Below, in pieces: positions 1-64,000 of a DNA stretch of 64,000 nt. Every line of letters starts with the position of its first letter. Positions within the stretch are counted from its first letter, which is position 1. Origin of the DNA: Schaalia vaccimaxillae DSM 15804 (GTDB lineage Bacteria; Actinomycetota; Actinomycetes; Actinomycetales; Actinomycetaceae); NCBI RefSeq assembly GCF_000420425.1, contig NZ_ATUX01000006.1, positions 124,001 through 188,000 on the forward strand, written 5' to 3'. Under the pieces are notes generated by a model. It searched no databases, was not told the DNA's origin, and was given only the letters and a program-made list of their open reading frames with translations. The position numbers and the translations under genes were made by a program.

Positions 1-581
1 GAACTCAAGTACGCGGTTTCCTCGAAGAAGACAGCATCCCCGCTGACTCGGTAACCGACACCTACGCGGCCATCAAGCTCTTCGTTGACACCAGGCGTTG
101 GGCTGGAGTTCCTTTCTATCTTCGCGCCGGAAAACGTCTGGCAAAGCGCGTTACTGAAATCGCCGTGGTCTTCAAACGTGCGGCCCACGTCCCCTTCGAA
201 AACTCTGAGGTCACCGAATCTGGACAGAATGTCCTAGTGATTCGTGTCCAACCCGATGAAGGAATGACCATTAAATTCGGCGCCAAAGTGCCCGGAACAG
301 AAATGCAGATCCGTGACGTCACCATGGACTTCGGCTACGGTCATGCTTTCACTGAGGACTCGCCGGAGGCTTATGAGCGTCTGATCTTGGACGCCCTCGT
401 CGGTTCTGCTCCCCTCTTCCCCCACCAGCGCGAAGTCGAGCTCAGCTGGCAAATCCTCGATCCCATTCTGGAACATTGGGCTTCAGCCGGCCGCCCAGAT
501 CCTTACCGTCCAGGTTCGTGGGGCCCGGCATCGTCACAAGAGATGCTCGCCCGCGATGGACGCAGTTGGAGGCTCCCATGA
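1..581 (+). CDS. zwf: Glucose-6-phosphate dehydrogenase, C-terminal part
   Basis: This is the last 192 codons of glucose-6-phosphate 1-dehydrogenase; the start lies before the window. The enzyme oxidises glucose-6-phosphate to 6-phosphogluconolactone with NADP+, the first step of the oxidative pentose phosphate pathway. The visible part has the family's conserved YLRAGKRL segment and the C-terminal substrate domain, ending with the usual YxPGSWGP-type tail. The stop overlaps the opcA start in an ATGA, and pgl follows, so three genes of the same branch form an operon. The identification is secure; only the N-terminal Rossmann half is missing. Confidence 0.95.
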   Translation, partial: TQVRGFLEEDSIPADSVTDTYAAIKLFVDTRRWAGVPFYLRAGKRLAKRVTEIAVVFKRAAHVPFENSEVTESGQNVLVIRVQPDEGMTIKFGAKVPGTEMQIRDVTMDFGYGHAFTEDSPEAYERLILDALVGSAPLFPHQREVELSWQILDPILEHWASAGRPDPYRPGSWGPASSQEMLARDGRSWRLP

Positions 582-1546
582 TCATCACCCTCAAAGACAC
601 AATGTCCTCGCAGATTGCAAGCAGGCTGGTCGAAGAACGCGACGAACGCGGAGCATCTGCTCTTGGCCGTGTCATGACGCTCATCGTCATCGTTGGCAAC
701 ATCATCGACGTCGACGCTGCCATCGAAATATCAGATGCGGCATCTCGTGAACATCCTTGTCGCGTCATTGTCGTTGTGGACGATCCAGAGGCTAATCCCG
801 AGGCGGCCGCTCGCCTGGACGCGCAACTCCGTGTGGGGGAATCGGCTGGAGCATCTGAGGTCGTCGTTCTTAACCCCAAAGGAGGCGCAACCCAGGACCT
901 CGACTTGCTCGTCATGCCTCTGCTCCTATCGGATACACCGGTTGTCGCGTACTGGCCAGGTGTTCCACCCACAGATCCAGCCAAACATCCTCTTGGAACG
1001 ATCGCAGGCAGAAGGATTACCGACACCCGTGAAACTGACTGTCCTCTTGACACTCTGGCAGCCTTGTCAACGGTCTATCAGGATGGAGACACCGACCTGA
1101 GCTGGTCAGGCATTACGCTTTGGCGAGCCCTGCTCACTTCCGTTGCCTCTCAATTCGACCGGCTACCCCAATCCGTCCTCGTCCGAGGCCACTCAACTCA
1201 CCCCTCATCTTTCCTCATCGCAGCTTGGCTTCACCGGCAACTCGGGATTGAGGTCGTTCAAGAATCAGACCCGAAGGCTAAGACCGTCACAGGCGTCTTT
1301 TTCCACTTCGATAACGGCGATGAAGTGAGTCTGGTCAGGGCAGCCGATTCCTCGGTGGCAACTCTAAGCCGCCCCAATGTCGACCCCGCTCCTGTGAACC
1401 TACCTCGCCGTCACACCCGCGACTGCCTCATGGAGGAACTGCGTCGACTCAACGCCGACCGATACTACGGCCAGATCCTTACCGAGGTTCTTCCCGACTT
1501 GGCACGAGATCATGTCCTCGACGGCCTAGCGGATTCGGAGAACTGA
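578..1546 (+). CDS. opcA: Glucose-6-phosphate dehydrogenase assembly protein OpcA
   Basis: OpcA is the actinobacterial and cyanobacterial partner that assembles or activates glucose-6-phosphate dehydrogenase. The 322-residue protein has the usual family length. I chose the ATG at 578 because GGAGG lies just upstream (568-572) and the ATG overlaps the zwf stop as ATGA; an in-frame start about 100 bases earlier would lie inside zwf. The N-terminal region carries the hydrophobic strands and acidic motifs typical of the family, and the tail has a run of arginines before RYYGQ. Its place between zwf and pgl supports the call strongly. Confidence 0.93.
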   Translation: MIITLKDTMSSQIASRLVEERDERGASALGRVMTLIVIVGNIIDVDAAIEISDAASREHPCRVIVVVDDPEANPEAAARLDAQLRVGESAGASEVVVLNPKGGATQDLDLLVMPLLLSDTPVVAYWPGVPPTDPAKHPLGTIAGRRITDTRETDCPLDTLAALSTVYQDGDTDLSWSGITLWRALLTSVASQFDRLPQSVLVRGHSTHPSSFLIAAWLHRQLGIEVVQESDPKAKTVTGVFFHFDNGDEVSLVRAADSSVATLSRPNVDPAPVNLPRRHTRDCLMEELRRLNADRYYGQILTEVLPDLARDHVLDGLADSEN

Positions 1547-1547
1547 C

Positions 1548-2282
1548 ATGACATCCATTCGCGTGTTCCCTGATGCTTCGCGCACTGCCCAAGAACTAGC
1601 CAATGCATCTGTGGACAAGTTAGTCGAACTGACCTCGACGAAGCAACAAGTCGAATGGGCAGTGAGCGGAGGTTTCATCACTGAGAAAGTTTTGCCATTG
1701 ATGGCGGCGCGGATTGACGAGGTCGATTGGAAGAAGATCCGTGTGTGGTGGGTTGATGAACGCTACGTGCCTTCGGGGCATTCAGATCGTAATGACGACC
1801 AAGCTGTTGATGCGCTTTTCCACCACGTACCTGAAGTTGCGCTCATGCGGATGCCGTCAAGTGATTCAGGGGTATCGGTAGACCAGGCGGCAGCGACTTG
1901 TGCGTCCTACTGGGATCACGAAATGGGGAACCGAGCCATTGATTTTGCTCTTATTGGAATGGGGCCTGATGGCCACATTGCCTCATTATTTCCCGGTGAG
2001 CAGCGGTGTGCTGGGGGCCTTTGTCCCTCGGTTTTACCTGTGACGGACTCCCCTAAGCCCCCACCCGTCAGGCTTTCATTATCGATGGAGGTCTTGCAGA
2101 TGGCTCAAACGATTTGGATTGGATCTTGCGGTAGTGCCAAAGCGCTGGCAATAGCCGAGGCATTATCCGGAGCGTCGGCTGAAAAGTTTCCGGTCGCTGG
2201 CGTATTGGGTGAACAGTCCAAGCTGTGGCTGGATGAGGACGCTGCTTCGCAGATCGTTCTGAACTCGCGTGAAAGGTATTGA
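1548..2282 (+). CDS. pgl: 6-phosphogluconolactonase
   Basis: This enzyme hydrolyses 6-phosphogluconolactone to 6-phosphogluconate and belongs to the glucosamine-6-phosphate isomerase/SOL/DevB fold. The 244-residue length fits. Visible signatures are WWVDERYVP near residue 68 and GMGPDGHIASLFPG near residue 142. The start follows the opcA stop by one base. One oddity is that the usual phosphate-binding SGGSTP near residue 40 reads SGGFITEK, so the STP part is replaced. Its codon use also looks less GC-rich than in opcA. The context makes the function likely, but the altered loop leaves some doubt about activity. Confidence 0.88.
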   Translation: MTSIRVFPDASRTAQELANASVDKLVELTSTKQQVEWAVSGGFITEKVLPLMAARIDEVDWKKIRVWWVDERYVPSGHSDRNDDQAVDALFHHVPEVALMRMPSSDSGVSVDQAAATCASYWDHEMGNRAIDFALIGMGPDGHIASLFPGEQRCAGGLCPSVLPVTDSPKPPPVRLSLSMEVLQMAQTIWIGSCGSAKALAIAEALSGASAEKFPVAGVLGEQSKLWLDEDAASQIVLNSRERY

Positions 2283-2299
2283 GGTCCTGCAACAGAGTT

Positions 2300-2343
2300 G
2301 TGCGTCCTTCGCGGGAGTTTTGGGCGTCCCTCGAGGAAGTAAC
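2300..2343. repeat. Two 22-bp tandem repeat units between pgl and secG
   Basis: Two adjacent 22-bp units lie here, 2300-2321 and 2322-2343. Each has a core GCGTCCYTCG followed by a purine-rich stretch; the first ends in TTTT and the second runs to the secG stop codon. The same unit occurs three times at 63579-63644. Both sites lie between convergent genes. I do not recognise the repeat from any named family. Confidence 0.6.
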
Positions 2344-2588
2344 TAGAAAACCCAGCGCTGGAGCAGACCGTAGCCAACGATGCAGGCTACCCAGATGATA
2401 AGTACCCCGAGGGTAATGCGATTGAGGTTGCGCTCGGCCACACCTGAAGACCCGGCTGTTGAAGAGATTCCTCCACCGAACATGTCGGACAGGCCGCCTC
2501 CACGTCCACGGTGCATGAGCACGGTGAGGGTCAGCAGGATGCTCGTCAAGGCGATGAGCACGAGCAGGGTGATCTTCAGAGCAGTCAC
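2343..2588 (-). CDS. secG: Preprotein translocase subunit SecG
   Basis: SecG is the small accessory subunit of the SecYEG translocon in the cytoplasmic membrane. The protein has two membrane helices separated by the conserved HRGRGGGLSDMFGGG loop, then a Ser/Gly-rich stretch and NLNRITL before the second helix. The reading frame is open to a GTG at 2645 (100 residues), but the family normally begins one or two residues before ALKITL, so I prefer the GTG at 2588 (81 residues). Neither start has a strong ribosome site. secG lies downstream of tpiA, as in many actinobacteria, but a strong hairpin separates the two genes. Confidence 0.9.
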   Translation of the reverse strand: MTALKITLLVLIALTSILLTLTVLMHRGRGGGLSDMFGGGISSTAGSSGVAERNLNRITLGVLIIWVACIVGYGLLQRWVF

Positions 2589-2681
2589 TGTCAGTCCGTT
2601 TTCTTCTTCGGTCGTGGGCACCGACACGCTCAATTTGTTACGCACCGGTTGATCTTGAGAAAGTCTAATCTCTTAACGGTA

Positions 2682-2715
2682 GTGGGGGCCAACCGGCGTG
2701 CCGGTTGGCCCCCAC
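2682..2715 (-). terminator. Hairpin downstream of tpiA
   Basis: A perfect 15-bp stem (2682-2696 with 2701-2715) with a 4-base loop begins 24 bases after the tpiA stop. There is no long T run, as is common in high-GC bacteria. It separates tpiA from secG, so secG either has its own promoter or is expressed by readthrough. Confidence 0.8.
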
Positions 2716-2738
2716 CAACTCGTCAGTCAAACTACCAT

Positions 2739-3515
2739 TCAGGCGTAGAAGTTAGCCATCTCGGAGAAGGATTCGGCCTTGAGAGAGGCACCGCCGATAA
2801 GCGCGCCATCAATGTCAGCCTGATCCATGAGTTCCTTGATATTGCCGGGGTTAGCAGAGCCGCCGTACAGGATGCGGGTTGCCTCGGCGGCCTCGTCACC
2901 GAAGTCCTGGCGCAGGGCCTGACGGATCGCTCCGCAGACTTCCTGAGCATCCGCAGAGGTAGCGGTTTCGCCCGTGCCAATTGCCCAGATGGGTTCGTAG
3001 GCTATGACGATCTTGGCAACGTCCTCGGCCTTCCAACCTTCCAGAGCCGCACGAATCTGACCCAGGACGAACTCAACATGAGTGCCGGCCTTACGGATCT
3101 CCAGAGCCTCGCCACAGCACAGCACCGGTGTCAGCCCCGCGTCGAAAACCTTCTTGGCCTTCTCACCAACAAGCTGATCGGATTCACCGTGGTACTCGCG
3201 ACGTTCGGAGTGACCCATGAGAGCGTAGGAACAGCCAAGCTTATCGAGCATAGCCGTCGAGATTTCGCCGGTGTAGGCACCGTTGTCATGGATCGACACG
3301 TCCTGAGCGCCGTACTTGATGCCGAGTTCGTCGGCATCAACGATGGTCTGGACGGTACGAATATCTGTGAAGGGAGGGAACACAACGACCTCGCACTTAG
3401 CGTAGTCGTGGTTGTTGTCCTTCAGAGCCATGGCGATGCCCTGGATCAGGTGATTGGCCTCGAGGTGGTCAAGGTTCATCTTCCAGTTGCCTGCCATTAA
3501 GGGAGTGCGTGCCAT
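2739..3515 (-). CDS. tpiA: Triosephosphate isomerase
   Basis: This enzyme interconverts dihydroxyacetone phosphate and glyceraldehyde-3-phosphate in glycolysis. The 258-residue TIM barrel begins with the substrate-binding GNWKMN. It has the catalytic histidine in the GHSERR segment, the catalytic glutamate in AYEPIWAIGTG followed by the mobile loop, and the phosphate-binding LYGGSANP near the end. The ATG at 3515 has GGAGG a few bases upstream, and the gene begins 2 bases after pgk ends, so the two are cotranscribed. Confidence 0.98.
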   Translation of the reverse strand: MARTPLMAGNWKMNLDHLEANHLIQGIAMALKDNNHDYAKCEVVVFPPFTDIRTVQTIVDADELGIKYGAQDVSIHDNGAYTGEISTAMLDKLGCSYALMGHSERREYHGESDQLVGEKAKKVFDAGLTPVLCCGEALEIRKAGTHVEFVLGQIRAALEGWKAEDVAKIVIAYEPIWAIGTGETATSADAQEVCGAIRQALRQDFGDEAAEATRILYGGSANPGNIKELMDQADIDGALIGGASLKAESFSEMANFYA

Positions 3516-3517
3516 TT

Positions 3518-4711
3518 TCAGTCCTCCAGAACTGCGATGCCGGGCAGAACCTTACCCTCGAGGAGTTCGAGGGAGGCGCCGCCGCCGGTGGAAATATGAG
3601 AGAAGGTGGATTCGTCGAAGCCCAGGGTGCGCACGGCCGCAGCGGAGTCACCGCCGCCAATGACGCTGAAAGCGTCGCCCTTGGACAGTGCATCGGCGAC
3701 AGCCTTGGTGCCTTCGGCAAATGCGGGGAATTCAAAGACGCCCATCGGGCCGTTCCAGACGACAGTCTTTGAATCGGCAATTGCGCCAGCGTACAGAGCC
3801 CGCGTCTTGGGGCCGATATCGAGACCCATCTGGTCGGCGGGAATCGAATCCGCGTCAACGATGGTGGTCGGCGCATCGGCTGCGAAGGTGGGAGCCGCGA
3901 CAACGTCAACAGGAATCAGGAGTTCAACGCCGCGTTCTGCAGCCGTCTCCATGTATCCCTTGACGGTGTCAATCTGGTCCTTTTCGAGCAACGATGTTCC
4001 GACCTCGTAGCCCTTGGCAGCCAGGAAGGTGAAGCCCATTCCACCACCGATGATCAGACGGTCAGCCTTAGACAGCAGGTTCGCAATGACGCCGAGCTTG
4101 TCAGAGACCTTAGACCCGCCCAGCACGACGGTGTAGGGACGCTCCGGGTCGTTGACGGCCTTGGACAAAGACTCGATCTCTTTCTGGACGAGCAGGCCGG
4201 CTGCGCTAGGCAGCAGCTTGGCAACGTCGTAGACCGAAGCCTGCTTGCGGTGAACAACGCCGAAACCGTCAGAGACAAATACGTCGGCCAGAGCGGCGAG
4301 TTCAGCTGCGAAACCGGCGCGCTCAGCGTCATCCTTGGAGGTCTCTGCGGCGTTAAAGCGAACATTTTCGAGCAGCACGATTTCGCCATCATTCATGGCG
4401 GAAACAACGGCCTTCGCAGATTCGCCAACAGTGTCCTGCGCAAGCGTGACCTTAACTCCGGTCTCTTCGGCGAGACGGGTGGCCACGGGCGCGAGGGAGA
4501 ATTCAGGATTGACCTGTCCCTTGGGGCGGCCCAGGTGGGCCATGATGATGACCTTGGCGCCAGCATCGAGCAGCTTCTTGAGGGTGGGAACGGCGGCGAT
4601 AATGCGACCAGCGTCGGTGATGTTCTTGTTGGCGTCGAGCGGAACGTTGAAGTCCGAACGGACCAGGACGCGCTTGCCCGCCAGGTCTCCCAGAGTTTCG
4701 ATGGTCCTCAC
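3518..4711 (-). CDS. pgk: Phosphoglycerate kinase
   Basis: This enzyme transfers the acyl phosphate of 1,3-bisphosphoglycerate to ADP. The 397-residue length is standard. The N-terminal domain has the [12 protein letters not shown] substrate motif and the MAHLGRPKG segment; the C-terminal domain has the nucleotide-binding GGSKVSDK and ends with GGGDSAAAV and [13 protein letters not shown]. Translation starts at a GTG (4711) with AAGGTAGG upstream. The gene follows gap across a hairpin and precedes tpiA by 2 bases, giving the usual gap-pgk-tpiA cluster. Confidence 0.98.
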
Positions 4712-4768
4712 GGAACCTACCTTTCGTTGTGTGCGGGCTGACGCCCGAAAAGGAGTGATTAAGATGAG

Positions 4769-4802
4769 GGACGCCCGCGCACCAACGGGTACGCGGGCGT
4801 CC
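4769..4802 (-). terminator. Hairpin between gap and pgk
   Basis: An 11-bp GC-rich stem (4769-4779 with 4792-4802) closes a 12-base loop 32 bases after the gap stop. It could terminate part of the gap transcripts or stabilise their 3' end, allowing more gap than pgk-tpiA mRNA. Partial termination is my inference. Confidence 0.7.
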
Positions 4803-4833
4803 TTCTTAGCTCTTCACAGTCTAGAACTGGTGA

Positions 4834-5949
<1,116 letters not shown>

Positions 5950-6028
5950 CTACACCCCCGCGCCGCGGCTGGCACCATCGATTTCGCCGATGGCGACGTG
6001 GGGAGAATCTCGTGGCCATTTTGGGACT

Positions 6029-7012
6029 TCAGTCCTCATCCAGCATTTCTAGGGTCAGCGCGGCCTCCGTATCCGGAATACCTCGCTCATGTGCAGTCTT
6101 ATCAGCCATCGCCAACAACCTGCGGATACGCCCAGCTACAGCGTCTTTCGTCAAGGGGGGATCCGTGTGTTTACCAAGCTCTTCGAGGGATGCCTGTTTG
6201 AATTCAAGACGCAATTTGCCCGCTTCAAGCAGGTGTTCAGGAACGTCATCGCCCAGAATTTCAAACGCTCTTTCAACTCGAGCTCCCGCGGCTACAGCCG
6301 CACGAGCCGACCTGCGCAAATTGGCATCGTCGAAGTTTGCGAGTCGATTGGCAGACCCTCGAGCCTCCCGCCGTTCGCGCCGCTCTTGCCACGCCTGATA
6401 GGTGACGTTTGCTCCCATTGCTGCGATCAGGACACCAATAGCCTCCGAATCACGCACGGAAACTCGATCGGCCCCTCGTACTTCTTTCGAACGTGCACCC
6501 GCACCAAGTTTGCGCGCACATCCGACCATCGCCAGGGCCACCTCCGGCCCCGGGCACGTCACCTCCAGCGACGATGAACGCCCCGGCTCCATGAGAGAGC
6601 CTCTCGCTAGGAAAGCTCCTCGCCAAATGGCTGCGGCCTCGGCCGTTCCCGACGCCACGAGTGTGGGCGGCAGCCCCCGAACCGGCCGACGCCGAGAATC
6701 AACCAAACCGGTGAGCCTGGCCAACTCATCAGCCTGATGAACAACACGTACTACGTAGCGTTTACCGCGGCGCAGTGACCCTCCAGAAACCACTACAACC
6801 GTCGAGTCAGCGTTATAGAGGGCCTGCAGGAATGCACGCAGCCGTCGCGCAGCGACCGGAGAGTCTAACTCGGCCTCGATCAGGATTCTGCCCGACACCA
6901 AGTGCAGGCCACCTGCAAAACGCAAGATGGTGGCCACTTCGGCGGCCATCTCGGTCTGAGTGGTCACAGGGGTCCTGGCCAACTCATCCTTCATGTCGGA
7001 AGTTAAAGACAC
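6029..7012 (-). CDS. whiA: WhiA, DNA-binding regulator of cell division/sporulation type
   Basis: WhiA is a conserved Gram-positive protein made of a degenerate LAGLIDADG homing-endonuclease-like domain fused to a C-terminal helix-turn-helix. In streptomycetes it works with WhiB in sporulation septation, and in other Gram-positive bacteria it affects cell division. The protein is 327 residues. The N-terminal part contains the [11 protein letters not shown] segment, and the C-terminal helix-turn-helix lies around residues 275-310 ([19 protein letters not shown]). I chose the GTG at 7012, preceded by AAGGGA, over an upstream start that would run into yvcK. It is the third gene of the conserved rapZ-yvcK-whiA trio, 31 bases after yvcK. 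Confidence 0.93.
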
Positions 7013-7043
7013 GTGTTTTTCCCTTGAGTCTTGTCGGTCATTG

Positions 7044-8048
7044 TTAGAGCCACGCTTCAGCTTTCCCCACTTCGCCAAGAAAACCGTCGAAAGCATCACG
7101 CAGGGCGGCAGCTAAGCGCAACGGATCGTGATGGGGAGCGCCATCTCCTGTGCGTACCTGACGCAAAACGACACGCGCTCCGAGTTCTTCGGCCGCAACG
7201 ATCAAATCATCTATGTCATCGGTGGCCGTCGGGTCAGCAATGACCACGTCGAGTTTGAGATCGGGGGCGTATTCGCGCAACACCCTCACGTGGTCCGCCG
7301 TGGTCATCCGGTCAGTCTCTCCGCGTTGGCGAGATAGGTTCAGGACGAGGGCGCGGTGAGCATCGGTGGTGACCAGTGCACGGTGCATTTGCGGGACCAG
7401 TAGATGCGGAATGACCGAGGTATACCAAGAGCCTGGCCCCAATACCACCCAGTCAGCCTCGGAAATGGCTTCAATAACCGCCGAGGGCACCTTGGGTTCA
7501 CTTGGGTGGATCCGAATTTGCTGAACTGTACCCGGGGCGACAGCGACCTCCGACTGGCCCGATACCGTGTAGCGGCGACCGTTGTCATCGAGGTCGGCTT
7601 CGATATCGATTGGGTCAATAGCCATCGGTAGAACACGCCCGGAAGCACCCAGTAGTCTACCGATCCAGTCCAAGCCTTCCACCGGGTCATCCAGGAGTTG
7701 CCAGAAGCCGGAAATCAGCAGGTTGCCGAGGGCGTGCCCGTTGAGTGGGCCATCAGTTCGCAAACGCAGCTGCATGATGTCACGCCAAGTCAGACCCCAC
7801 TCGGTTTCTTCACATAGGCTGGCCAAAGCCATCCTCAGGTCGCCGGGAGGTAGAACATTCATTTCCTGACGGAGCCTGCCAGAAGATCCCCCATCATCAG
7901 CAACGGTGACGACTGCGGTGAGATGACGAGTGATATGCCGCAAGGCCCGCAGTGTGGCCGACAGGCCGTGGCCTCCACCCAGCGCAACCACGGATTGACC
8001 GTTGTCTCCGCGTTGAGCCCAGCCGGCCGCATCCAAATACGCCATCAT
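7044..8048 (-). CDS. yvcK: YvcK/CofD-like gluconeogenesis factor
   Basis: This 334-residue protein belongs to the YvcK family, which has a CofD-like fold, binds UDP-sugars and is linked to cell-wall synthesis and growth on gluconeogenic carbon. The nucleotide-binding start is visible as ALGGGHGLS near residue 23 (most relatives have GGGTGLS), followed by [13 protein letters not shown]. Further motifs are [10 protein letters not shown] and [18 protein letters not shown]. The ATG overlaps the rapZ stop as ATGA, indicating translational coupling. The CofD resemblance should not be read as F420 synthesis, because CofD proper has a different length and context. Confidence 0.92.
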
Positions 8049-8995
8049 TCCCTCCCCATGTCGCGGTGGACCACTCTGACCGTGTAGCCGTGTTCACGCA
8101 GACGCGATGCCACGAGCTCCGTGCAAGCTACCGAACGATGCTTGCCCCCCGTACACCCAATAGCAATGGTTGCGAAGGGCTTAAGCTCAGCAAGATACCC
8201 CTTGAGCATTGGGGCCAGGAGGTCAGCGTAGTCGAGGATGAACTGGCGAGCACCCGGTTGGTCGAGAACATAGTCAGCCACCGGCTGATCTCTGCCCGTC
8301 AGATGCCGCAATTCGTCGACCCAATACGGGTTTTTCAAGAACCTCACATCCACAACGTGATCCGCGTCGAGTGGAATGCCGTGCTTGAATCCGAAAGATT
8401 CAACGGTAATTTGAAGAGGCCGATTGCCTTCGCCTGCGATCACATCACGAATGTGACGAGTCAGGTCGTGGACGCTCATCGCAGAGGTGTCGATGATCTC
8501 GTCTGCAGTGCGACGCAGGGGCTGTAGTAGAGACTCCTCTGCCAAGATCCCATCCATGAGAGTCCCCTCCCCCTGCATCGGGTGGGGGCGGCGACTCGAC
8601 TCATAGCGACGCACCAAAGTCTGGTTGTCGGCTTCAAGGAAAATGACACGGTACGCGGCGCCCACGGATTTGAGCTGGTCAAGAGTCTGAGCCAAATCAG
8701 CGAAGAAGCTGCGTGATCTCACGTCAATAACAACCGCTAGACGGTGTACGCCTGCGCCCTCTGGCGACATCATGCCAACAAGGGCCGGAATCATCGAGGG
8801 CGGCAGATTGTCAACGACGTACCAGTCCAGGTCTTCGAGGGCGCGCGCAGCGCCTGTTCTTCCCGCCCCAGACCGGCCAGTAATAATGAGGACCTCGTTG
8901 ACCGCAGGAGTCTGAGGACCAGGCGCAGCATCGAGCATGGGGATACCCGACGGGGGTGTCGGGTCAGATAGCGCTTGGGACACAGAGTCAGTCAT
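8045..8995 (-). CDS. rapZ: RapZ-type nucleotide-binding protein (YvcJ)
   Basis: RapZ/YvcJ proteins are P-loop proteins that bind UDP-GlcNAc or RNA; in enterobacteria RapZ controls GlmS through small RNAs, and in Gram-positive bacteria the role is less clear. The 316-residue protein has the P-loop GRSGAGRTGAARALEDL, where Arg replaces the usual P-loop Lys, as I recall from other actinobacterial members. It also has WYVVDNLPP and the C-terminal GCTGGKHRSV signature. An N-terminal extension of about 35 residues precedes the P-loop. Its start overlaps the end of purT by 8 bases, and its stop overlaps the yvcK start. Confidence 0.93.
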   Translation of the reverse strand: MTDSVSQALSDPTPPSGIPMLDAAPGPQTPAVNEVLIITGRSGAGRTGAARALEDLDWYVVDNLPPSMIPALVGMMSPEGAGVHRLAVVIDVRSRSFFADLAQTLDQLKSVGAAYRVIFLEADNQTLVRRYESSRRPHPMQGEGTLMDGILAEESLLQPLRRTADEIIDTSAMSVHDLTRHIRDVIAGEGNRPLQITVESFGFKHGIPLDADHVVDVRFLKNPYWVDELRHLTGRDQPVADYVLDQPGARQFILDYADLLAPMLKGYLAELKPFATIAIGCTGGKHRSVACTELVASRLREHGYTVRVVHRDMGRE

Positions 8996-10247
8996 GGTCT
9001 AAGGATGCCATCTTTACGGATTGCTCATCGTCTGAAGCAGAGACGACACTGACGCGTCCTGCGGCCTCATTGGCAAGCCTCCTGGCGTCGTCGATATCTC
9101 GACCCACACTTATCGCAACCGCGAGTCTGCGACCAGCACGTGAAACGGGCTTATTAAAAATTCTCACGTCAGCCCCGTCAGCCATTGCGTGAGCCACACC
9201 CAGATAGCAGGCGTCCTCAATAGCTTGATCTGACTTGACCACCGCAGAAGCACCGGGTTGAGCCAAAGTTGTGTCGATTGGCAGGCCGAGGATAGCGCGC
9301 GCATGGAGGTCGAACTCAGACAGACGCTGGGTTGCCATAGTGACCATGCCCGTGTCGTGCGGCCTGGGGGAAAGCTCTGAGAACCAGGCCCGATCCTCTT
9401 GAAGGAAGAACTCCACCCCGAAGAGACCTAAAGCAGGTGCGGCTCCCGATTCAGCTAACGCACTGGTCACAATGCGTGCCATCTCTTGGCACGAGCGAAG
9501 CGCAGCATCTGTGACGTGGGCCGGCTGCCAGGACTCAACATAGTCCCCATCAACTTGGCGATGTCCGATCGGTTCACAGAAACTCGTTTCCACCCGTTGG
9601 CGTTCGTCATTCCACCAACGCACTGTCAAAAGAGTGATCTCTGAGTCGAAGTTGATCTGCTCTTCAACAATGACGCGCCCGGTATTGGACCTCGCGCCCT
9701 CGATAGCCTCGTCCCACGCTGCCTGTGCCTGATCGGCAGACTCAATGCGCGACTGCCCGTGGCCCGACGAAGACATCGTGGGTTTAATAAAAGCAGGTAG
9801 CCCCGTGTGTTCCAGGCTAGCGCGTAGTTCATCCGCACTTGAGGCAAATCGGAACTTGGATGTAGTCACACCTTCTAGTGATGCTGCCAAACTGCGAATC
9901 TGTTGACGGTCCATCGTTGCCTGCACGCTAAAAGCGTTGGGGACAACACGGGCTCGCCCTGCAGCTTCATAGCGTGCGAGCCTATCGGTGGCAATAGCCT
10001 CCACCTCGGGCACCACGAGGTCGATCTCGACCTCGTCAAGGAGGGCCTCCAACGCATCCCCATCAGACATATTGAGCACGCGAAAATCGTCAGCCACCTG
10101 CATCGCTGGCGCCCCGGCATAAGAATCAACTGCAATCACGTGGCAGCCTAATCTCTGCAAAGAGATCGTCAGTTCCTTGCCAAGTTCTCCAGAACCCAGC
10201 AGCAAAACGCGAGCAGGTAGAGCGACGGAAGTCGTGGGGACAGGCAT
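8988..10247 (-). CDS. purT: Formate-dependent phosphoribosylglycinamide formyltransferase
   Basis: PurT is an ATP-grasp enzyme that makes formyl-GAR from GAR, formate and ATP in purine synthesis, an alternative to folate-dependent PurN. The protein is 419 residues. It starts with VLLLGSGELGKEL, has the PEVEAIATD segment, the ATP-grasp KPTMSSSGHGQS loop, and metal-site residues in LGLFGVEFFLQ and ELSPRPHDTGMVT. The gene lies between uvrC (1-base gap) and rapZ (8-base overlap), inside what is usually a continuous uvrC-rapZ-yvcK-whiA run, so it looks inserted into that operon. Confidence 0.93.
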   Translation of the reverse strand: MPVPTTSVALPARVLLLGSGELGKELTISLQRLGCHVIAVDSYAGAPAMQVADDFRVLNMSDGDALEALLDEVEIDLVVPEVEAIATDRLARYEAAGRARVVPNAFSVQATMDRQQIRSLAASLEGVTTSKFRFASSADELRASLEHTGLPAFIKPTMSSSGHGQSRIESADQAQAAWDEAIEGARSNTGRVIVEEQINFDSEITLLTVRWWNDERQRVETSFCEPIGHRQVDGDYVESWQPAHVTDAALRSCQEMARIVTSALAESGAAPALGLFGVEFFLQEDRAWFSELSPRPHDTGMVTMATQRLSEFDLHARAILGLPIDTTLAQPGASAVVKSDQAIEDACYLGVAHAMADGADVRIFNKPVSRAGRRLAVAISVGRDIDDARRLANEAAGRVSVVSASDDEQSVKMASLDHD

Positions 10248-10248
10248 C

Positions 10249-12279
10249 TCAATCTCCTTCGCCAGATTCGGCCGTAGGTTGGGGATTCAACGAGGACAAG
10301 ACGGTCGCTGCAAGTTTCTCACCAAATCCCGGCACTTGTGCCACTTCTTCAACACTGGCTTGCCGAACACGCTTGACTGACCCAAATTTTTTGAGCAACG
10401 CGGCTTGACGTGACGGCCCCAATCCGGGAATGGAATCGAGCACGGATCGAGTCTGGGTTTGAGCACGTCGTTTTCGATGCTTAGTAATGGCAAAACGGTG
10501 CGACTCATCGCGTAGATATTGGAGCAGATATAACCCAGGCGACGTACGCGCAAGAATCACGGGGAATTCCTCACCCGGAACCCACACTTCTTCGAGTCGT
10601 TTAGCTAAACCCACTACCGGCACGTCCATTCCCACTTCGTCAAGGGCTCGACGCGCAGCATTGACCTGAGGAAGACCTCCGTCAACAACAACCAAGTCAG
10701 GTCGATAAGAGAATCGTCGAGGCCTGCCCGTAGTGGCGTCCACGGGACCCGATTGAAAAGCAACTCCGTCCTCGTCTTCGCCACTCATCCCAGATTCTTC
10801 AGCCAACAGACGTGAGAATCTGCGCCGCAAGACCTCATCCATAGCAGAGGTGTCATCGGGTGTGCCATTGCCATCAACACCGCGAATATTGTAGGTGCGG
10901 TAGGCATCTTTACGAGGCAAACCATCCTCGAAGACCACCATCGACGCAACTTGATTTTCTCCCTGCGTGTGGGACACGTCGTAGCATTCGATCCTCAGTG
11001 GAGCCGCCGGTAAGTCCAACTCTTGAGCTAACTCTTCGAGAGCTTGAGATCGCTGCGTCAAATCTCCAACACGTTTGGTCTGATGCAACGTGAGGGCTTG
11101 GCGAGCATTCTGAGCAACGGTTTCCATCAGATGTGCCTTGGGCCCGCGTTGAGGTACGTAAACCTTGACCCTGGCTCCTCTCAGCTGTGTCAACCACTGG
11201 GCGATCACCTCGTTGTCTTGAGGCGACACCGACACGAGAATCTCACGCGGAACAGCATCGGTGGGAGTATGAGCAACATCGTCTACGGAGGTTGCACGAG
11301 ACTGCCCCGCAGGGCGGCCGCGCAAAGGCTGGGGCGCTGCGGGAACAGCCGAATACACCTGCTCAAGCAGCTTGGTCATGAGGCCGGCCTCGTTCGTGTC
11401 ATCCGCACGGTCGATAACCCAGCCGCGCGTGCCCCGGATCCGGCCCCCACGCACGTGGAAAACATGCACCGCCGCATCAAGTTCATCACTGACGAGGGCG
11501 AACACGTCCGCGTCCGTTCCATCGTCAAGGACAACAGCGTTGCGCTCCAGAACATTCTTCAAAGCTGCCAGGTCGTCGCGTAGCTTCGCGGCACGTTCAA
11601 AGTCCAAGGACTGAGCAGCCTCGACCATGTTCTTTTCAAGGTCGCGCATGTAGGGACCGGTTCTGCCCTGCATGAACTCGCAGAGATTCTCAGCCAATTC
11701 ACGGTGGTCTTCTTCGCTGATGCGATCCACGCAAGGAGCCGAACATTTATCGATGTAGCCAAGCAGGCACGGCCGCCCCTGAGCTTTGGCTCGCTGGAAG
11801 ACACCCGCCGAGCAGGTACGAACGGGGAATACTCGTAGTAGTTGATCGATGGTTTCGCGGATCGCCCACACCTGCGTATAGGGTCCAAAGTAACGAGTCC
11901 CGCGTCTTTTCGATTGACGCGTGACATGCGCTCGCGGGTAGTCCTCGTTCATGGTGATGGCCAGATACGGGTAGGACTTGTCGTCCTTATACATAACGTT
12001 GAATCTGGGATCGAATTCTTTGATCCAAGTGAATTCGAGGGTGAGGGCTTCGATCTCGCTATTGACAACTGTCCACTGAACTTGACAGGCAGTGGTGACC
12101 ATTTGCTGGGTGCGAGGATGCAAGTTTGACAAGTCTTGGAAATAGTTAGTGAGTCGGTTGCGCAGGTTCTTCGCTTTGCCGACGTAGATCACGCGTCCTT
12201 GTTCGTCGATAAAGCGGTAGACGCCCGGCGAGGTCGGAATCTGCCCGGTTTCCGGCCTGTATGTTGCGGGATCTGCCAT
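10249..12279 (-). CDS. uvrC: Excinuclease ABC subunit C
   Basis: UvrC makes both incisions in nucleotide excision repair after UvrA and UvrB locate the lesion. The 676-residue protein has the N-terminal GIY-YIG nuclease domain (SPGVYRF ... VIYVGKAKNLRNRL, residues about 15-95), a UVR segment near residue 210 that contacts UvrB, the RNase H-like 5' incision domain (RIECYDVSHTQG, LVVVDGGLPQVNAA) and C-terminal helix-hairpin-helix motifs (DSIPGLGPSRQAALLKKFGS). uvrA and uvrB are also in this window at separate sites. It is the first gene of the unit that continues through purT to whiA. Confidence 0.97.
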   Translation of the reverse strand: MADPATYRPETGQIPTSPGVYRFIDEQGRVIYVGKAKNLRNRLTNYFQDLSNLHPRTQQMVTTACQVQWTVVNSEIEALTLEFTWIKEFDPRFNVMYKDDKSYPYLAITMNEDYPRAHVTRQSKRRGTRYFGPYTQVWAIRETIDQLLRVFPVRTCSAGVFQRAKAQGRPCLLGYIDKCSAPCVDRISEEDHRELAENLCEFMQGRTGPYMRDLEKNMVEAAQSLDFERAAKLRDDLAALKNVLERNAVVLDDGTDADVFALVSDELDAAVHVFHVRGGRIRGTRGWVIDRADDTNEAGLMTKLLEQVYSAVPAAPQPLRGRPAGQSRATSVDDVAHTPTDAVPREILVSVSPQDNEVIAQWLTQLRGARVKVYVPQRGPKAHLMETVAQNARQALTLHQTKRVGDLTQRSQALEELAQELDLPAAPLRIECYDVSHTQGENQVASMVVFEDGLPRKDAYRTYNIRGVDGNGTPDDTSAMDEVLRRRFSRLLAEESGMSGEDEDGVAFQSGPVDATTGRPRRFSYRPDLVVVDGGLPQVNAARRALDEVGMDVPVVGLAKRLEEVWVPGEEFPVILARTSPGLYLLQYLRDESHRFAITKHRKRRAQTQTRSVLDSIPGLGPSRQAALLKKFGSVKRVRQASVEEVAQVPGFGEKLAATVLSSLNPQPTAESGEGD

Positions 12280-12355
12280 GACGACCAGCCTAACGTGGAG
12301 TGCATGACACCTACCACTTCGCGGATGGTTCAGTTCTTTAGACCCTCACACTGCC

Positions 12356-12361
12356 TATACT
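12356..12361 (+). promoter_or_regulatory. Possible -10 box of glnA
   Basis: TATACT lies 76 bases before the glnA start, with a weak TTCTTT at 12334-12339 (16-base spacing). This is the best sigma-70-like match in the 158-base gap between divergent uvrC and glnA. It rests on pattern match only. Confidence 0.4.
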
Positions 12362-12437
12362 GTTCTTGGCCCCAGGTTTAAGTAGTTTTGACCTTGAGCC
12401 GGGCCGTCGACCATCACGAGTTCCAAAAAGGACATTC

Positions 12438-13862
12438 ATGTTCACTTCCAACGAAGAGATCACCGCTTTCATCGCCCAGGAAGGAGTCGAATTTATCGAC
12501 GTCCGATTCTGTGACGTGCCAGGGGTCCAGCAGCACTTCACCATCCCTGCCGATGAGTTCCTTGACGGAGCCCTTGACGACGGCCTCATGTTCGACGGAT
12601 CCTCGATCCGCGGATTCACGCAGATTCACGAATCCGACATGAAGCTCATAGCCGACATCAGCTCAGCTTTCATTGATCCTTTCCGCGTGGCTAAAACCCT
12701 CGTCATCAACTTTTCTATCGTTGATCCCTTTACCGACGAACCTTTCTCTCGCGATCCCCGCCAAGTTGCCGCCAAAGCCGAGGCATATCTACGTTCAACG
12801 GGCATTGCCGATCAGTGTTTCATCGGCGCTGAAGCCGAGTTCTACCTCTTTGACGATGTGCGCTACCAAGTCAGCCCAAATGAGACGTTCTTCTCCGTGG
12901 ATTCCCCTGAGGCCTACTGGAACACTGGCCGCAAGGAAGAAGGCGGCAATATGGGCTATAAGGTGCCAATCAAGGGCGGGTACTTCCCTGTTGCTCCCAA
13001 TGACATCTACTGCGATGTCCGCGATGAAATGGTCCACAAGCTCGCAGCATCGGGGCTCAAGATCGAACGCGCTCACCACGAGGTCGGTGCCGGCGGTCAG
13101 CAAGAGATCAACTATCGTTTTGCATCTTTGCAAAAGGCTGCTGACGACATGATGAAATTCAAGTACATCATCAAGAATACGGCTCTCGAGTTCGGCCACT
13201 CCGCAACTTTCATGCCCAAGCCCCTTTTCGGTGACAACGGGTCGGGAATGCACACTCACTTCTCACTGTGGAAAGAAGGTGAGCCTCTGTTCTATGACGA
13301 GCGCGGCTACGGCTCCCTATCTGATACCGCACGCTGGTTTATTGGTGGGTTACTTGCTCACGCACCCGCACTCTTGGCATTCACTAACCCATCAGTGAAC
13401 TCTTTTAGGCGCCTTGTCCCCGGTTTCGAAGCCCCTATTAACCTTGTTTATTCGGCTCGTAATCGCTCTGCATGTATCCGCATTCCGGTAACAGGTACGT
13501 CACCAAAGGCCAAGCGTGTCGAGTACCGCGTGCCCGATCCCTCGGCGAATCCCTACCTTGCTTTTGCCGCATGTCTCATGGCAGGAATTGACGGTATCCG
13601 ACGCAGGATTGAACCTGCGGCTCCAATCGACAAGGACCTGTACGAACTGCCCCCTGCCGAATATCACGACATCGCTAAGCTCCCCTCCTCCCTTGAAGCA
13701 GCTCTGGACGCTTTACGTGCGGACCACGACTTCTTGACCGAGGGTGATGTCTTCACCGCTGACCTCATCAATACCTGGCTCGATTACAAAGAGGCCAACG
13801 AGGTTGCCCCCATGCGCATGTATCCACACCCCTACGAGTACCAGCTCTACTACGATCTGTGA
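12438..13862 (+). CDS. glnA: Glutamine synthetase, type I
   Basis: This enzyme makes glutamine from glutamate, ammonia and ATP and works as a dodecamer in the cytoplasm. The 474-residue length fits type I. The frame is open earlier, but the ATG at 12438 follows AAAAAGGA and matches family N-termini. Motifs include FDGSSIRGF, the metal site [16 protein letters not shown], the ATP-site [18 protein letters not shown], and [19 protein letters not shown]. The adenylylation-type tyrosine motif DKDLYELPP is present at about residue 402, which suggests GlnE control, although no glnE lies in this window. The gene is monocistronic with a downstream hairpin. Confidence 0.96.
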
Positions 13863-13881
13863 GGTGCTGATACTCCATTGC

Positions 13882-13912
13882 TGATCCCGGGATGTGATTC
13901 ATTCCGGGATCA
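13882..13912 (+). terminator. Hairpin downstream of glnA
   Basis: A 9-bp stem, TGATCCCGG with CCGGGATCA (13882-13890 and 13904-13912), lies 20 bases after the glnA stop. The following GCTTTCC is only mildly T-rich. It probably ends the glnA transcript before the acyl-CoA synthetase pair. Confidence 0.7.
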
Positions 13913-14011
13913 CGGCTTTCCGCGTGCCTGATCACTGGCTGAACATTCCCCGGATAGAGTCATTCCATTCAAGAGTTGAAACTCTTCAACTCCACAGCCA
14001 AGGAGGCCGAT

Positions 14012-15856
14012 GTGAAGCGACTGCGCGACGGTTCGTACACCGAAGAACTCAAGTACAAGCTGTCCGAGGTGGACACAATCCCCTCGATGCTCATCAAGCG
14101 TGCAACAGCCCGCCCCACCCAGGTAGCCATTGAGCAACGCACCGGAGTTGGAACAACGCGGTCTGTAACAGCAGCCGACTTGCAGCGTCAAGTTGAAGAC
14201 ACCGCCCGCGGCCTCATTGGCATTGGTATTCAACCCGGTGAAGCCGTCGCAATCCTGGCGGCAACCTCCTTCGAATGGCTTCTCCTGGATCTGGCCGTTT
14301 TATCCGTCGGCGCAATCACCGTTCCTATCTACGAGTCAGATTCTGCCAGCCAAATCCGACACATTCTCTCCGATGCCAACGTCGTCCAGGTTTTCACTGC
14401 GACGAGTCAACAAGCAGATCTCGTCGAATCTGTGCGCACCGACGAAGTTCGTTCAATCGACCCATTGGATCGCGGAGCTATGCGGACGCTTGCCCAAGCG
14501 GCGCAACGCGTCGACCCGTGCGAGGTCGAAGCTCGACGCGCCAATATTTCAAGCGAGGATATCGCCACCGTCATCTACACCTCCGGTACCACAGGCGTAC
14601 CCAAGGGCGTCGTCCTGACGCACAAGAATTTCGTCGGTACCACCGAGGGCGCTCGCCAAGTTCTTGGGGAAGTCATTGACTCCCCAAAGACTCGCATCCT
14701 GCTGTTCTTGCCCGTCGCCCACGTCCTCGCACGCCTCGTCATGCACGCAGTGTTGTCAGGACAGGGAGTCATTGGATTCTCGCCCGATATTAAGAATCTT
14801 TTACCCGATATTCAGTCCTTCAAACCGTCGGTACTTCTTGTGGTTCCGCGGGTGCTGGAAAAGGTCTATAACGCTGCAGCAGCTAAAGCAGGTGGCGGCA
14901 TTAAAGGCAAGATCTTCTCCTGGTCCGCCAAGCAGTCCCGTAAGTATTCACATGCAAGCCACTCCGTCCTCGGCCCCTCGCCAGCAACTCGTATGCGCCA
15001 CCGTGCAGCCGATGCTCTTGCCCTCAAGAAGATTCGGGCTGTCTTAGGCCCGAACCTTAAATACGTTGTTTCAGGTGGTGCTCCCCTAGCTACTGACCTC
15101 GCGCATTTCTTCTCGGGCATGGGCTTGACCCTTTTGCAAGGCTATGGTCTTTCCGAAACCACGGGCCCCATCGCAGTCCAGCATCTCGATTCCAACCCCG
15201 TGGGGACCGTCGGCCCTGTCCTGCCGGGTAACTCCCTGAAGATCGCTCGCGATGGTGAGATCCTTGCCAAGGGAGTCTCTGTCATGGACGGCTACTACCA
15301 CCTGCCTGAACAAACTGAAGAAGCGATGCCTGACGGATGGTTCCATACCGGTGACCTGGGCTCTATTGACCGTAAAGGCCACCTGACAATCACTGGACGA
15401 AAGAAAGAACTCATTGTCACCGCTGGGGGCAAGAACGTTTCCCCCGGCGTCCTCGAGGATTCCTTGTCTACTCATCCTCTTCTAGCAAATGTCATTGTGG
15501 TCGGTGATAACCGGCCCTATATTGGCGCTCTGTTCACTTTGGATCCCGATATGTTGCCCGACTGGTTGACTCGACATAATTTGCCCATTGTGGACGCCGT
15601 GGCAGCCGCGGAATTGCCGCAAGTGCGTCAATCACTTGACCGTGCAATTGCGCGGGCAAATAAGCAGGTATCCAGAGCTGAATCGATTCGACGATATCGG
15701 ATTATCAACGCAACATTTACGGTCGAAAACGGTTACGTCACCCCGTCAATGAAACTGCGCCGCTCTAAAGTGTTGGCAGACTATGCGGCCGAAATTGATG
15801 CACTTTACCAAGAAGGAGAATCGGCAACTTCGAAGGAGCGTCGCCGCAAGGGCTGA
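14012..15856 (+). CDS. Long-chain acyl-CoA synthetase (AMP-binding), copy 1
   Basis: This is an adenylate-forming enzyme of the FadD/long-chain fatty acid-CoA ligase group, which activates a fatty acid with ATP and then CoA. The 614-residue protein has the P-loop-like YTSGTTGVPKG near residue 190, GYGLSETTGP near residue 380, the GWFHTGDLG motif, and the hinge GRKKELIVTAGGKNVSPG. I chose the GTG at 14012 because AAGGAGG sits 5 bases upstream. The next gene is a close paralogue with the same domain order, so this is a tandem duplication. Substrate cannot be told; FadD15-like is the closest group I know. Confidence 0.88.
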   Translation: MKRLRDGSYTEELKYKLSEVDTIPSMLIKRATARPTQVAIEQRTGVGTTRSVTAADLQRQVEDTARGLIGIGIQPGEAVAILAATSFEWLLLDLAVLSVGAITVPIYESDSASQIRHILSDANVVQVFTATSQQADLVESVRTDEVRSIDPLDRGAMRTLAQAAQRVDPCEVEARRANISSEDIATVIYTSGTTGVPKGVVLTHKNFVGTTEGARQVLGEVIDSPKTRILLFLPVAHVLARLVMHAVLSGQGVIGFSPDIKNLLPDIQSFKPSVLLVVPRVLEKVYNAAAAKAGGGIKGKIFSWSAKQSRKYSHASHSVLGPSPATRMRHRAADALALKKIRAVLGPNLKYVVSGGAPLATDLAHFFSGMGLTLLQGYGLSETTGPIAVQHLDSNPVGTVGPVLPGNSLKIARDGEILAKGVSVMDGYYHLPEQTEEAMPDGWFHTGDLGSIDRKGHLTITGRKKELIVTAGGKNVSPGVLEDSLSTHPLLANVIVVGDNRPYIGALFTLDPDMLPDWLTRHNLPIVDAVAAAELPQVRQSLDRAIARANKQVSRAESIRRYRIINATFTVENGYVTPSMKLRRSKVLADYAAEIDALYQEGESATSKERRRKG

Positions 15857-15913
15857 TTCTTTCCGATACCCTCGATGGGGCTGCGCCTCGGCGGCCTCGC
15901 AATGAAAGGCGTC

Positions 15914-17833
15914 ATGATGGCGGTACGTAGACTCGCTGATGGTTCCTGGGAGTCCTCGGCCGGCAGGAAAGCCCAGTCCGACTGGAACCTGCCCAAGATG
16001 ATCCGTAATCGAGCAGCTGAGCATCCCGGTCAGATCGCAATTGAAAAGCGCGATCAAGTCGGAACATGGAGACCCATCACCATTGATAGGTTTCGTGACC
16101 ATGTCAATGACACTGCCCGAGGGCTTGTGGGTCTAGGCCTGCAGGCTGGCCAACACATGGCAATCTTGGCCCCAACCTCGTATGAATGGGCACTCTTCGA
16201 TATGGCTGCGCTGTCGTGTGGAGCCATCACCGTCCCCATTTACGAAACCGACTCGGCTGCACAGATTCAACATATTCTGACCGACGCCAATATCCGTATT
16301 GTCTTAACAGCAACAAGCCAGCAGGCTGAACTCGTTGAATCAGTCAAAGTCGACCAGACGACCTTGGTTTTGTCATTAGACCGTGGAGCCGCACGAATTG
16401 TGGCCGAAGCTGCTCGTGGGATCAGCCAAGAGGTCATTGACGAACGTGTCGAAGCGCTTCGCCTTGAAGATCAGGCAACCATTATCTACACCTCGGGTAC
16501 TACGGGTATTCCCAAGGGCGTCATCCTCACTCACGCCAACTTCATTGAAACAGCAATACAAGCATGGGACATTCTGCCCTTCATTATTGGTGATACGAAG
16601 TCGCGTAACCTGCTCTTCCTTCCGGTGGCCCACGTCTTAGCTCGTTTTGTGATGTACGCAGTATTGTCGGGCAATGGCGTGATCGCTTTCTCCCCCGATA
16701 CTCGTAATCTTGTTGATGATATTGCGACCTTCAAACCCACCATGCTCTTGGCTGTGCCACGCGTTCTGGAAAAGGTTTATAACGCCGCCGCAGCAAAAGC
16801 TGGCGGCGGTTTCAAAGGCAAGTTGTTCTCCTGGGCGGCTCGCCAATCTCGGCAGGTCTCAAAGTCAACGGCTTACGTGGAATCCCTAGTCGAAGCTGAC
16901 GAGACGGGTGGCGTATTGCCCGATACAGTCCCAGTTCCGGACCCATCCGGCATTCCCTCACCCGGCCCATCGGCCCTTTTGAAGGTTCGCTACGGTGTGG
17001 CCGATGCGTTGGTCCTCAAGAAGGTTCGCGCAATTCTCGGCCCCAATCTGCGCACGGTCATCTGCGGAGGCGCTCCCCTGGCTCTTGACTTGGCTGACTT
17101 CTATCGTGGTCTGGGAATTGAGCTCCTGCAGGGCTACGGATTGTCGGAAACGACCGGCCCCATTGCAGTTGAACTGCCCGAGGACTTCCCGCCTGATTCT
17201 GTGGGCTTCCCTTGGCCGGGTAACCGGATGAAAATTGCCGAGGACGGGGAGCTACTCGTGCAAGGCGTCAACGTCTCCCCGGGTTATCACAACCTGCCAG
17301 AAGAAACCGCCAAGGCCTTTGTTGATGGGTGGTTTAAGACCGGTGACCTGGCATCCATTGATGACACTGGACACCTGCGTATTACCGGCCGTAAGAAGGA
17401 ACTCATTATTACGGCGGGAGGAAAGAATGTGTCTCCCGGAGTCCTTGAAGAATCCCTCTCCACACACCCCCTGGTAGCCAACGTCGTTGTTGTTGGAGAC
17501 GGCCGCCCCTACATTGGTGCTCTCATCACCTTGGACACCGAGATGTTACCCAACTGGCTGCAAACTCATGGTATGCCTGTGGTCGACTCTGCTGCGGCAG
17601 CCGAACTACCGCAAATTCGTGCCTCTTTGGAACGGGCAATCGCCCGAGCAAATAAGCAGGTTTCTCGGGCTGAGTCAATTCGGCGCTACCGCATCGTCAA
17701 CGCCGAATTCACAGTTGAGAACGGTTACATGACTCCGTCTTTGAAACTCAAACGCAATATTGTTATCCGCGATTTTTCTTCTGAGATTGACGCCCTTTAT
17801 GCCGAGGGAGAGGCGGCTGCCAAGAGTGAGTGA
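15914..17833 (+). CDS. Long-chain acyl-CoA synthetase (AMP-binding), copy 2
   Basis: This 639-residue protein is a paralogue of the preceding gene and shares long identical stretches such as NAAAAKAGGG and GRKKELI(V/I)TAGGKNVSPG. It has the adenylation motif YTSGTTGIPKG and GYGLSETTGP. Compared with copy 1 it carries an extra Pro-rich linker of about 25 residues around 325-350 (PVPDPSGIPSPGPS). Two adjacent ATGs are possible starts (15914 and 15917), with AAAGG upstream. The gap to copy 1 is 57 bases, and the stop overlaps the next gene's GTG by 8 bases. A fatty acid-CoA ligase role is inferred from the family; the division of labour between copies is unknown. Confidence 0.87.
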   Translation: MMAVRRLADGSWESSAGRKAQSDWNLPKMIRNRAAEHPGQIAIEKRDQVGTWRPITIDRFRDHVNDTARGLVGLGLQAGQHMAILAPTSYEWALFDMAALSCGAITVPIYETDSAAQIQHILTDANIRIVLTATSQQAELVESVKVDQTTLVLSLDRGAARIVAEAARGISQEVIDERVEALRLEDQATIIYTSGTTGIPKGVILTHANFIETAIQAWDILPFIIGDTKSRNLLFLPVAHVLARFVMYAVLSGNGVIAFSPDTRNLVDDIATFKPTMLLAVPRVLEKVYNAAAAKAGGGFKGKLFSWAARQSRQVSKSTAYVESLVEADETGGVLPDTVPVPDPSGIPSPGPSALLKVRYGVADALVLKKVRAILGPNLRTVICGGAPLALDLADFYRGLGIELLQGYGLSETTGPIAVELPEDFPPDSVGFPWPGNRMKIAEDGELLVQGVNVSPGYHNLPEETAKAFVDGWFKTGDLASIDDTGHLRITGRKKELIITAGGKNVSPGVLEESLSTHPLVANVVVVGDGRPYIGALITLDTEMLPNWLQTHGMPVVDSAAAAELPQIRASLERAIARANKQVSRAESIRRYRIVNAEFTVENGYMTPSLKLKRNIVIRDFSSEIDALYAEGEAAAKSE

Positions 17834-18536
17834 TGTATCGAAGCGCCCGGTGGCTCTCGTTACCGGAGGCTCACGCGGCCTTGGACGAGCCATTGTTGAT
17901 CAGCTGAGCCGGGATTTCCATGTCGTTATTGGTGGTCGAAGCGCCGCCTCTGTTCATGAGGTCGCAGCCACACTCCCCCACGCTTCGGCCTTGGTTGCTG
18001 ACCTGACCGACGGCAAGGATATCGAACGCGCCGTTGCTTCGATGCTCGAGGACACGAGCGGACGTTTGGATCTGCTCGTTCATAATGCCGGCGTATGCCA
18101 CCTTGATCACGCCGATGGTTTCGACCGCAATCATTGGATTGATTCTTTGTCTCTCAATGTTGTTGGGGTCGCTCAACTCACCTCCCTGCTGCTGCCAGCA
18201 CTGAGGGCACAGCACGGACAGATCATCATGATTAACTCAGGGGCAGGCCTGCGAGGTTTTTCGGGTACAGCGTCCTATTGCGCATCCAAGTTCGCGCTGA
18301 CGGGTTACACGCAGGTACTACGCGAAGAAGAACGAGGCCGGGTTCGGGTCACGTCGATTCATCCGGGTCGCATCGATACAGATATGCAGAAGTCCATGCA
18401 CGTGGCCATGGGCCGCGACTACGATGCCGATGCTCACCTCAATGTTTCCGACGTTGCGCGTACCGTCCGCTTGACGGTGGACCTGCCAGCTGACGCCAAT
18501 ATTGATGAACTCTCCGTTCGTCCTTTCGGCAAGTAG
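17826..18536 (+). CDS. Short-chain dehydrogenase/reductase
   Basis: This 236-residue classical SDR probably uses NADP(H), since the TGGSRGLG nucleotide motif (residues about 14-21) is followed later by an Arg-rich GGRSAAS turn. HNAG lies near residue 88, the active-site serine is in INSGAG, and the catalytic Tyr and Lys are in YCASK near residue 155. The GTG start at 17826 overlaps the end of the second acyl-CoA synthetase, so the two are coupled. The substrate is not predictable; the company of two acyl-CoA ligases hints at a lipid-related carbonyl or alcohol. Only 70 bases separate it from the convergent uvrA, and I see no clear terminator there. Confidence 0.85.
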   Translation: MSDVSKRPVALVTGGSRGLGRAIVDQLSRDFHVVIGGRSAASVHEVAATLPHASALVADLTDGKDIERAVASMLEDTSGRLDLLVHNAGVCHLDHADGFDRNHWIDSLSLNVVGVAQLTSLLLPALRAQHGQIIMINSGAGLRGFSGTASYCASKFALTGYTQVLREEERGRVRVTSIHPGRIDTDMQKSMHVAMGRDYDADAHLNVSDVARTVRLTVDLPADANIDELSVRPFGK

Positions 18537-18606
18537 CTGCAAGGAGATGCGCGCAAAGCCAAGTATTACGAGGCACTGTCAATCTTGCGTCTGTGTAGCT
18601 ACTACG

Positions 18607-21471
18607 TCAGCTTGCGGAAGCAATGAGCTTGTGTTCGCGTTCGAAAGCTTCTTTGAGGTACGCACCGGTGAAGGATTTTTCGATCTCGCATACCTGCTCG
18701 GGAGTTCCTTCTGCGATCACCGTGCCGCCGCCAGCGCCGCCCTCGGGTCCCATGTCAATAATCCAGTCGGCGGATTTAATGACGTCGAGGTTGTGTTCGA
18801 TAACAATGACCGAATTGCCCTTGTCGGCCAAGGATTGCAACACCATGAGGAGCTTGCGAATGTCCTCAGAATGCAAGCCGGTAGTCGGTTCGTCCAACAC
18901 ATAGACTGTGCGCCCAGATGAGCGTCGTTGAAGTTCTGATGCGAGCTTGACGCGCTGCGCTTCGCCTCCCGATAACGTTGTTGCCGACTGTCCAAGGCGC
19001 ACATAACCGAGCCCGACCTCAACGAGAGTGTTCAGGTGACGTGCAATTCGCCCGATAGGAGCGAAGAACTCCGCCGCCTCAGCGATGGGCATATTGAGAA
19101 CATCCGCCACAGACTTACCCTTGTAGAGGATTTCCAAAGTTTCCCGATTGTATCGGGCACCATGGCAGACCTCGCACGGGACATACACGTCCGGAAGGAA
19201 GTTCATCTCAATTTTGAGGGTGCCATCACCTTTACAGGATTCACAGCGCCCACCCTTGACATTGAAAGAGAAACGCCCGGGACCGTAACCACGAACCTTT
19301 GCCTCCTGTGTGTCAGCAAAGAGTTTGCGAATCTGATCCCACACGCCCGTGTAGGTCGCCGGATTCGAACGAGGTGTCCTGCCAATGGGTGATTGGTCGA
19401 CATGGACGACCTTTTCTAGGTCCTCGGTTCCTGTGATTGAACGGTGGCGGCCGGGAACCATGCGTGCGCCGTTGAGTCGCGCAGCTAGTGAACGGTAAAG
19501 AATCTGATTAACGAGGGTGGATTTACCTGAGCCAGAAACACCGGTGACCGCTACGAAACATCCCAGAGGGAAAGAAACGGTGACGTCTTGCAGATTATGT
19601 TCCCTGGCTCCGTTAACCGTAATGACACGTTCGGGGTCCACATCACGACGGGTGGCTGGGGTTCGGATTGCGCGTTTGCCTGACAGGTACTGGCCTGTCA
19701 GCGACTTCGTATTCTTCTTGAGTGCTTCCAGGGTGCCTGAGTGAACCACCCATCCACCGGATTCGCCAGCTCCCGGACCAATGTCAACGATCCAGTCGGC
19801 AGCCTCCATAGTTTCTTCGTCGTGCTCAACAACGATGAGGGTATTACCCAGGTCTCGCAGTCTCTTCAAGGTGGCGATGAGTTTGCGGTTATCGCGCTGA
19901 TGCAAGCCAATCGATGGCTCATCAAGGACATACAAAACCCCCACCAGACCCGAGCCGATCTGGGTTGCCAACCTAATGCGCTGGGCCTCCCCACCAGAGA
20001 GCGTTCCAGCCCCACGTGACAAAGTCAGGTAGGACAATCCAACGTCAATGAGGAAGTCGAGGCGTGCATGGATTTCTTTGAGGATCGGCTCCGCGATCGA
20101 AGCTGCCCTCGTTTCCAGTTGCAGGTCGGTCAAGTGCTCGCGGGTCTGACTAATTGAAAGGTCGGATAGGGCGGCAATTGACAGTCCATCAATAGTGACA
20201 GCGAGAACTTCGGGACGCAGACGAGCCCCCTTGCATTCCGGGCAAGGAACCTCGCGCATATACCCATCCATACGGTCCTTGACCGTTTCGGATTCAGTTT
20301 CCTCTTTCTTGCGTTCGATGTAGTTAACGACGCCCTCGAAACCCGTGGTATAGGACCGTTCCCTCCCCCACCTATTGCGGAACTTGACCTGGACCTCATA
20401 GTCCTTGCCGTACAGGATTGCTTCGCGAGCCTCTTCGGGCAGATCCTTCCACGCGGTGTTGATGTCGAATCCCAATTCTTTACCCAGGGACGCCAGGAGC
20501 CGCTTGTGGTACTTGAAGTTGGAGTTCCAGGGGATGACGGCCCCCTGCGCCAAGGTCAGCTCCTCGTCGGGGACCACCAAATCTGGATCGATTTCCAGCT
20601 TCGACCCCAGTCCCGAACAGGTTGGACATGCGCCGTAGGGAGCGTTAAAAGAAAAGGTTCGAGGTTCGATCTCTTCCAAAGTCAGTACATGGTCATTGGG
20701 ACAAGCTCGTTTTTCTGAATAGCGTCGGCGCCGGTCTGGATCATCCTCGTCTAAGTCCACGCAGTCAATGACTACCAGTCCATCAGACAATCGCAGCGCA
20801 GTCTCTACTGAGTCTGTGAGACGTTGGCGCATTCCTTCACGCACAACAAGGCGATCAATGACCACCTCAATGGTATGACGTAGTTTGCGTTCAAGTTTCG
20901 GCGCGGAGTCAAGACGAACCATCTCCCCGTCGATGATGGCTCGCGTGTATCCGCTGGTTTTCAGTTCGTCGATCAGATCCTGATATTCGCCCTTGCGGCC
21001 ACGCACCACCGGCGACAAGACCTGGAACTTCGTACCATCAGCCATCGTGCGAACGCGGTCAACAATCTGCTGAGCCGTCTGCGCCTGAATCTGAGCCCCG
21101 CATTGAGGACAGTGGGCAGTGCCAGCGCGCGCGTACAACAATCGCAGATAATCGTGCACCTCGGTGATGGTGCCGACGGTTGAACGCGGGTTACGCGACG
21201 TGGACTTTTGGTCGATTGACACGGCCGGCGATAGCCCTTCAATGAAATCGACATCTGGTTTGTCCATTTGGCCGAGGAATTGGCGCGCGTAGGACGACAG
21301 TGATTCAACGTATCGGCGCTGGCCTTCAGCGAAGATGGTGTCGAAAGCAAGGGAAGATTTGCCCGAACCGGATAGCCCAGTAAAGACGATCATCGCGTCT
21401 CGGGGTAGTTCGAGGTCGACGTCCTTGAGGTTATGTTCGCGGGCGCCATGGATAATCAGCTGATCGTGCAC
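18607..21471 (-). CDS. uvrA: Excinuclease ABC subunit A
   Basis: UvrA is the damage-recognition ATPase of nucleotide excision repair and loads UvrB. The 954-residue protein has two ABC ATPase halves: Walker [12 protein letters not shown] near residue 34 and [11 protein letters not shown] near residue 645, with signature segments [12 protein letters not shown] and [12 protein letters not shown] and their Walker B/DEPSIGLH and DEPTTGLH. The first zinc site reads CPNDH ... CPTC and the second CESCKGDG ... CEVCHG. The N-terminal [13 protein letters not shown] matches the family. It is transcribed alone, divergent from the YciI-like gene across a 57-base gap. Confidence 0.98.
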
Positions 21472-21528
21472 TCTTCGATCCTACCCATCGGGCTTCCAAA
21501 CGCCTCGGCGAAGGGTTAGCGTTAGGGC

Positions 21529-21807
21529 ATGGCATATTTCGCAATCGAATACGTGTACGACACTACCAAGGGCCCGCAAATGGATGAGGTCCGCCCCGAG
21601 CACCGTGCTTTCCTTGGTTCCCTATGTGAGGAGGGAAAGATCGTTGCCTCCGGCCCTCTGGTTGATCAGGGCCGTGCCCTCATTCTTTTCAACGCTGACA
21701 GCCCCGAGGACGCCCTGACAGCTCTAGACGCAGACCCCTTCTACACGAACGGTTTCATCCTTGACCGGATTGCTCGTCAGTGGGATCCGGTGATCCGAAG
21801 CTTCTGA
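21529..21807 (+). CDS. YciI-like protein
   Basis: This 92-residue protein fits the YciI family, a small ferredoxin-like fold (YCII domain) with a conserved His-Asp pair. It has RPEHRAFLGSLCEEGKIVASGPL and the C-terminal DPFYTNGFI (Asp-Pro-Phe motif). The biochemical role of most members is unknown; related proteins include dehydrochlorinases and muconolactone-type enzymes. The ribosome site before the ATG is weak (TTAGGGC). It is divergent from uvrA and ends in a hairpin shared with the P-type ATPase gene. Confidence 0.8.
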   Translation: MAYFAIEYVYDTTKGPQMDEVRPEHRAFLGSLCEEGKIVASGPLVDQGRALILFNADSPEDALTALDADPFYTNGFILDRIARQWDPVIRSF

Positions 21808-21849
21808 GCGGACTTTAAGAACTTTTCGCTGATCTCGTCTCATAGCCTC

Positions 21850-21885
21850 AGCCGCACATTGGGCGCTCGCGTTCAATGTGCGGCT
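21850..21885. terminator. Bidirectional terminator between yciI-like gene and P-type ATPase
   Basis: A perfect 12-bp stem (21850-21861 with 21874-21885) lies between two convergent genes. On the + strand it is followed by a moderately T-rich CGTTGTCGTTT. It can serve both directions. Confidence 0.75.
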
Positions 21886-21915
21886 CGTTGTCGTTTCCGA
21901 TTGTCTACGGAAAAG

Positions 21916-24324
21916 TCACAGACCCGCGCCAGAGCGTTGATCCGCTAATTCATGTTCACGCTGGGCTTGCTCATGTGCGCGTCGGTGGTAAGCGCGGTGG
22001 GCGACCTCGATCAGCATCGCAGCAACCACGCCGCCAGCGGCGATCATCACCCACTCAGACGAAGACGGCCACGCTAACGCGAAGAATGAGCGGATCGATG
22101 GGAGAAGTACTCCGACGAGAGCAATCACAATCATCGACGCGATGAGCCCAATCCTCCATCCCTCCAGGGGCCTGGCCGTAATGGATAGGAGCCACAGAGC
22201 CCCGATCGTCAAAGACAAAGCTGCTGCTGTGCGCCCGTCCACCTGTGCCGGCCCGACAAGAGCATAGACGGTTAACGCCACAGCACCTAGAGCCATCCCC
22301 GACGGTATTGCCAAGGACAACGTTCGTCTCAAAAAGCCAGGAACATACCGGCGTGGATTGGGCGCTAGAGCAATGAAGAATCCTGGGATACCGATGGTGA
22401 GAGCGTCGACGTAGGTAAAGTGGCGAGGCAAGAAGGGGTAAGCCCAACCAAGAATCGCACACATGATGACGAAGATTGCCGCGTAGCACGTCTTGGCGAG
22501 AAAGAGCGCCGAGACTCGTTCCATATTCGCAATGATTCTTCGTCCCTCTGCCAGCACACCGGGCAAAACTGAGAACTTCGAGTCGACGAGGACGATCTGT
22601 GCGACGGCCTTTGTTGCTTGCGCACCGTTGCCCATGGCGATACCCAGATCGGCATCTTTGAGTGCCAAAGCATCATTGACACCATCGCCGGTCATTGCGA
22701 CGCAGTGACCGCCTGCTTGCAGTGCCCCCACCATGGCACGCTTTTGTTCGGGCGTCACCCGTCCGAAAATGTCGTGAGTCAGGACCGCTTCTTGGAACTC
22801 ATCGGAGAGCACGTCTTGAGGAAGATCTCGAGCATCCATTGCCCGCGGCGGAGCTCCACCGGGAGCTTGCAGTCCAGCCTGCGTAGCCAGAGCGGCAACG
22901 GTGCCCGGATTATCGCCTGAGATGACGCGCACATGCACGCCCTGGCCTCGGAAAAATTCCAAAGTTTGGGCAGCGTCATCACGAAGATCTTCTTCGAGGA
23001 CGACAAGCGCTGCCGCTTGTCGCACCCCAGGCATCACTTCTTCACTGGGCTGTTCATCGCATCGGACCAATGCGACAACACGCAGGCCCGAGGCTGCGAT
23101 CTGCGATGCTTTGTTGATTGCTTCCTGGTTCTGGTCGGTCAGTAGCAGTTCGGGAGCTCCCAGCATCCACGACGATTCTGGCGTTCCCCACGCCGACCAT
23201 TTGCGTGCGGAAGAAAAAGGAATTGCCCAGAAATCCGTGTCCGATTCGCGCGCTGGCCTTCCATCAGACAAGAAGTCATCAATGGCCTGGGCGGTCGCGT
23301 TCGTGCGGTCTTGAGCCAAAGCCGACAAGGCCGCGCCCGTCGCCCTCGTATCCCCTAAGAGGTCTATGACTTCGCGTACCCTGATGCGCCCAGTCGTCAA
23401 TGTTCCCGTCTTGTCTACGCATAGGGCGTCGACTCGGGCTAGAACTTCCACAGCGGGCAATTCTTGGACCAGTACTCCCCTGCGTGCCAGGGCGGCTGAG
23501 CCGATCGCAAAGTTCATCGAAGTCAATAAGACCAATCCCTGTGGGATCATTCCGACAACCGATGCAACACCCAAAACGATGGCACCGCGCCACCCTCCAG
23601 TTGCTTCGTCGGCAATGCGTGCTTGCGACCAAATCGTCAAAGTCACCACAGGAATAATCAGAGCGGAGATCACGCGCAGGACGGAGTTAATGGACTGTTG
23701 AATTTCCGATGTGGTGCGTTGGAACTTGCGCGCCGCCCTCGATATACCTTGGGCGTACATATCATCGCCCACGGCATCAGCATGAATCACCGCACTACCG
23801 GCAGTCACGGAAGTACCCGCCAGAACGGAATCACCCGCCGCTTTTTTGACGGGCTTAGACTCTCCCGTCAACATCGATTCATCAACCTCAAGCCCCGACG
23901 ATTCCAAAACTGTGCCGTCCACACAGATTTGGTCGCCCAACGCCAATTCGAGGACATCGTCGAGAACGACCTCCTCCGTACCAATGTCTTGTGCAACACC
24001 GTCACGTCTGACCCGCGCAGTGGGGGCATCAACAATCGCGAGGGCGTCGAGGGTACGTTTGGCGCGCCATTCGGAAAAAATACCGATGATCGCGTTGAAA
24101 ATCATCACCCCGCCAAAGACCACGTCCTGAATATGTCCAAAGACGAGGACGAGGCCGATGGCAACCACCAAAATCGCGTTGAAAAGGGTGAAGACATTTT
24201 CACGAATAATGGAAGCAATCGAACGTGACGACTTTTGTTTGACGTAATTCGTCTGCCCCGCAGCCACGCGGGATTCAACCTGAGCACTGCTCAAGCCTTG
24301 TGACTGTGTGGGGGCTGACTGCAT
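21916..24324 (-). CDS. ctpE: CtpE-like cation-transporting P-type ATPase
   Basis: This 802-residue P-type ATPase resembles mycobacterial CtpE, a Ca2+-linked transporter. It has the actuator-domain TGES near residue 155, the phosphorylation site DKTGTLT at Asp ~304, the hinge GDGVNDALALKDADLG, and about ten membrane segments. The M4 motif reads IPQGLVLLTS (Gln ~262), where the related enzymes I know have PEGL. I chose the ATG at 24324, preceded by GAGG, rather than an upstream start inside terC. It begins 28 bases after terC ends, so both are probably on one mRNA with a Mn2+ riboswitch leader. That context suggests divalent metal export; Ca2+ or Mn2+ specificity is inference. Confidence 0.85.
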   Translation of the reverse strand: MQSAPTQSQGLSSAQVESRVAAGQTNYVKQKSSRSIASIIRENVFTLFNAILVVAIGLVLVFGHIQDVVFGGVMIFNAIIGIFSEWRAKRTLDALAIVDAPTARVRRDGVAQDIGTEEVVLDDVLELALGDQICVDGTVLESSGLEVDESMLTGESKPVKKAAGDSVLAGTSVTAGSAVIHADAVGDDMYAQGISRAARKFQRTTSEIQQSINSVLRVISALIIPVVTLTIWSQARIADEATGGWRGAIVLGVASVVGMIPQGLVLLTSMNFAIGSAALARRGVLVQELPAVEVLARVDALCVDKTGTLTTGRIRVREVIDLLGDTRATGAALSALAQDRTNATAQAIDDFLSDGRPARESDTDFWAIPFSSARKWSAWGTPESSWMLGAPELLLTDQNQEAINKASQIAASGLRVVALVRCDEQPSEEVMPGVRQAAALVVLEEDLRDDAAQTLEFFRGQGVHVRVISGDNPGTVAALATQAGLQAPGGAPPRAMDARDLPQDVLSDEFQEAVLTHDIFGRVTPEQKRAMVGALQAGGHCVAMTGDGVNDALALKDADLGIAMGNGAQATKAVAQIVLVDSKFSVLPGVLAEGRRIIANMERVSALFLAKTCYAAIFVIMCAILGWAYPFLPRHFTYVDALTIGIPGFFIALAPNPRRYVPGFLRRTLSLAIPSGMALGAVALTVYALVGPAQVDGRTAAALSLTIGALWLLSITARPLEGWRIGLIASMIVIALVGVLLPSIRSFFALAWPSSSEWVMIAAGGVVAAMLIEVAHRAYHRRAHEQAQREHELADQRSGAGL

Positions 24325-24352
24325 TAAAACCTCACTTCGTCGGTGTAGGAGA

Positions 24353-25399
24353 TCAAGAGCGCGATTCGATTTGTTTCTCCGCCAACTCAATACCAGAGTC
24401 GACCTCGTACGTCTTCTGTTTCTTCTTTGCCGCCCACAGTGATGCGACAACAGTCAGGATAACCACCACGCTAATAAAGCCAAGTGAGAAGCTCGTCGTA
24501 GGCTCAGGAATAAGACTCCAATGCTCACCGCCATTAATGAAAGGCACTTCGTTCGTGTGCAGAGCGTGGTTAACCAGCTTGAAGCCAATGAAGCCCAGAA
24601 TAATTGCCAGGCCATAGTGCAGGTAAATGAGGCGGTCAAGCAAGCCATCAATGAGGAAGTAGAGCTGACGTAATCCCAGTAGCGAGAAAGCGTTTGTCGC
24701 GAACACCAAGTAGGGCTCGTCGGTCAACGAATAAATTGCCGGAATCGAGTCCACCGCGAACATGACGTCAGTGGTACCAACGGCGATAATGCACAGCAAT
24801 AGGGGCGTGACAAAAGTTTTGCCTCCGTGGCGGTAGAGCATCTTTCCACCAACAAAGCCATCCGTCATTGGGATAACGCGTGCCACCATCTTGACGAATC
24901 CCGACGGTACGTATTCCTCGTCATGTTTCTCATCCGGGTCTTCTACTCCCTCACGAGCCTGCGAGATCGCAGTCCACAACAGGTAAGCGCCGAAGATGTA
25001 GAAGATCCACGAGAAGTTCTCAATGAGCGCTGCACCAGCCAGGATGAACACCAGGCGTAGAACCAGGGCAATAATGATGCCCGCCAGCAACACCTCTTGC
25101 TGGTATTTCCTGGGAACTTTGAATGAGGAAATAATGATGACGAAGACGAAGAGGTTATCAACCGACAAGGACTTCTCGGTGATGTATCCAGCAAAGTACT
25201 GCTGACCGTATTCACCGCCCCAAACTCCCCAAACAATGAAACCGAAAACGATGGCCATCGCGATGTAGGCAATCGACCACCAGGCCGCTTCTTTCATCGT
25301 CGGTTCGTGAGGAGTTTTGACGTGGCCGACAATGTCGACCGTAATCATGGTGAGAATGACTACTGCTAGGCCAATCCAGCCGAGCACATGAACGTCCAC
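24353..25399 (-). CDS. terC: TerC/Alx-family membrane protein, probable Mn2+ exporter
   Basis: This 348-residue integral membrane protein has about 8-9 hydrophobic segments and the two conserved acidic membrane motifs of the TerC family, SVDNLFVF near residue 78 and TTDVMFAVDSIPAIY near residue 195. Members such as Alx and MeeF/MeeY export manganese or supply it to secreted enzymes. I chose the GTG at 25399 because GGAGG lies 9 bases upstream; the longer frame would start inside the hairpin that covers this site. The leader carries a yybP-ykoY aptamer, so expression should rise with Mn2+. A P-type ATPase gene follows after 28 bases. Confidence 0.92.
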   Translation of the reverse strand: MDVHVLGWIGLAVVILTMITVDIVGHVKTPHEPTMKEAAWWSIAYIAMAIVFGFIVWGVWGGEYGQQYFAGYITEKSLSVDNLFVFVIIISSFKVPRKYQQEVLLAGIIIALVLRLVFILAGAALIENFSWIFYIFGAYLLWTAISQAREGVEDPDEKHDEEYVPSGFVKMVARVIPMTDGFVGGKMLYRHGGKTFVTPLLLCIIAVGTTDVMFAVDSIPAIYSLTDEPYLVFATNAFSLLGLRQLYFLIDGLLDRLIYLHYGLAIILGFIGFKLVNHALHTNEVPFINGGEHWSLIPEPTTSFSLGFISVVVILTVVASLWAAKKKQKTYEVDSGIELAEKQIESRS

Positions 25400-25408
25400 A
25401 GGTGTATT

Positions 25409-25438
25409 CCTCCGGTACGGGGTCACGGGTACCGGAGG
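25409..25438 (-). promoter_or_regulatory. Hairpin sequestering the terC Shine-Dalgarno (riboswitch expression platform)
   Basis: A perfect 10-bp stem, 25409-25418 with 25429-25438, closes a 10-base loop. On the mRNA its 3' arm contains the GGAGG ribosome site that lies 9 bases before the terC GTG. A perfect stem burying this site is the expected OFF state of a translational switch. A second hairpin with arms GGTAACCG and CGGTTATC lies just upstream (about 25460-25480). Confidence 0.75.
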
Positions 25439-25501
25439 TCTCCTTCCGCCGAATTTCTTAGATAACCGTTATGCGGTTACCAAGGCATTGGCCTGCAGCG
25501 C

Positions 25502-25579
25502 CGGAGGACAACCGGCATCGAAAATGCCTGCTATCCGACGTGATGACGACACTGCCGTTGGTGGAAGTACTCCCCTCCG
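25502..25579 (-). promoter_or_regulatory. yybP-ykoY (Mn2+) riboswitch aptamer
   Basis: Read on the - strand, the element opens with CGGAGG and GGGGAGTA, the near-invariant L1 signature of the yybP-ykoY class. It continues with GTCGTCATCACG and CCGG, which match the conserved metal-site side (GTCGTCA ... CCGG in the lactococcal example I recall), and closes with CCTCCG. The two ends (25574-25579 and 25502-25507) pair perfectly as P1. The class senses Mn2+ and often precedes TerC, MntP or P-type ATPase genes, as here. Confidence 0.85.
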
Positions 25580-25679
25580 TTTGGGCACTTCTAGTTTATC
25601 GGGCACCGCGGCGATCAGCCCGCTAGGAACACCCCTTTGAAGGTGTGATTCTTCCCCAAGTCACTTCACCGTCACCGGT

Positions 25680-27761
25680 TCAGTTGGCTCGCTTCATCTG
25701 ACGCAATTCCTTCTTCAAGTCCTCAATCTCATCTCGCAGCCTCGCAGCCACTTCGAATTGAAGGTGCTCAGCAGCTGTCATCATCTGAGCTGATAACTCT
25801 TCAATGAGGCCCGCAAGGTCGGTTTGTGCCTCGGCTCCACTACTACGGGTTGTCTGGCTTCCCGCAGCCTTGCGAGCGGAGGCGGATTTTTCTTTGCGGT
25901 AGCCGCCCTCGAGCAATGATTCGGTATCGATCTGCTCGCGGGCCAACATGTCGGTGACATCAGAGATCTTTTTACGCAGTGGCTGTGGGTCAATGCCGCG
26001 TTCAGTGTTGTAGGCGATCTGAATCTCACGGCGGCGCATCGTCTCAGAGATCGCTGCCTGCATTGAGTCGGTGATGTTGTCGGCGTACATGTGGACCTCA
26101 CCCGACACGTTTCGCGCCGCACGACCGATCGTCTGGATGAGAGAGCGAGTGGAGCGCAGGAAACCTTCCTTATCAGCATCAAGAATGGCAACCAGTGACA
26201 CCTCCGGAAGATCAAGGCCTTCGCGCAGAAGGTTGATTCCCACAAGCACATCGAACTTGCCTTGACGCAACTCGCGCAGCAACTCAACTCGACGCAAAGT
26301 ATCGACGTCGGAGTGCAGATATTCAACGCGGATGCCGCGTTCAGCCATATAGGTTGTCAGATCCTCAGCCATCTTCTTCGTCAGCGTGGTCACGAGGACA
26401 CGTTCGTCCTTTTCAACCCTCACACGAACTTCTTCTAGAAGATCGTCAATTTGTCCCTGCGTCGGTTTAACCACGACCAACGGATCAACCAATCCGGTCG
26501 GCCGAATGATCTGTTCAACAACGCCATCAGACCGGTCCAGCTCATAGTCACCAGGAGTGGCAGATAGATACACGGTCTGGCCGATGCGTTGCGTGAATTC
26601 ATCCCACTTCAACGGCCGGTTGTCCATGGCCGATGGCAGCCGGAAACCATGATCAACCAAAGTGCGCTTACGGGACATATCGCCCTCGAACATCGCACCG
26701 ATCTGAGGAACCGTCACATGGGATTCATCAATGATCAGTAGGAAGTCATCGGCGAAGTAATCCAAGAGAGTGTGCGGCGGGGTCCCAGGTCCTCGCCCGT
26801 CAATGTGCCTCGAGTAGTTTTCAACTCCCGAGCAAGCGCCAATCTCGCGCAGCATCTCCAAGTCATAGGTGGTGCGCATGCGCAGACGCTGCGCCTCCAA
26901 TAACTTGCCTTGCTTTTCAAACCACGCCAGCCTTTCGGCCAACTCGTCCTCTATAGATTCCAAGGCACGGCGCATACGTTCTTCGCCAGCAACATAGTGG
27001 CTCGCTGGGAAAAGGTATGTATGGTCGACCTCGTCAATAACGTCGCCCGTCAGCGGATGCAGGACAGACAGCGCATCAATCTCATCTCCAAACATTTCAA
27101 TACGGATGGCGAGTTCCTCATACACCGGAATAATTTCAATGGTGTCCCCGCGCACCCGGAACGTACCGCGAGTGAAAGCCAAATCATTACGAACGTACTG
27201 CATGTTGACGAAGGCGCGTAAAAGATCGTCACGGTCGATCACCATGCCGCGGCTGAGCTCAACCATTCGGGCAACGTATTCTTCAGGAGTACCAAGGCCG
27301 TAGATACAGGACACTGATGCCACCACGACCGTGTCACGTCTGGTCAGCAGATTATTGGTTGCGCTGTGTCGGAGGCGTTCAACCTCATCGTTGATGGATG
27401 AGTCCTTTTCGATAAAAGTGTCCGTCTGCGGGATGTAAGCCTCTGGCTGGTAGTAGTCGTAGTAGGAGACGAAATACTCAATCGCATTCTTTGGGAGTAA
27501 CTCGCGGAACTCGGCGGCCAGCTGAGCAGCGAGGGTCTTATTGGGTTCAATGACCAAAGCTGGACGTTGCAGTTCTTCAATGAGCCAAGCAGTAGTCGCA
27601 GACTTGCCTGTGCCCGTGGCACCCATGAGGACCACATCCTGCTCCCCATCGCGAATGCGGGCAGCCAGTTCTTTAATGGCCTTGGGCTGATCGCCAGAGG
27701 GCGTGTACTCAGAGATCACCTGGAAGGGGTTTTCCTGGCGCAAAATCTGCTTATTGCTCAC
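25680..27761 (-). CDS. uvrB: Excinuclease ABC subunit B
   Basis: UvrB is the helicase-like damage-verification subunit of nucleotide excision repair. The 693-residue protein has Walker A GATGTGKS near residue 46, the beta-hairpin [16 protein letters not shown] (residues about 101-116), DESHVT (DExH), the motif VI region QTIGRAARN and a C-terminal UVR domain that binds UvrC ([12 protein letters not shown]). It is probably transcribed with coaE, 62 bases upstream. The 80 bases between its stop and the terC riboswitch hold only a weak 5-bp hairpin (about 25629-25646). Confidence 0.98.
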
Positions 27762-27823
27762 AGGTCAACCGTAGGGCAAAAGGCTCAGACATGCTTGAAC
27801 GTGATGGTAGATCTCAGGCAAGG

Positions 27824-28483
27824 TCACAACCATGCGCCATGCATGCGAAGCATCAATTCCACGAGATCCTTGCGAGATCCCGCATTGTCGATCCAAATGG
27901 ATGCAACCGCGCGACGTTGTTCCAGCGTTGCTTGGGCATTGATTCTGCGCAGAGCATCAGCGCGGCTCAAACCACGCTCAGCCAATCGATCGAGGCGCGA
28001 GTCGATCGGTGCATCAACCACGATCACTGCGTCGAATAACTCGGCGTATCCATTCTCAACCAGCAAAGGAACATCGTAGACGGCCAGCGAACCTTGAGGG
28101 GCCCCATTGAGAATAGACCAGGCTCGGTCCGAGATCAGGGGGTGTGTGATTTCGTTGAGAGCTTGGCGCGCGGCGGGATCATCAAAAACCAAGGCGGCCA
28201 ACCTCGCACGATCCAGCACCTCGTCATCAGTCAGGATCGTCCGGCCAAAACGCTGGACAAGGAGCGCCAAACCCTCGGTGCCAGGATCGACCACCTCGCG
28301 GGCAATCTTGTCCGCATCGGCAATAACGGCTCCCAATCCAGCCAAGGCTGTGGTCACCGATGACTTGCCCGCTCCGATTCCTCCCGTCACTCCTACAATC
28401 GCCCTAGGCCCCTCACCCGAGCGTCTGCGCGTTGGTCGGATCAAGTAAGCGCTAGCACCGCCCTCGTACATTGTGTTGTCCAC
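27824..28483 (-). CDS. coaE: Dephospho-CoA kinase
   Basis: This enzyme phosphorylates dephospho-CoA, the last step of coenzyme A synthesis. The protein has the P-loop GVTGGIGAGKSSV near residue 32, then DADKIAREVV, the THPLI segment and YDVPLLVENGY. It is 219 residues from the GTG at 28483; an ATG four codons later is an alternative, and neither start has a clear ribosome site. Many actinobacterial CoaE proteins carry a long C-terminal UPF0157 domain, but this one ends at the kinase domain. It lies between rpsA/polA and uvrB in the usual actinobacterial neighbourhood. Confidence 0.93.
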   Translation of the reverse strand: MDNTMYEGGASAYLIRPTRRRSGEGPRAIVGVTGGIGAGKSSVTTALAGLGAVIADADKIAREVVDPGTEGLALLVQRFGRTILTDDEVLDRARLAALVFDDPAARQALNEITHPLISDRAWSILNGAPQGSLAVYDVPLLVENGYAELFDAVIVVDAPIDSRLDRLAERGLSRADALRRINAQATLEQRRAVASIWIDNAGSRKDLVELMLRMHGAWL

Positions 28484-28585
28484 GATCCGACCCTAAACCA
28501 TCCGGATACCACTTGTTTTGGAGGACTCCGCAGGACGTGCGAAAATTCGTCAAGTTCCCGAGATTTAGACAAGCGAAGAGGCTCC

Positions 28586-29944
28586 GTGACTGCCACAAAC
28601 CATGCCGCCGCAGGCAGTGAAAAATCCCGATCAGGCACCGCAGCGTTAATCGCCACATCGCTCACGCTATTCTCCATGTTCTTTGGTGCCGGAAACCTCA
28701 TCTTTCCGCCCATCGTCGGTGCAGCAGCAGGCACTAACTTTGTCCCAGCGATCACCGGATTCCTCCTGGGCGGCGTCGCCCTACCCGTCATTGCCATCGT
28801 CGCAATTGCCCTGTCGGGAACAGATCTGCGCGATCTTGCCTCACGCGGAGGAACGCTCTTTGGCATCCTCTTCTCATGTCTGTCCTACCTGGCAATCGGG
28901 GCTTTCTACGCCCTGCCCAGAACAGGAGCCGTATCCTTCTCTACAGCAGTGACCCCGCTTACCGGCTGGGAATCACCCGTGGCCTCAACGATCTTCAACG
29001 GCCTATTCTTTGCCCTCGCTCTCTACCTGTCATGGAATCCCAAGCAACTCATCGACAAGCTCGGCAAGATTTTGACCCCCGTGCTGCTGGGGCTCCTTGC
29101 GTTGCTTGTCGTGCTCTCTCTCATAGGACTACCGACAACCCAGGCCGCGCCAACCGCCGGATACGTTGATTCTCCTGTCGTCTCTGGACTATTGGCTGGG
29201 TACATGACAATGGATTCGATTGCTGCCCTCGCCTTCGGCATCATCGTCGTGACTTCGCTGAAGCGAACTGGCGGAGGAATTGGAGCAAAGATCCTCAAGC
29301 GAACAGGTCTAGCTGCCATCATCGCAGGAGTATTGCTCGGCTTGGTCTATGTAGGACTCGGACTTATCGGGAGCACGATGCCCGACGGCCAGGGCTATGC
29401 CGACGGCGCCGCATTGCTCTCCGATGCTGCGGGGATCACCATGGGCACAGCGGGCAGAGTTGTTTTCGGCCTCATTGTTTTAACAGCGTGTATGACGACC
29501 GCTGTTGGTCTACTCGCTGCCTCGTCTGAGTTCTTTACCCGACTTATTCCTGGCATCGCCTACAAGACCTGGCTTTCTGCCTTTGCGGTCGTGTCATTCG
29601 TTTTAGCCTCGGCAGGGCTCAACATGGTGTTGAGTGTGGCAGCTCCCATTATCGGGTTCCTCTACCCCATCGGTATCACAATCGTTTTCGTGACTATCGT
29701 GACGCACCCTCTACGCATGTCTACGCCAGCTCTGTGGGCGTTTCGCATGAGTGTCTGGACGGCAACACTGTGGTCGGCCGCCACGACGCTGGCCAGTAAA
29801 GGAATAGCGACCCACATGATCGAAGCACTCGTGCAGTGGTCTCCGGGCCAAAACCTTGAGCTCGGCTGGATCGCCCCTGTCTTGGTCGCGTTTGTCATTG
29901 GACTGGTAGGTGACTTTGTGGGACGGGATAACCCGCAAAAATAG
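28586..29944 (+). CDS. brnQ: Branched-chain amino acid transport system carrier BrnQ
   Basis: This 452-residue secondary transporter belongs to the LIVCS family, which takes up leucine, isoleucine and valine with Na+ or H+. About 12 hydrophobic segments are visible, starting with the signature FSMFFGAGNLIFPP near residue 33 and followed by YLAIGAFYALPRTGAVSF. Translation starts at a GTG (28586) preceded by GAGG. The gene is divergent from coaE across a 102-base gap. Its stop codon falls inside one arm of a 121-bp inverted-repeat element, described separately. Confidence 0.93.
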   Translation: MTATNHAAAGSEKSRSGTAALIATSLTLFSMFFGAGNLIFPPIVGAAAGTNFVPAITGFLLGGVALPVIAIVAIALSGTDLRDLASRGGTLFGILFSCLSYLAIGAFYALPRTGAVSFSTAVTPLTGWESPVASTIFNGLFFALALYLSWNPKQLIDKLGKILTPVLLGLLALLVVLSLIGLPTTQAAPTAGYVDSPVVSGLLAGYMTMDSIAALAFGIIVVTSLKRTGGGIGAKILKRTGLAAIIAGVLLGLVYVGLGLIGSTMPDGQGYADGAALLSDAAGITMGTAGRVVFGLIVLTACMTTAVGLLAASSEFFTRLIPGIAYKTWLSAFAVVSFVLASAGLNMVLSVAAPIIGFLYPIGITIVFVTIVTHPLRMSTPALWAFRMSVWTATLWSAATTLASKGIATHMIEALVQWSPGQNLELGWIAPVLVAFVIGLVGDFVGRDNPQK

Positions 29945-30052
29945 ACACAGTCATTCACTCTTCATCCCTGCACTAAGTGCAAAATCCCCGAGAATAAGCC
30001 ATTCTTGCCCAACACTAGATCTCAGTATCGCGACTGTGTCTAATTCTGCGGG
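29932..30052. repeat. 121-bp element with 21-bp imperfect inverted ends
   Basis: The left arm (29932-29952) and the right arm (30032-30052) match as an inverted repeat at 18 of 21 positions, sharing CCCGCA and TAGACACAGTC. The 79 bases between hold a short palindrome, TGCACTAAGTGCA (29969-29981), and no reading frame. The left arm contains the brnQ stop codon. It could be a MITE-like remnant or a long 3'-UTR hairpin; no target duplication was confirmed. Confidence 0.5.
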
Positions 30053-30059
30053 TGATACG

Positions 30060-30094
30060 TTGAGGGCCCGAAGGATTTTCCTTCGGGCCCTCAA
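30060..30094. terminator. Strong bidirectional terminator between brnQ and rpsA
   Basis: A perfect 16-bp stem (30060-30075 with 30079-30094) with a 3-base loop lies between the convergent brnQ and rpsA genes, 28 bases past the rpsA stop. It is the strongest hairpin in the window. Confidence 0.85.
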
Positions 30095-30122
30095 GGTTCA
30101 CTCAGTGACTAAGCACCGAGGA

Positions 30123-31562
30123 TCAGCCGTTGTTGGTGAGCTTCTCACGCAGAGCGGCAAGAGCCTCATCGGAGGCCAGGGTGCCTTCATTGTCCACCGG
30201 TGTGGAGTAGGAAGCCTGCTCTTCGACGGTCGGAGCAGCTTCGGCATCCTCTTCGGCAGCCTTGACGACCTGAGCCTTGTGGGCCTCCCAGCGGGCCTGA
30301 GCCTCTGCGTACTGGGCTTCCCAAGCCTCACGCTGAGCCTCGAAGCCTTCCATCCACTCCTGGGTTTCGGGATCGAAGCCCTCGGGGTACTTGTAGTTGC
30401 CGTCGTCGTCGTACTCGGCGGCCATACCGTAGAGCGAAGGATCGAATTCGTCGGAAGCCGGATCCACACCCTCGTTGGCCTGCTTGAGCGACAGGGAGAT
30501 GCGGCGACGCTCCAGATCAATGTCGATGACCTTCACGAAAGCGTCGTCACCAACCTTGACGACCTGGTCGGGCAGCTCGATGTGACGCTGAGCCAGCTCG
30601 GAGATGTGGACGAGGCCCTCGATGCCATCCTCGACGCGAACGAACGCGCCGAAGGGAACGAGCTTGGTGACCTTGCCGGGAACAACCTGGCCGATGGCAT
30701 GGGTACGGGCAAATGCCTGCCACGGGTCTTCCTGGGTGGCCTTGAGAGACAGGGAGACGCGCTCACGGTCCATGTCGACATCGAGAACCTCGACGGTGAC
30801 TTCCTGGCCAACCTCGACAACCTCGGACGGGTGATCGATGTGCTTCCAGGACAGTTCGGAGACGTGCACCAGGCCATCCACGCCGCCCAGATCAACGAAT
30901 GCGCCGAAGTTGACGATGGAGGACACGTTTCCGGTGCGAACCTGACCCTTTTGCAGGGTATGCAGGAAGTTAGTGCGAACCGTGGACTGAGTCTCTTCGA
31001 GGTAAGCGCGACGCGACAGAACAACGTTGTTGCGGTTCTTGTCGAGTTCGATGATCTTGGCCTCAAGCTCACGGCCGATGTAGGGCTGCAGATCACGGAC
31101 ACGACGCATCTCAACCAGGGATGCGGGCAGGAAGCCACGCAGACCAATGTCGATGATCAGGCCGCCCTTGACGACCTCGATAACGGTGCCGGTGACGACG
31201 CCTTCATCTTCCTTGACCTTCTCGATCTGACCCCAGGCGCGCTCGTACTGTGCGCGCTTCTTGGACAGGAGCAGACGGCCTTCCTTGTCTTCCTTCTGAA
31301 GAACGAGAGCCTCGACCTGGTCGCCAACGGCGACAACATCATCGGGGTTGACATCGTGCTTGATGGAAAGCTCACGAGAGAGGATAACGCCCTCAGTCTT
31401 GTAACCAATGTCGAGGAGGACCTCATCGTGGTCAACCTTGACGACAGTGCCCTCGACGATGTCGCCATCGTTGAAGTACTTGATGGTGGCGTCGATGGCG
31501 GCAAGCAGGTCTTCTTCGGTACCGATGTCGTTAATTGCGACCTGCGGCGTGTTGGTGGTCAT
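30123..31562 (-). CDS. rpsA: 30S ribosomal protein S1
   Basis: S1 binds mRNA and helps initiation on the 30S subunit. The 479-residue protein has four S1 RNA-binding domains at roughly residues 35-105, 120-190, 205-280 and 290-365; the last two are the most canonical (FGAFVDLGGVDGLVHVSEL, FGAFVRVEDGIEGLVHISEL). A tail of about 100 residues is rich in Glu, Ala, Gln and Trp, including repeated WEAQ/WEAH segments, as in other actinobacterial S1 proteins. It lies downstream of polA; the 181-base gap probably carries its own promoter, although I could not pick one with confidence. Confidence 0.97.
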   Translation of the reverse strand: MTTNTPQVAINDIGTEEDLLAAIDATIKYFNDGDIVEGTVVKVDHDEVLLDIGYKTEGVILSRELSIKHDVNPDDVVAVGDQVEALVLQKEDKEGRLLLSKKRAQYERAWGQIEKVKEDEGVVTGTVIEVVKGGLIIDIGLRGFLPASLVEMRRVRDLQPYIGRELEAKIIELDKNRNNVVLSRRAYLEETQSTVRTNFLHTLQKGQVRTGNVSSIVNFGAFVDLGGVDGLVHVSELSWKHIDHPSEVVEVGQEVTVEVLDVDMDRERVSLSLKATQEDPWQAFARTHAIGQVVPGKVTKLVPFGAFVRVEDGIEGLVHISELAQRHIELPDQVVKVGDDAFVKVIDIDLERRRISLSLKQANEGVDPASDEFDPSLYGMAAEYDDDGNYKYPEGFDPETQEWMEGFEAQREAWEAQYAEAQARWEAHKAQVVKAAEEDAEAAPTVEEQASYSTPVDNEGTLASDEALAALREKLTNNG

Positions 31563-31743
31563 GTAGTTGTGTCTCCGAAACGGACTGAATAGTAGGTGGA
31601 TATGTCAGATGCCCAGCAGTTCTTCGTATTGGATACACGAGACCCAAGGCACCGTGGATAAGTCTAACAGCCGAAAAGCAGCTCGGAGAACCATGTAATG
31701 CCACCAAAAAGTGGGGTACGTCGCGAAATAGGTCGAGCACTGG

Positions 31744-34461
31744 TCAGTGCGCAGCATCCTTCCACGAGCGGCCCACCCCTACCGCAACATCAAGTGGCAC
31801 ATCGAGTTGCACAGGTTCGGCCATCTTCACACGCACGATCTGCTCGACCTTGTCTCGTTCACCCGGGGCCAATTCGATGAGCAATTCATCGTGGATTTGA
31901 ACCAAAACTCGCGAAGCTAGTCCCGCAGCGGCTAAAGCATCAACAACATCAACCATAGCGATCTTCATAATGTCTGCGGCGCTTCCCTGAATAGGAGCAT
32001 TAAGCGCAGCCCGCTCAGCCATTTCACGTCTCTGCCGATTATCAGAACGCAAGTCGGGCAGATAGCGGCGCCTACCCAGCATCGTCTGCGTATACCCATC
32101 CCGACGAGCTTTTTCCACGAGGGAATCCAGGTAGTTACGCACACCGCCAAAACGTTCGAAGTAACGATCTCGCAAGGCCGCCGCCTCGGGGACAGGAATC
32201 TTGAGCTGGGCTGACAGGCCGTACGACGACAATCCGTAAGCCAACCCGTACGACGTTGCTTTGATGCGCGAACGTTGCTCGGAGGTGACCTCATCTACCG
32301 CGGTATCAAAGACCATCGCAGCCATCGTGCGGTGCAGGTCCTCACCGGTGTTGAAGGCCTCAATCAATCCGCCATCACCTGATAGGTGAGCCATCAGACG
32401 CATCTCAATCTGCGAGTAATCGACACTCATCAGACTGTCAAAACCAGATCCGGCAACGAATCCTTCGCGTATCCTCATGCCATCTTCACTGCGTGCGGGA
32501 ATGTTTTGAAGGTTCGGCTCCGATGAAGCCAGCCGACCAGTGGCTGCTGCCACCTGAGAAAAAGTCGTATGGATACGCCCGTCGGGTTGAATCGTGGCGC
32601 GCAGGGAATCAACCATCTGTTTGAGCTTGATTCGGTCCCGATGTGACAACAAATATTCAAGAAACTCGTGGCCAGGTCCTCCCTGATGCACTGTCTTGAC
32701 CCACAGATCCTGCAGTGCCTCGGCGTTGGTGGTGTAACCGGTCTTCGTCCGCTTCGTTTTGGGTAGGCCTAGATCTTCGAAGAGCACCTTTTGTAGTTGT
32801 TTCGGGCTCGAAAGATTGACTTCGACGCCAAGAACCTCGTAGGCCGCTTGCCGCGCAGCATCGACATCGGCGCCCAGTTCCGCAGACAGGTCGTCGAGGA
32901 CATCAGAGTCGACAGCGATACCGATCTCTTCCATCCCTGCCAAAACACGAGATACGGGTTGTTCCAGGTCCGTCAGAAGCTCAACGCCGTCAGATTCTTC
33001 AAGCTCCTGGCCAATACGCTCACGCAATGTCAAAAGAAGTCCCGCAATATGGGCTGCGTTGCGTTGAGCCTGTGATGGTCCTTCCTGCGGCGCGTCGGTA
33101 ATGTCAAAGAGGACGTCAGATGATTGGGATTGCGCGGCCTCAACATCAATACCGAGATAGCGTCGCAGCAGATCTTCGACGGCGTACGAACGTTGATCGG
33201 GATGAGCAAGGTAAGCGGCGAGTTGGACGTCAAAACCTGGGTCCGCCAATTTCCACCCTTGCGACGCCAAGGCGTGACGTAAACCTTTGGCGTCGTGGAC
33301 GGTTGAGTCGGCATCCTTGGCGAGGAGCTGAGCGACGTGCGCATCCTGCGTTGGCGTCAATTCGGCAGGATCAACGACGAGGACGCTTCGCGCGCCTGCG
33401 ATAGCGAGGACGCGAACCTGTCCCCTTGCTGCTTGCATCTGGCCATCCCCCCATAGCGAGAGGCGGCCTTGGTCATCACTCCACTGGGAGATATCGGTTG
33501 TTTCATCTACGAGGACAAGTGGCTTGTCGGCCTCGTGGTCATCGGCAGGATCATGGAAGCCTGCCTGGGGCGCCTCATCGACACCGATCCCCGCTGCGCC
33601 GCGAACCCGCGACCGAAGGTTATTGAACTCGAGGGTGTCGAAAAGAGACTCAATTGCGGTCATATCCGTAGATCCGCGTTTAAGGTCATCAATTTCGACT
33701 CCGACATCGAGGTCGGTCAGCAAATGGTTGAGTCGACGGTTGCGTTTGACATTGTCGATATTGTCACGCAGTGCTTCGCCTCGTTTTCCACCGATTTCGT
33801 GGGCGCGATCTAGGAGGTTATCGAGGCCATCGAATTTGTTAATCCATTGGGCTGCGGTCTTGGGTCCCACCCCGGGCACACCTGGCAGATTGTCGCTGGT
33901 TTCACCCACGATAGCGGCAATTTCAGGGTAGCGATGCGGGGGGACTCCATACTTGTCCTCTACCGCTTGAGGAGTCATCTGGCGCAGGTCACCAGGGCCT
34001 GTTCCCGGGTAGAGCACCGTGACAGATTCATTGACTGTCTGAAAAGAATCCCTGTCGCCCGATACGACGAGGACGCGCCGCCCAGACAGGTCGCCTCGGT
34101 GCGCCAACGTTGCAAGGATATCGTCGGCCTCGTAGCCGTCCTTCGTCAGTGAGACGATTCCCATCGCCTCAAGTACCTGGCGTATGAGTCCAATTTGTCC
34201 CTTAAATTCCTCAGGGGTTTCGGCCCGTGTTCCCTTATATTCAGGGTATTCGTCGGTTCGGAACGAATGGCGCGAGACGTCGAAGGCAACGGCAATATGT
34301 GAAGGCTGTTCATTTTCGAGGAGCCGGATCAACATCGTGGTAAATCCGTACACGGCATTGGTGTGTTGCCCTGTAGATGTTACGAAGTTGTCGGCCGGCA
34401 GGGCGTAGAAGGCACGGAAAGCCATCGAATGGCCGTCGATAATCAGCAAAGTCTCACTCAC
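31744..34461 (-). CDS. polA: DNA polymerase I
   Basis: Pol I fills gaps and removes RNA primers. The 905-residue protein has an N-terminal 5' nuclease domain (IIDGHSMAFRAF, AFDVSRHSFRTDEYPEYKG, the GVGPKTA helix-hairpin-helix). The middle domain lacks the DxE exonuclease residues, so proofreading is probably absent, as in other actinobacteria. The polymerase domain has motif A DYSQIEMRLMAHLSGD, motif B around RSRIKATSYGLAYG and motif C QIHDELL. I prefer the GTG at 34461, with AGGG upstream, which gives the family start SETLLIIDGHS; an ATG at 34482 would overlap the divergent thioesterase start codon. Confidence 0.96.
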   Translation of the reverse strand: MSETLLIIDGHSMAFRAFYALPADNFVTSTGQHTNAVYGFTTMLIRLLENEQPSHIAVAFDVSRHSFRTDEYPEYKGTRAETPEEFKGQIGLIRQVLEAMGIVSLTKDGYEADDILATLAHRGDLSGRRVLVVSGDRDSFQTVNESVTVLYPGTGPGDLRQMTPQAVEDKYGVPPHRYPEIAAIVGETSDNLPGVPGVGPKTAAQWINKFDGLDNLLDRAHEIGGKRGEALRDNIDNVKRNRRLNHLLTDLDVGVEIDDLKRGSTDMTAIESLFDTLEFNNLRSRVRGAAGIGVDEAPQAGFHDPADDHEADKPLVLVDETTDISQWSDDQGRLSLWGDGQMQAARGQVRVLAIAGARSVLVVDPAELTPTQDAHVAQLLAKDADSTVHDAKGLRHALASQGWKLADPGFDVQLAAYLAHPDQRSYAVEDLLRRYLGIDVEAAQSQSSDVLFDITDAPQEGPSQAQRNAAHIAGLLLTLRERIGQELEESDGVELLTDLEQPVSRVLAGMEEIGIAVDSDVLDDLSAELGADVDAARQAAYEVLGVEVNLSSPKQLQKVLFEDLGLPKTKRTKTGYTTNAEALQDLWVKTVHQGGPGHEFLEYLLSHRDRIKLKQMVDSLRATIQPDGRIHTTFSQVAAATGRLASSEPNLQNIPARSEDGMRIREGFVAGSGFDSLMSVDYSQIEMRLMAHLSGDGGLIEAFNTGEDLHRTMAAMVFDTAVDEVTSEQRSRIKATSYGLAYGLSSYGLSAQLKIPVPEAAALRDRYFERFGGVRNYLDSLVEKARRDGYTQTMLGRRRYLPDLRSDNRQRREMAERAALNAPIQGSAADIMKIAMVDVVDALAAAGLASRVLVQIHDELLIELAPGERDKVEQIVRVKMAEPVQLDVPLDVAVGVGRSWKDAAH

Positions 34462-34480
34462 ACATGACACCCTAGATGCC

Positions 34481-34960
34481 ATGACCGATGCAGACCGAAT
34501 GAACCGTGACCCAATCTCATCTGATCCGCCGTCCTCGCACCGCGATAACGCTGATTTGGGTCAAGAGTTTGATTCACGAACATTGATGAGTCGAATGGGA
34601 ATGAAGCTTGTTGAAGTGGATCCGACTCGCACTGTGGTGTCGATGCCGGTGGCAGGAAACACTCAACCTGCAGGTTTTCTACACGGTGGAGCCAGCGCCG
34701 CTCTTGTCGAAACTGCAGCATCTCTGGCAGCAAGCCAACATGGCCTCCAACTTCGCCCGGACGCCCCACTGGTGGCCGTTGGAACAGAACTTTCAATCAG
34801 CCACGTGGCGTCGGCGCGTGATGGCTGCATCCGCGCAACCACCAGCGCCGTCCATCTTGGCCTCTCATCAACCGTTCACACAGTGGAAGTAACCGATGAG
34901 AAGAATCGTTTAATCGCGACGGCCCGCGTGACCAATCGTCTGCTTGATCCGCGCCGCTGA
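34481..34960 (+). CDS. PaaI-like hotdog-fold thioesterase
   Basis: This 159-residue protein has the PaaI/YbgC-type hotdog motif FLHGGASAALVETAAS (residues about 67-82) and the later GTELSISHVASARDG. Such enzymes hydrolyse acyl-CoA thioesters, for example in menaquinone or phenylacetate metabolism; the substrate here is unknown. The first 35 residues are polar and not part of the fold, and the ATG at 34481 has no clear ribosome site, so a later start such as 34586 (MSRMGMKL) is possible. It is head to head with polA and shares a terminator with pdtaR. Confidence 0.82.
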   Translation: MTDADRMNRDPISSDPPSSHRDNADLGQEFDSRTLMSRMGMKLVEVDPTRTVVSMPVAGNTQPAGFLHGGASAALVETAASLAASQHGLQLRPDAPLVAVGTELSISHVASARDGCIRATTSAVHLGLSSTVHTVEVTDEKNRLIATARVTNRLLDPRR

Positions 34961-35012
34961 GCACCCAAAGATCATCGATCTCAAAACTGGGTGTGCCACA
35001 AGCCCAAGCAAC

Positions 35013-35050
35013 AAGTGGGGCCCGACGTCTAATCACGCCGGGCCCCACTT
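35013..35050. terminator. Bidirectional terminator between thioesterase gene and pdtaR
   Basis: A perfect 12-bp stem (35013-35024 with 35039-35050) closes a 14-base loop 9 bases beyond the pdtaR stop, between convergent genes. Confidence 0.8.
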
Positions 35051-35059
35051 TGAGCTTCG

Positions 35060-35653
35060 TCACTCTTCGACCTGATCAATAACCGCGTCAGCAACTTCGC
35101 GCATAGACAGGCGCCGATCCATGGATGTCTTTTGGATCCAGCGGAAGGCCTCCGGTTCGGTCATTCCCATGTTCTTCATGAGAAGACCTTTGGCACGATC
35201 TACACGTTTACGCGTTTCGAAGCGGTCGGAGAGGTCCGCGATTTCCTCTTCGAGGGATTCGATTTCCTGGTGACGCGAAAGGGCGATTTCGACGGCCGGG
35301 ATAAGGTCCGCAGGACTGAATGGTTTGACGACATATGCCATGGCGCCTGCGTCGCGTGCGCGTTCCACGAGTTCTGTCTGGCTGAAGGCCGTGAGCATGA
35401 CCACCGCGCACGACAATTCCTGGAGGATTTTCTCCGCTGCGGTGATGCCATCCATCTTCGGCATCTTGACATCCATCACACACAGATCTGGTTCGAGTTC
35501 GAGTGCCATCTGGACTGCTTCTTCGCCGTCTGCAGCCTCGCCAATGACGGCGAAACCGGCAGAGGTCAGCGTCTCAACAATGTCGAGACGGATGAGGCCT
35601 TCATCCTCTGCGACCAGTACGCGACGCGGTTCTGTCTGTTCTTCAGCAGTCAT
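35060..35653 (-). CDS. pdtaR: ANTAR-domain response regulator, PdtaR-like
   Basis: This 197-residue regulator has an N-terminal receiver domain (acidic pocket VAEDEG, phospho-acceptor Asp in CVMDVKMPKMDG, KPF lysine near residue 110) joined by a coiled linker to a C-terminal ANTAR domain (RAKGLLMKNMGMTEPEAFRWIQ). ANTAR proteins bind paired hairpins in RNA and prevent termination. It matches the mycobacterial PdtaR, partner of the histidine kinase PdtaS, which is not in this window. Its position near polA, rpsA and the pyk/lgt/trp block is also the mycobacterial order. Confidence 0.93.
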   Translation of the reverse strand: MTAEEQTEPRRVLVAEDEGLIRLDIVETLTSAGFAVIGEAADGEEAVQMALELEPDLCVMDVKMPKMDGITAAEKILQELSCAVVMLTAFSQTELVERARDAGAMAYVVKPFSPADLIPAVEIALSRHQEIESLEEEIADLSDRFETRKRVDRAKGLLMKNMGMTEPEAFRWIQKTSMDRRLSMREVADAVIDQVEE

Positions 35654-35718
35654 TTGTCTGTCCTCGGTTTGGTAGGTGATCGTCGTCTATTCTAAAGTGT
35701 CCATGTGGCAAACATGTA

Positions 35719-35792
35719 GCCCCGATAGCCCAACTGGCAGAGGCGGTCGGCTCAAACCCGGCTTGTTGTGGGTTCGAATCCCACTCGGGGTA
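35719..35792 (+). tRNA. tRNA with CAA anticodon (predicted Leu) and unusually short variable region
   Basis: The 74-base gene folds as follows: acceptor arm GCCCCGA with TCGGGGT (a G1-U72 wobble, then A73), a 3-bp D stem with a 10-base D loop AACTGGCAGA, anticodon stem GTCGG/CCGGC with loop CTCAAAC (anticodon CAA), variable region TTGTT, and T stem GTGGG/CCCAC with loop TTCGAAT. CCA is not encoded. The D arm (unpaired 13, GGNAGA) is built like that of leucine tRNAs, but leucine tRNAs normally have a long variable arm. A strong terminator follows 11 bases later. Aminoacylation identity is uncertain. Confidence 0.9.
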
Positions 35793-35802
35793 CTGCACAC
35801 AT

Positions 35803-35836
35803 CGTGGTCAGAGGCTATTTTAGGCCTCTGACCACG
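35803..35836 (+). terminator. Rho-independent terminator of the tRNA gene
   Basis: A perfect 13-bp stem (35803-35815 with 35824-35836) is followed by ACTTTTATT, the best T-tailed terminator in the window. It shows that the tRNA is its own transcription unit. Confidence 0.88.
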
Positions 35837-35877
35837 ACTTTTATTGTCTATGCGAGCGTATGTCCCAGCTATAGCAA

Positions 35878-35904
35878 AGCGGCACCATCTATGATGGTGC
35901 CGCT
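35878..35904 (-). terminator. Terminator of the small unknown gene
   Basis: A perfect 12-bp stem (35878-35889 with 35893-35904) with a 3-base loop ends 8 bases past the stop of the 69-codon gene. The next bases on that strand are TTGCTATAG. Confidence 0.78.
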
Positions 35905-35912
35905 CATTGCTG

Positions 35913-36122
35913 TCATGCGACCGGAATCAGTTCCAGGCCTAAGAAACGTGCTGCCGCTCCGCGCAGATCTGGAACATCCAGATCGGAGATAGCCTGAGCG
36001 ATTGTCATGTCGTTGAACTCGGCGTACCAGGGTTTGACTGCCTGAGACAGCCCTTCGACACTCAGGTTGTTTGCTTGGCGATCAAGCATCGTCGCATGGA
36101 CCGACACGGTCCGGGTATTCAT
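35913..36122 (-). CDS. Small protein of unknown function
   Basis: I do not recognise this 69-residue protein. I chose the ATG at 36122 because GGAGAAG lies 9 bases upstream; an ATG pair seven codons earlier (36143) has no clear ribosome site. The sequence is soluble-looking, with VSVHATMLDRQ at the start, a central WYAEFNDMTIAQAISDL and a C-terminal RGAAARFLGLELIPVA. There is no signal peptide, cysteine or membrane segment. A perfect terminator sits 8 bases past the stop and a structured leader lies upstream, which suggests a real, separately controlled gene. Neighbours are a tRNA on the other strand and pyk. Confidence 0.6.
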   Translation of the reverse strand: MNTRTVSVHATMLDRQANNLSVEGLSQAVKPWYAEFNDMTIAQAISDLDVPDLRGAAARFLGLELIPVA

Positions 36123-36162
36123 ATTCAATTTCTTCTCCATCATTCTTCATTCATCGGCGCAA

Positions 36163-36196
36163 GCAGGTATGTGCGTTGTTCGCACAGGCAACCTGC
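36163..36196 (-). promoter_or_regulatory. Leader hairpin of the small unknown gene
   Basis: A two-part hairpin lies 41 bases before the 69-codon gene: outer arms GCAGGT/ACCTGC (36163-36168 and 36191-36196) and inner arms TGTGCG/CGCACA. Further upstream on the - strand, a TTGATG ... AATACT pair with 17-base spacing may be the promoter, which would give a leader of about 150 bases. In the remaining bases up to 36352 I see no gene. Confidence 0.45.
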
Positions 36197-36352
36197 TGGC
36201 GTTGGTCTGTTTTGGATCGACTTCGTTTTGAAGGCATCCTTTGCCTGTTGTCAATAACGTCAACGTCGTAACCACAGCAAGTATTCCATTTTGTCACAGT
36301 CTCATCAAGATGTCCACCACTTATCACTAAGCAGCAACCTTGTGTTCATATG

Positions 36353-36384
36353 CAAGATGCCGCCCCGTCAGGAGCGGCATCTTG
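36353..36384 (-). terminator. Terminator downstream of pyk
   Basis: A perfect 11-bp stem (36353-36363 with 36374-36384) lies 16 bases after the pyk stop, with a 10-base loop. Confidence 0.78.
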
Positions 36385-36400
36385 TCAAAGCACTATCAGA

Positions 36401-37849
36401 TCAACGGTTGGAAGCCCCGCCAATCGAATAGTCGACCTCGTCGCCGACCTCGTGCACTCGCAACATGTTGGATGACCCAGCGGTACCCGGAGGCATGCCT
36501 GCGATGATGACCAAGTCGTCGCCTATCTCTGCGAGATGGGAATTTTGTACAACCTGATCAACCTGCCAGACCATATCGTCAGTGTGTTGAACCTGGGGGA
36601 CTCGGTAAGTCTGAATACCCCACGACAGCGCGAGTCGCCTGCGAGTGGATTCAAGAGGGGTAAAAGCCAGCATGGGGATGGGCCTGCGCAAACGCGACAT
36701 CAGCCTTGCTGAAGTGCCCGACTGGGTGAAAGTCACCAGATACTTCGCGTCCAGATGTTCAGCGATAGAACCTGCGGCATCACAAATCACGCCAGCCCGA
36801 TCATTGACGAAGTATCCGGGAAGAGCAGCAATGCGTTCGCCACCGTTTTCTTCGGTTGACTCCACGATACGGGCCATAGTCCGAACGGCTTCAATGGGGA
36901 ACGCTCCAATAGAGGTTTCACCAGAGAGCATGACGGCGTCAGCTCCATCAAGGATGGCGTTAGCACAGTCAGAGGCTTCTGCACGGGTTGGACGAGGATT
37001 CTTAATCATCGAATCCATCACCTGCGTGGCGACAATGACCGGCTTAGCGGCGCGGCGCGCCAGCTCAATCGCACGCTTTTGAACCAACGGCACCGATTCG
37101 AGAGGCATTTCGACGCCCAGGTCGCCGCGAGCAACCATAATGGCATCGAAGGCGTCGACGATCTCATTGAGAGCATCCACGGCCTGAGGCTTTTCAATCT
37201 TGGCGATGACGGGGATGCGATGGCCCATCTCATCCATAATTGCATGCACGTCTTCAACGTCTGCCGCATTACGCACGAAGGACAGAGCAATGAAGTCCGC
37301 GTTCTGTTCAATCGCCCAGCGCAGATCTTCTTTGTCCTTTTCCGACAGAGCGGGAACAGACACAGCGACACCGGGAAGATTCAGGCCTTTGTGGTCTGAC
37401 ACAACGCCGGGGACCTCAACCTTGGTGACAACGTCTGTAGCAGTGACTTCAATGACGCGCACGGCGACATTTCCGTCGTCAATGAGCAAACGGTCGCCCG
37501 GAGCGCAGTCCCCCGGCAAACCTTTGAAAGTGGTGCCCACCAGTTCCTTAGTTCCTGGGACCTCGCGAGTGGTGATGGTGAAAGTATCACCAATCTCGAG
37601 AGCTTGAGGTCCGTCCTCAAAGGTTTCCAAGCGAATCTTTGGACCTTGTAAGTCAACGAGGATGGCGACGGCTCGACCCGAGGTGTTAGAGGCTTTACGA
37701 ACCTTTTCAATCACTGCCTCGTGTTCGGCAGGGCTGCCGTGAGAACGGTTGATGCGTGCGACATCCATACCGGCGTCGACAAGCGCTTGGATCTGTTCAG
37801 AAGAAGCGGTTGCAGGACCGATGGTGCAGACAATTTTTGCTCGGCGCAT
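36401..37849 (-). CDS. pyk: Pyruvate kinase
   Basis: This enzyme makes pyruvate and ATP from phosphoenolpyruvate and ADP. The 482-residue protein begins RRAKIVCTIGPAT. It has the ARINRSHG nucleotide segment, LVDLQGPKIR, the metal site in FIALSFVRNAADV, the catalytic lysine segment IAKIEKPQA, VARGDLGVE and the signature VIVATQVMDSMI ... PTRAEASDCANAILDGADAVMLSGET. The C-terminal allosteric domain is complete. It stands alone, 70 bases after lgt and ahead of its own terminator. Confidence 0.98.
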   Translation of the reverse strand: MRRAKIVCTIGPATASSEQIQALVDAGMDVARINRSHGSPAEHEAVIEKVRKASNTSGRAVAILVDLQGPKIRLETFEDGPQALEIGDTFTITTREVPGTKELVGTTFKGLPGDCAPGDRLLIDDGNVAVRVIEVTATDVVTKVEVPGVVSDHKGLNLPGVAVSVPALSEKDKEDLRWAIEQNADFIALSFVRNAADVEDVHAIMDEMGHRIPVIAKIEKPQAVDALNEIVDAFDAIMVARGDLGVEMPLESVPLVQKRAIELARRAAKPVIVATQVMDSMIKNPRPTRAEASDCANAILDGADAVMLSGETSIGAFPIEAVRTMARIVESTEENGGERIAALPGYFVNDRAGVICDAAGSIAEHLDAKYLVTFTQSGTSARLMSRLRRPIPMLAFTPLESTRRRLALSWGIQTYRVPQVQHTDDMVWQVDQVVQNSHLAEIGDDLVIIAGMPPGTAGSSNMLRVHEVGDEVDYSIGGASNR

Positions 37850-37919
37850 AGCCCCAGTCTACCGGCAAGCGGGACCTTGATCCCCCTCATCGGCATGTCG
37901 CCGGCGTGATGCTAACCAT

Positions 37920-38885
37920 TCATTCCTCAAGATTTGACGAAGAATTGACTTGTTCTTCAATCTCTACTGAGGCAATGCTTGCGTCAACCTCAAGTCCAAG
38001 AGCATCTTGAGGATCGCTCACAGTCAGGCCATCACTCTGAGCGCCGTCCTCATCATCGGCTGGCCTCTCATGGGGCAGCAAAGCCGTCGACGCACCGCGT
38101 TTGCCAGCAAAGACAAATACAGCAACACCCAACGCGAAGATCAGAATCGACGTCCAAACATTGAGTCGCACGCCCAAAATGTGTTCGGCCTCGTCGATTC
38201 GCATGTATTCAATCCATGCCCGGCCCAAGGTGTACGCCATGAGATACAGACCAAAGACTTGACCGGATTTGAAGGTCCGACGGCGGTCAATCCACACAAT
38301 GAGGGCAGCCATCGCCAGGTTCCACAGACACTCATACAAGAAGGTGGGGTGGAATAGTGTCCCGGACTCGAAGCCAGCAGGCAGGTGAGCATCGTCAATC
38401 TGGAGTCCCCACGGCAAGGTTGTTGGCCCACCAAAGAGTTCCTGGTTAAACCAGTTGCCCCAACGTCCAATCGCCTGAGCCACCAGCAGCGCCGGTGCAA
38501 TTGAATCAGCGATAGGACCGAGTCGTTGACCTGCTCGTTTGACCGCAATCCAGGCTCCGAGGGCGCCAAAAGCAACACCGCCCCACACCCCCAGTCCCCC
38601 ACGCCAAATTTGCAATGCCAGCCACGGGTCACCGCCCTCGCCAAAATACGCGGCAGGTGACGAGAGGACGTGGTAAAGACGAGCCCCAATGATCCCCAGA
38701 GGGATCGCCCACAATGCGACGTCGTACATAAGCTCGGGATCTCCCCCGCGCTTCCGGTAACGCTTACCTGTGTACCACACGGCAACAGCCATGGCAGTGA
38801 CCATGATGATGCCGTAGGCGCGCAGCGGAACGGGACCAAGATGCCATACTCCGACCGACGGTGAAGGAATTGCCGTGGCGATCAT
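37920..38885 (-). CDS. lgt: Prolipoprotein diacylglyceryl transferase
   Basis: Lgt transfers diacylglycerol from phosphatidylglycerol to the lipobox cysteine of prelipoproteins in the cytoplasmic membrane. The 321-residue protein has about seven membrane helices, the GARLYHVL and GGLGVWGGV segments, and the Lgt signature GRWGNWFNQELFGGPT near residue 145. The C-terminal 60 residues after the last helix are charged and variable. I chose the ATG at 38885, which overlaps the trpA stop as ATGA, over an upstream start inside trpA. trpA-lgt adjacency is a known actinobacterial arrangement. Confidence 0.96.
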   Translation of the reverse strand: MIATAIPSPSVGVWHLGPVPLRAYGIIMVTAMAVAVWYTGKRYRKRGGDPELMYDVALWAIPLGIIGARLYHVLSSPAAYFGEGGDPWLALQIWRGGLGVWGGVAFGALGAWIAVKRAGQRLGPIADSIAPALLVAQAIGRWGNWFNQELFGGPTTLPWGLQIDDAHLPAGFESGTLFHPTFLYECLWNLAMAALIVWIDRRRTFKSGQVFGLYLMAYTLGRAWIEYMRIDEAEHILGVRLNVWTSILIFALGVAVFVFAGKRGASTALLPHERPADDEDGAQSDGLTVSDPQDALGLEVDASIASVEIEEQVNSSSNLEE

Positions 38886-39694
38886 TGACGCACACCCTTG
38901 ACTCCGCGGGCAAGCTCGCAAGCCAAATCTGACAAGTCTCCCAGCGCCCGGTCAAAGGGTTCAGCGAAAAGCGTCTTGACAAGAGCTGATCCAACAATCA
39001 CGCCATCAGCGTATGCACCAATTTCGCGAGCCTGATCTCCCGTAGAAACCCCCAATCCCACACAAACGCGCTCCGCGCCGGCTGCGCGAGTGCGTTCGAC
39101 AACACCCTGGACCTGCGGGCCAATCGACGCACGAGCACCGGTGACTCCCATTGACGAGGCCGCATACACCCATCCACGTGAATGCTCACAAATGAGGCGC
39201 AACCTGTGTTCGGGAGACGAAGGAGCCGTCAGATAAATGCACTCCAGATCATTGAGTTCAGCGGCCTCTTCCCATTGGTTTCCCTCCTCAGGGGGAAGAT
39301 CGGGAGTGATCAGACCAGAACCGCCAACAGCCGCAAAGTCCCGGGCAAAACGCTCCACACCCCACCATTCGACGGGATTCCAATAAGTCATGACGCAGGT
39401 TGGGATCCCATACGAGGTTAACTCGTCCGTTGCGTAGAAGAGATCCTCAATATGGATTCCGCGTTCCAACGCGGCAACTGTGGCTTTTTGGATGGTGGGC
39501 CCATCCATGCCTGGGTCAGAGTATGGAAATCCCAATTCGATGATGTCCACGCCAGCGTCGGCAAGAACCTTCCCTGCGCGAATGGAATCATCAACGCTGG
39601 GGAAGCCCACAGGCAGGTAAGCGATGAGAGCGCAGTCACCGCGTCCACGGGCAGCATCTATTGCAGCGGCTGAATGGCCCGCTCGATCCGTCAT
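38882..39694 (-). CDS. trpA: Tryptophan synthase alpha subunit
   Basis: TrpA cleaves indole-3-glycerol phosphate to indole, which passes through a tunnel to TrpB. The 270-residue TIM barrel has the catalytic glutamate in [20 protein letters not shown] near residue 50, the catalytic aspartate in [10 protein letters not shown], and the phosphate-binding [12 protein letters not shown] and [10 protein letters not shown]. It overlaps trpB and lgt by four bases each (ATGA), so the order trpB-trpA-lgt is tightly coupled. Confidence 0.97.
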
Positions 39695-40986
39695 TCCTGA
39701 TCTCCTTCGTCATCAAGACGCGCAACACCACTTGGTCCAGCACTTGGGTCGATCACCTGCAAGCTGGCTTCCCCCAAAGAGAACCACTTGGAGGCAGTAT
39801 CGATGTCTTTATCGCCCCGCCCCGACACAGTCACTATGACAATCGGTTCCTGCCCAGGCTCGAAAGACCCCTCGGCTTCCGCCTTTGCTCGAGCCCATTG
39901 GCGAACGCCAGCCAGGGCATGAGCTGACTCGATCGCCGGAATAATGCCTTCCGTTCGCGACAGCCTCAAGAACGCATCCATAGCTTGTTCATCGTTAATC
40001 GGCATGTATGTTGCGCGCCCCGAACGTGCCAACCACGCATGTTCGGGACCAACTCCGGGATAGTCAAGACCAGCTGAGATCGAATGGGAAGCCTTGGTTT
40101 GACCATCGCGTTCTTGCAACACAAAAGTTCGGGCCCCATGCAAGACTCCTGTTTCCTGGGCGGTGATCGAGGCAGCGTGGCGTCCTGTCTCCATACCGTC
40201 ACCAGCGGCCTCGCATCCCAGGAGTTCCACCTCGTCGTCGTCAAGGAAACCCGTGAAAGTACCGATAGCGTTGGATCCGCCGCCAATACACGCGCAAACC
40301 ATGTCAGGGAGGCGGCCTTCGCGTTCCAAAAGCTGCGCCCGCGCCTCGTCACCGATTACTCGTTGAAGATCACGGACCAGCTCCGGGAATGGATGGGGTC
40401 CTGCCGCTGTCCCGAAAACGTAGTTCGTTGTCTCAACATTGGTCACCCAGTCACGGAAGGCCTCGTTGATGGCATCTTTGAGCGTCTTTGACCCGGCCGT
40501 TACAGCAACCACCTGCGCGCCGAGCATTTGCATACGCGCGACATTGAGCGCTTGACGTTGAGTATCCTCGTGGCCCATGTAGATCGTGCATTCAAGCCCG
40601 AGTAACGCGGCCGCCGTCGCAGTGGCGACTCCATGCTGACCGGCCCCCGTTTCTGCAATCACACGCGTTTTTCCCAATTCTTTGGTCAAGAGCGCCTGTC
40701 CCAACACATTGTTGATTTTGTGAGAACCCGTGTGGTTGAGATCCTCACGCTTGAGGAAGACTCGGACACCACCAAGATCGTCGGCAAATCGAGGAGCCTC
40801 AGTCAGTAGCGAAGGCCGACCCGCATAGTTAACAAAGAGATCGCGCAGGCGCGACTGGAAACCGCGATCTTTCCAGAGCCGCTTCCATTCGCGTTCAACC
40901 TCTTCGAGGGGTCCCATGAGGGATTCGGCGACGAAGCGGCCGCCGAAATCGCCAAAATATGGGCCGTGCGCATCTGCCAATGCCAT
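39691..40986 (-). CDS. trpB: Tryptophan synthase beta subunit
   Basis: TrpB is the PLP enzyme that joins indole with serine to give tryptophan. The 431-residue protein has the PLP lysine in HTGSHKINN near residue 90, [10 protein letters not shown], the glycine-rich phosphate-binding [10 protein letters not shown], and [16 protein letters not shown]. It starts at an ATG one base after the trpC stop with GGAGG upstream, and ends overlapping trpA. Confidence 0.98.
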
Positions 40987-40987
40987 G

Positions 40988-41833
40988 TCAGTCCTCCTGT
41001 CGTGCGGCGCGGACCCGCGCCTTGCGGTCTGTCAGTAGTGCGGGATGTTGGCCTGCAGAAACCATGTCGCGCACAGACTCGCGGGGGTTACCCGAAGTCA
41101 CCAGAGCCTCGCCAACGAGGACGGCGTCTGCACCCCACTTGGCGTATTCAAAGACGTCGTGAGAGTTGCGGACCCCCGATTCAGCCACTGCTATAACGTC
41201 CTGAGGGATCACATCAATAACCTGTTCAACAACATCGCGGTCAACCTCTAGGGTCTTTAGGTTGCGCGCATTCACTCCGATAATGCGTGCGCCCGCATCC
41301 ATTGCCCTCAGCGCTTCCAGGCGTGAATGGGTTTCAACCAACGCTTCCATTCCCAAAGAACGTGTCCTCTCCAGGAGGGAGACGAGGGCGGGCTGCTCCA
41401 ATGCGGCAACGATCAGTAGAACGAGGTCGGCTCCGTGAGCACGGGCCTCGTGAATTTGATAGGGAGTGACGATGAAATCCTTACGCAAAACGGGGATATC
41501 GACGGCAGCCCTGACAGCGTCGAGGTCGCGTAACGTGCCTCCAAAACGACGTTCTTCTGTCAGCACCGAGATGGCCGTAGCTCCACCCTCTTCATAGATA
41601 GAAGCCAGTGCCGCCGGGTCGGCAATATCGGCGAGATTGCCTTTAGACGGGGAAGAACGTTTGACCTCTGAAATGATCGAAACGGCCCCTGGGGTCGCAT
41701 TGAAAGTGGCACACACGTCCTTCGCGTCGGGCGCTTTGAGGGCAAGCCTCTTGATCTCTGTTAGATCAACAGCATTCTCTCGGTCCCGCAGGTCCTCAAG
41801 AACACCGGCAATGATGTCATCAAGCACTGTCAT
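40988..41833 (-). CDS. trpC: Indole-3-glycerol phosphate synthase
   Basis: This enzyme closes the indole ring from carboxyphenylamino-deoxyribulose phosphate. The 281-residue TIM barrel has [14 protein letters not shown], the catalytic [40 protein letters not shown] and [12 protein letters not shown] chose the ATG at 41833, preceded by GAGGAGGAG, over an upstream start in the gap. It is not fused to TrpF. An 88-base gap to trpE contains a 6-bp hairpin (41864-41878) of unknown role. Confidence 0.97.
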
Positions 41834-41921
41834 GGTCGACTCCTCCTCGTGCCGCCTCGGCATGGCGATGCTATCGCCCCTCGATGATGCGCCCACAATC
41901 GGCCCATCATCCGGGCCGCTG

Positions 41922-43487
41922 TCACACGCCGGGGATTACGTCCCCCAAAGTTGAGGCACGCAGTACTGACTCCAGTGCGGCCGCAGCTTTATTGCGTGTC
42001 TCTTCGTATTCCGTGGTCGGCACCGAATCTGCGACTAAGCCCGCACCCGATTGCACAGAGGCAACTCCATCTCGAATTGAGGCGGTGCGGATGGCAATCG
42101 CAAGATCGGCGTCACCTGACAAGTCGAAGTAGCCGATCACTCCCCCATAGATTCCGCGTGCAGCGGGTTCGAGGTCATCGATGAGTCGAATGGCTCGAGG
42201 TTTGGGAGCTCCCGATAGTGTTCCCGCAGGGAATGTTGCCACCAGGGTGTCCAGGGCATCGACATCCGGGCGAAGCTCGCCTGTGACGGTCGACGAAATG
42301 TGCTGGATGTGTGAGAACCTCTTGATTTCCATGAGGGTGGACACTTCAACCGAAGCTGGATCGCACACTTTCGATAGGTCATTGCGAGCTAGATCGACCA
42401 GCATCACATGTTCGGAAAGTTCTTTGGGATCGGCAAGCAAATCCTCGGCCAGTTCTCGGTCCTGCGCGCTGTCGCGGCCACGAGGACGCGATCCGGCAAT
42501 GGGATAGGTCCACACCCGTCTTCCCTCGGTTTTGACCAGTGTTTCAGGTGAGGATCCAACAACTTCAAAGTCCTGTCCTTTGCCGTCAGGCAGCCGCAGA
42601 TAGAACATGTATGGGGACGGGTTGATGGTGCGTAGCACTCGGTAAACATCGAGGCCGGACGCGTCGGTGTGCACATCGAGACGCTGAGACAAAACGATCT
42701 GGAAAGCTTCCCCGTCGCGAATTGCTTCCTTTGCAGCATGAACTGCAGACTCGAAATCTCGCTGCTGTGTGCGGTGGCGAACTTCAGGCTGACGCGCATG
42801 AGGGCGCTTGCCTAGAACTGATGGAGCAATCGGAGACGCCAAATCTTCCGTCATACGGTCAACGCGTGCCAAAGCATCATCGTAAGCAGCATCAACATGG
42901 TCATCATTGCCATTCATATTCCATGCGATAGCGATCAGCCAGATCGACCCGTCTGAGTGGTCAATGGCAGCCACTTGGGTGGCCAGGCATAGTGACGCGT
43001 CTGGGATGTCTGATTCCTTAGGAGCCATCGCTTGGAGAGTCGGTTCCCATTCGGGGATAATCCCCCACCCAAGGGAACCGACAAGAGCGCCCGTCAGCGG
43101 TGGAAGCCCGGGAATGGACTCGGCGTGCAAAGTGGCCAACGCACAGTGCAGGACGTCCAGGAGAGAGCCTTTTTCGAGGGCGCCCGCGGGGCACTGGCCC
43201 TGCCAGGAGGCTTGACCGTCGCGCGCCACGATTGCTGCCGACGAGGAGGCGCCGATAAATGACCACCGTCCCCAGGCTCCATCGTGTTCGGCTGACTCAA
43301 GGATGAAGCTGCCGTGTTCTCCATGGACAAGCTGACGGTAGACACCCACTGCGCTCAATTCGTCAGCGAGGACTTTACGGGCGACAGGGATTACTCGCCG
43401 TTCCTGGGCAAGTTCGTGGAAGCGCTGCCGACTTGGCCACGTCTGTCCCCATTCGAGTTCGACGCGATTCGTTGTTTCAACATTCAT
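41922..43487 (-). CDS. trpE: Anthranilate synthase component I
   Basis: TrpE makes anthranilate from chorismate using ammonia from the glutaminase partner TrpG. The 521-residue protein has the tryptophan-feedback motif FILES near residue 61 and the chorismate-binding signatures [42 protein letters not shown] and [13 protein letters not shown]. Its ATG overlaps the hisI stop as ATGA. No trpG, trpD or trpF occurs in this cluster, so those steps must be encoded elsewhere. I found no Trp-rich leader peptide upstream. Confidence 0.97.
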
Positions 43488-43849
43488 GATTGTGGCCTCT
43501 GTCCGACTACTGCACCCAGGTCTCCGCCCTCGTCAAAGCATGATCGTGCCCCCGTGTGGCAAGCTGCTCCGACCTGATCGACCGTCACCAAAAGCGCGTC
43601 TCCATCGCAATCTAAATGCACCGATTTCACATATTGGGCGTGGCCAGATGTGTCACCTTTGCGCCAAAATTCCTGGCGTGACCGCGACCAAAATGTGACT
43701 CGTCCGGAGGTCAGAGTCCTGTCGAGAGCTTCGTCGTTCATCCATCCGAGCATGAGGACTTCTCGGGTGTCATGCTGTTGAATGATGGCTGCGAAAAGGC
43801 CGTCGGCGTCGCGCTTGAGACGCTGTGCGAGGGTTGGGTCAATAGTCAC
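43484..43849 (-). CDS. hisI: Phosphoribosyl-AMP cyclohydrolase
   Basis: HisI opens the purine ring of phosphoribosyl-AMP in histidine synthesis. The 121-residue protein has [32 protein letters not shown], the Mg site in LDCDGDALL and zinc-binding cysteines in [11 protein letters not shown]. It lacks the HisE domain, as usual in actinobacteria. The GTG start at 43849 follows GGAAGA. It is translationally coupled to trpE, a conserved actinobacterial pairing of histidine and tryptophan genes. Confidence 0.96.
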
Positions 43850-43906
43850 GTCGTCATTCTTCCATTAAAGGGGCTACTCCCGCTGATCCGGCCACGTCAG
43901 GTTCAA

Positions 43907-44599
43907 TTAGAGCCAGTCTGGAACAATGCCCCACAAGAGATGAGCAGCCAGTGCCGCACCAATAAGCCAGGGCCCCATTGGCATGCGCGCCCCCGTGCCG
44001 GCCGTGCCAACGACCAGTCGCCAAAGAGCTGCAAGCCCCGCGGCAACAAAAGCCAAGAGGAATCCTCCGATAGCTGCGTCGATACCGACGGCGCCAACCA
44101 TTGCTCCCAGGACAGGAGCAAGTTTGACGTCGCCAAATCCCAGCCCTCCGGGCATTCGATTGAGTATGAAAGCGGGAACAAACCACAGGGCGGAACCAGC
44201 AGCTGTTTGCCATACAAGGCTGGCAGGATCAGAACTTGTCACGAGGCCGCAAGCAATACCAAAGATGACGCCTAATGCCATCACTTGTGTATAGCCGTTG
44301 GGCAAACGATGGGTGCGTGCATCAACGACAGCTGATAGCGAGCCCACCATCGCTACGGTGATAACGGCCGGAGCTGCAGGACGCTCCTGAGCAGCAACCA
44401 CGGTGACAGCCCCAATGATGACCGCAGCCCAGACGACGGCGTTTCTCTTCATGGGAGCCAAGGTGGCGTCGACGAAGTACCGGCGCTGAATTTTCCATCC
44501 TTTCCGCCACAGCCACGCCGTGAGAGCTAGCCACGTGAAAAGTCCTGAAATCAATGAGAAATCCTGGCCAAACTGACCTGAAAACGAATCAAAAATCAT
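43907..44599 (-). CDS. Prepilin peptidase (A24 family), short form
   Basis: This 230-residue membrane protease carries the two catalytic aspartates of the A24 family: one in VVDARTHRLPN near residue 93 and one in the GLGFGDVKL motif near residue 155. About seven hydrophobic segments are visible. It lacks the N-terminal zinc/methyltransferase domain of classical PilD, so it resembles the short peptidases that process type IV or Flp-type prepilins. The ATG overlaps the aroE stop as ATGA. No pilus genes lie nearby, so its substrates are elsewhere. Confidence 0.87.
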   Translation of the reverse strand: MIFDSFSGQFGQDFSLISGLFTWLALTAWLWRKGWKIQRRYFVDATLAPMKRNAVVWAAVIIGAVTVVAAQERPAAPAVITVAMVGSLSAVVDARTHRLPNGYTQVMALGVIFGIACGLVTSSDPASLVWQTAAGSALWFVPAFILNRMPGGLGFGDVKLAPVLGAMVGAVGIDAAIGGFLLAFVAAGLAALWRLVVGTAGTGARMPMGPWLIGAALAAHLLWGIVPDWL

Positions 44600-45432
44600 G
44601 CGGATGCGTCTTTCAGAGCTTGCCGCATGACATCGATATTGGGGTCGTGCCCGGTCATCAGTCGCACCTGGAGGGCAGCCTGGTGAATAAGCATGTTTGT
44701 TGCCTCCGCAATGCACGCCCCTGCAGATTCACAGGCCTGTCGCAAAGCGCTTCGAGGCTGGTTGTAGGTGACGTCTAGCAGGCTTTGATGATCTGAAGGT
44801 GTCCACACACTGGTCAATTCGTCTGCAGCTCCAGCCGGAACGGTCGAAATAATAATGTCGGCGCGTTGTAAGGCTGAAGCGGCTTTTGCGGTGTCGCTCC
44901 ACATGACTTCATCGATACTCACACCCAGCCTGGCAGCAGCGGGTACCACTGATCCTGGGCCGCCAAATCGACGGGCAATGACCGTTGACCTGGCGATCCC
45001 TAGCGTTCCAAGCGCTGCTAGCGCGGATGAAGCCGTCGCCCTGGCACCCAAAATGACTGCACTACGCGCTTGAGGTAAGTCAGCCTCTTCTCGAGCTTGA
45101 CGCAGAGCCGTGACAATCCCATGGACATCGGTGTTGAAACCTGTGAGTACACCGGCTGACGGGATGACCGTATTCACGGCTCCAACCGCATGAGCTAGCG
45201 GATCTAGAGCATCCAAGGCAGGGATAATGACCTGCTTGCAGGGCATTGTCACCGATAACCCGCGGCATTGTGAATCTAAGGTCCGAACGAAATCAACGGC
45301 TTCGTCAGCCTGGACTTCAATCCGGTCATAAACCCACGTTCCATCCAGCCCAATAGAATCCCAGGCGGCACGATGAAGCACCGGAGACAATGAGTGCTCG
45401 ATCGGAGAACCGATGACCGCTGCCCAAGGCAC
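44596..45432 (-). CDS. aroE: Shikimate dehydrogenase
   Basis: AroE reduces 3-dehydroshikimate in aromatic amino acid synthesis. The 278-residue protein starts with the shikimate-binding VIGSPIEHSLSPVLHRAAW, has the catalytic lysine in VTMPCKQ, NTDVHGIVTAL, a Rossmann-like AVILGARATASSAL, and the C-terminal GHDPNIDVMRQAL. I chose the GTG at 45432 because GAGGGGAAG lies upstream and it sits 4 bases after the mltG stop; longer starts would lie inside mltG. In the dinucleotide motif GARATAS, two positions differ from the usual GAGGAA(R/A), so cofactor preference may vary. Confidence 0.94.
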   Translation of the reverse strand: MPWAAVIGSPIEHSLSPVLHRAAWDSIGLDGTWVYDRIEVQADEAVDFVRTLDSQCRGLSVTMPCKQVIIPALDALDPLAHAVGAVNTVIPSAGVLTGFNTDVHGIVTALRQAREEADLPQARSAVILGARATASSALAALGTLGIARSTVIARRFGGPGSVVPAAARLGVSIDEVMWSDTAKAASALQRADIIISTVPAGAADELTSVWTPSDHQSLLDVTYNQPRSALRQACESAGACIAEATNMLIHQAALQVRLMTGHDPNIDVMRQALKDASA

Positions 45433-45436
45433 AGGT

Positions 45437-46696
45437 TCAGCACTTCCCCTCGTTGGCAGCGCAGTATTGGTTGAACTTCTCGACGTTCTTATTGTGTTCG
45501 TCCAAAGTCTGCGCAAACAAAGTTTCGCCAGTATCCAAGTCGATGGTCACGTAGTACAACCATGCCCCCTCGTCAGGACTGACAACAGCCTCAACTGCGG
45601 CACGCGAAGGTGATGCGATTGGAGTTGGTGGAAGCCCGGCGTGCAGGTAGCTGTTGTAGGGATTATCCGCGGCAAGATCCTCTTGAGTTGGGATACCTCC
45701 GGTTTTACCAACTCCGTAAAGGACCGTCGAGTCCATCCCTAGTCGTCCTCTTGTCTCTCCTTCGGAATCCTGAAGGCGATTTTCAATGACCCGCGCAACC
45801 TTGGGTAGATATTCGTCAATATTGACCTCGCGCTCAAGGATCGAGGCTTTGATGAGCACGGTCTGGCGTTGAGCCGCATCCACGCCTAATTCATCGAACT
45901 CAGCAACGGTCGCGGCAATCATTTCGGCGAAGAGGTCCTGTGGGGTATCGCCGGAGGATACTTCGTAAGAACCGGGCATCAGCCAACCCTCAGCGTTGCC
46001 GCCGGCTTCAGCTGGGAGGCCCAAAGCTGACGTGTCTGTGAGTGCGGCCGTAACCTCGTCCTCGTTAAAGTCGGTGACGTCGACAATTTTTTCGACAACT
46101 TGAGCCACCGTCTGACCGGGGTTGACGGTCACGGTATTGTCTGAACGATTCGCGTCGTCAAGCAAAGCTGCGATAGCGTCCGAGCTCGACATTTTAAGTT
46201 TGAGGGTGAAAGTACCCGGTCGGATTGACGATGCCGCCTTATTGGCGTCAAAGGCTTTAATGAAAGCTTCCAGCGACTTGACGACACCGGCATCGACGAG
46301 CTTCTGGCCGATATCCGTGCCAGAATCACCCTGTTCGACTGTCACCTGAACCGATCCGCTACCGGGGCCTGGGTAGTCCTGCGCAACGGGGGCAGATTGG
46401 CCTGCACTGTCGCGTAGCTGACTCAAAGCGAACCAACCAGCTCCGCCGATCAAAGCCAGAACGATCACAACGATGGCCAGCGTGCGCACCCGACGCCACA
46501 TACGTTTACGTTGTGCCAACTGACGTTCTCTTGCCAGGCGACGTGTACGCATTCCTGTAGTTTCGGGAGCCGAGGATTCAACGTGGGTCCTACGACCTCG
46601 GGGCTGCGGGGCAGTGTGCCTGTCCTGGGCTGCGAGTTCCTGCTGAACCTCGCGACGAGAACGCATCGGCGGCCTGCGGTTGTCAGGGGTACTCAC
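45437..46696 (-). CDS. mltG: Endolytic peptidoglycan transglycosylase MltG
   Basis: MltG (YceG) cuts nascent glycan strands and so sets their length; it is anchored in the membrane with its catalytic domain outside. The 419-residue protein has a long basic, disordered N-terminus (about 70 residues, rich in Arg), one membrane helix (residues about 73-93), a LysM-like region, and the catalytic glutamate in KASILEREVNIDEYLPKVA followed by LGMDSTVLYGVG. It starts at a GTG overlapping the ruvX stop. The order alaS-ruvX-mltG-aroE is typical of actinobacteria. Confidence 0.95.
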   Translation of the reverse strand: MSTPDNRRPPMRSRREVQQELAAQDRHTAPQPRGRRTHVESSAPETTGMRTRRLARERQLAQRKRMWRRVRTLAIVVIVLALIGGAGWFALSQLRDSAGQSAPVAQDYPGPGSGSVQVTVEQGDSGTDIGQKLVDAGVVKSLEAFIKAFDANKAASSIRPGTFTLKLKMSSSDAIAALLDDANRSDNTVTVNPGQTVAQVVEKIVDVTDFNEDEVTAALTDTSALGLPAEAGGNAEGWLMPGSYEVSSGDTPQDLFAEMIAATVAEFDELGVDAAQRQTVLIKASILEREVNIDEYLPKVARVIENRLQDSEGETRGRLGMDSTVLYGVGKTGGIPTQEDLAADNPYNSYLHAGLPPTPIASPSRAAVEAVVSPDEGAWLYYVTIDLDTGETLFAQTLDEHNKNVEKFNQYCAANEGKC

Positions 46697-47175
46697 TGAC
46701 TGTCCTTTCGGTCGTTGCCCTCGATAGATACGCCTGGGGGCCTTCCTCCCATACGTTCTTCCTCGAGGGCCTGCTCGAGGATGATTTGCGCTGCAACTTG
46801 GTCGACGATGTTCCGGTGGTCCCTTTCAGGAACCCCCGATTCACGCAGTCTCTGGTGGGCTTGGTTTGAGCTTAGCCGCTCGTCAACCATTGCAACCCGC
46901 ACCTGGGGACGCAAGTCTTTGATTTTGCGCGCGTATCGCCGAGCGCCCTTCGCAGACACTCCTTCACTGCCACGCAGGTGCCGGGGTAAACCGACGATAA
47001 CTTCGAGAGCCTCAAATTCGTCGACGATCTGGGCCAGTTCCTCAACATCAGACCAGTCATCGGCGCGACGAAGGGTACGCACCGGCATCGTGATGATGCC
47101 ATCGGGGTCGCATCTGGCCACCCCAACTCTGACTGTTCCGACGTCGACTCCGACGCGCACGCCGCGTCGCTTCAC
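46693..47175 (-). CDS. ruvX: RuvX/YqgF, RNase H-fold nuclease
   Basis: This 160-residue protein belongs to the YqgF/RuvX family, put forward as a Holliday junction resolvase and linked in some bacteria to pre-16S rRNA end processing. It has the first acidic strand GVDVGTVRVGVA, VGLPRHLRGSEG, the second acidic site VDERLSSNQAHQRL and D(Q)VAAQIILEQAL. It overlaps alaS at its start (GTG) and mltG at its end. Confidence 0.94.
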   Translation of the reverse strand: MKRRGVRVGVDVGTVRVGVARCDPDGIITMPVRTLRRADDWSDVEELAQIVDEFEALEVIVGLPRHLRGSEGVSAKGARRYARKIKDLRPQVRVAMVDERLSSNQAHQRLRESGVPERDHRNIVDQVAAQIILEQALEEERMGGRPPGVSIEGNDRKDSQ

Positions 47176-49874
47176 TTGTCTAAGATCTCCCGTTGCAGAG
47201 CGTCGAGAGCTTCTTTGATGCCATCAAGCTTGGTGCCGCCGCCCTGAGCGACGTCAGCGCGACCGCCTCCGCCACCGCCAAGGAACTTCCCGACAGCTTT
47301 GACGAGGGCACCAGCGTTGATTTGGAGTTCGCGAGCACCATCATTCGTGGCCACTACCAATGATGGCTTGCCATCGATTGCACCAGCCAAAGCTACGACA
47401 ACGTTCTTGTCGTTGCCGAGACGATCACGCACATCGAGGGCAAGGGTGCGCAATGCATCTGCTGAGGGGACGGGCCCAACGGCGGAGCGCACGACTGTCA
47501 AACGACCAACCTGTTGAGCAGAGGCAGCCAGGTCGGCTCCCTGGGATAGGGTGGCTTCGGTCCTGACCTTTTCAAGTTCCTTTTCTGACTCGCGCAGCTT
47601 AGTCATTAGTGATTCGATGCGCGCTGGCAGGTCTTCTGCTCGGCCTCCAAGCATTGATGACAATTGAGACACCAAGGCATGCTCTTTGGCTTGGAATTCA
47701 TAGGCTCCAGTACCCACAAGGGCATCGATTCGACGCACGCCTGAGCCAATGGAACCTTCGCCCAGAACCGTGACTCGGCCGATATGTCCCGTGGTCGGCA
47801 CGTGGGTGCCACCACAAAGCTCACGGTCAAAACCGTCACCAATGGTGACAACCCGAACCTGCGAGCCGTATTTCTCACCGAAGAGTGCAATAGCACCGAG
47901 CTGACGTGCCTCGTCAATACCCATCACGTCAGTACGGACTTCAAGATCTTCAGCGAGTTTCTCGTTGACCAACGCTTCAATATCCTCAAGCTGCGCCGTT
48001 TCGAGGGCGCTGCCGTGTCGGAAGTCAAAGCGAAGCCTGGAAGGAGAATTTTCCGAACCCGCCTGATCAGCATCCTCAGAGACGATCGAACGCAGGCCGG
48101 CGTACACCATGTGGGTTGCGGTGTGCGCGCGAGCGATAGCAAGGCGACGCTCAGTGTCGATCTGGGCATACGCTTTGGATCCGACCGTCACCGTTCCTTC
48201 CGTCAATGTTCCCCTGTGCACGGAAAGACCGCGGATAGGTGCTTGGACGTCGTGGACCTCAACAACTCCTCCGTCAGCCATGCGAATGGTGCCATGGTCA
48301 GCCAGCTGCCCACCCATCTCGGCGTAGAAAGGAGTTCGGTCGAGGATGATCTCGACTTCAGCGGGCCCAGTGGCAGCTGGCGCAGGAACTCCGTCGACGA
48401 GCAAAGCAGTGACAGTGGCATCAACGGCAGACTCTGTGTAGCCCAGGAACTGGGAGCCGCCACCCATCTGCTTTTCAATATCTTGGAAAACGCGGACATC
48501 TGTGTGGCCGGTTTTCTTTGCGCGAGCGTCAGCGCGGGCGCGTTCTTTCTGCTCATTCATCAGAGCACGGAAGCCGTCCTCGTCCACCTTGATGCCCTGC
48601 TCGGCGGCCATCTCCAAGGTCAGGTCGATGGGGAATCCATACGTATCATGCAAAGAGAACGCCGATTCTCCCGACAGCATCGGCGATCCGGATTCCTTCG
48701 CCTGAGCAACGGCGGTGTCAAGGATCGTGGTGCCTGCGTTGAGGGTGCGACGGAAAGCATCTTCCTCGGCATAGGCGACATCCGAGATCGTCGACCAGTT
48801 GGTTTCGAGCTCCGGATACGACAGTTTCATTTGTTCTTTCGACGCAGTCATGAGAGCAGGCAGCGTCGCCTCGTCTACTCCCAGCAGGCGCATAGAACGC
48901 ACCGCGCGACGGATCAGACGACGCAGAACGTAGCCTCGGCCGTCGTTTCCGGGGCGAACACCGTCACCAATGAGCATGAGAGCCGAACGCACGTGGTCAG
49001 CCACGACACGCATACGCACATCATCGTCGTAAGCAGCGCCCGCGCTGGGGCCGGCAGCACCTAAACCGTAAGTCTTTCCAGACAGTTGCTCGGCTGCAGC
49101 AATGACGGGGAAAACTTCGTCGATCTCATACATATTCGGCTTGTCCTGCATGATGAATGCGAGGCGTTCCAAGCCGGCTCCGGTATCAATGGCAGTCTGG
49201 TCGAGCTTTCCAACCAGTTCAAAATCGTGGCCTTTACCTTCGCCGCGCACAAACTCATCAAAGACGAGGTTCCAGATTTCCAAGAAGCGATCTCCGACAA
49301 CGTCGGCTACGGGGCCTCCGTCCGGCCCGTACTCGGGTCCGCGATCGTAGTGGATTTCGCAGCACGCACCCGCCGGACCGGGCTGGCCTGTCGACCAGGA
49401 AATCTCAGCAAAGGGCAACTTTTGGACGTGCTCGGCGGGCACTCCAATGGTTTTAGTCAGGTAATCCCACGAAACACGGTCTTCTTCCCAGATCGTCATC
49501 CAGAGACGATCTCCGTCTAGACCGTAACCACCTGCGGTCACTGGACAGGTCAGCAAATCCCACGCGTACTGAATGGCGCCTTCTTTGAAATAGTCTCCAA
49601 AAGAGAAGTTGCCATTCATCTGGAAGAACGTTCCGTGGCGCGTCGTTTTGCCGACATTGTCAATGTCATTGGTGCGGATGCATTTTTGTACCGAGGCTGC
49701 CCGGGGCCAGGGTGCGGGTTCTGTCCCAAGGATGTACGGAATGAAGGGAACCATTCCGGCCACGGTGAACAGAATTGACGGCTCGGGAGAAATCAACGAA
49801 ATCGATGGACGGATCTCGTGATCCTTCGATGCGAAGAAGTCAAGCCAACGGGAGCGAATCTCAGAGGTGCGCAT
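47172..49874 (-). CDS. alaS: Alanyl-tRNA synthetase
   Basis: AlaRS charges tRNA-Ala. The 900-residue protein is full length: class II catalytic core (residues 1-~240, with VQKCIRTNDIDNVG and RHGTFFQMNGNFSFGDYFK), the tRNA-recognition region, an editing domain with the zinc ligands HTATH near residue 590 and CGGTHVPTTGHIG near residue 690, and a C-terminal DHHA1 domain with GGGGGGRADVAQGGG. It heads the alaS-ruvX-mltG-aroE-prepilin peptidase run and follows rpsD by 110 bases, after a hairpin. Confidence 0.98.
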   Translation of the reverse strand: MRTSEIRSRWLDFFASKDHEIRPSISLISPEPSILFTVAGMVPFIPYILGTEPAPWPRAASVQKCIRTNDIDNVGKTTRHGTFFQMNGNFSFGDYFKEGAIQYAWDLLTCPVTAGGYGLDGDRLWMTIWEEDRVSWDYLTKTIGVPAEHVQKLPFAEISWSTGQPGPAGACCEIHYDRGPEYGPDGGPVADVVGDRFLEIWNLVFDEFVRGEGKGHDFELVGKLDQTAIDTGAGLERLAFIMQDKPNMYEIDEVFPVIAAAEQLSGKTYGLGAAGPSAGAAYDDDVRMRVVADHVRSALMLIGDGVRPGNDGRGYVLRRLIRRAVRSMRLLGVDEATLPALMTASKEQMKLSYPELETNWSTISDVAYAEEDAFRRTLNAGTTILDTAVAQAKESGSPMLSGESAFSLHDTYGFPIDLTLEMAAEQGIKVDEDGFRALMNEQKERARADARAKKTGHTDVRVFQDIEKQMGGGSQFLGYTESAVDATVTALLVDGVPAPAATGPAEVEIILDRTPFYAEMGGQLADHGTIRMADGGVVEVHDVQAPIRGLSVHRGTLTEGTVTVGSKAYAQIDTERRLAIARAHTATHMVYAGLRSIVSEDADQAGSENSPSRLRFDFRHGSALETAQLEDIEALVNEKLAEDLEVRTDVMGIDEARQLGAIALFGEKYGSQVRVVTIGDGFDRELCGGTHVPTTGHIGRVTVLGEGSIGSGVRRIDALVGTGAYEFQAKEHALVSQLSSMLGGRAEDLPARIESLMTKLRESEKELEKVRTEATLSQGADLAASAQQVGRLTVVRSAVGPVPSADALRTLALDVRDRLGNDKNVVVALAGAIDGKPSLVVATNDGARELQINAGALVKAVGKFLGGGGGGRADVAQGGGTKLDGIKEALDALQREILDK

Positions 49875-49942
49875 GGGTCCTCATCGTAGACGTGGAGGCG
49901 GCGCAAGGCACATTTGCACCGCGGGATGAAAGAAACAGCGGA

Positions 49943-49970
49943 GCCCCGGAAGCCTATGAGGTTCCGGGGC
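49943..49970 (-). terminator. Hairpin downstream of rpsD
   Basis: A 9-bp stem (49943-49951 with 49962-49970) with a 10-base loop lies 14 bases after the rpsD stop, before alaS. Confidence 0.72.
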
Positions 49971-49984
49971 CCGCTAAAAAGCGA

Positions 49985-50608
49985 TCAGCGCGAGTAGTGC
50001 TCGACGACCATCTGGACGTCGCAGGTCACGGGGACCTCGGCGCGCTTGGGGCGACGAACCAGCGTGGCCTTGAGGCGCTCGAGTTCGACATCGAGGTACT
50101 CGGGAACGGCGGGGAGAACATCGCGGTGGATGCCCTCAGCGGCGATCTCGAAGGGAACGGTGGTCTGCGACTTAGGCTTAACCTGGATGGTCTGGCCGGG
50201 CTTGACGCGGAAGGAGGGGCGGTCGACGATCTTGCCGTCAACAAGGATGTGACGGTGGACGACGAACTGACGAGCCTGCTGAATAGTGCGAGCAATGCCT
50301 GCGCGCAGGACAAGGGCGTCCAGGCGCATCTCGAGCAGCTCGACCAGGTTTTCACCCGTCAAACCTGAAAGACGACGAGCCTCTTCGAAGGCGCGGCGCA
50401 TCTGCGATTCACGGATGCCGTACTGGGCGCGCAGACGCTGCTTTTCCTTGAGACGAACGGCGTAGTCGGATTCTTGGCGACGGCGTGAACGACCGTGCTC
50501 ACCGGGGCCGTAGGGGCGCTTTTCGAAATAGCGGACGGCCTTGGGAGTCAAGGCGAGGCCGAGGGCGCGCGACTCGCGCACCTGCTTGCGGGAACGGTTC
50601 TGAGCCAT
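49985..50608 (-). CDS. rpsD: 30S ribosomal protein S4
   Basis: S4 is a primary 16S rRNA-binding protein needed early in 30S assembly. The 207-residue protein has the zinc-free N-terminus (no cysteine motif; PYGPGEHGRSRRRQ), the LRAQYGIRESQMRR segment and the S4 RNA-binding motif LEMRLDALVLRAG near residue 95. It stands alone outside the ribosomal operons, as is common in actinobacteria. AAGAGGAAATG marks the start. The leader has two small hairpins (about 50681-50697 and 50709-50721); S4 autoregulation through them is possible but unproven. Confidence 0.97.
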   Translation of the reverse strand: MAQNRSRKQVRESRALGLALTPKAVRYFEKRPYGPGEHGRSRRRQESDYAVRLKEKQRLRAQYGIRESQMRRAFEEARRLSGLTGENLVELLEMRLDALVLRAGIARTIQQARQFVVHRHILVDGKIVDRPSFRVKPGQTIQVKPKSQTTVPFEIAAEGIHRDVLPAVPEYLDVELERLKATLVRRPKRAEVPVTCDVQMVVEHYSR

Positions 50609-50733
50609 TTCCTCTTCTTTCCTGTTTCGTGTGTCATGCCACCCGCGGGTGCGGGCTGCATGGGGTCAACTCCCGGATTTCTTATCCTTCGGCTAAGACC
50701 CCAGGTGCGCCGTATGACGGCAGCCCGAATACT

Positions 50734-52077
50734 TTAACGCATCTGGAGCAGATCTCTAATCGCTGCAAGGCGCTTCGTGATCATCGCCTCATTACCGTTC
50801 GTGCTGGGTTCGTAGTACTGAGTCCCCACCAAGTCATCAGGCATGTACTGCTGTGCAGCCACATGGTGAGGAGCATCATGAGCGTAGATGTAGTCCTGAC
50901 CATGCCCAAGATCTTTGGCCCCTGAATAGTGGGCATCGCGCAGGTGCAGAGGAACCGGCCCACCTTTACCTGCACGAAGATCTGCCAGAGCCGCATCGAT
51001 GCCTACGCACACCGAATTTGACTTCGGAGCGGTTGCAACGGCAATAACGGCTTCGGCTAAAACAATCCGTGCTTCGGGCATGCCGATCATTGCAACGGCC
51101 TGAGCAGCAGCAACGGCTGTTTGCAATACTTCAGGGGCTGCCATACCGACGTCTTCGGCCGCATGGATCATGACTCTTCTGGCAATGAAACGCGGATCCT
51201 CCCCCGCTTCAATCATTCTGGCAAGGTAGTGCAGGGCTGCGTCCACGTCGGAGCCGCGCATTGATTTGATGAAAGCTGACGCAACGTCGTAATGCTGATC
51301 CTCATCCCATCGCACGAGGGCCTGGTTTGCTGCTGTCTGAACGTGATCGACGCTGATCGTCGATTGACCTGTCTGCGAGGCCGCGCCGGCAGCCGCTTCC
51401 AGTAGTGTCAACGACTTGCGGGCATCCGATCCAGCGACTCGAATGAGGGCTTTGCGTGCATCGTCAAGTAGTTCGAAACGGCCCTTCAATCCGCGCTCAT
51501 CTTCGAGGGCGCGAGTCATGAGTGCACCAATAGCTTCTTCACTCAACGGATGAAGCGTTTGTAACAGCGAACGCGACAATAGAGGAGAGATTACAGAAAA
51601 AGAGGGGTTCTCTGTGGTCGCGGCAATCAGCGTCACCCACCTGTTCTCGACGGCGGGCAGAAGCGCATCTTGCTGGGACTTAGAAAATCTATGAACCTCG
51701 TCAATGAATAGCACTGTGTCTTGACGAGTTGCTCCGGTTCGACGTTTCGCAGCTGCCACTGCCTCGCGAATGTCTTTAACCCCAGCTGATACTGCCGAAA
51801 TCTCCTCGAAGTGGCGACCAGAAGCACGTGCCACCAGGTACGCCAAAGTAGTTTTTCCGGTCCCAGGAGGACCCCAAAGGAAAACCGACGACACCGACGG
51901 ACTGCCCTCTTGAGCCGGTTCGATCAGACGACGCAAAGGAGCGCCCTCGCCCAGGAGGTGGTCCTGGCCAACGACCTCATCCAAGCTTGTGGGACGCATG
52001 CGCACCGCCAACGGTGCGTCCGGTGAATAAGCGGGGATACCGGTATTTGCGAAACTCTGTGCGTCGAAGAGATCCAT
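50734..52077 (-). CDS. rarA: Replication-associated recombination protein RarA
   Basis: RarA (MgsA) is a clamp-loader-like AAA+ ATPase acting at stalled replication forks. The 447-residue protein has [18 protein letters not shown], Walker [12 protein letters not shown] near residue 71, Walker [12 protein letters not shown], the sensor segment [11 protein letters not shown], and the C-terminal MgsA domain ([31 protein letters not shown]), which forms the tetramer. It begins 31 bases after the large surface-protein gene, so readthrough from that gene is possible. Confidence 0.95.
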
Positions 52078-52098
52078 AACTCCACACTAGCGCGCAGC

Positions 52099-52117
52099 CG
52101 CCGACGCTTTATCGGCG
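52099..52117 (-). terminator. Small hairpin over the stop codon of the surface-protein gene
   Basis: A 6-bp stem CGCCGA/TCGGCG (52099-52104 and 52112-52117) has the stop codon in its loop. It may act as a weak terminator before rarA; without a T run the call is tentative. Confidence 0.4.
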
Positions 52118-54877
52118 AGTCAGCGAAGGCCCTGACAACACTTGGAAGATCACCAAGGCGCCCAGGAACACCAAACAACCTGCGGCTCCAAGAATGTAGC
52201 CATTCAGTGCGGTGGCGTCACCTCCCATTGACTGGGTCAACGACTGAGCGTGCGCTGCCATAATCGATGAGGCGTCGGCTGTATCGGATGAACGCGAACT
52301 GGCAAAGAGAGCATTGGATATCTCAAAGTCGGCCCAACCCAACACAGCCGTATTCTCACGGTCTCCCACAATAACGGTGTAATGCCCATTTGCAAAGGTC
52401 GAAATATCCAGTGAGGCCGATTCGTCCGCTCCAACTTGCGCCCACACGCTTTGACCACCGGGGAACACTGTCAGTGACACCCACGAGCCCGCAGGGGCGA
52501 CTTGAGAGGGAATACGAACCATCAAGTTGGCGCCATGGATACTCACGCCCGTATCTGCCCGCTGAGAGTCTTTGAGTTCACCCGTACCGGACACAACGGA
52601 CTTCGGTTGTGTCTCCGGTCGCTGACTATTGACCTGGACTCCCCCAGATCCGTTTCGCGTCTGGATGTCACCGGCGGATGGGCGAAGAGTAATAGATCCC
52701 AGAGGACCACGACGAGAGTTCTGAGTCTCAACGGTCGTGTCTCCATCACCTCTAAGCGGCGCTGACGGCGCTTGACCGGCTTGTGAGTCGTTTGAGCTCT
52801 CTCTGTCGGATTCTGAGGGCTCTTTGTTCTCGCGTCCTCCATGGATTTCGTCAACGGCGGGCTCCTCAGCAGGCGCGGGGACATCGATCTTGATCGGATC
52901 GACGACGGGAAGAGGAAGCTCGGTGGGTGCGGGAGTGGGGTCAAGGATCGGGCCGGGCATGGGAATGATTTCCTCAGGCGACGGTGTTGTTTCATTCGCC
53001 CAGGCCCAACCTACGATCTGGGAGTCACTTGATTGGAAGATAAGTCGTGCGCCGGAAATATCGTCGCGAGTCAGGCCCGGAAGTTCTGCCGTCCAGTACC
53101 CTTTTTCATCCATACTGCCGCTCGCGCGGATCTTTCCTTCGCCGCTTTGCTCACCAGCGGGTACCAGGATGACCTCGGTGGCTGAATCGAATGCGAGCGA
53201 AGGGGCAGCGATGACCTTGAGGTTTCCCTCGTGGTAATGGATGGCGATCCCCTCGAGAGCTGGCCTTGTGAAGGTTAACGGATCGATATGGGCAATGTCC
53301 GCGGCACGTTCGTGGCCTGCGTCCTGACGAGATTGAGTCAAAAGTTCCGCGCGCATCCACCCCGTAATTGTGTGCAGCTCGGGGTCAAAGAAGACCAGCT
53401 TCGAGCCGGTCAGCGCTGTCTTGTCGATTCCGACGATCCATGCTCGCCAGGCATCTTGGTCAAGCGAATCGACGTCGAGGTCTAGGAGTGTGGTCTGGCC
53501 GTCCTTATCGACGAGGGCGACATTGGTGAGGTCGGTGAGGCCTGCTTGGGCATTCAGCGTCACAACGTATCCGGTTATTCCGTCTTGTGATTGGACTTCA
53601 ACCGATACCGGTTTGACTTCTTGAGAGTGGGCGATCTCGTCGACTGAGAAAAGTGGTGTGGATTCTTCTTTGAGCGCCGGTGTCCAGCCGATGACTCCGC
53701 CTGCCTCGTCAGTGAAGACGATCTTAGCCTTTTCTAAACCGGCGTCGATTGCTTCGGGGATCCATGCGTGCCAGCTACCGTCCGGATAGATTGTCGGTTC
53801 GGTTTCGAGTTCCAGAGGAGAAGCTTGGGGATCCGCCGGTACAAGGACAACCCGAGTCTTTGCATCAAAACCGGCACTGTGGCAAGCACTGATCGTCAAG
53901 ATTCCATCAGAGTAGTTAGATGTCACGCAGTCAAGACTTGTGTTGGCCAATTCAGAAATATCGATGAGACCGATCGGGTCTTCCTTGTCCCCGGTAGGCT
54001 TCGGGTTAACGAAGCGCGCATAGAGAGCGTCCCCGGAGATCCATCCAAGAGCCGCTTCGTTCTCACCGACGAAAACAATGCGAGCTCCGACCAAAGAGTC
54101 ACTATCTAGATCAGCGATACGCACTCGCCAGGTATGGGCCGTCGTTGAACTATCCGCGATCGTCAGCTTGGTCACGGATGAGTCCTGACGAACCAAATAG
54201 GCTTGTGTATTTTCACCGAAACCTTCGCTTCCGATGACTTCAACATCGAGGAAGTTGTCGACGAACTCAGCGCTTACCTCGTCGGAAAGATCCTCGGAAG
54301 TCTCAATTTCGACAGGCGTGATTGTCCGGACGGTGCCCTGGGCACTGTTAGCCATACGAATGAAGCCAGTTCCAGCGTCCTGGATCCTGAGGCCCGCAGC
54401 ATCGTTGTAGACAACATAGAAGTCGACTTGGTGCACTCCTCCAACTTGCCAGGCGACTCCTTCGCCGTTGTTGACCCCATTTGGGATCTGTACATCCATT
54501 GGGGCTGCGGCCACCATGTCAGATCTTTGACTCGTTTGATTAGGCCCCATGGCTTGAGCTTGCCAACATTGGGCAGCTTCAACCGTGATCTCACCAAATT
54601 CACATTCCCCTACAGGACTCCCCCCATCGAGGACAGCGAAAGCGTAGATCGCAGTCGGAGAGCTTGAGTACACCGTCCATCGACTGCTGGTCTGCCCCGG
54701 CACGACTTCTTTAATGGTGTCATCGGCAGTGGGTTCGCGCAGTGTTGCAGCCGCCGCTGGCCATGCAACGAGTAGCGCAATGACGAAAATCGCCAGAACA
54801 GCAGTGAGAATCTTTCGTCCAACGGCCATCGCCGATGTCATGGTCTCGCCAAAACTCATAGGCGTAGTGTTGGACAT
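52109..54877 (-). CDS. Large membrane-anchored extracellular protein with four related modules, unknown function
   Basis: I do not recognise this 922-residue protein. It has an N-terminal signal segment (residues about 22-44, ending WPAAAA), a long extracellular part, a Pro-rich linker (about 630-680), a low-complexity polar stretch (about 690-770), a C-terminal beta-type domain and a final membrane helix (about 894-914) with a short SLTRR tail. Four modules of roughly 110-115 residues end in related segments: GARIVFVGENEAALGW, KAKIVFTDEAGGVIGW, GSKLVFFDPELHTITGW and GARLIFQSSDSQIVGW, at about residues 279, 397, 507 and 624. A fifth partial copy, ENTAVLGW, is near 847. No LPXTG motif is present. 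AAGGAG precedes the ATG. Confidence 0.85.
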   Translation of the reverse strand: MSNTTPMSFGETMTSAMAVGRKILTAVLAIFVIALLVAWPAAAATLREPTADDTIKEVVPGQTSSRWTVYSSSPTAIYAFAVLDGGSPVGECEFGEITVEAAQCWQAQAMGPNQTSQRSDMVAAAPMDVQIPNGVNNGEGVAWQVGGVHQVDFYVVYNDAAGLRIQDAGTGFIRMANSAQGTVRTITPVEIETSEDLSDEVSAEFVDNFLDVEVIGSEGFGENTQAYLVRQDSSVTKLTIADSSTTAHTWRVRIADLDSDSLVGARIVFVGENEAALGWISGDALYARFVNPKPTGDKEDPIGLIDISELANTSLDCVTSNYSDGILTISACHSAGFDAKTRVVLVPADPQASPLELETEPTIYPDGSWHAWIPEAIDAGLEKAKIVFTDEAGGVIGWTPALKEESTPLFSVDEIAHSQEVKPVSVEVQSQDGITGYVVTLNAQAGLTDLTNVALVDKDGQTTLLDLDVDSLDQDAWRAWIVGIDKTALTGSKLVFFDPELHTITGWMRAELLTQSRQDAGHERAADIAHIDPLTFTRPALEGIAIHYHEGNLKVIAAPSLAFDSATEVILVPAGEQSGEGKIRASGSMDEKGYWTAELPGLTRDDISGARLIFQSSDSQIVGWAWANETTPSPEEIIPMPGPILDPTPAPTELPLPVVDPIKIDVPAPAEEPAVDEIHGGRENKEPSESDRESSNDSQAGQAPSAPLRGDGDTTVETQNSRRGPLGSITLRPSAGDIQTRNGSGGVQVNSQRPETQPKSVVSGTGELKDSQRADTGVSIHGANLMVRIPSQVAPAGSWVSLTVFPGGQSVWAQVGADESASLDISTFANGHYTVIVGDRENTAVLGWADFEISNALFASSRSSDTADASSIMAAHAQSLTQSMGGDATALNGYILGAAGCLVFLGALVIFQVLSGPSLTRR

Positions 54878-54940
54878 GGGGGGGCTCCTTGGACTGAGGA
54901 TCGTCTCGACGGCACACAGACTGTCTGAATGAATGCCGTC

Positions 54941-54969
54941 AGTTCATGATCACGAACTCTGAAATTTTA
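54941..54969 (-). promoter_or_regulatory. Possible promoter and operator of the surface-protein gene
   Basis: On the - strand TAAAAT (54964-54969) could be a -10 box, and an 18-bp near-palindrome, AGTTCRTGATCAYGAACT (54941-54958), lies just downstream where transcription would start. That is a typical repressor-site position. In the rest of the 242 bases between this gene and yciO (54878-55119) I see only a weak 5-bp hairpin after yciO (55094-55110) and an inverted GACGGCA/TGCCGTC pair in the leader. Confidence 0.35.
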
Positions 54970-55119
54970 TCAGCCCAAACCTCACTTGAACTTATCGGGT
55001 ATCCAATCGCACATCTAGGCATATCTCCAAGGTCATGCCCACGGAAACCCCACCTGCTGACGGGATTGAAGAACACGACTCAACGCACAGCGACCTCGCA
55101 CAATACGAGGACTCTCGGT

Positions 55120-55737
55120 TTATTCGAAGATCGCGGTGTCACCGGCACCGTAGCGGGCAATCTCGGGCACGCCCGAAGTAAAGTCAACAACGGTTGTAGC
55201 CCCCGCATCACCAACGGGACCAACCAGCACGAGGTCGACTTGGCGACCAATCTTGTCATCGACTTCAAAACCATCGATTAACGGCTCGTCTTCACCCGGC
55301 ATGATGAGAGTCGAACACAGCAGAGGCTCACCGAGCTCAGCGACCACAGCCTGCGTGATCGCATGATCGGGAATACGCACCCCAACCGTGTGCTTCTTCT
55401 TGTTGAGTGTCATCCGAGGGATCTCTTTAGTGCCGGGCAGGATGAAAGTGTAAGGCCCGGGGGTTAAGGCTTTGATTGCACGAAATTCTGAATTCCCAAC
55501 GATGACGAGGTCGCCCAATTGGGCGAATGAATGACACAGTAAAGAGAAGTTGTGTTTGTCATCGAGTTTACGCACCTCACGAATGACATCCATTCCAGCC
55601 TTGTTTCCAAGTTTACAGGCAATGGCATATCCGGAGTCGGTGGGCAAGGCGATGGTGCCGCCACCGTGCAGAATATCGACTGTCTTAGTCACAAAACGGG
55701 CTTGGGGGTTCACTGGGTGCATCTCTACGTACGACAT
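55120..55737 (-). CDS. yciO: YciO-type member of the Sua5/YciO/YrdC family
   Basis: The 205-residue protein matches YciO more closely than TsaC: it begins with an HPxNPQxR segment, has GGGTIALPTDSGYAIACK, the HNFSLLCH segment, LTPGPYTFILPGTKE and GVRIPDH, and ends with TTVVDFTSGVPEIARYGAGD. The family binds ATP and threonine-derived carbamoyl-AMP; TsaC/Sua5 makes the t6A intermediate, while the role of YciO is less certain. It is the only such protein in this window, so whether it supplies t6A cannot be judged here. It follows aspS after a strong terminator. Confidence 0.88.
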   Translation of the reverse strand: MSYVEMHPVNPQARFVTKTVDILHGGGTIALPTDSGYAIACKLGNKAGMDVIREVRKLDDKHNFSLLCHSFAQLGDLVIVGNSEFRAIKALTPGPYTFILPGTKEIPRMTLNKKKHTVGVRIPDHAITQAVVAELGEPLLCSTLIMPGEDEPLIDGFEVDDKIGRQVDLVLVGPVGDAGATTVVDFTSGVPEIARYGAGDTAIFE

Positions 55738-55791
55738 AACACCATTGTGCCCCAGGTCACGTTACTCTTCAGAACTTTGCTTAAGACAAAA

Positions 55792-55821
55792 GAGCGGCCT
55801 CGGGTAACCCCGAGGCCGCTC
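55792..55821 (-). terminator. Terminator downstream of aspS
   Basis: A perfect 13-bp stem (55792-55804 with 55809-55821) with a 4-base loop lies 42 bases after the aspS stop, followed on that strand by TTTTGTCTT. Confidence 0.88.
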
Positions 55822-55862
55822 ACAGAAGAACCTCAACGATGCGTCAGCAACGCTCCGTCAGG

Positions 55863-57674
55863 TCACTCCTGCTCAGAAGACACCTGCTCGCCCTGTTCGC
55901 CACGCTTCTTGGGCTCAGCATCAACTCCTGCTTCCTTGCGCTGTGCCGGCGTAATCGGAGCCGGAGCATCGGTTAGTGGATCGTAGCCGCCACCAGACTT
56001 CGGGAAAGCGATCACATCACGAATCGACTCGGACTTCGTCATGAGAGAAACAATGCGGTCCCACCCAAATGCGATACCACCGTGGGGCGGAGCACCAAAC
56101 TTGAAAGCATCCAGCAAGAAACCGAACTGTTCTTGAGCTTCCTCGTCCCCGATGCCCATGACGTTGAAAACGCGATTCTGAACGTCACGACGATGGATAC
56201 GAATGGAACCGCCACCGATCTCATTGCCATTACACACAATGTCGTAGGCATACGCCAAAGCATTTCCAGGATCGGTATCGAAAGAATCCATCCACTCAGG
56301 CTTAGGAGACGTAAAGGCATGGTGAACGGCCGTCCACGATGAATGACCCAAGGCCACGTCACCTTCCGCTTCAGCGTCCCCGGTTGGCTTAAACAAGGGC
56401 GCATCAACGACCCAGGTAAATGCCCACGCATCTGGATCAATGAGGTCGCATCGCTTGCCGATCTCCAGGCGCGCTGCACCCAAGAGCTCGCGCGAGGGCG
56501 TGGGCTTACCTGCAGCGAAGAAGATACAGTCACCCGGCTTGGCGCCAGTTGCCCCAGCAAGCCCGACACGCTCGTCCTCGGTAATGTTCTTGGCGACAGG
56601 ACCACCCAAGGTTCCGTCCTCGCCGATCGTCACATAAGCAAGACCCTTAGCTCCGCGAGCCTTGGCCCACTCCTGCCACTTGTCGAATGTACGACGCGGC
56701 TGAGACGCACCCCCAGGCATCACCACTGCGCCCACATACTCACTTTGGAACACCCTGAAGGTGGTGTCCTTGAAGTAGTCGGTGAGCTCAACCAGCTCGA
56801 GACCAAATCGAAGATCCGGTTTATCCGAACCGTACTTTTCCATCGCGTCCTTATACGTCATGCGAGGTAGAGGTGTCGGGAGCTCATAATCAATGAGGGC
56901 CCAAACGTTCTTCATGACCGATTCGGCAACCTCAATAACGTCGTCTTGGTCCACGAAGCTCATTTCAATATCGAGCTGGGTGAACTCGGGCTGACGATCC
57001 GCACGGAAATCCTCATCGCGGTAACAGCGGGCAATCTGGAAGTATCGTTCCATACCGGCAACCATCAGCATCTGCTTAAACAGCTGAGGCGACTGGGGAA
57101 GGGCGTACCAGGAACCGGGAGACAAACGAGCCGGAACAATGAAGTCGCGAGCTCCTTCGGGTGTCGAACGCGTCAAGGTTGGCGTTTCAATCTCAACGAA
57201 ATCGTAGTCGTACAAGGTGTCACGAGCCGCCCTCGAGACTTTCGAACGCAAGCGCAGCGCGTACTGCTCGGGTTCACGACGCAGGTCAAGATAGCGGTAC
57301 TTCAAACGGGTCTCTTCACCCACATTGCCCGAATCCTCAGCGTTAGCCGACACCTGGAAAGGAAGAGGAGCTGAAGTATTGAGGACCTCGATGTCATCAC
57401 CCATCACTTCAATGGCACCCGTGGCAAGATTGGCGTTCTCATTGCCTTCGGGGCGGGCGCAAACCTCGCCCGTCACCTTCAAAACAAACTCTGATCGCAA
57501 TTCGTGGGCGACAGACTCATCTCGGACCACCACTTGAGCAATTCCGGAGGCATCACGCAAATCGACGAAGGCAACGCCTCCGTGATCGCGCCTGCGATCC
57601 ACCCATCCGGTCAGTGTGACTGTCTGGCCAATGAGATCGCTTCCGAGCTCTGCGATGTTGTGAGTGCGAAGCAC
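55863..57674 (-). CDS. aspS: Aspartyl-tRNA synthetase
   Basis: AspRS charges tRNA-Asp; many actinobacterial enzymes also charge tRNA-Asn, but the specificity is not readable here. The 603-residue bacterial-type protein has an N-terminal OB fold ([19 protein letters not shown]), class II motif 2 ([26 protein letters not shown]), the bacterial insertion domain ([16 protein letters not shown]) and motif 3 (GIAFGWDRI). I chose the GTG at 57674, preceded by AAAGGA, giving the expected start LRTHNIAEL. It is divergent from the MFS gene. Confidence 0.97.
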
Positions 57675-57778
57675 TGGTATTCCTTTCGTCGGTACCATCC
57701 GCGAGACAGGCGGCGGCACCCCGATTCTACGCCCGCAGACTTTGCCCCACCGCCGCCCACGGTGGGAGGATGCTCACC

Positions 57779-59164
57779 GTGCCAGCATCACCCTCAGCTC
57801 CAACCGCCTCGAAATGGAAGCCCATTGAGATTTCCCTCATGGTCGGTGCAGTCCTGCTCATCACCTTGTGTGCCTTCGAAGGCCTCGCGACAACGACCAT
57901 CATGCCGAACGTTGTCGCCGACTTGGATGCGGATGCCTGGTTCTCCGTCGCATCAGGATCTTCCCTCGCCGCCCAACTCACCGCCACAGTCATTGCCGGA
58001 ATACTCACTGACTGGAAGGGTCCTCGCACCGTCCTGCTCAGCGGTCTCGCACTCTTCACAATAGGACTGCTCGTATCGGCGTGGGCCTGGGCAATTTTGC
58101 CATTCGTCTTTGGCCGCATCGTCCAAGGCCTTGGGGCAGGTCTGCTCATCGTTCCCCTATACGTCCTCATTGGGTCAGTTGCGGCCCCCGCTCGCCGTCC
58201 TACCTACTTCGCGGCTTTCTCCCTCGCCTGGGCACTGCCCTCACTCATCGGCCCCGCCATTGCCGGATTCGTCGCCAAGTCCTTTGGCTGGCGTCCCGTG
58301 TTCTGGGCAGTACCGATCCTGGCCATCATTGCCGTCATCCCACTTTTGTCGGTACTCGCAAAGTTTGCTGGCCGACCCCGTACAGCCCCGTCATCTCTTG
58401 CCTCCTTGAGTGCCATGGCAATCGTGGGTGGACTGGGAGTCGTATTCTTCCAACTGTCAGGTGCAGTCTCGGGACTCAAGCTTGTAATCCTCTTCGTCCT
58501 CGGAATTACAGCCACCACCTGGGCCCTACCTCGACTCCTGCCAAGAGGGGCGTTCGTTCTCAAAAGAGGAGTTCCAACGGCCATCGTGACACGAATGCTG
58601 GCTATGGGAGTTCAAGCCAGTGCGGGAGCTTTCATTCCTCTCGTTCTCCAGCGAGTCCACGGCTGGCAAGCCGATGCGGCCTCGCTTTCAGTGACCCTCG
58701 GATCTTTGTCATGGTCGGTCGGCGCGGTGGCTCAAGCACGGATCAAGAATCCTCAATGGCGGATTCGCCTACCCTTGATCGGCACCATCCTCATGCTCGT
58801 TGGGGTCACGATCATGTTGGCCTTGCTCTTCAAGAACATTCCCGTGTGGATCTCCATTCTCGGCTGGATGATCTCAGGAATGGGCGTTGGGCTCATGCAC
58901 GCTTCGCTCTCTGTGCTGACCTTAGGTATGACTCCGCAATCTCAACACGGCAAGGTCTCGAGTTGGCTCCAAGTGGCAGATTCGGCTGGCTCGGCTGTCG
59001 AATTGGCCGTGGTGTCGATACTGATGGCACTGTGGGCGTCCATGGGGATCAGTGGATCGTTGGGATACCTGCCAGCCATGGTCACCGCCATTGCAGTGGC
59101 GATAATCGCTGTCATCGCCGCACGACGAATCGATACCGCTTCGAGTGAGGTAACAAACCTCTGA
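57779..59164 (+). CDS. Major facilitator superfamily transporter
   Basis: This 461-residue membrane protein has about 12-14 hydrophobic segments. The first is followed by the FEGLATTTIMPNVVADL segment of the drug:H+ antiporter type, and the loop 2-3 motif A reads GILTDWKGPRTVLLSG. I chose the GTG at 57779 because GGGAGG lies 9 bases upstream; the ATG three codons earlier touches that site. The substrate is unknown; multidrug or metabolite export is a family-level inference. The gene lies just before the mevalonate genes on the same strand, but a 149-base gap separates them. Confidence 0.85.
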   Translation: MPASPSAPTASKWKPIEISLMVGAVLLITLCAFEGLATTTIMPNVVADLDADAWFSVASGSSLAAQLTATVIAGILTDWKGPRTVLLSGLALFTIGLLVSAWAWAILPFVFGRIVQGLGAGLLIVPLYVLIGSVAAPARRPTYFAAFSLAWALPSLIGPAIAGFVAKSFGWRPVFWAVPILAIIAVIPLLSVLAKFAGRPRTAPSSLASLSAMAIVGGLGVVFFQLSGAVSGLKLVILFVLGITATTWALPRLLPRGAFVLKRGVPTAIVTRMLAMGVQASAGAFIPLVLQRVHGWQADAASLSVTLGSLSWSVGAVAQARIKNPQWRIRLPLIGTILMLVGVTIMLALLFKNIPVWISILGWMISGMGVGLMHASLSVLTLGMTPQSQHGKVSSWLQVADSAGSAVELAVVSILMALWASMGISGSLGYLPAMVTAIAVAIIAVIAARRIDTASSEVTNL

Positions 59165-59313
59165 TTCATGCTTCACCAAAGCCAAATATGCTGGAAACTC
59201 GCGGTGTGCCTGGCTTGCAGCGCGCCTAAGCGATCACTACGCTCAAAAGGTGCCCTTGAGTGCGCCTTTCAGGCAAAGGGCCTGAAATGGTAGTCGACCA
59301 AGGGAAACTCAGC

Positions 59314-60276
59314 ATGGATCGTCATTCCGCCGTGCGCGTTGGCCACGGCCTGGCGTGGGCTAAGACCATACTTATTGGCGAACATTCCGTGGTTTATGGG
59401 TATCCGGCAGTCGCTCTTCCTCTTCACGACTTGCAAATGCGAGCCACCGCGACGCCAACCGAAGGGCCATCGCGCCTGACCTCGCTTGGCTACGACGGAC
59501 CATTCAAACAGGCGGGCCCCCAATTCGCCTGCGTTGCGCGCGCTTTCGAGGTCGCCCGTAAACGCTCCGGTTGTCTCGACCAGTCGTTCCACATCAGGAC
59601 ACAGTCAGATTTCCCCCACGAGCGCGGCCTTGGGTCATCAGCAGCATCGGCCGGATCAATCATCCGCGCAGTCATGGACTCATGCGGCCTCGAACCGACT
59701 CGTGAAGAACTGCTCGCTATGATTCACCAGGCCGAGCTCATTGCCCACGAGCGTCCCTCAGGACTTGATGCAGCTGCCACTACCGCCCCCTCCCCCATTC
59801 GCTTCCAATCCGGCCAAATGAAACTTTTAAGCCAACGCATCCGTGGCAGCCAACTCGTTATCGCCGACTCTGGTGTTCACGGTTCCACCCGCGAAGCCGT
59901 ATCCGGTCTGCGCACCAGGTACGAGGCCGACCCTGACCGTTACGGCAGTTACATCAATCGTTTGGGCGAACTTACCCAAACATCAATTGAAGCCCTGGCT
60001 CACGGCACAATCGACGTCCTCGGCACTGTCATGAACGAGGCTCACGACGTCCTGCGACTTTGCGGAGTCAGCCTCGACCTCCTCGATTCCCTCACCCAGG
60101 CGGCGCGTCAGGCTGGAGCCTTAGGGGCAAAGATGACGGGAGGCGGCCTGGGAGGGTGTCTCATTAGCTTGACTGACTCCGACGAAGCCACTGCGCGAGT
60201 GCGTCGGGCGCTGATCAAAGCGGGTGCCGCCCGAACCTGGACCTACCAGCTGCGCGTCAGCGAAGGAGAGATGTGA
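59314..60276 (+). CDS. mvk: Mevalonate kinase
   Basis: The first kinase of the lower mevalonate pathway phosphorylates mevalonate. The 320-residue GHMP kinase has the N-terminal KTILIGEHSVVYGYPAVALPL, the phosphate loop RGLGSSAASAGS near residue 105, the catalytic Asp/Lys-type segment HERPSGLDAAAT and the C-terminal KMTGGGLGGC. Several starts are possible: I prefer the ATG at 59314 with AAGGGA upstream; the ATG at 59287 (after AAAGGG) would add nine residues. It is the first gene of a four-gene run in the order kinase, decarboxylase, kinase, isomerase. Confidence 0.94.
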   Translation: MDRHSAVRVGHGLAWAKTILIGEHSVVYGYPAVALPLHDLQMRATATPTEGPSRLTSLGYDGPFKQAGPQFACVARAFEVARKRSGCLDQSFHIRTQSDFPHERGLGSSAASAGSIIRAVMDSCGLEPTREELLAMIHQAELIAHERPSGLDAAATTAPSPIRFQSGQMKLLSQRIRGSQLVIADSGVHGSTREAVSGLRTRYEADPDRYGSYINRLGELTQTSIEALAHGTIDVLGTVMNEAHDVLRLCGVSLDLLDSLTQAARQAGALGAKMTGGGLGGCLISLTDSDEATARVRRALIKAGAARTWTYQLRVSEGEM

Positions 60277-61274
60277 CCACCTCGTCAACCAGCTCCGCTT
60301 CGGCCACAGCCAGTGCGAACTCGAATATCGCACTCATTAAATACTGGGGTAAAGCCAATCCGGCTCTCTCACTGCCGACAACCTCATCGCTCTCGTTGAC
60401 CTTAGACGACACCTGGACAACGACAAGGGTGTCCTTTGACGACGGCAATCACGGGCTCGACCAGGTATCCATTAACGGCAAACAAGCTAGCGGAACCTCT
60501 CTGGAGAGAGTCAGCCGCTTCCTCGACCTCGTTCGCAAACGCGCCGGACTGAACCAGGCCGCAACCGTTGAGTCACACTCGACTGTTCCCCTCGCTGCTG
60601 GCCTAGCTTCATCAGCCGCTGGTTTTGCTGCGTTGGCGGGAGCAGCTTCGCGCGCTGCCGGCCTGGATCTGGATGAACGCGACTTGTCTCGTTTAGCTCG
60701 ACGCGGCTCTGGCTCCGCCTGCCGGTCAATCTTCGGTGGCCTCGTCCTATGGAATAAAGGCACAGACGACCACAGCTCCTATGCTGAACCAGTCGCCACC
60801 GATTTGAACCTTGCGATGGTTGTCGTCACGGTCGAATCGGGTAAAAAGTCGATTTCTTCAAGCCGGGCGATGAAGCACACCCTGACAACCTCTCCTCTTT
60901 ATCCTTCCTGGGTCCAGTCCAGCGCCACAGATGTCCTCGATGCACTCGACGCCGCAGCGACCGCAGATTTACAGCGACTCGGAGATATCGCAGAAGCCAA
61001 CGCGCTTGGAATGCACGCCACGATGCTTGCCGCCCGACCCGCAGTCATGTACTGGCTGCCAAGCACCGTTGAAGTCCTGAGCCTCGTGCAACGTTTGCGA
61101 GCTGAAGGCCTGCCCGTGTGGGCGACGATTGATGCCGGCCCAAACGTCAAGGTGCTCACCGACCGCGCTCATGCCCAACAGGCATGCGCAGCATTATCGC
61201 AACATGTGCCCAACGCCTCTGTGACGCTTCGCCTATCCGGCGAGGGAATCCGCTTTGACCAGGCCCGCGCCTGA
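60273..61274 (+). CDS. mvaD: Diphosphomevalonate decarboxylase
   Basis: This enzyme converts mevalonate diphosphate to isopentenyl diphosphate with ATP. The 333-residue GHMP-fold protein has the family start NIALIKYWGKA, the P-loop-like TVPLAAGLASSAAGFAALA near residue 105, and SGSACRSIFGG. The GTG start overlaps the mvk stop, indicating coupling. It is placed before the phosphomevalonate kinase gene that acts one step earlier. Confidence 0.95.
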   Translation: MTTSSTSSASATASANSNIALIKYWGKANPALSLPTTSSLSLTLDDTWTTTRVSFDDGNHGLDQVSINGKQASGTSLERVSRFLDLVRKRAGLNQAATVESHSTVPLAAGLASSAAGFAALAGAASRAAGLDLDERDLSRLARRGSGSACRSIFGGLVLWNKGTDDHSSYAEPVATDLNLAMVVVTVESGKKSISSSRAMKHTLTTSPLYPSWVQSSATDVLDALDAAATADLQRLGDIAEANALGMHATMLAARPAVMYWLPSTVEVLSLVQRLRAEGLPVWATIDAGPNVKVLTDRAHAQQACAALSQHVPNASVTLRLSGEGIRFDQARA

Positions 61275-61287
61275 TTTACTTAGAACC

Positions 61288-62388
61288 ATGACTCGGTCCG
61301 TTTCCTGTCAAGCTCCGGGAAAGCTCTTCATCACCGGCGAATATGCGGTTGTTGAACCCGGGCACAGCGCCCTCTTAGTATCCGTCAATCGTTTTATTAC
61401 GGTGACTGCAACCGCCACTGAGGGACCTGCCGCACGTATTTCTTCCACCCTCTACGAGGGCGGGCAGCGAACCTGGACTCGAGATTCCCACGGCGTCGCC
61501 ATTCAGCAACCTGACGACTTGGACTACGTCCTGTCGGCTTTACGCGTCGTTGAAGAAGTTGCGCGCACTGGCGGCCTCGTCACCGAGATGTTCCACCTCG
61601 ATGTGGATTCTCAGCTCGTTGATGATGAGGGAGTCAAACTCGGTTTAGGATCCTCGGCGGCAGTGACGGTAGCAACTGTGCGCGCTGTGGCCGCCTTTCA
61701 TGGACTGCAAGTCAGCGACCTAGACGTGTGCAAAATGGCGCTTTTGGCCTCTGACACCGTTGAACCCATTGGTTCAGGTGGTGATATTGCCGCCAGTTCT
61801 TTCACCGGTTGGGTTCGGTATTCATCTCCTGACCGTCAATGGCTACGGCGAAAGCGCCGCACAATGTCGGTGGCGGATCTTGTCCGCAGTGAATGGCCAG
61901 GGTTACGAGTTGAGCGTATCAATATCCCAGCCGATATCAACCTGTTGGTGGGGTGGACGAGAGAACCTGCGTCTACCCCCTACCTGGTTGCCAATGTGCA
62001 GGATCGGGCTCAAGAAGATGCGACTTCGGTCAACGACTATCAGGGATTTCTCGCATCTTCGGATGCCTGCGTTGACGAATTAGTTCATGCTTTGCAGTCA
62101 CGCAATTTCGCGGCAGTTGCCCAGGCAGTTGCCGTGAGTCGCCACCTACTCCAGGATTTGATGCGCGCAAGTGGTGTTGTCATCGAGACCGCGGAATTGA
62201 CGCGTTTGGTCGAGATTGCGTGCGCCCACGGGGCAGCTGCGAAGAGTTCCGGTGCCGGAGGCGGTGACTGTGGAATCGCACTGCACGGCTCACATACGAG
62301 CGCCGATGCACTGCGCAAAGCCTGGTCCGAAGCGGGCATTCTGCCGCTGGATTTGGTGGTCTGGACGCGTCCTGAGGAGTCCCGGTGA
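61288..62388 (+). CDS. mvaK2: Phosphomevalonate kinase
   Basis: This GHMP kinase phosphorylates mevalonate-5-phosphate. The 366-residue protein begins with APGKLFITGEYAVVEPGHSALLVSV, has the phosphate loop VKLGLGSSAAVTVATVRA near residue 125, GGDIAASSFTGW and the C-terminal AKSSGAGGGDCGIA. The ATG at 61288 lies 13 bases after mvaD; its ribosome site is weak, and an upstream in-frame start inside mvaD exists but is less likely. The bacterial PMK type (not the eukaryotic ERG8 length) fits the length and motifs. Confidence 0.94.
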   Translation: MTRSVSCQAPGKLFITGEYAVVEPGHSALLVSVNRFITVTATATEGPAARISSTLYEGGQRTWTRDSHGVAIQQPDDLDYVLSALRVVEEVARTGGLVTEMFHLDVDSQLVDDEGVKLGLGSSAAVTVATVRAVAAFHGLQVSDLDVCKMALLASDTVEPIGSGGDIAASSFTGWVRYSSPDRQWLRRKRRTMSVADLVRSEWPGLRVERINIPADINLLVGWTREPASTPYLVANVQDRAQEDATSVNDYQGFLASSDACVDELVHALQSRNFAAVAQAVAVSRHLLQDLMRASGVVIETAELTRLVEIACAHGAAAKSSGAGGGDCGIALHGSHTSADALRKAWSEAGILPLDLVVWTRPEESR

Positions 62389-63509
62389 AGCCAGCTCGTT
62401 CCTGCGAATCCTCCGAGGCCGCGCAGTCCCAGTCTGCTTCGCTGGTTTCTCACGGCGACCGCAAAGATCAGCATGTTTCCTTGGCGATGAGTCTTCACGA
62501 CCCTAGTCGATTAACTCCTTGGGCCGATGTGTCTTTCGTGCATCACGGATTGCCTGATACCCGCGTAGACGACGTGGACATTGAGACTGAGTTCCTTGGA
62601 ACAGCGTGGCCGTGTCCTTTCTACATCAATGCGATGACGGGTGGCACTGAAGCTACTGGCCGTCTCAACGCCGCTTTGGCTCGTGCTGCTGGTAGCGCAG
62701 GCGTCGCCATTGCTTCTGGTTCTCAGCACGTTGCGTTGCGCGACCCTTCCCGTGAGCACACTTTCCGGGTGATCCGCCAGGCTTCTCCCTCCGGTTTCGT
62801 CATGGCTAATGTGGGGCCGACCGTGTCACCTCGAGACGCTGTGCGTGCCGTCGACATGCTCGAGGCTAATGCGTTACAGATTCACATCAATGTTGCCCAG
62901 GAAATCCCCATGCCCGAGGGCGACCGCGATTTCACGGGCTGGGAGAACTCGATTGAAGCGATCATCGAGGCTGTGGACGTGCCGGTGATTGTTAAAGAGG
63001 TTGGTTTTGGTTTATCTCGACGCACGATCGAGTGTCTAGTTGATCTTGGTGCCAGCGCCATCGATGTCGCTGGCAATGGCGGGACTGACTTCATCGCAAT
63101 CGAAACCTCACGACGTCCAGATGGGGCCTTCCGCGATCTCATTGGATGGGGCCAGTCTGCTCCGCTGTGTCTTTTGGAGTCCTTGCACGGCCGATCCCCA
63201 GTGTCTCTACCGGTTCTTGCCTCTGGAGCTGTTCGTACTCCGCTCGATGTGGTACGTGGCCTCGCCCTCGGAGCCTGTGCTGTGGGTGCTTCGGCACATT
63301 TTCTTCATACGCTGACTGAACTGGGTGATGAGGCTTTGTACGAGGAAATTGTGTCGTGGCGTGAGCAGATTCGATCAGTTATGGCTCTCCTCGGTGTCCA
63401 AAATATCGCCTCTTTGAGCACCACAGACCTATTCATTACGGGGACAACTGGCGAGCGTGCTCGTTTGCTCGGCATTGATCTTGAGCGTTTAGCATCGCGG
63501 TTCAGCTGA
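62385..63509 (+). CDS. fni: Isopentenyl-diphosphate delta-isomerase, type 2
   Basis: This FMN- and NAD(P)H-dependent enzyme interconverts IPP and DMAPP. The 374-residue TIM-barrel protein starts with RKDQHVSLAMS near residue 26, has FYINAMTGG, IASGSQHVAL, QIHINVAQE, the VKEVGFGLS segment, DVAGNGGTDF (the FMN and substrate site) and SGAVRTPLDVVRGLALGA. It starts at a GTG overlapping the mvaK2 stop. HMG-CoA reductase and synthase genes do not follow, unlike in the known streptomycete cluster with the same gene order. Confidence 0.95.
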   Translation: MKPARSCESSEAAQSQSASLVSHGDRKDQHVSLAMSLHDPSRLTPWADVSFVHHGLPDTRVDDVDIETEFLGTAWPCPFYINAMTGGTEATGRLNAALARAAGSAGVAIASGSQHVALRDPSREHTFRVIRQASPSGFVMANVGPTVSPRDAVRAVDMLEANALQIHINVAQEIPMPEGDRDFTGWENSIEAIIEAVDVPVIVKEVGFGLSRRTIECLVDLGASAIDVAGNGGTDFIAIETSRRPDGAFRDLIGWGQSAPLCLLESLHGRSPVSLPVLASGAVRTPLDVVRGLALGACAVGASAHFLHTLTELGDEALYEEIVSWREQIRSVMALLGVQNIASLSTTDLFITGTTGERARLLGIDLERLASRFS

Positions 63510-63578
63510 GCATCACGGTACGCCTCGTGCAGGTTAACCGCGGTCTCGTGTGAGTTCTTTGCGTTCGCTGCCTCACAC

Positions 63579-63644
63579 GTGCGTCCCTCGGGAAAGTTTT
63601 GTGCGTCCCTCGCGGAGGTTTTGGGCGTCCCTCGCGGGGATTGG
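63579..63644. repeat. Three 22-bp tandem repeat units downstream of fni
   Basis: Three head-to-tail units (63579-63600, 63601-63622, 63623-63644) share GCGTCCCTCG and a GGAGGTTTT-like end. The second and third are the most similar to the pair at 2300-2343. The array sits between convergent fni and the TctA-like gene, just before a strong terminator. I see no open reading frame in 63510-63704. Confidence 0.65.
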
Positions 63645-63649
63645 AGAAA

Positions 63650-63684
63650 CGGGGTCTCGTACCGGCGAACCGGACGAGACCCCG
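63650..63684. terminator. Bidirectional terminator between fni and the TctA-like gene
   Basis: An 11-bp perfect stem (63650-63660 with 63674-63684) continues into an inner CCGG/CCGG pair, giving a long hairpin 20 bases beyond the stop of the convergent permease gene and 140 bases after fni. Confidence 0.82.
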
Positions 63685-63704
63685 AAACTCTCAAATTGCC
63701 TGCA

Positions 63705-64000
63705 TCAGGCGAGAAGAGCCAACCAACCAATAATGCCTGGCGATGCATAGAGCGTCATGAATTGAACACCGTAGGACACTCCCAAACGATTGAGAGAGCC
63801 ACACACGATACCCACCAGTAGAACGCCAAACATGTTGGGAATACCTGCATCAATGTAGGCCAGTACAAGGATCAGCGAAGTGAAGAGGGCAAGAACAGCC
63901 TCGTGCGGGATGCGCCTCATAACAAAGTGGGTGATCTGGCTCGACCAACGCACGGCCACCACATAGGTGATCACCACAGCCACCATGGCACCTAGGGTTG
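63705..64000 (-). CDS. Permease, C-terminal part, possibly TctA-type tricarboxylate transporter
   Basis: The visible C-terminal 97 codons encode three strongly hydrophobic segments; the gene continues past the window edge with no stop. The stretch IPNMFGVLLVGIVCGSLNRLGVSYGVQFMTLYASPGII resembles the C-terminus of TctA-type large membrane subunits of tripartite tricarboxylate transporters, in a length and loop pattern I recall for that family. With only the tail visible the assignment is tentative, and another multi-pass permease is possible. It is convergent with the mevalonate genes. Confidence 0.5.
   Translation of the reverse strand, partial: TLGAMVAVVITYVVAVRWSSQITHFVMRRIPHEAVLALFTSLILVLAYIDAGIPNMFGVLLVGIVCGSLNRLGVSYGVQFMTLYASPGIIGWLALLA

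Follow-up and report, generated by a model that had tools for sequence, protein, structure and literature searches.

The window analysed here, a stretch of 64,000 nucleotides from Schaalia vaccimaxillae DSM 15804, carries on its minus strand an open reading frame of 922 codons, opposite a plus strand that is full of stops. This frame, described in the earlier note, is a real gene, which has one DNA match in its own genome and lies between two genes that we take to be tsaC/sua5 and rarA (Table 1; these names, as well as aspS, alaS and rpsD, are presumed ones, given by eye). Hydropathy and composition agree with the note's outline of a signal segment, a proline-rich stalk and a C-terminal membrane anchor without a sortase motif: the most hydrophobic 19-residue windows of the protein fall within residues 16-47 and 891-920, proline makes up 13.6% of residues 641-772 as compared with 4.9% of residues 45-640, and a search for an LPXTG-like sorting motif found none. 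We infer that the protein is located at the cell surface. Between its ends lie an N-terminal domain (the N-domain, also referred to as the head) and five modules, here M2 to M6, with GW pairs at positions 278, 397, 506, 623 and 847. The window genome also encodes a second RarA-like protein (45% identical; G000:C9:36782-38056), and such a second copy passes an E value of 1e-100 in six of the 35 genomes of the genus.

Table 1. Features of the gene, of its 922-residue product and of the flanking genes, in window coordinates.
Feature	Coordinates	Strand	Basis
922-aa surface protein gene (family A, orphan, expanded)	52109..54877	-	ORF reading
Signal segment, residues 1-44	54746..54877	-	hydrophobic stretch; putative cleavage site
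N-domain (head), residues 45-185, signature D, G, P, W, G, H	54323..54745	-	alignment of 39 domains; model of moderate confidence
GW module M2, residues 190-290	54008..54310	-	leave-one-out profile; model block pLDDT 88-95 over residues 205-284
GW module M3, residues 312-408	53654..53944	-	leave-one-out profile
GW module M4, residues 420-522	53312..53620	-	leave-one-out profile
GW module M5, residues 540-640	52958..53260	-	leave-one-out profile
Pro-rich linker, residues 641-772	52562..52957	-	composition
GW module M6, residues 773-856, conserved family foot	52310..52561	-	profile of relatives, model, profile link to M2-M5
Membrane helix, residues 891-914, then short tail ending RR	52136..52207	-	model helix (low confidence there) and hydropathy
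rarA, downstream neighbour	50734..52077	-	starts 31 bp after the A gene; matched in 35/35 genus genomes
tsaC/sua5, upstream neighbour	55120..55737	-	matched in 35/35 genus genomes

Database searches with the whole protein returned no Pfam family at E values up to 10, one NCBIfam match at E 0.2 that lies far under its cut-off, one PHROGs match at 0.15, no match in plasmid and phage collections and no relative in a search of genome contigs. Searches of PDB sequences with three profiles gave E values of 0.45 or worse, or nothing, and no ligand-binding family was recognised in the protein. Thus, Pfam, NCBIfam, PHROGs and PDB sequences yielded no confident match of the whole protein to a characterised family. 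No promoter turned up in a scan for which chance alone would predict 1.5.

The modules M2 to M5, described in the earlier note as four related repeats, are indeed homologous to each other: in leave-one-out profile searches, in which each was scored against the other modules with M6 included, they reached 37.2, 51.6, 33.7 and 31.8 bits, respectively, and none of 1000 shuffles scored as high for any of them. The repeats have diverged, and M3 is 25-31% identical to the other modules. Compared as single sequences, M6 and M2-M5 show a weak resemblance (4.9 bits; 42 of 5000 shuffles as high), and M2-M5 taken singly score 2.9-8.5 bits on a profile of 26 family GW modules (3 to 37 of 1000 shuffles as high). 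When this 26-sequence profile is aligned with that of M2-M5, HHalign gives a score of 32.9, with a probability of 81% and an E value of 1.2e-5 for a single comparison; among the controls, 200 column shuffles reached 19.6 at best and the reversed alignment reached 11.2. The head (residues 45-185) scored -1.1 bits against the GW modules, with 771 of 1000 shuffles as high, and gave no profile match to them either. From the repeat scores and the HHalign link to M6 it follows that the protein consists of five GW modules and a head in which no relation to the modules was detected.

In structure predictions, M2, for which the alignment also included M3-M5, forms an eight-stranded sandwich whose last strand holds the GW pair, and M6 forms a seven-stranded sandwich with block pLDDT values of 82-92 over residues 773-852; the head is modelled more poorly, with blocks of about 54-83. 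M6, which had been noted earlier as a partial module, is therefore modelled as a full domain. M2 matches the pullulanase 3wdh (Z 7.4, 3.2 Å over 81 residues), and M6 matches 8qb1 (Z 7.6, 2.6 Å over 72 residues), as well as 3sd2 by Foldseek (E 2.4e-3). These Z values fall in the range that the structural aligner calls common, and the matches are generic Ig-like ones among the families it lists, so both modules are predicted to be Ig-like at the level of fold only. Generic bacterial Ig-like domains such as DUF3244 and the mirolase C-terminal domain share the seven-stranded sandwich with M6; in contrast, the profiles of the window protein have no significant sequence match among PDB chains. For a two-domain model, the Foldseek list is made up mostly of antibodies that cover the two domains together at low TM-score, which was not taken as a sign of kinship.

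Both rarA and tsaC were matched in all 35 genomes of the genus, and the slot between them, which was fetched from 34 (G014 was left out, as rarA lies at a contig end), ranges from 66 bp to 10.7 kb. An N-domain profile matches 17 of the 35 genomes, including that of the window, and every match lies between rarA and tsaC, as judged by comparing positions by eye; no match was obtained in the other 18. A GW foot is present in 13 of these 17 genomes, again including the window's, and the window foot matches the 12 slot orthologues at E values of 8.2e-36 to 2.2e-21; M6 is also found by a profile made from the relatives alone (48 bits). These 12 proteins are 442-500 aa long as called and do not contain M2-M5, for which no match below E 0.01 was found in the 212 other genomes of the taxonomic family (best 0.0117). 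A gene for a paralogue, B, which has its own N-domain, lies ahead of A in every GW-bearing slot but that of the window (12 of 13). In eight of the 34 slots (G010, G016, G017, G019, G022, G028, G032 and G034) the place of A is taken by a different protein of 472-492 aa, which ends in GSHGC.NMPV and was read by eye as putatively L,D-transpeptidase-like. Two records with a Schaalia-type locus (L058 and L059) are titled Sanguibacter keddieii and Xylanimonas cellulosilytica and are probably misnamed. Since the locus is syntenic and the GC content of the slot equals that of rarA (0.56 for both), recent cargo was rejected as an explanation for the gene; the note had leaned the same way, and the plasmid and phage collections gave no match. 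Its suggestion of a conserved envelope component stands for the locus, which 17 of 35 genomes have in common, but not for the whole protein: the slot is variable, 18 genomes have no N-domain match and M2-M5 are unmatched below E 0.01 in the other 212 genomes of the taxonomic family.

The window protein belongs to an unnamed actinobacterial family, here family A, whose members combine the N-domain head with at least one Ig-like GW module, a proline-rich linker and a foot made of a GW module and a membrane helix. It has the C-terminal GW module followed by a membrane helix, the N-domain with the conserved D, G, P, W, G and H seen in an alignment of 39 domains (D84 and H149 are among its conserved residues), and a place in the tsaC-rarA slot of the genus. 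Pairwise, its N-domain matches those of relatives weakly (E 4.7e-4 to 1e-6), and its score on the A3 profile is circular, because that profile contains the window's own row. A full-length alignment of the relatives misplaced the head and was set aside, and the structure alignment that was used has a few stray misplaced end residues. The note's statement that no family has this layout therefore holds for the databases scanned, but the relatives do form a family, unnamed and often linked to siderophore operons. A literature search, judged by titles and the beginnings of abstracts, turned up no paper on it, which is not proof of absence.

The foot profile matches 60 of the 213 genomes of the taxonomic family, namely 15 of the window's genus, 41 of a genus that is probably Actinomyces (g3) and four others, a few of these matches being weak or to another type of protein; of 20 regions considered, those of G092, G131 and G012 were left out because each had a weak match within a different kind of protein. 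The N-domain is rarer: it was found in 19 of the 213 genomes, in two of 296 in a class-wide draw (G000, the window genome, and G440) and in 12 of 245 genomes drawn evenly from the larger family of G440 (f34). Neighbouring genes in g3 were examined in 15 of the 41 foot-matched genomes, over stretches of 12-14 kb (19 kb more in G047), and in all 15 A adjoins aspS and the gene for a second membrane-anchored Ig-like protein, HW, named for its HWLRF motif. HW also follows A in G125, G177, G440 and 11 further N-domain genomes of f34, and it occurs in none of the 34 slots of the window's genus, the window included. Several single loci differ in detail: in G440 (L125) A is split over two frames, while its close relative G573 has one frame; a 96-aa ORF that looks WXG100-like by eye (L107:3547-3837) lies just upstream of A in G177; an N-domain protein of G125 also has a beta-propeller-like region; and L144 (G554) and L149 (G696) are second loci without a GW module, outside the 12 f34 genomes.

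In relatives, the A gene recurs within operons for siderophore-type transporters. Apart from the window's, 30 genomes with the N-domain were found, and in 23 of them A lies beside a gene for one substrate-binding lipoprotein (SBP) of a siderophore-type ABC importer, mostly together with FecCDE genes; A is found either between the SBP and permease genes or at the end of the operon. In all 12 f34 genomes with the N-domain the SBP (49-58% identical), A and HW genes follow each other in this order, with FecC, FecD and FecE directly after in nine (the exceptions are G523, G642 and G697), and in G125 the order is an esterase-like gene, SBP, A, HW, FecC, FecD and FecE. Within the window's genus, 13 slots have a GW foot, and SBP and FecCD genes are present in 10 of these; in G006 (L057), for example, the slot reads tsaC, an enterochelin-esterase-like gene, SBP, FecC, FecD, FecE, B, A and rarA. 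The transporter genes of G024 match PF01497, PF01032 (twice) and PF00005, and the esterase-like gene matches PF11806 and PF00756. The nearest NCBIfam models, all under their cut-offs, are a ferric-dicitrate model for the SBP and enterobactin models for one permease and the ATPase. At an identity of at least 65%, the SBP is encoded in 11 of the 213 genomes of the taxonomic family, all 11 of which have the N-domain; eight other N-domain genomes, that of the window among them, do not have it. No cognate SBP is present in seven N-domain genomes besides the window's (G001, where the slot reads 1890 N, G004, G007, G009, G011, G030 and G177). Among the 15 g3 loci, siderophore-type genes lie near A and HW in G047 only, and eight of the others show only ABC-ATPase matches of 28-34% identity or one short piece. 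A DtxR-type iron box with at most four mismatches to the consensus is found near the SBP start in 19 of 23 operons, compared with 124 of 4538 random windows from the same loci; the best sites in the remaining four (G523, G701, G697 and G125) have 5-9 mismatches. Three further N-domain genes (L138:5658-8033, L146:6634-10101 and L147:6508-9986; minus strand) are divergent from an SBP-A-HW operon and have iron-box-like sites with three mismatches just upstream.

The window copy is an orphan of the family. No SBP or FecCDE gene stands beside it in the slot, no cognate SBP was found in the window genome at E 1e-20, and neither HW nor paralogue B adjoins it. The best DtxR-type site upstream of the gene has seven mismatches, and the best in the whole slot has six. 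Elsewhere in the genome, contig 5 does carry a FecC-FecD pair, accompanied by an ATPase (52%) and a distantly related SBP (25%). In the window genome, the protein is thus not part of a functioning siderophore operon.

The reading we favour for family A is that of a surface component of a siderophore importer, one that in several lineages has also turned independent. In the proposed model, the foot of GW module and helix would anchor A in the membrane and the proline-rich linker could span the wall, so that the head may capture or hold an iron ligand outside the wall and hand it to the SBP lipoprotein of the ABC importer. The operon is usually under an iron box and includes a gene for a second membrane-anchored Ig-like protein (HW or, in the window's genus, B). 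The four extra GW modules of the window protein would lengthen its stalk and thereby hold the head further from the cell. Our preferred reading of the window protein, at a little less than an even chance, is that of a protein which captures a ligand at the cell surface and descends from such a siderophore system; it may also have kept an iron-related role. Weighing against this reading are the absence of transporter, partner and iron box at the window locus, the seven further N-domain genomes that do not have the SBP, the four operons without a box, the g3 loci, of which one in 15 examined has siderophore-type genes nearby, and fold matches that are generic, with no ligand-binding family recognised.

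Several known surface systems offer partial parallels. In the Isd system of staphylococci, wall-displayed surface proteins with NEAT domains and sortase anchoring pass their ligand to a lipoprotein SBP and a FecCD-type permease. Family A would likewise use a wall-displayed protein to supply an SBP; a Pfam scan and a motif search of the window protein found neither a NEAT domain nor a sortase motif. In Corynebacterium diphtheriae, the hemophores HtaA and ChtA are surface proteins that serve iron acquisition and bind haem by CR domains (PMC12494546). They are paired with HmuTUV, and thus resemble what is proposed for family A in being actinobacterial surface proteins for iron acquisition beside a FecCD-type ABC importer. 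Pfam scans, applied to the window protein and to six surface proteins encoded in the slots of relatives, detected no CR (HtaA) domain, and, unlike in HtaA/ChtA systems, the transporter genes of the A-family operons look like those for siderophores and are accompanied by an enterochelin-esterase-like gene. The troA-dip0445 cluster of the same species, for which PMC6711530 mentions Zur and DtxR sites, similarly combines ABC importer genes with several surface-anchored proteins of unknown function, but is described there as a zinc system regulated by Zur. None of the scanned A or B proteins matched the anchored-repeat models of NCBIfam (the window protein at E values up to 10), and the FecE-type ATPase stays under the cut-off of the anchored-repeat ATPase model (123 of 268.8 bits).

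The alternative that fares best, which we nevertheless consider unlikely, is a simple adhesin or spacer role for the window protein, unconnected with iron today, in which its Ig-like stalk presents the N-domain to a host glycan, a host protein or a partner bacterium. This would suit the combination of a multi-Ig stalk, a proline-rich linker and a membrane anchor, the confinement of the extra modules to the window species among the 213 genomes and the missing iron box and cognate transporter of the window copy; Bap and a large adhesion protein are also among the fold matches, generic as these are. That the family is repeatedly linked, in three lineages, to a single SBP subfamily would, however, be unexpected for a general adhesin.

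Further evidence on the head comes from a sister clade, the named members of which include Schaalia odontolytica, where deeply diverged head types sit on a near-identical foot. Over the 45 pairs formed by ten genomes, the head averages an identity of 0.52, as compared with 0.92 for RarA, 0.97 for TsaC and 0.90 for the foot. When G024 and G027 are compared in 150-bp DNA windows over the slot and its flanks, identity is 78-99% except for two head windows at 58-62% (in L041 and L044 the divergence is confined to the head, about 6885-7185 from the end of tsaC), and dS is 1.78 for the head against 0.115-0.195 for the foot and linker (foot 0.115). Within head types, dN/dS is 0.10-0.32, with no sign of positive selection. 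On the strength of these dS, dN/dS and 150-bp identity values, the head types are old and under purifying selection and have probably been exchanged by recombination. The head type of G024 is common to G005 and G006 (90-91%), and the transporter genes of G024 are 94-99% identical to those of G027 and 74-94% to those of G005. The N-terminal part of paralogue B is 43-94% identical and hence more variable than the foot. SBPs that go with the other head type still share 96-98% identity with the SBP of G006, so the importer seems to have kept its substrate.

Such variation could also reflect escape, with the head serving as the target of, or a decoy for, an agent outside the cell such as a phage, an episymbiotic Saccharibacterium or an immune factor. 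The contrast between head and foot in identity, dS and DNA windows, together with the seemingly constant substrate, would be in keeping with this, and S. odontolytica is named in the literature as a Saccharibacteria host. Against it stand the low dN/dS values within head types, the fact that swapped alleles would equally fit ligand specificity, and searches in which the phage collections gave no link to phages and the titles and abstract openings of the literature none to a symbiont; we therefore regard this explanation as improbable. A role in cell-envelope maintenance, whereby envelope genes simply come to lie in the slot ahead of rarA and A contributes to the structure of the wall, is suggested by the putative L,D-transpeptidase-like protein found in the same place in eight of 34 slots and is very improbable, as none of the slots listed holds both proteins, the two look unrelated by eye and the association with siderophore operons would be left unexplained.

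Returning to the siderophore-derived reading, a bolder form of it, on balance doubtful and yet a serious possibility, would see in A and HW a pair of membrane-anchored receptors that pick up ferric siderophore beyond the wall for the lipoprotein, and with them the surface component of a novel type of siderophore importer in Gram-positive bacteria. The head would be polymorphic and recombining while the foot and transporter stay fixed, and the window protein would be an operon escapee that has grown into a longer, independent surface fibre. Uptake of siderophores by Gram-positive bacteria is usually thought to need the lipoprotein alone. If the family link is right, there would be a siderophore system of Gram-positive bacteria in which one receptor component crosses the wall, and a set of unannotated actinobacterial surface proteins would gain a testable role in iron uptake. 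The polymorphism between sister species singles out the head as the region exposed to selection, and the window protein would show how a component of an operon can lose that operon and be remodelled by module expansion.
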